Shown here: in pieces, positions 1 through 16,071 of the stretch | Layout of the letters: the number at the start of each line of letters is the position of its first letter | How positions within the stretch are numbered: position 1 is the first letter of the stretch | NCBI GenBank assembly: GCA_030039915.1 | Contig: JASHUP010000079.1 | Location: forward strand, 1-16,071 | Source: Thermoplasmata archaeon | GTDB taxonomy: Archaea > Thermoplasmatota > Thermoplasmata > UBA184 | Direction of reading: 5' to 3' | Length of the DNA: 16,071 bases | Program-made: the position numbers and the translations under genes | Notes under the pieces: generated by a model | Seen by the model: the letters and a program-made list of their open reading frames with translations, nothing else | What the model was told of the DNA's origin: nothing | The model's database searches: none

Positions 1-791
1 ACCGTGCCCTCCGGGAACATCAGATTGCCGCGGCGCGCGAACTTGTGGTAGGCCGAGGAGTCGAAGAGGTCGACCCCGAAGAGCGCCGCGAATGCGAACG
101 TCATCGGGTGTCCCGTGCCGAAGAGGTGCACCGCCGCGGCCGGGGAGAGCGTGGGCCGCGCGGACGCGAGGACCCGTGCGAGCTCGGGGAACCGGTACTG
201 CTCCATCAGCGGCACTACTCCACCGACCGCGAGCACGTCGCCGACCTCGCTCGCGAGACGCGCGGACTCGGCCCTCAGCTCAGCATACGAACCGCCCTGC
301 ACAGGGACCGCGAGGAGTCCTGAGCGCGTCGAGCGACTCGCGCGCGCCCGCTCCGCGGTTTGCCCGACGGCCGCCGCCGTGTCCGTGCGGTCGTCCTCGG
401 GTTCCGTGAAGACGTCGAGGACGGTCGCGATGTCGCTTCCGATCGCGTTCTGGAACGCGATGATTTCCTCGGGCGTAACCTCGACCGAGCCGTAGGCGTG
501 CTGCTGGAACGCTCCGGAGTCGGTCATCACGGGACCGTCGAATCGGATCAGCCCGTGCACCCCCTCTCGTTCGGCCCGTTCCTTGAGCGGAGGCGTTCGC
601 CACGTGATGTAGGCGGAGGTGATCACCGCTCGAACTCCGAACCGCTGGCGCATCTCCTGGGGGGAGAGCGGTTGGCGGGCCGGGTCGGGATGGACCACCG
701 GAAGGAGCGCCGGCGTCTCGATCACCCCGTGCGGCGTCGCGAACCGGCCGAGTCGGGCGAGACCGTCCCGATCGACGACTTCGAACTCCAT
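1..791 (-). CDS. tgtA: Archaeosine tRNA-guanine transglycosylase, C-terminus cut off by window edge
   Basis: Exchanges guanine at position 15 of archaeal tRNAs for the archaeosine precursor preQ0. The 263 visible codons from ATG 791 cover the N-terminal catalytic domain. They show the family hallmarks in order: PVVHPDP (residues 31-37), TDSGAFQ with D91 as the likely acid/base residue, VPVQGGSYAELR (162-173), GGVVPLMEQYR (190-200), HLFGTGHPM (222-230), and DLFDSSAY with D244 as the likely nucleophile. The zinc-binding and PUA parts expected downstream lie outside the window. It follows the uracil-DNA glycosylase gene with a 27-bp gap. A possible TATA-like box (TTATCCTTAA on the minus strand) overlaps the end of that gene about 32 bp upstream, so it may be transcribed separately. 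The family assignment is very secure. Confidence 0.95.
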   Translation of the reverse strand, partial: MEFEVVDRDGLARLGRFATPHGVIETPALLPVVHPDPARQPLSPQEMRQRFGVRAVITSAYITWRTPPLKERAEREGVHGLIRFDGPVMTDSGAFQQHAYGSVEVTPEEIIAFQNAIGSDIATVLDVFTEPEDDRTDTAAAVGQTAERARASRSTRSGLLAVPVQGGSYAELRAESARLASEVGDVLAVGGVVPLMEQYRFPELARVLASARPTLSPAAAVHLFGTGHPMTFAFAALFGVDLFDSSAYHKFARRGNLMFPEGT

Positions 792-818
792 CGTCCTCCG
801 GAGCACCGACCGACGCCG

Positions 819-1532
819 TTAAGGATAACGACGCCCGGCACGATGTGGCGCGTCGTACGACGCCCGGATCCGGTCGAGCAGCTCCACGAGCATCGCGAGC
901 GTGAGTTTGCGAGTGTTGGTATTCTGCGGACTGGGGTGATACGACCCCCAAAGCAGAGGGCGGCCGGGGCCGAGTGGGACGCACGCGCCGTGCGAGAACT
1001 CCTGCGACGGGCGATCCCCGCCGTACACCCTCGGGAGGATGTCCCGAAGCGCGTCCCAGGCAAACCCCCCCAGGGCGAGGACCGCCCGGGTCTCGGGGAG
1101 GCACCGAAGTTCGCGCTCGAGGAACGGAGCGCACGTCGTGCGCTCCACCGGGGTCGGGCGATTGTCGGGCGGGGCGCACCGGACCGCCGCGGTCAGGTAG
1201 AGGTCTCGATACCGAAGCCCATCGTTCCGCTGGAGGGAGGTCGGCTGGTTCGCAAAGCCGGCCTCGTAGAACGCTCGCACCAGGAAGGCCGCCGACCGGT
1301 CTCCCGTGAAGACGCGCCCGGTCCGGTTCGACCCGTGCGCCGCGGGGGCGAGTCCTACGGCCACCAGGCGGGCGGCGGGGTCACCGAACCCGGGGACCGG
1401 TTTTCCCCAATACTCCTTCTCCCGGAATTCCCGCTTCTTCTCCCGGGCCACGGTCGCGCGGTATCGAACGAGGCGCGGGCAGCGGGAGCACGCGACGACC
1501 TCTCGCCGGATTATCTCGAGGGAGTCGACCAC
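819..1532 (-). CDS. Family 5 uracil-DNA glycosylase (UDGb) with 4Fe-4S cluster
   Basis: Removes uracil and related deaminated bases from DNA to start base excision repair. From GTG 1532 the protein is 237 residues. It has C15-x2-C18 in the motif CSRCPRLV, then C119 and C134, which give the four cysteine ligands of the iron-sulfur cluster. Motif 1 is GLAPAAHGSNRTGRVFTGD (60-78), with alanine where many UDG families have a catalytic Asp/Asn, as is usual in family 5. Motif 2 is HPSPQNTNT (199-207). The open frame extends to GTG 1595, but GTG 1532 is preferred: a CCTAAAGG box sits about 24 bp upstream of it on the minus strand, and family members usually begin just before the CxxCPRLV motif. tgtA follows on the same strand. 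No catalytic motif looks broken. Confidence 0.93.
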   Translation of the reverse strand: MVDSLEIIRREVVACSRCPRLVRYRATVAREKKREFREKEYWGKPVPGFGDPAARLVAVGLAPAAHGSNRTGRVFTGDRSAAFLVRAFYEAGFANQPTSLQRNDGLRYRDLYLTAAVRCAPPDNRPTPVERTTCAPFLERELRCLPETRAVLALGGFAWDALRDILPRVYGGDRPSQEFSHGACVPLGPGRPLLWGSYHPSPQNTNTRKLTLAMLVELLDRIRASYDAPHRAGRRYP

Positions 1533-1552
1533 GTTCGGGATGGGCGAGATTG

Positions 1553-1560
1553 CCTTTAGG
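1553..1560 (-). promoter_or_regulatory. TATA-like box for the uracil-DNA glycosylase gene
   Basis: CCTAAAGG on the minus strand, centred about 24 bp before GTG 1532, the spacing expected for leaderless archaeal transcription. The same octamer occurs on the plus strand before the YHS gene at 4224, and its reverse complement before the beta-helix gene at 1611. Confidence 0.5.
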
Positions 1561-1610
1561 TGCTTCGGGCAGACGACGTCCGCACCGGTAGTCACCGAAC
1601 GTGAACTACC

Positions 1611-1618
1611 CCTTTAGG
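1611..1618 (+). promoter_or_regulatory. TATA-like box for the beta-helix protein gene
   Basis: CCTTTAGG centred about 27 bp before ATG 1642. It lies inside an 11-bp direct repeat, CCTTTAGGTGC, present at 1553-1563 and 1611-1621. Its position supports ATG 1642 over the in-frame GTG at 1618, which would overlap the box. Confidence 0.5.
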
Positions 1619-1641
1619 TGCGAGGGCGCTATTCCGCGGCG

Positions 1642-2859
1642 ATGACGGAAACGCGTGTTCCCCGGGGAGGCCGAGTCCGCTTGGGAACCGTCGACGGGGA
1701 CCTGCGAGCCGAGCGGGGTTGCGAGATCGACGTCGATCAAGTGCTGACGATCTCCGGCAACGCCCGATTCGAGGGGAATGCCGACGTTCGCGGCGACATG
1801 GAGTGTCACTCCTTCCGATCGGACGACGGAACCGTTCGTGTCCGGGGCCATCTGTTCGTCCTCGAGGATCTCGAGACGCGCGACGGCCAGGTCGAGGTCG
1901 ATGGAGAGCTGCGGGCGCGACGGGTCGACGCCGACCGCGGGCTCACGGTCGGAGGACCGGCCACCGCCGAGCAGTTCGACGTTGGTGGCAAGCTCGAAGG
2001 GTCGCAGACGTTGGCGGCGAAGCAAGTTTCCGTGGGAGGGCGGTTCCGCCTCGCCGGCAAGCTCACGGCCGAACACGTCGAGGCCGGGGGTTCGGTCGAC
2101 GTCCATGAGGTCGAGCTGGAGACGCTCGAAGTCGGCGGCATCGTCCGCCTCGCGAGCGGGATCGTTCGCCGTTCGGTCGAGGTGGGGGGGAAGTTCAGCG
2201 CCGATGGGCCGCTCGAATTCGGGTCGATCGAGGTGGGCGGAGTCGCCCAGTTCCATGGCCCGGCGAAGGGCGGGCGGGTCGAAGCCGGGGGAATGATGAG
2301 CGCCGAGCGTGACCTCACCTTCGAAGACCTCGAGATCGGCGGGATAGGGTCGATCGGTGGGAGCGGTCGGGGTCGAAGTGTCGAAGTGGGGGGAAGGTTC
2401 TCCGTCAAGGGATCGCTCGAGCTCACCGGAAAGCTCGACGTGGGCGGGCAGATTGTCGTCGGGGAGCTGTTGACCGCCGACGAGCTCGAAATCGGGGGCA
2501 AGATCGAAGCCCGCCGAGCGCTCGTCGCCTCCTCGGCGGAGATCGGCGGGGCGGTGGCGACACGGGAGGGGCTCAAGGCTGCCCAGATCTCTCTGAGACG
2601 AAAGTCGCGCGCGTCCGGTCCGCTCGTGGGCGGGCGGGTCGAGATCGAGGCGAAGGCCACGGCCGAGGACCTCTACGGCGACGTAGTGGAAGTCGGTGAG
2701 AAGGCACAGGCGGGACGTATCTTCGCACGGAGCGTGATGTTGCGGGAGGGCGCGACCGCCCAAGAGGTCGTGTTCCTGGAGACCCTCGAACTTCGGTCCG
2801 GAGCTCGGGTGCTCGCGCAGCCCCGAAAAGTCGAGACGCTACCGCCGTTTCCATTGTGA
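1642..2859 (+). CDS. Bactofilin-like polymer-forming protein with 17-residue beta-helix repeat
   Basis: A 405-residue soluble protein with no signal peptide or membrane segment. It is built almost entirely of a short repeat. The pair GG in the pattern [VLI]-[ETDS]-[VIA]-G-G recurs 13 times between residues 101 and 303, nearly always 17 residues apart, and a degenerate VEVGE keeps the register at about residue 350. Regular short repeats rich in V, G, E and A are typical of bactofilins (polymer-forming cytoskeletal proteins), which fold as beta-helices and assemble into filaments. Classic bactofilins are roughly 120-180 residues, so this is a long version. The start at ATG 1642 is set by the TATA-like box 27 bp upstream. 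A winged-helix gene starts 12 bp after the stop and is probably co-transcribed. A role in cell shape or as an internal scaffold is inferred. The fold call is strong; the function is uncertain. Confidence 0.8.
   Translation: MTETRVPRGGRVRLGTVDGDLRAERGCEIDVDQVLTISGNARFEGNADVRGDMECHSFRSDDGTVRVRGHLFVLEDLETRDGQVEVDGELRARRVDADRGLTVGGPATAEQFDVGGKLEGSQTLAAKQVSVGGRFRLAGKLTAEHVEAGGSVDVHEVELETLEVGGIVRLASGIVRRSVEVGGKFSADGPLEFGSIEVGGVAQFHGPAKGGRVEAGGMMSAERDLTFEDLEIGGIGSIGGSGRGRSVEVGGRFSVKGSLELTGKLDVGGQIVVGELLTADELEIGGKIEARRALVASSAEIGGAVATREGLKAAQISLRRKSRASGPLVGGRVEIEAKATAEDLYGDVVEVGEKAQAGRIFARSVMLREGATAQEVVFLETLELRSGARVLAQPRKVETLPPFPL
1942..2550 (+). repeat. Coding repeat: about thirteen 51-bp units (17 residues each)
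   Basis: Glycine pairs fall at residues 104, 115, 132, 149, 165, 182, 199, 216, 233, 250, 268, 285 and 302 of the protein encoded from 1642. Spacing is therefore 11, 17, 17, 16, 17, 17, 17, 17, 17, 18, 17, 17. Codon choice varies between units, so the DNA units have diverged while the protein pattern is held. This indicates selection on a structural repeat rather than a recent tandem duplication. Confidence 0.85.
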
Positions 2860-2871
2860 TACGGAGTGCGA

Positions 2872-3201
2872 ATGCGGGGCGATGGCGTGGAGGGTCCTCG
2901 CCGACGCGAGGTGAGCGACCTCTATGCCACCGTGCTCGAGGTAGTCAAGCGCTACCACGGCGCGGCCCGCATCACCCGGATCTCGTACGGAGCCGGAATG
3001 CCGGTCGACCGGCTTCGCAACTTTGTCGAGCGGCTGCTCTCTCTTGGGCTGCTCAAATCGGAGGAGTCCGACGGGCGAGCGGTCTACGACATCACGTCGC
3101 GAGGGCAGGAGTTCCTCGACACCTACTGGAAGATGCGCGGGTACATCGAGGTCCTCGAAGAGCCTCCCACGCTCGATGAGCGCGCGTCGCGGCGCCGGTG
3201 A
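2872..3201 (+). CDS. Small winged-helix DNA-binding protein (HTH_45 / ArnR1-like)
   Basis: A 109-residue protein. A recognition-helix region, ISYGAGMPVDRLRNFVERLLSLGLL, is followed by a wing and the archaeal signature YDITSRGQEFLDTYWKM. This matches the pattern of small archaeal winged-helix proteins (A-x-[ML]-x3-R-x6-L-x3-GL, then Y-x-IT-x-[KR]-G-x-x-[FL]-L). No ligand-binding domain is present. The ATG is 12 bp after the beta-helix stop; an in-frame GTG at 2866 is possible. Pairing with the filament-like gene suggests autoregulation or DNA linkage of the scaffold, but that is inference. It ends convergently with the rhodanese gene. Confidence 0.8.
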   Translation: MRGDGVEGPRRREVSDLYATVLEVVKRYHGAARITRISYGAGMPVDRLRNFVERLLSLGLLKSEESDGRAVYDITSRGQEFLDTYWKMRGYIEVLEEPPTLDERASRRR

Positions 3202-3206
3202 TCCCT

Positions 3207-3237
3207 CCGGACCCCGAGGGTGCGCCCGGGGGACCGG
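3207..3237. terminator. Inverted repeat between convergent genes, possible bidirectional terminator
   Basis: CCGG-A-CCCC at 3207-3215 can pair with GGGGGACCGG at 3228-3237, with one internal mismatch or bulge. It fills the 36 bp between two convergent stop codons (3201 and 3238). There is no T-tract, which archaeal terminators normally rely on, so this is only a structural candidate. Confidence 0.25.
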
Positions 3238-3564
3238 TCAGCCGTACCGCGGGACCGAAGGGTCGACCTTGACGGACCAGGCGTCGATGCCTCCGGCGAG
3301 GTTGGCCACGGACTTGAACCCGAGCCCTTCGAGGTACCCGGCGACCATCATCGATCGGGACCCGCTGTGGCAGTACACGATCACCTCGCGGTCTCGCGGA
3401 ATCTCGCCCGACCGATCGGGGATTTCGCCCATCGGGATGTGGAGGGAGGGTTGTATGACGGCCATCTCGCGCTCAAACGGCTCTCGAACATCGAGGAGCA
3501 GCACTTTCCCGGGGGAAGTCCGCAGCCGCTTCTCGGCGTCGGCCGGTTCGATCTCTCGGACCAT
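3238..3564 (-). CDS. Single-domain rhodanese-like sulfurtransferase
   Basis: A 108-residue single rhodanese domain, likely cytosolic. It has DVREPFEREMA (25-35), the active-site loop CHSGSRS starting at C65 after a VIVY strand, and the closing motif LAGGIDAW (89-96). The catalytic cysteine is present, so it should carry a persulfide; the acceptor is unknown. It lies 55 bp downstream of the CGNR gene on the same strand. A weak box (CCTCTTTGG on the minus strand, about 28 bp upstream) might give it its own promoter. Rhodaneses often occur near copper or persulfide-responsive genes in bacteria, which fits the copper-type genes nearby, but this link is inferred. Confidence 0.92.
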   Translation of the reverse strand: MVREIEPADAEKRLRTSPGKVLLLDVREPFEREMAVIQPSLHIPMGEIPDRSGEIPRDREVIVYCHSGSRSMMVAGYLEGLGFKSVANLAGGIDAWSVKVDPSVPRYG

Positions 3565-3619
3565 CGAGCGCCGCTACGAGCCTGGGGCCAAAGAGGTTTC
3601 GACCCGCTCCCGGATCGCC

Positions 3620-4195
3620 CTAGGCCCTGCTGGACCGGGAGCGGAGCCGTCGATAGTGACGCTGCACTCGTGCGCGGTTCCCACAGCCGGTGGGCGAACA
3701 CCAGCGCTGCTGGGCACGGTACGCGACGAGGTAGTGAACACACTCCCGACCCTGGCAGCGCCGGATCGGCATGGAAGGGCTTCCGGCCACCATGTCCGCG
3801 AGCGACTGCGCCACGAGGGCCGCCAATCGCGGATAGCTCGACCCTCGCGTCGACGAGTCCGCGAGAACCCATCTCCCGCGAACCCAGCGAAGCACCGAAC
3901 GCGGCCGGGAATGGGCCCACGCCCGATTCACCGCTCGGAGCGCGGTAGGAGGAGGCGGACTGCCGTCCGAGACTGAGGCGAAGAGTCGGCGCAGCTCGGT
4001 CCGCAGGCGGCGGAGAGAACGCACGTCCCGGGACACCAGGCGCGCCCCCACCGAGAGTCCCTTCCGCCGAAACCATCGTCGAGCTTCGTCGAGAGAATCC
4101 AATGGGTCGGGGCCTCGACAACCCGGGCAGGCCACGGTGTTCACGAAATCCAATGCGAGGAGATCGTTCCTCCGACCGGCATGAAGGTGGGCCAC
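3620..4195 (-). CDS. ABATE / CGNR zinc-finger family putative transcription regulator
   Basis: A 191-residue protein from GTG 4195. The N-terminal ABATE domain carries the signature LLALDFVNT (12-20). The C-terminal CGNR zinc finger has C147-x4-C152, then RWCSPTGCGNRARVQRHYRRLR with C166 and C171 as the remaining ligands. These proteins are common putative regulators in actinobacteria and other bacteria, so an archaeal copy suggests acquisition. An extra CPGC pair (C23, C26) follows the LDFVNT motif and could bind metal or form a disulfide. The frame also allows TTG 4216. GTG is preferred because it is the commoner start and a CCTTTAGG box lies about 32 bp upstream. It is divergent from the YHS and ATPase genes and is the obvious candidate regulator for them, though untested. 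Confidence 0.85.
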   Translation of the reverse strand: MAHLHAGRRNDLLALDFVNTVACPGCRGPDPLDSLDEARRWFRRKGLSVGARLVSRDVRSLRRLRTELRRLFASVSDGSPPPPTALRAVNRAWAHSRPRSVLRWVRGRWVLADSSTRGSSYPRLAALVAQSLADMVAGSPSMPIRRCQGRECVHYLVAYRAQQRWCSPTGCGNRARVQRHYRRLRSRSSRA

Positions 4196-4223
4196 CGTCG
4201 CTCCCGAGGGTCCCAAGGAATCT

Positions 4224-4231
4224 CCTAAAGG
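4224..4231 (+). promoter_or_regulatory. TATA-like box in the divergent CGNR / YHS promoter
   Basis: CCTAAAGG centred about 27 bp before ATG 4254, a leaderless arrangement. Read on the minus strand it is CCTTTAGG, about 32 bp before GTG 4195, so one box may serve both directions. A second A/T-rich stretch with the direct repeat GCTAA (4231-4235 and 4240-4244) lies beside it. Confidence 0.5.
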
Positions 4232-4237
4232 CTAAAT

Positions 4238-4273
4238 AAGCTAATGGATTCGGATGGCCGAAGGCATTAGCTT
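4238..4273. promoter_or_regulatory. 36-bp near-perfect palindrome centred on the YHS start codon (candidate operator)
   Basis: Outer arms AAGCTAATG (4238-4246) and CATTAGCTT (4265-4273) are exact reverse complements. Inner arms TTCGG (4249-4253) and CCGAA (4258-4262) are also exact. Only the 2-base internal positions (4247-4248 against 4263-4264) fail to pair, and the 4-base centre ATGG holds the start codon. The site starts 7 bp after the TATA-like box and covers the expected transcription start, so a DNA operator is more likely than an RNA hairpin. Confidence 0.65.
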
Positions 4274-4421
4274 GTCGAAAGTAGTGGACCCGGTCTGCGG
4301 GATGGAGTTCGAGCCGCAGGCCGCCGCCGCGCACGGCCGGTACGGGGCGAAAGAGGTGTACTTCTGTTCCAGCGCCTGTCAGAACGCCTTCGAACGAACG
4401 GGGCCGCCCCGGACGGAATAA
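4254..4421 (+). CDS. 55-residue YHS/TRASH-type metal-binding protein, CopM-like
   Basis: A small stand-alone YHS domain running from ATG 4254 to TAA 4421. It has VDPVCGMEFE (11-20, C15), a short linker, then VYFCSSACQNAF with C38 and C42. The spacing from the first cysteine to the CxxxC pair is 23 residues, identical to that in the N-terminal domain of the ATPase encoded next, whose motif is DPVCGM ... FCSTSC. YHS/TRASH domains bind copper and related soft metals. In Sulfolobales a small TRASH protein, CopM, acts as copper chaperone between a regulator gene and copA, and this gene sits in the same relative place. The start is fixed by the box at 4224 and by the motif position. The ATPase gene follows after 41 bp. 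A copper-chaperone role is an inference by analogy. Confidence 0.85.
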   Translation: MAEGISLSKVVDPVCGMEFEPQAAAAHGRYGAKEVYFCSSACQNAFERTGPPRTE

Positions 4422-4423
4422 TC

Positions 4424-4462
4424 CGCTCTTACCACGATCGACCCCCTTTCGAGTGAAGAGCG
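4424..4462 (+). promoter_or_regulatory. Inverted repeat abutting the ATPase start codon
   Basis: CGCTCTT (4424-4430) and AAGAGCG (4456-4462) are exact complements. CAC (4433-4435) with GTG (4453-4455), and TCGA (4438-4441) with TCGA (4449-4452), extend the stem with two 2-nt bulges on one side. The right arm ends at the base before ATG 4463. If the YHS and ATPase genes share an mRNA, this would form a hairpin right at the ribosome entry site. It could equally be a second operator. Confidence 0.45.
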
Positions 4463-6577
4463 ATGCCGACGGACCCCGTGTGTGGGATGTTCGTGGAGAA
4501 CACGGAGGGCGCGCTCCGGTTGGTTCGCGAAAATCGTTCTTACTTCTTTTGCTCCACCAGCTGTCTCGAGGCGTTCGCCCACCCCGAGGAGGAGCGACGT
4601 CGTCTCGGGCGACGGCTCGTGGTGGCGTGGCCCCTCGCGGTCGTCGTCCTCGTGCTCTCGTATGCGACGTCCGGGGTCGTCCCCGGTTCCTTCGCCCTCG
4701 TCCTTGCCGGTGTCGTTCAGTTCTATTCCGGCGGTCCATTCTATCGCGGCGCATACGACGCGATTCGAACCCGCGTGGGAAACATGGACCTCCTGATCGC
4801 CGTGGCGACCACGTCCGCGTTCGTCTACAGCGTCGCGGCCCTCGCGCAGGTTCCCGGAATCCCTCGGACGACGTATTTCGATGCTTCGTCCCTGATCGTT
4901 ACGCTCATCCTGACGGGGGCCTATCTCGAGCTTCGGACCCGGGCCCGAGCCGGTTCGGCATTGCGAGAACTCGGGGAGCTCCTTCCCCGAACGGCGTGTC
5001 GGATTGAGCGGGGGGCCGAATCCGAGGTTCGAGCGGCCGAGCTACGCCCGGGCGACCTCGTTCGGATTCGGCCGGGGGCGCGGTTCCCGGTCGATGGCAC
5101 GGTCCTCTCGGGATCGACGAGCGTGGACGAGTCGCTCCTCACCGGGGAGCCTGGCCCGGTCCTCAAGGCCCCGGGTGCGCCCGTGCTCGCCGGTTCCCTC
5201 AATCTCGATGGGGTGACGGACGTGATCACGGGCAAAGTCGGGGCGGACACCTTCGTTGCCGAGATCGGCCGTCTCCTGACCGCCGCCGAGCTCTCCCGAG
5301 TCCCCCTTCAGCGGACGGCGGACCGGATCGCTTCTGCGTTCGTCCCGCTCGTCCTTGCCCTTGCCTTGGCCGCCGGGCTATTGTGGTACTGGCTCGGCGG
5401 AGCCAGCGTCACGGTGGCGCTCCTCATCTTCGTCACCGTCGCGATCACCGCCTGCCCGTGCGCGTTCGGTATCGCGACCCCGGCCGCGATCATCGTGGGC
5501 ACGGGGCGCGCGGCCGGGGAAGGGGTTCTCTTCCGCGGGGAGGACGCCATCGAACGGGCCGCGCGAGTGGACCTCGTGCTGACCGACAAGACCGGAACGT
5601 TGACGAGCGGCGAGGTCGACCTCAGCTCCGTGGACCCCGTTCCTCCGGTCTCCCGGGAAGAGCTGCTGTCTCTCGCCGCCGGCGTCGAGGCCGGCTCGGA
5701 CCATCCGCTCGCTCGGGCCATCCGACTGGCCGCCGGACGGGCCGGAGTGTCGCCCACGGAAGTTCACGAGGTGGTCGTCGAGCCCGGCGAGGGAGTCCGC
5801 GGAACGGTTCAAGGCCGACCGCTGGCCGTCCTGAGGGGAGACGCGGCCCGAACTCGAGGGGTGGACCTGTCGCGCGTCGACGCGTCCATCCGGGCGGCGG
5901 AACAGGTCGGCGAGACCTGGTCGCTCGTCTTCGTCGGCGGCGATGTGGTGGGTCTCCTTCGGTTCCGAGCTCCGATCCTGCCGTCCGCCCGAGGCGCCAT
6001 CGCCGAGCTCCGCGCCGCGTCGGTCGAGGTCGTCATGGTGACCGGGGACGGACCCGCTGCTGCTCGCGAGGCGGCCCGGGAGCTCGGGATCGCCGAATGG
6101 CACGCCGAAGTGCTGCCGGCGGGAAAGGTGGAGTGGGTGCGCCGATACCGGTCGACCGGCCGCTCGGTCGCGTTCGTCGGGGACGGCATCAACGACGCGG
6201 CGGCGCTCGCCGAGGCGGACCTCGGGATCGCCATCGGGACCGGCGCCGAGGTCGCTAAGGAAGCCGGAAGGGTCCTGCTCGTTCGCTCGGACTTCGCCGA
6301 CGTGCCGTTCGCATTATGGATCGCCCGACGCACGGTTCGGCGGGTACGCTCGAACCTTGCGTGGGCGGTCGGGTACAACTCTGTCCTGCTACCGATCGCG
6401 ATGGGCGCCCTCGTGCCGCTGTTTGGATTCTCCGTATATCGAGTGCTGCCGATCGCCGGGGCCCTCGCGATGGCGCTCTCTTCGACCACGGTGGTGCTGA
6501 ACTCGCTCTCCTTACGGTGGAGCACGCCCGGGACCGGCTCAGACGCCGCCCGGTGGCGTGCGAACCTCACTCACTGA
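4463..6577 (+). CDS. copA: P1B-type Cu(I)-exporting ATPase with N-terminal YHS domain
   Basis: A 704-residue membrane pump predicted to expel Cu(I). The N-terminus is a YHS domain (DPVCGM at 4-9, FFCSTSC at 28-34) instead of an HMA domain. About four membrane segments follow (roughly 50-158), then the actuator motif SLLTGEP (224-230). Next come the membrane metal site CPC (331-333), the phosphorylated D375 in DKTGT, the SDHP motif (412-415), TGDG (527-530) and GDGINDAAAL (573-582). The last two helices hold YN (638-639) and MALSS (670-674), which together with CPC match the P1B-1 copper-specific set. The usual D-x-x-R at the P-domain hinge is replaced by APIL (503-506), which is odd. It lies 41 bp after the YHS mini-gene and is probably in one operon with it. 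Copper is the best substrate guess; silver is possible. Confidence 0.93.
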   Translation: MPTDPVCGMFVENTEGALRLVRENRSYFFCSTSCLEAFAHPEEERRRLGRRLVVAWPLAVVVLVLSYATSGVVPGSFALVLAGVVQFYSGGPFYRGAYDAIRTRVGNMDLLIAVATTSAFVYSVAALAQVPGIPRTTYFDASSLIVTLILTGAYLELRTRARAGSALRELGELLPRTACRIERGAESEVRAAELRPGDLVRIRPGARFPVDGTVLSGSTSVDESLLTGEPGPVLKAPGAPVLAGSLNLDGVTDVITGKVGADTFVAEIGRLLTAAELSRVPLQRTADRIASAFVPLVLALALAAGLLWYWLGGASVTVALLIFVTVAITACPCAFGIATPAAIIVGTGRAAGEGVLFRGEDAIERAARVDLVLTDKTGTLTSGEVDLSSVDPVPPVSREELLSLAAGVEAGSDHPLARAIRLAAGRAGVSPTEVHEVVVEPGEGVRGTVQGRPLAVLRGDAARTRGVDLSRVDASIRAAEQVGETWSLVFVGGDVVGLLRFRAPILPSARGAIAELRAASVEVVMVTGDGPAAAREAARELGIAEWHAEVLPAGKVEWVRRYRSTGRSVAFVGDGINDAAALAEADLGIAIGTGAEVAKEAGRVLLVRSDFADVPFALWIARRTVRRVRSNLAWAVGYNSVLLPIAMGALVPLFGFSVYRVLPIAGALAMALSSTTVVLNSLSLRWSTPGTGSDAARWRANLTH

Positions 6578-6585
6578 AGCGGTAC

Positions 6586-6594
6586 CCTTTTTAC
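6586..6594 (+). promoter_or_regulatory. TATA-like box for the ABC transporter operon
   Basis: CCTTTTTAC, centred about 35 bp before ATG 6625, just after the ATPase stop. The T5 run could also serve as the terminator of the ATPase transcript. Confidence 0.4.
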
Positions 6595-6624
6595 TGCGCA
6601 TCGTAGGACCGGGCATCCTCTTCC

Positions 6625-7569
6625 ATGACCCCGAGCATCGAAGCCGTTGGTCTCACGAAGCGATTCGGTTCGTTCGCCGCGCTCGACCATCTCTCCATCA
6701 AGCTCGAGGGCGCGAAATGCGTCGGGTTCCTCGGGCCGAACGGCGCGGGGAAGACGACCACGCTCAAGATGTTCACCGACCTGATCTTCCCCACCGAGGG
6801 AGAGGCGTTCATCAACGGGGTCTCGGTCCAGAAGGACCGCAAACGGGCGCTCTCTGATTGCGGTGACCTCATCGAGACCCCGGAGATCTACCCGTCGCTC
6901 ACGCCCCTCGAGGCGCTCGAACTGAGCGGGGCGCTGCGCGGGATGCGGCCGGAGGAGATCCGTTCCCGGAGCGACGTCGTGCTCTCCGAGGTGAAGATGA
7001 CCGAATGGGCTCACCAGAAGGTCGGCCGTTTCTCGAAGGGGATGAAACAGCGGGTGAACATCGCCGCTTCGCTGCTCTCCGACCCCGAAGTGGTCATCCT
7101 GGACGAGCCCAGCACCGGCCTCGACCCTCGGGGCATGGCGGAGGTACGAAGCATCGTACGGGGCCTCAAGAAGGAAAACCGCCTCATCTTCATGAGCAGC
7201 CACATTTTGAGCGAGGTCGTCGATGTCTGCGACGAAGTCGCTCTCATCGACCACGGCAAGCTCCTCTTCTACGACACGCTCGGGAACGTGTCGAAGCGGC
7301 TCACGGGGACGGCGACCACCGTCACGCTGGCGTTCGTCGCCCCGATCAGCGACGAGACGATCGGGTCTCAGATCGCCCAACTCCCCGGGGTGTCCTCGGT
7401 TTTCCGGCTCGACGCGCAACGCGTGCGAATGGCGATCGCGGGGGGTCCGGAAGCCCAGGCCCAGATCCTGGAACGTCTCGCGGCAGCCCACCTCGGTCTC
7501 GTGAGTTTCGAGCCGTCCCAGAGCGCGCTCGAGGAACTCTACCTCCAAGAGATATCGAAGGGGGACTAA
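6625..7569 (+). CDS. ABC transporter ATP-binding protein (DrrA/NatA-type exporter)
   Basis: A 314-residue cytoplasmic ATPase subunit. It has Walker A GPNGAGKTT (37-45), signature FSKGMKQR (136-143; SKGM replaces the classic SGGQ), Walker B VVILDEP (156-162) with the D-loop just after, and the switch histidine H193 in SSHILSE. The stretch LIETPEIYPSLT (82-93) is typical of the subfamily that powers ABC-2 type exporters. About 90 residues follow the core as a C-terminal extension. The stop overlaps the permease ATG by one base (TAATG), so the two are translationally coupled. The substrate cannot be read from the sequence; export of a lipid, drug or peptide, or membrane homeostasis, is possible. 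Confidence 0.95.
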   Translation: MTPSIEAVGLTKRFGSFAALDHLSIKLEGAKCVGFLGPNGAGKTTTLKMFTDLIFPTEGEAFINGVSVQKDRKRALSDCGDLIETPEIYPSLTPLEALELSGALRGMRPEEIRSRSDVVLSEVKMTEWAHQKVGRFSKGMKQRVNIAASLLSDPEVVILDEPSTGLDPRGMAEVRSIVRGLKKENRLIFMSSHILSEVVDVCDEVALIDHGKLLFYDTLGNVSKRLTGTATTVTLAFVAPISDETIGSQIAQLPGVSSVFRLDAQRVRMAIAGGPEAQAQILERLAAAHLGLVSFEPSQSALEELYLQEISKGD

Positions 7570-8468
7570 TGTCCGCGGCGACCCCGACCGCATCTGCGCG
7601 CCGAGACGGCACGACGCTGGGCGCGGTTCCCGGGACCGCCCAGCAGGCCCTGCTTCTGTCGCGGTACCAGTTCCGAGATTACCTTCGGTCTCGCCGCTTC
7701 ATCTTGATGATGGCCATTGTGGCCGCCATCGGCGCCATCCTATCGTTCATTCTGGCCTACTATCACGGTTCCGCGGCGGTCTCGGGGCTGGTCTCGAGCC
7801 CCGATGCCTTTTACGGGTCGACCTGGGGCGGGGGCGTCTACGTCGTCATCATCTTTTCGGGCATCATCTTCGGCGGCGACGCCATTGCGGGCGAGTTTCA
7901 GAACAAGACCGGGTACTTCCTGATGGGATTGCCGATCCGACGGGCCGCCGTCTACGTGGGCAAGTTCCTCGCGGCGCTCGGCGCCTCGATCGTCGCGATG
8001 GTGGTTTACCTGGTGATCCTCGTCGCCAACGGAGCGGTCTATCTCGGCGCCGGCTTCTTTCCGATCGCGCTCGTCGAGTCGTTCCTTATCGCGCTGCTCT
8101 ACCTGCTCGCGTTGCTCGGTGCCGTCTTCCTCTTCAGCTCCATGTTCAAGAACAGCCTCTACGCCGTGCTGGTGGTCGCGATTCTGTTCCTGTTCGGGTT
8201 CACCCTGCTCGAGGACCTCGTCGTCGCGCTCGTCAAGATCGAACCCTGGTTCATCATCGACTACGCGCGACCCACGATCTCCTATCCGTTCCTCTCGACG
8301 CTTCCGCCCCACATGACCACGAGCTCGATGATGGGACCTCGGGGAGGGACGGTCACGACGACCACGTACAACCCGACCTATCCAGAGGGTCTCGCGATCA
8401 TGGCGGGGTACTTCATTCTCACCGCGATCGCCGGCCTCTTCCTTTTCGAGAGAGAGGAGTTCTCGTAG
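7569..8468 (+). CDS. ABC-2 type transporter permease
   Basis: A 299-residue integral membrane partner of the preceding ATPase. About six membrane segments lie near residues 43-65, 89-104, 131-153, 166-190, 197-218 and 275-294. The motif GEFQNKTGYFLMGLPIRR after the second segment matches the coupling region of ABC-2 permeases (E-x-x-x-x-T-x-x-x-L-x-x-P-I-x-R). A Thr/Ser-rich extramembrane loop (about 244-272) precedes the last helix. The ATG overlaps the stop of the ATPase gene. An open frame extends far upstream, but it only shadows the ATPase gene. Confidence 0.92.
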   Translation: MSAATPTASARRDGTTLGAVPGTAQQALLLSRYQFRDYLRSRRFILMMAIVAAIGAILSFILAYYHGSAAVSGLVSSPDAFYGSTWGGGVYVVIIFSGIIFGGDAIAGEFQNKTGYFLMGLPIRRAAVYVGKFLAALGASIVAMVVYLVILVANGAVYLGAGFFPIALVESFLIALLYLLALLGAVFLFSSMFKNSLYAVLVVAILFLFGFTLLEDLVVALVKIEPWFIIDYARPTISYPFLSTLPPHMTTSSMMGPRGGTVTTTTYNPTYPEGLAIMAGYFILTAIAGLFLFEREEFS

Positions 8469-8491
8469 AACTCCGGTCGGATTTCCAAAAC

Positions 8492-8499
8492 CTTATGGC
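8492..8499 (+). promoter_or_regulatory. TATA-like box for taw1
   Basis: CCTTATGG inside an A-rich stretch (CCAAAACCTTATGG), centred about 30 bp before ATG 8526. It resembles the CCTWWAGG boxes before other genes here. Confidence 0.45.
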
Positions 8500-8525
8500 T
8501 CGCGCCTCGGTGAAGCCCTGGGGCG

Positions 8526-9512
8526 ATGGGTGACCAGGACCTTTCGAGCGAGCTCGCCGGCCAGGGCTACCAACTGACCGGAAAGCACAGCGCGGTCAAG
8601 CTGTGCTACTGGTCCCGAGAATCACTCGTTCGTGGCCGGGACTGCTACAAGGGTCGCTTCTACGGTATCGAGAGCCACCGATGCCTGCAGATGTCCCCCG
8701 CGATCGATTCGTGCAACCTCCACTGCCGCTTCTGCTGGCGGAACCAGGGCTGGGAGAACGACGAGGTCATGGCCGAGTACGACGACCCCGAGGCCCTGTT
8801 GGACCGGTCGATCGAAGCGCAGCGGAGGATCCTTTCGGGGTTCAAGGGCGATCCGGCCGTGCGGCCCGAACGATGGGACGAGTCGCAAACCCCGAGACAC
8901 ATCGCGATCTCCCTGACCGGAGAGCCCACGCTCTATCCGAAGATGAACCGGTTCCTCGAACTCTGCCACGAGCGAGGGATCACGACGTTCCTCGTCACCA
9001 ACGGCACCAACCCGGACGCGCTCCGGGCGCTCGACCCGCTGCCGACGCAGCTCTACGTGTCCGTCACCGCCCCGAACGCGGAGGTGTTCCGTCGCCTCAC
9101 GCTTCCCGCGCAGGACGACGCGTGGGAGCGTCTTCGCGAATCGCTCTCGATCGTCCGGGGACTCCGCACCCGGCGGGTCGTTCGCCACACGCTCGTCAAG
9201 GGATGGAATCTCGGCTGGGTCGACTCCTACGCCGAGCTCGACCGGCTCGCGCGTCCGGATTTCATCGAACCGAAAGGCTACGTCTACATGGGGAAGTCCC
9301 GACAACGCCTGGGGCGCGACCACGAACCGACCCACGAGGAGATCGCGGAATTCGCCGGTCGCCTCAGCGCGAAAACCGGTTACCTCGTCCTGGACGAATC
9401 TCCCGAGTCGAAGGTGGTCCTGCTGGGCCGGACCGCTGAGGGTCGGTTCTTGCCGGGTCGGACCCCGATCTCGTCGACCCTGCCGATGGCCGTCGGCCTC
9501 GCGGGCGGATAG
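8526..9512 (+). CDS. taw1: S-adenosyl-L-methionine-dependent 4-demethylwyosine synthase (Taw1)
   Basis: A radical SAM enzyme that builds the tricyclic core of wyosine on G37 of tRNA-Phe from N1-methylguanosine and pyruvate, stabilising the anticodon loop. The 328-residue length fits the archaeal enzyme, which lacks the flavodoxin domain of eukaryotic TYW1. The radical SAM cluster motif is C63-NLH-C67-RF-C70 followed by W71. Three upstream cysteines, C27 (LCYW), C40 (RDC) and C53 (HRC), match the ligands of the second 4Fe-4S cluster. SLTGEPTLYP (129-138) is the GGE-like SAM-binding motif, and EPKGYVYMGKSRQRLG (248-263) is typical of the family. It stands alone between an ABC operon and a convergent Sec61-beta gene. 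Confidence 0.96.
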   Translation: MGDQDLSSELAGQGYQLTGKHSAVKLCYWSRESLVRGRDCYKGRFYGIESHRCLQMSPAIDSCNLHCRFCWRNQGWENDEVMAEYDDPEALLDRSIEAQRRILSGFKGDPAVRPERWDESQTPRHIAISLTGEPTLYPKMNRFLELCHERGITTFLVTNGTNPDALRALDPLPTQLYVSVTAPNAEVFRRLTLPAQDDAWERLRESLSIVRGLRTRRVVRHTLVKGWNLGWVDSYAELDRLARPDFIEPKGYVYMGKSRQRLGRDHEPTHEEIAEFAGRLSAKTGYLVLDESPESKVVLLGRTAEGRFLPGRTPISSTLPMAVGLAGG

Positions 9513-9516
9513 CGCC

Positions 9517-9678
9517 CTAGATGACCCGCCAATTGAGGACTTCGACGAACACCGCCGCCGCGATCCCCATCGCCATCACGAAGTAGGGGTTGATCTTGAG
9601 CGCCCGCGTCTCCTCCATGTCGTAGTACTGGATGAGACCGGCGGCGCTCGAGAAGCCGGTCCGGCGGTTGTCGGGCAT
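9517..9678 (-). CDS. secG: Preprotein translocase Sec61-beta subunit
   Basis: A 53-residue tail-anchored subunit of the archaeal SecYE-beta translocon. The cytosolic N-terminus has the family pattern FSSAAGLIQYYDMEE (9-23), followed by ALKINPYFVM and one membrane helix (about 31-50), ending in WRVI. It is preceded by an ideal TATA box 28 bp upstream, and the ATG seems to be the 5' end of the mRNA. It ends only 4 bp from the convergent taw1 stop. It is too short for many gene finders. The small size and SAAGL motif make the call firm. Confidence 0.92.
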   Translation of the reverse strand: MPDNRRTGFSSAAGLIQYYDMEETRALKINPYFVMAMGIAAAVFVEVLNWRVI

Positions 9679-9703
9679 GACCGCTGGACGAGCGTGACGG
9701 CGC

Positions 9704-9710
9704 TATATAA
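9704..9710 (-). promoter_or_regulatory. TATA box for Sec61-beta
   Basis: TTATATA on the minus strand, centred about 29 bp before ATG 9678. It is the best TATA match in the window. Confidence 0.65.
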
Positions 9711-9725
9711 CCGCTCGCGGCGAGG

Positions 9726-10520
9726 TCAGCGACGTAGCGAGAATCGTTCGCTGTCCAGCACCGCGTCCTCGACGGCGTCCTGGAATCGGCCGACGAGGCC
9801 GGAGCCGAGAGTGGAAGCCGGCCCCGAGAGCAGTCGATCGAGGAACGGACGCGGCGGGCTCACTCGGAGGGTCCGGCGGGACGGAACGCTCGTCGCCTGG
9901 GCGAGCGCCTCGAGCGCGGCCTCGCGGTCCGCGAGGGCGTCGACGAGGCCCAACTTGAGCGCCTGGGACCCGGTCCAGAATTCGCCGGTCGCGAGCGGAA
10001 GGATCTGTTCGACGGTGCGATGGCGCTCCCGGGCGACGAGCTGGACGAACACGTCGTACCCCTCCTGGGTGATCGCCTGGAGTTTTTCTCGCTCCACGTC
10101 CGTGAGGGGGCGGTAGCCCTGGTACGCGTCCTTGTGGACCCCCGCGTGGAGAAGTTCGACCGAGATCCCCAGGCGACGGACCAGGTCGCGGACCGCGAAG
10201 TGCGCGGAGATGACGCCGATCGAGCCGACGTCCGATTCGGGGTACGCGAAGATCTTGCTGGCACCGAGGGCGGCCATGTAGGCCCCCGAGGCGCCGATCG
10301 ACCCGATCGACGCGTAGACCGGCTTCACCGCGTTCAGGCGCTTGACGGCGAGGTAGAAATCCATCGAGGCGATCGCCTCGCCTCCCCCGCTCGAAAGGTC
10401 CAGGAGGACGCCCTTGATCCGGCGCTTGTATCGAAGCGCCTTCAGCAACCGGAGGTACGGTTCGACCGTCCGCTCCCGGATGGTTCCCCGGAAGGAGACC
10501 TGAGCCAGTCGTTCGCGCAT
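9726..10520 (-). CDS. sppA: SppA-type signal peptide peptidase (S49 family), apparently without a membrane anchor
   Basis: A 264-residue serine protease of the S49 family. The nucleophile is S78 in SIGSIGASGAYMAAL, and the general base is K130 in HAGVHKDAYQGYRPLT. The 52-residue gap between them equals that of the Bacillus enzyme. DLSSGGGEA (41-49) and DVGSIGVIS (97-105) form the oxyanion and substrate-cleft elements. Most SppA proteins carry an N-terminal membrane helix, but this one begins directly in the first beta strand (LAQVSFRGTI). A TATA-like box 31 bp upstream supports ATG 10520 as the true start. It would therefore be cytosolic, or held by partners, and act on leftover signal peptides or other short peptides. 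Sec61-beta lies just downstream on the same strand with its own promoter. Confidence 0.92.
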   Translation of the reverse strand: MRERLAQVSFRGTIRERTVEPYLRLLKALRYKRRIKGVLLDLSSGGGEAIASMDFYLAVKRLNAVKPVYASIGSIGASGAYMAALGASKIFAYPESDVGSIGVISAHFAVRDLVRRLGISVELLHAGVHKDAYQGYRPLTDVEREKLQAITQEGYDVFVQLVARERHRTVEQILPLATGEFWTGSQALKLGLVDALADREAALEALAQATSVPSRRTLRVSPPRPFLDRLLSGPASTLGSGLVGRFQDAVEDAVLDSERFSLRR

Positions 10521-10545
10521 ACTCGGGCGGGCGTGAGTCGTTTCC

Positions 10546-10555
10546 GACTAATAAC
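10546..10555 (-). promoter_or_regulatory. TATA-like box for sppA
   Basis: GTTATTAGTC on the minus strand, centred about 31 bp before ATG 10520. Confidence 0.45.
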
Positions 10556-10614
10556 GCCGGCCGGCCCTCGCGTTGACCCGCCGGTTCAAGTAAACGAACC
10601 GCGGAAGGAGTGCC

Positions 10615-11634
10615 GTGCGCATCCTCATCCGGCCTCGACTGCCGGTGCTCGCGCTGCTGCTGCTCGCGCCGGCGATTCCGGAGCTCCTGACCGGGTCGAC
10701 TCCCGTGTCCGAACTGGCCTACGACCCGCTGGGATTCCTTCTCGTCTCGTTTCCGCTCGACATCCTGCTCTACGGGTTCGGTGCGCTGCTTATTCGGGAG
10801 TTCGCGGTCGCGTACCGGAAGGGCTGGGCCTCCATCTTGCTCCTCGGTGCCGCCTACGGGATCGCGGAGGAAGGATTCGGGGTGCACACGTTCTTCGAAC
10901 CGTCCGGCGCTCCGGTCGACGCCCTCGCTCGGTACGGGCATCTCTTCGGGGTGAACTGGCTCTGGGCCCTGGCGATTACGATCTTTCACGCGACCTACTC
11001 GATCGCCCTGCCGATCCTCCTCACTCGGCTGTGGTTCCCGGCGGTCAAAGACCTGCGCTGGTTCGACGGCAGCGCGCTCGAGCTGATGGCCGGCGTGTAC
11101 GTGCTCGAGGTGGTGGGATTCGGCTTTCTGGTCGGGCACGGGCCCTCGCCCGAGGTCCTTGCGTTCTTCGTGGGAGTCGTGGCGGTGCTGATCGTTCTCG
11201 CCTGGGTGGCTCCTCCGTACATCCTGGCCGCACGAGCCGGTCCGCGTTCGATCGGACGGAACGCCCTCGTTCTGCTCGGGACCGGTGGCTTCGCCGCGTA
11301 CGTGGTGGTGCTTCTCTTCGCATCGACGTGGTGGGTCCCCGCATGGGCGGCGGCCGGTTTCCTCGTCTTGGCGGACGCCGGGATTCTCTTCGGGATACGA
11401 CGGGGCGTCGGGGCGATCGAACTCGAACGGTCGGAGTACTACTTCGCCGTGGGCATGCTGTCGGCGCTCTTCGCCTGGGATTTCGTCATCGAATTCGTGG
11501 GTGTTCCTGGGATTCTCGCGGTGACCGCCGTCTTCCTCTACGCATTGATCCGGCTGGATCGAACCCTGAAGGCCCGCGAGCGCAGCCCGTCCCCGCCGCC
11601 GGGAGCCATGCCTCCCTCGCTCTCGGGGGGATGA
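10615..11634 (+). CDS. Polytopic membrane protein of unknown function
   Basis: I do not recognise the family. The 339-residue protein starts at GTG 10615, with GGAAGGAG just upstream and a weak A-rich box (TTCAAGTAAACG) about 25 bp upstream. It has roughly nine or ten hydrophobic segments, near 11-26, 38-61, 71-90, 112-138, 158-174, 181-204, 217-237, 243-262, 277-294 and 297-312. The tail is short and Pro/Ser-rich. Possible metal or catalytic residues cluster early: E85-E86 (GIAEEGFGVH), H91, H109 (GHLFGVN) and H125 (IFHATYS). This loosely recalls the glutamate/histidine layout of CPBP intramembrane proteases, but EExxxR is not met. The gene is divergent from sppA with a 94-bp gap. Function is left open. 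Confidence 0.75.
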   Translation: MRILIRPRLPVLALLLLAPAIPELLTGSTPVSELAYDPLGFLLVSFPLDILLYGFGALLIREFAVAYRKGWASILLLGAAYGIAEEGFGVHTFFEPSGAPVDALARYGHLFGVNWLWALAITIFHATYSIALPILLTRLWFPAVKDLRWFDGSALELMAGVYVLEVVGFGFLVGHGPSPEVLAFFVGVVAVLIVLAWVAPPYILAARAGPRSIGRNALVLLGTGGFAAYVVVLLFASTWWVPAWAAAGFLVLADAGILFGIRRGVGAIELERSEYYFAVGMLSALFAWDFVIEFVGVPGILAVTAVFLYALIRLDRTLKARERSPSPPPGAMPPSLSGG

Positions 11635-12007
11635 TCTCGATCGGGCCGGTGTGGAGGCCGGGCGTCGAGGACCGACCGAGATGCTCGTGATCCCGTGCGG
11701 TGGCGGGGCGCTCGCTTCGAAGGGATTCCGAACGGCTTGACTCGAGAACCGATGGGGCGCCGCTGGAGGGTCGACTGCCGCGCTCGGTCGCCGGGAGGCC
11801 GTGGATCCCGCCGTGGCGGGTGACATGACGCTCTTGCTCGCTGATCGCGTGTTCTACCGCGGACCGGACGTACAGGCCGTTCATCGCCGGAGCGAACGAT
11901 GTTCGAGGCATGTCGGCAGCGCACATCGAAGACTCACTCGGAGTGACCACCGGCCGAAGCGGGCGAGCCTCCGCAACGGATTTCGTCCCCCGCTCGCCTG
12001 GTCCGGT
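11635..12007. other. Stretch without a convincing gene
   Basis: In 373 bp, both strands hold only short or Arg/Ser/Pro-rich frames that look like GC-driven shadows. One plus frame around 11862-12006 reads somewhat protein-like (FIAGANDVRGMSAAHIEDSLG), but lacks a plausible start and runs out of frame into the next gene, so it may be a decayed remnant. An inverted repeat, GGCGAGC (11962-11968) and GCTCGCC (11992-11998), ends 9 bp before GTG 12008. No tRNA-like fold or clear TATA box was found. Confidence 0.4.
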
Positions 12008-12454
12008 GTGCCGTTTCCGAGGGCGGTGGTGGATCTCCGCGCCGTTCCCACCGACTTTGATGAGATCGTCGACTGGCTCGAGCGCTGGAGCTACAACCTC
12101 GTCCTCCTCGAGGAGTACCCGCTCTCGGACGTCCGTGCTGCGCTCGACGCGGTCGACCGGGGCGTCCGAAAACATCGCGCCGAGACCGACCCTCGTCTCG
12201 ACCGGCTCACCGAGCTGAGCGACGACGCCGCTCGGGGTCGAGAGGTCGTACGGAACGATCACGTCTGGTTCGAGACCTCGCTGGAGCAGTTCTGGTGGTT
12301 CTATCGGGCCGTGGAGAAGGACGATCACGGCGGTCACCGACAGGCGTTGGGTCAGTACGGACGAGTCCTCTCGGAAGCGCTGCGCCGTCACCGGGCCGAC
12401 GAACGGACCCTCCTCGAGGGACCGTCGTCGCGCCGCGAGCGTCGCGCCCCGTAA
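12008..12454 (+). CDS. Conserved-looking hypothetical protein, alpha-helical
   Basis: Not recognised. From GTG 12008 the protein is 148 residues: strongly charged, soluble and predicted helical, with an aromatic-rich core (WLERWSYNLVLLEEYPL at 23-39, and FETSLEQFWWFYRAVEKDD at 88-106) and a basic tail. The frame stays open to 11801, but the extra 69 residues are Arg/Ser/His-rich and do not resemble a protein, so the shorter start is chosen. No cysteine or obvious catalytic motif is present. It precedes rfcS by 49 bp, but rfcS has its own TATA-like box, so a joint operon is doubtful. Confidence 0.55.
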   Translation: MPFPRAVVDLRAVPTDFDEIVDWLERWSYNLVLLEEYPLSDVRAALDAVDRGVRKHRAETDPRLDRLTELSDDAARGREVVRNDHVWFETSLEQFWWFYRAVEKDDHGGHRQALGQYGRVLSEALRRHRADERTLLEGPSSRRERRAP

Positions 12455-12465
12455 CCTCGGGAAAC

Positions 12466-12473
12466 GCTAATAG
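12466..12473 (+). promoter_or_regulatory. TATA-like box for rfcS
   Basis: GCTAATAG, centred about 34 bp before ATG 12504 and directly followed by a 16-bp palindrome. Confidence 0.45.
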
Positions 12474-12489
12474 GCTCTCCCGGGAGAGC
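12474..12489. promoter_or_regulatory. Perfect 16-bp palindrome in the rfcS promoter
   Basis: GCTCTCCCGGGAGAGC equals its own reverse complement. It starts immediately after the TATA-like box and ends 14 bp before ATG 12504, a place where a bound protein would block transcription initiation. Confidence 0.4.
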
Positions 12490-12503
12490 GCGGCAGGGCG
12501 TCG

Positions 12504-13487
12504 ATGGCACCGCGCGGTACCGAGGCCGTTTGGGTCGAAAAGTATCGCCCCGCGTCGCTGAAGGACATGGTGGGGCAGGAGGCCATCCTCCCGCTCCTCC
12601 GGTCGTATGCCGAGAAGAAATCGATGCCCCACTTGTTGTTCGCGGGGCCGCCGGGGAGCGGCAAGACGACGGCCGCGCTCGCGCTCGCTCGCGACCTCTT
12701 CGGCCCGGAGTGGCAGCTGTCGTTTCGAGAGCTCAACGCGAGCGATGAGCGCGGCATCGATACGGTGCGCACCACGATCAAGCAGTACGCCCGGACCGCT
12801 CCGCTCGGCGACGTCGGCTTCAAGATCCTGTTTCTCGACGAAGCCGACAACCTCACTTCGGAGGCTCAAGCCTCCCTGCGTCGCCTGATGGAACGCTACT
12901 CCGGTTCGTGTCGGTTCATCCTCTCCTGCAACTACTCCTCCCGGATCATCGACCCGATCCAGTCCCGATGCGCGGTCTTCCGCTTCCGAGCCTACGCGCC
13001 CGAAGCAGTCCGAACCCAAGTGAAACGGATCGCGGCCGCGGAGGGAAAGAAAGTGTCGGCCGAGGCGCTCGAGACGATCCTGACGGCGAGCGCCGGGGAC
13101 ATGCGTCGAGCGACGAACCTTCTCCAGCTCGCCGGCACCCACACCGACTCGATCAGCGCCGAGACGATCAAGGAGTACGCGACCATTCCCCTCCGCCGCG
13201 AGGTCGAGGCCATGCTGTCGGCGGCGCTGACCGGGAACTTTGGCGACGCGCGTAGCCGGCTCTACGCCCTCTTTGTGGAGCGCGGGGCGTCCGGCGAAGA
13301 CATCCTGAAGGCGATCCACAGCTATCTCCCGGACATCCCGGAGAACGTCCTACCCGCGCGCGACAAAGTCCGACTCCTCGAGTACCTGGGAGAGGTGGAC
13401 TTCCGCCTCGCGCAGGGAGCGTCCGACCGGATCCAGCTCGAAGCGGTCCTTGCCCACGTGGCGGCGGGTCCGTCTCGGGGGACGTGA
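12504..13487 (+). CDS. rfcS: Replication factor C small subunit
   Basis: An AAA+ clamp-loader subunit that loads PCNA onto primed DNA. The 327 residues match the family length. The sequence opens with WVEKYRPASLKDMVGQE (10-26), followed by Walker A AGPPGSGKTT (47-56), ELNASDERG (76-84), and Walker B with DEAD (112-115). Sensor 1 is SCNYSSRI (141-148), the SRC arginine finger lies at 154-156, and sensor 2 is GDMRRA. The C-terminal collar domain follows. No intein or truncation is seen. The large subunit is not in the window. moaC begins three bases after the stop. Confidence 0.97.
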   Translation: MAPRGTEAVWVEKYRPASLKDMVGQEAILPLLRSYAEKKSMPHLLFAGPPGSGKTTAALALARDLFGPEWQLSFRELNASDERGIDTVRTTIKQYARTAPLGDVGFKILFLDEADNLTSEAQASLRRLMERYSGSCRFILSCNYSSRIIDPIQSRCAVFRFRAYAPEAVRTQVKRIAAAEGKKVSAEALETILTASAGDMRRATNLLQLAGTHTDSISAETIKEYATIPLRREVEAMLSAALTGNFGDARSRLYALFVERGASGEDILKAIHSYLPDIPENVLPARDKVRLLEYLGEVDFRLAQGASDRIQLEAVLAHVAAGPSRGT

Positions 13488-13490
13488 GGG

Positions 13491-13940
13491 ATGGTCCGTC
13501 AGCGCGACATCGCGGCGAAGCCTCCGGTCCACCGTCGGGCCGTGGCGGTCGGAGAGCTCCGGACCCGACCCGCTACCCGCGAAGCGATCCGGCGCCGCCG
13601 GGTCGAGAAGGGCGACCCGCTCTCGGTGGGCGAGCTCGCCGGCCTGCTCGCCATGAAGCGGACGGCCGAGCTGATTCCGCACTGCCACTCCGTTCCGCTC
13701 ACGGCGAGCTCGGTCGAGCTCCGCGTTTCGCGCCGGGGAGTCCGGGTGGAGGCGGTCGCGTCGGCGTTCGATCGGACCGGGGTTGAGATGGAGGCCCTCG
13801 TGGGAGCCTCGATGGCTCTCCTGACCGTATGGGACATGGTCAAGTACCTCGAGAAAGATGCGCGGGGCCTCTATCCGGCGACCTCTCTTGGGCCCGTCCG
13901 GGTGAGGTCGAAAGTGAAGTCAGGGAAAGAAGTACGATGA
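13491..13940 (+). CDS. moaC: Cyclic pyranopterin monophosphate synthase MoaC
   Basis: Converts the MoaA product 3',8-cyclo-7,8-dihydro-GTP into cPMP in molybdenum cofactor synthesis. The 149-residue protein has the N-terminal DIAAKPPVHRRAVAVGEL, K40-G41, the LIPHCHSVPL motif with H66 (61-70), RTGVEMEAL (95-103), and DMVK with D115 and K118 (115-118). All the usual catalytic residues seem to be kept. The start lies 3 bp after the rfcS stop, and the stop overlaps the moaB start as ATGA, so the three genes are almost certainly one transcript. Confidence 0.95.
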   Translation: MVRQRDIAAKPPVHRRAVAVGELRTRPATREAIRRRRVEKGDPLSVGELAGLLAMKRTAELIPHCHSVPLTASSVELRVSRRGVRVEAVASAFDRTGVEMEALVGASMALLTVWDMVKYLEKDARGLYPATSLGPVRVRSKVKSGKEVR

Positions 13941-14464
13941 CGAACGCCCCCTCCGCGCCGGACGCATCGAGCCGCCACCACCTCCACGGCGACCGCTCTC
14001 TCGGGTTCGCCGTGCTCTCCGTTTCCGATACGCATACCGAACAGGACGACCCTTCCGGGCACCAGGCCCGGGACCTCCTGACGAAGGCCGGCCACAAAGT
14101 TCTCCACTACGCGCTGGTCGCGAACTCGGTCGCGGACGTACGCGAGAAGCTCGAACCGTGGCTCGCCGAGGTACCCGTCGAGGCCGCGGTCACGGTCGGC
14201 GGCACGGGCGTGAGCTCGCGCGACCTGACCGTGAACGCGCTCGAGGCGATGGGCGGCCGCAAGCTCGATGGGTTCGGGGAGCTCTATCGCTCGCTCAGCT
14301 TCGACGAGGTCGGGCCGCTCGCGATGATCAGCCGGGCTTCGCTCTTCGTGATCCAGGGAAAGCCGGTCTTCGCGCTCCCCGGGAGCGAGCGGGCCGGCCG
14401 CACGGCGATCGAGAAGCTGATCCTGCCCGGCGTGATCCACCTGGTCGAGGAGCTCGAACGCTGA
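13937..14464 (+). CDS. moaB: Molybdopterin adenylyltransferase-type protein MoaB/MogA
   Basis: A 175-residue MoCF-fold protein that adenylates molybdopterin before metal insertion. It shows LSVSDTHTEQDDPSG (27-41), TVGGTGVSSRD (86-96), the substrate-site stretch DGFGELYRSLSFDEVG (111-126), and ALPGSERAG (146-154). The length and the short N-terminal extension fit archaeal MoaB. ATG 13937 overlaps the moaC stop (ATGA), which decides the start over the longer frame. The gene ends 10 bp from the convergent methyltransferase-like gene. Confidence 0.94.
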   Translation: MTNAPSAPDASSRHHLHGDRSLGFAVLSVSDTHTEQDDPSGHQARDLLTKAGHKVLHYALVANSVADVREKLEPWLAEVPVEAAVTVGGTGVSSRDLTVNALEAMGGRKLDGFGELYRSLSFDEVGPLAMISRASLFVIQGKPVFALPGSERAGRTAIEKLILPGVIHLVEELER

Positions 14465-14474
14465 GCCCCGACGG

Positions 14475-15368
14475 TCACCCGGGGGGTCGGACCGCGAGGG
14501 CGCCCATCGGGGGAGGACCGGGGTCGAGCAACTGCGGCTCCGCACCCTGATTGCGACAGAAATCGGCCCAGGCGGAGTTCGCCTCGATGTGGTGGGCCAG
14601 CAAGATGCCCCGAGCGGAGAGCGCCTCCCAGGCCGCCCGAAGCTCGAAGCGAGCGCGCGAAGCGACGGGTCCGTTATCGTAAAAGAAGACGTCCACCCCG
14701 TTCGAACCGGCCAGGATCTCGCGCAATCGGTCTTCGCTGTTCCCGAGAGCGAGGGTCCAACGGGTCCTCAGCGCCGGGGGCACGAACTGACCCACCGACA
14801 CGTCCCGCACGCCGTTGGCCCGGCCCGCGGTCGGACCCGGCCCGAGCGACACGAGCTCGCCGTCCCGGTTCGCGTCCAATGCGGCGAGGATCCAGGCGGT
14901 GGAGTAGCCCGGGCGGACACCGGTTTCCACGACCTTGTGGGGGCGAGCCGCCCGGACGACCAGGTACAGGAGCGCCCCCTGCGGGAGCTCGCGCGTGAAC
15001 GCGATGCCGGCGCCACGATTCAGGAGCGTGTCCGGAAGGTCGGCCTCGTTGAGCTCACGTCGAAAGCGGCCGAGTTCAGCCGGGGTCGCGCCGGTCAATC
15101 TCGCGATCCGGTCGAGCGATGCCTGTCGGAAGAGCAGCATCCGCTGACGGATCCCCTTGCGGGCCGCGGGCGACAGGACCGCTGCCCGCGGGCGGTTTCG
15201 GTCGACGTACGAGGGTACCGACTCCCCTTCCTGAGTGCCGAGGCTCGCCGATAGGCCCGGCCCGTCCCGGGCTTGGCCAGAAAACGACACACCCCCCGAT
15301 GCCCTGCGCTCTACAAAGACACTTCGCCCTTGCCGGGCGTGGGAGCGGGGCGACGGGGAAGTTTGCAC
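14475..15368 (-). CDS. Class I SAM methyltransferase-fold protein with atypical active-site region
   Basis: A 297-residue frame. The C-terminal two thirds match the methyltransferase_24 / CmcI-like fold: VVETGVRPGYSTAWILAAL (146-164, motif I), a strand with LVSLGPGP (172-179), GNSEDRLREIL (209-219), DVFFYDNG (226-233), and ARGILLAHHIEANSAW (252-267). In related enzymes the last two elements usually read FIHDS.H and a DD pair after the GG-type turn. Here they are FYDNG and HH, so metal or substrate binding may be altered. The first 55 or so residues look low-quality, so the true start could be GTG 15290 or ATG 15140 instead of GTG 15368. The substrate is unknown. It is divergent from thioredoxin and convergent with moaB. 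Confidence 0.75.
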   Translation of the reverse strand: MQTSPSPRSHARQGRSVFVERRASGGVSFSGQARDGPGLSASLGTQEGESVPSYVDRNRPRAAVLSPAARKGIRQRMLLFRQASLDRIARLTGATPAELGRFRRELNEADLPDTLLNRGAGIAFTRELPQGALLYLVVRAARPHKVVETGVRPGYSTAWILAALDANRDGELVSLGPGPTAGRANGVRDVSVGQFVPPALRTRWTLALGNSEDRLREILAGSNGVDVFFYDNGPVASRARFELRAAWEALSARGILLAHHIEANSAWADFCRNQGAEPQLLDPGPPPMGALAVRPPG

Positions 15369-15397
15369 CGTCCGGTTTCCCTCGCGCCAGTGAACGA

Positions 15398-15406
15398 TTT
15401 AATATT
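15398..15406. promoter_or_regulatory. A/T box shared between thioredoxin and the divergent methyltransferase-like gene
   Basis: TTTAATATT, centred 34 bp before both ATG 15436 (plus) and GTG 15368 (minus). It is the only A/T-rich patch in the 67-bp gap and is nearly symmetric, so it could direct transcription both ways. The minus-side claim depends on the uncertain start of that gene. Confidence 0.45.
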
Positions 15407-15435
15407 CGCGACACCTCAATGGAGCCGAGGACTCC

Positions 15436-15753
15436 ATGAGTGTGCAGGAAGTCGGTGACGTCAATTTCGACCGTTTCTCGCAGGACAATGCCGCCGCGGT
15501 GGTGGACGTATGGGCACCGTGGTGCGGTCCGTGCCGGATGGTTTCACCGATTGTCGACCGCCTCAGTGAGAAGTACAAGGGAAAGGTCGCGTTCGGGAAG
15601 ATGAACTCCGACGATAACGGAGAGAAGGCCGGAGCCCTCGGTATCATGAGCATTCCGACGCTCCTCTTCTACAAGCAGGGAAAACTCGTCGATCGGATCG
15701 TCGGGGCCTACCCCGAAGAGGTCATCGACGAGCACATCCGCCGGCTCCTCTGA
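15436..15753 (+). CDS. trxA: Thioredoxin
   Basis: A 105-residue single-domain cytosolic thioredoxin that reduces protein disulfides. The active site is APWCGPCRMVSPIVDRL, with the two redox cysteines in WCGPC (29-33). The cis-proline is in IMSIPTLLFYKQGK, and the closing GAYPEE region is present. All hallmarks are intact. A 6-codon ATG frame at 15419-15439 overlaps the start, but it lies upstream of the transcription start expected from the A/T box. aRF1 begins 101 bp downstream. Confidence 0.96.
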   Translation: MSVQEVGDVNFDRFSQDNAAAVVDVWAPWCGPCRMVSPIVDRLSEKYKGKVAFGKMNSDDNGEKAGALGIMSIPTLLFYKQGKLVDRIVGAYPEEVIDEHIRRLL

Positions 15754-15854
15754 CTCCGGCGCCCGGGGAACGGGTGGCCGTCCCCCGTCCGTCGGGGCTC
15801 ACCCTCGTTCGCCGCACGCGGGCTGGGTAACGTTCTCGGATCCGGGAGGCGTGT

Positions 15855-16071
15855 GTGAGCACCCCGTCGGCCGACCTGCAGCTCGCGCGCTACTCCTTCC
15901 AGCGCAAGATCGACGAGATCTCCGCCTGTCGAGGGCGAGCGACCGAACTCATCAGCCTCTACGTGTCGCCGGGCAAGCAGATCTCGGACGTCATGTCCTA
16001 CCTGAGGAACGAGTACGCCCAGAGCTCCAACATCAAGAGCCGCACGACCCGCAAGAACGTGATGTGGGCGA
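15855..16071 (+). CDS. prf1: Peptide chain release factor aRF1, N-terminus only
   Basis: The first 72 codons of the archaeal class I release factor, cut by the window edge. The visible part is the N-terminal helical start of domain 1: [36 protein letters not shown], then [20 protein letters not shown]. This matches the highly conserved eRF1/aRF1 opening (helix, LISLY.P, then the SNIKS loop that approaches the stop codon). The NIKS motif, at about residues 59-62, is fully present. It starts at GTG 15855, with a weak box (GGGTAACG) about 26 bp upstream. Confidence 0.95.

Follow-up and report, generated by a model that had tools for sequence, protein, structure and literature searches.

Proteins that combine an ABATE domain with a CGNR zinc finger were described in 2009 from a structure, and DNA binding was only predicted for them (PMC2954205). 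That structure, of Jann_2411 (PDB 3h0n), was interpreted as a probable dimer whose finger is predicted to bind DNA, and the accessible part of the report treats its target and ligand as unknown (PMC2954205). Judged by title, this was the only study of the ABATE/CGNR family itself that we found, and no published operator for the family turned up in the literature searched, most subscription papers lying outside it. Archaeal copper control has been described for cop clusters with CopR, CopT, or CopY, such as that of Pyrococcus CopR, in which a local regulator stands beside a copper exporter and a small metal-binding protein. In the CopR cluster, according to the sections of the article available, a (semi-)palindromic site occupies the shared promoter region (PMC7830388). 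Small YHS modules have also been tied to copper, as in the Mycobacterium phlei adenylyl cyclase, according to the part of that paper at hand (PMC4626032).

The locus analyzed here shares elements with each of these systems. It has a local regulator, a copper-type exporter, a small YHS protein, and a palindromic site between divergent genes. The regulator carries both the ABATE domain and the CGNR finger of Jann_2411, and for it, unlike Jann_2411, a site and an operon can be proposed; its archaeal branch has an extra N-terminal CxxC that 3h0n lacks. CopR consists of an HTH plus a TRASH domain and has its motif upstream of the BRE, in the accessible text (PMC7830388), whereas the regulator here is ABATE plus CGNR, with a different motif that lies mostly downstream of the TATA box. 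The YHS domain, unlike the module described for the M. phlei cyclase in the available text (PMC4626032), occurs both as a stand-alone mini-protein and at the N terminus of the exporter.

Genes surrounding the inverted repeat

The window, by which we mean the whole stretch of 16,071 nucleotides that was analyzed, is archaeal as judged from its genes, among which are those for a replication factor C small subunit and a TYW1 homologue that scored above its cut-off. The features of interest are the following.

3620 to 4216, minus strand: divergent ABATE/zf-CGNR gene (PF07336 and PF11706), encoding the proposed operator binder
4118 to 4129, minus strand: CPGC (CxxC) of the CGNR protein, a possible soft-metal site (metal binding inferred)
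4233 to 4238, plus strand: TAAATA, predicted TATA box of the YHS-copA promoter; relatives have a TATA-like stretch beside the site
4238 to 4273, no strand: 36-bp inverted repeat as first described; neither the outermost 3 bp at each end nor the inner arms show conservation as pairs
4241 to 4270, no strand: proposed CGNR operator core CTAATG-N18-CATTAG, from conservation, with half-sites 4241 to 4246 and 4265 to 4270 and conserved T 4250 and A 4261
4254 to 4256, plus strand: alternative in-frame ATG at the repeat center, kept in the protein P0050 and not a start in 17 relatives
4272 to 4421, plus strand: YHS mini-gene of 49 amino acids with probable start TTG 4272 (PF04945, matched with the longer form)
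4463 to 6577, plus strand: copA, copper-type P1B ATPase with an N-terminal YHS domain (TIGR01511)

The copA product scored 495.9 bits against TIGR01511 (cut-off, 397), the mark of a copper-translocating P1B ATPase, and it also passed the cadmium subfamily model TIGR01512 with a lower score (346.9; cut-off, 313.5). The gene order of the window recurs in L001, a locus from a Thermoplasmata metagenome-assembled genome (MAG). A rhodanese gene (3238 to 3564) and an HTH_45/Sso10a-like gene (2866 to 3201) also lie beside copA in the window; a rhodanese gene adjoins YHS-copA in locus L060 as well, and in L121 the neighbors are a rhodanese gene and a winged-helix-like frame. Positions 1618 to 2859 encode a repetitive bactofilin/FapA-like beta-solenoid protein, here in an archaeon.

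The conserved part of the repeat

The initial annotation had drawn attention to the 36-bp repeat, and its geometry was confirmed on direct reading. The arms, 4238 to 4253 and 4258 to 4273, pair at 14 of 16 positions; the outer 9-bp arms (AAGCTAATG/CATTAGCTT) and the inner 5-bp arms (TTCGG, 4249 to 4253; CCGAA, 4258 to 4262) are exact inverted repeats around the center ATGG (4254 to 4257), and CCTAAAGG at 4224 to 4231 ends 6 bp before the repeat. By itself the repeat is only mildly unusual and not rare. Dinucleotide shuffling of the window (300 shuffles) produced a repeat with 14 or more of 16 positions paired in 2.7% of cases for a 4-nucleotide loop and in 16% for any loop of 0 to 10 nucleotides, so the repeat alone proves little. 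It is to be taken as functional because it is conserved in relatives and not because it is palindromic. A scan for a sigma-70 promoter and a terminator found neither.

Absence of the repeat from relatives would have spoken against the initial proposal, but the core proved to be conserved, in relatives of the same order, no close genome having been found. A CGNR search over 400 genomes of the class gave matches in 29, including some weak ones that are likely spurious, and yielded loci L002 to L031, of which L002 duplicates L001. In L001, CTAATG-N18-CATTAG sits between the TATA box and the YHS start, and the consensus across relatives is CTAAYG-N18-CRTTAG. With an 18-bp spacing and at most one mismatch, or the variant CTAACn-N18-nGTTAG (L026 and L027), the site was present in 20 of 21 distinct CGNR loci with a YHS neighbor, the window being additional and L009 the sole exception. 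By that criterion it was absent at three CGNR genes with no YHS neighbor (L014, L019, and L031). Both arms have changed together in L007 and L008, which read CTAACG...CGTTAG. Allowing one mismatch in 24 CGNR-hit genomes brought up some further sites, at most candidates for a wider regulon.

Per-position counts, taken over 22 of 25 rows after L008, L107, and L142 were dropped, showed a T at position 10 in 18 of the 22 and the mirrored A in 15, in addition to the half-sites. The other inner pairs occurred about as often as base composition predicts, and neither the outer AAG/CTT nor the inner TTCGG/CCGAA pairs in relatives more commonly than that expectation. Judged from these rows, the conserved site does not include the window's inner TTCGG/CCGAA. 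The outer AAG overlaps the TATA box and the outer CTT the start codon; the 36-bp appearance and the centering on ATG are thus peculiar to the window, since the true repeat is lengthened there by the TATA box, the start codon, and five inner pairs that are not conserved.

In five loci (L018, L022, L024, L026, and L027), the site lies farther upstream, 82 to 90 nucleotides before the YHS DP codon. In the first three it is upstream of the YHS TATA-like stretch, toward CGNR, a position from which it might mask the BRE or act on the CGNR promoter. L028 (genome G262), from outside the order, combines a CGNR protein that has no CxxC with a TATA-like stretch, CTAACC-N18-GGTTAG, and an MFS-like frame farther on; by its sequence, it is the same design with another cargo.

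Start codon and promoter layout

In 18 loci (the window and 17 relatives with the site at this place, among which L007 and L008 are near-copies), the site begins 46 to 47 nucleotides ahead of the D in DP(V/I)CG. The codon that follows 1 to 2 nucleotides past the 30-bp core is ATG in 17 of the 18 and TTG (4272) in the window. A central in-frame ATG occurs in the window and also in P0050, a close relative protein and the nearest of the YHS proteins retrieved, which reads MAEGISVLKV, with the central M kept and a V at the usual start. Ahead of the 3' arm, 16 of 18 loci have an SD-like GAGG or GAAGG (counted without a control), and on that account a leaderless start at 4254 is disfavored. From these comparisons TTG 4272 is more likely the YHS start than ATG 4254, though without certainty. 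The initial annotation had equated the repeat center with the start codon, which is probably wrong given the ATG that follows the site in the 17 relatives, even though P0050 keeps a central ATG. Its further proposal, a leaderless gene with an operator read through the first six codons, finds no support where the homologous NTG (TTG 4272) follows the site and an SD-like motif is present in 16 of 18 loci.

Of the TATA-like box named earlier, the location of CCTAAAGG 6 bp before the repeat holds. By alignment with relatives, however, whose rows are A/T rich and TATA-like at 4233 to 4238, TAAATA at those positions is the better TATA box. The distance from a TATA box to the transcription start follows a well-known spacing rule. 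Applied to TAAATA at 4233 to 4238, this rule would put the transcription start at about 4260 to 4262.

The site accompanies CGNR in archaea

Exact matches to CTAAYG-N18-CRTTAG were found in 26 of the 400 genomes, one copy each. Thirteen fall within the 29 CGNR-hit genomes, and all 13 have YHS within the fetched stretch; CGNR was seen by a regular expression for 12 and by the CGNR search for the thirteenth. None of the 13 exact sites in the other 371 genomes was near YHS or CGNR. A reversed control pattern had matches in a larger number of genomes than the site itself, so it is the place of the site that counts and not its number.

The comparison was extended to copA genes irrespective of CGNR. 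An initial control, copA in 56 genomes without CGNR, was replaced by a set of 91 CopA matches (E ≤ 1e-150) in 106 genomes of the order, with upstream sequence read as far as contigs allowed (some stretches were cut by contig ends, the shortest being 158 bp). The site was upstream of copA at 23 of 24 loci in CGNR genomes versus 1 of 67 without a CGNR hit (Fisher P = 2.7e-19), absence of CGNR being scored in MAGs and the 23 including two weak one-mismatch matches, L142 (G042) and L121 (the second copA of G128). The lone miss among the 24, L107 (G369), has a degenerate site. No separate YHS mini-gene was recognized at 20 of the 67 CGNR-less loci; among the remaining 47, the site occurs in one, G375, where the contig breaks off inside a CGNR N terminus.

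Shared descent was taken into account on a quick CopA tree of 52 rows, on which CGNR presence changes at least six times on well-supported branches. For this tree, some rows were scored by hand: G042 and G369 counted as lacking the site, G375 as having CGNR, and L121 as having none, despite a CGNR gene elsewhere in its genome. Of six independent pairs, a mean of 5.8 had the site and CGNR changing together and none had them opposed, a marginal result in the pair test (median P = 0.031; range, 0.031 to 0.0625). In G022, the CGNR gene sits on contig C27, yet a one-mismatch site stands at YHS-copA on contig C28, and L060 has the rhodanese gene and YHS-copA as in the window with neither CGNR nor the site. 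G128 (L005, L121, and L186) has two YHS-CopA genes, only one of which is near CGNR and a full site. Because the site tracks CGNR across loci, on the tree, and in G022, and because TAAY repeats lie upstream of bacterial CGNR genes (see below), the divergent CGNR protein is, on this comparative evidence, very probably the binder. The earlier suggestion of a repressor-type operator bound by that protein thus gains support from co-occurrence, position, tree, and bacterial sites.

Properties of the CGNR protein

The protein matched PF07336 with 78.5 bits (cut-off, 24.4) and PF11706 with 34.7 (cut-off, 24), so that both family domains are present; a search for HTH and TRASH domains found none in it. 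Among PDB entries, only 3h0n matched its predicted model (pLDDT, 80.7) at E ≤ 0.001 (E = 3.3e-6; TM score, 0.62/0.65; root mean square deviation [rmsd], 6.5), and the profile match to 3h0n gave E = 8e-5. Given the rmsd, the orientation of the domains may differ from that in 3h0n. The four zinc-type cysteines of the predicted zinc site (C153, C158, C172, and C177 in A1 numbering) are invariant in 23 sequences.

Just past D-F-x-N-T, a CxxC is present in all 41 of the proteins P0001 to P0041 and in none of P0043 to P0049, P0042 being without that end, and in 24 of 25 locus proteins that show the region, L028 being the exception. Among 26 bacterial plasmid loci, the pattern C..C matched within the first 75 residues in 2, each time ahead of the annotated start. 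CxxC is a Cu(I) motif. Together with the copper-type CopA, the CxxC of the archaeal branch suggests copper as the probable signal.

Related repeats upstream of bacterial CGNR genes

A first bacterial set comprised 21 regions from plasmid records. The strict motif with at most one mismatch occurred in 7 of these and was exact in 4, from Mycolicibacterium (L190), Rhodococcus (L191 and L210), and Nonomuraea (L203, gene start guessed), compared with a mean of 0.07 and a maximum of 4 for 199 permuted half-sites. When spacers of 8 to 30 were tried on this set, 18 was best, and 17 came next with 3. In a second set, both the strict motif and a CTNAYG form were absent from all 13 regions, and 6 of the 13 had exact 6-bp arms with a TAAC core and a spacer of 18 to 19. 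The core TAAY-N20/21-RTTA, recognized only after inspection of that second set, is found upstream of bacterial CGNR genes in 8 of 21 regions of the first set, 9 of 13 of the second, and 1 of 14 of a third (8 Embleya, 5 Streptomyces, and 1 Sphingomonas), or 18 of 48 overall. The relaxed site is not universal, as the third set makes plain.

For a control comparison we took 30 of the 34 first- and second-set regions, omitting four found only by PF11706. TAAY-N20/21-RTTA was present in 15 of the 30 upstream regions (9 at spacing 20 and 8 at spacing 21), against a mean of 0.9 matches at spacings outside 18 to 22. Three other stretches of the same loci gave 0 to 1 matches at spacings 20/21; because such words were less frequent in these control stretches altogether, the comparison with other spacings is the fairer one. 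Several bacterial loci have two or three sites. The divergent or near neighbors of the bacterial CGNR genes include MFS, EamA, and multidrug transporters, hydrolases, and monooxygenases.

In eight loci (L206, L220, L222, L224, L226, L210, L202, and L233), (T/G)GTCAA lies within the left half of the site. It resembles a −35 box read in reverse complement, and the bacterial site may therefore overlap the promoter of the divergent gene.

Proposed mechanism and alternatives

We consider it likely that CTAATG-N18-CATTAG (4241 to 4270) is the operator of the divergent ABATE/CGNR protein, which as a dimer or oligomer would repress YHS-copA until copper releases it. A dimer or larger oligomer would bind both half-sites, which reach from just past the TATA box to just before the YHS start codon, and the bound protein would deny the transcription machinery access to YHS-copA. 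A rise in copper or another soft metal would let Cu(I) free the protein, perhaps by binding at the lineage-specific CxxC, and the exporter would be made. The conservation of the site, its position, its co-occurrence with CGNR, the case with CGNR on another contig, and the related bacterial sites are direct observations; physical contact, oligomerization on DNA, repression over activation, the copper signal, and the role of the CxxC are what we infer beyond them. As expected of a repressor operator, the inverted repeat lies at the core promoter and is conserved together with the regulator.

The same protein at the same site might instead activate YHS-copA, or do both, like Pyrococcus furiosus CopR, whose motif lies directly upstream of the BRE and for which activation was proposed, in the accessible part of that work (PMC7830388). 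The loci in which the site is upstream of the TATA box (L018, L022, and L024) or farther upstream (L026 and L027) would fit this. In the 18 loci of the common layout, however, the site spans from downstream of the TATA box to the start codon, where a bound protein should block initiation; repression is favored for that reason, and we regard activation as unlikely. Marginally more doubtful is an operator centered on ATG 4254 as the true start of a leaderless gene, in this lineage only. P0050, with its central ATG, MAEGIS, and V at the usual start, speaks for it, whereas relatives start after the site, the conserved TATA position predicts a transcription start beyond 4254, and the SD-like motif recurs in 16 of 18 loci.

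That another protein binds, such as the HTH_45/Sso10a-like product of 2866 to 3201 or an unlinked regulator, with CGNR as a passenger, appears improbable. A winged-helix gene is nearby, and DNA binding by CGNR is itself deduced, but the site tracks CGNR on the tree and across the 91 loci, and related repeats adjoin bacterial CGNR genes. The winged-helix neighbor in particular was rejected on the evidence of L121, where rhodanese and winged-helix-like neighbors flank YHS-copA and there is just a weak one-mismatch match. A chance palindrome or an RNA hairpin is scarcely credible. The shuffles, in which 2.7% produced an equally good repeat, do not strongly reject chance, but conservation does, since sequence, spacing, and place are preserved and tied to CGNR; an RNA element was rejected as the inner pairs are not conserved and a search of Rfam gave no match.

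Implications for the CGNR family

With the repressing CGNR protein as the preferred reading, a precise 30-bp site is tied to one target operon, which makes the function of the CGNR family directly testable. The wider proposal is that inverted TAAY half-sites 20 to 21 bp apart are the ancestral operator of many bacterial and archaeal ABATE/CGNR regulators, a first target for an orphan family. Its members would be local, non-HTH zinc-finger regulators, each acting at the core promoter from which a divergent gene for export or detoxification is transcribed. In one archaeal branch, gain of the CxxC would have produced a copper sensor. We judge the case for this generalization to be evenly balanced. 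The archaeal branch would exert copper control through a regulator type other than CopR/CopT, and should the bacterial sites also prove to be bound, the rule would aid the annotation of many CGNR genes beside transporters and detoxifying enzymes.
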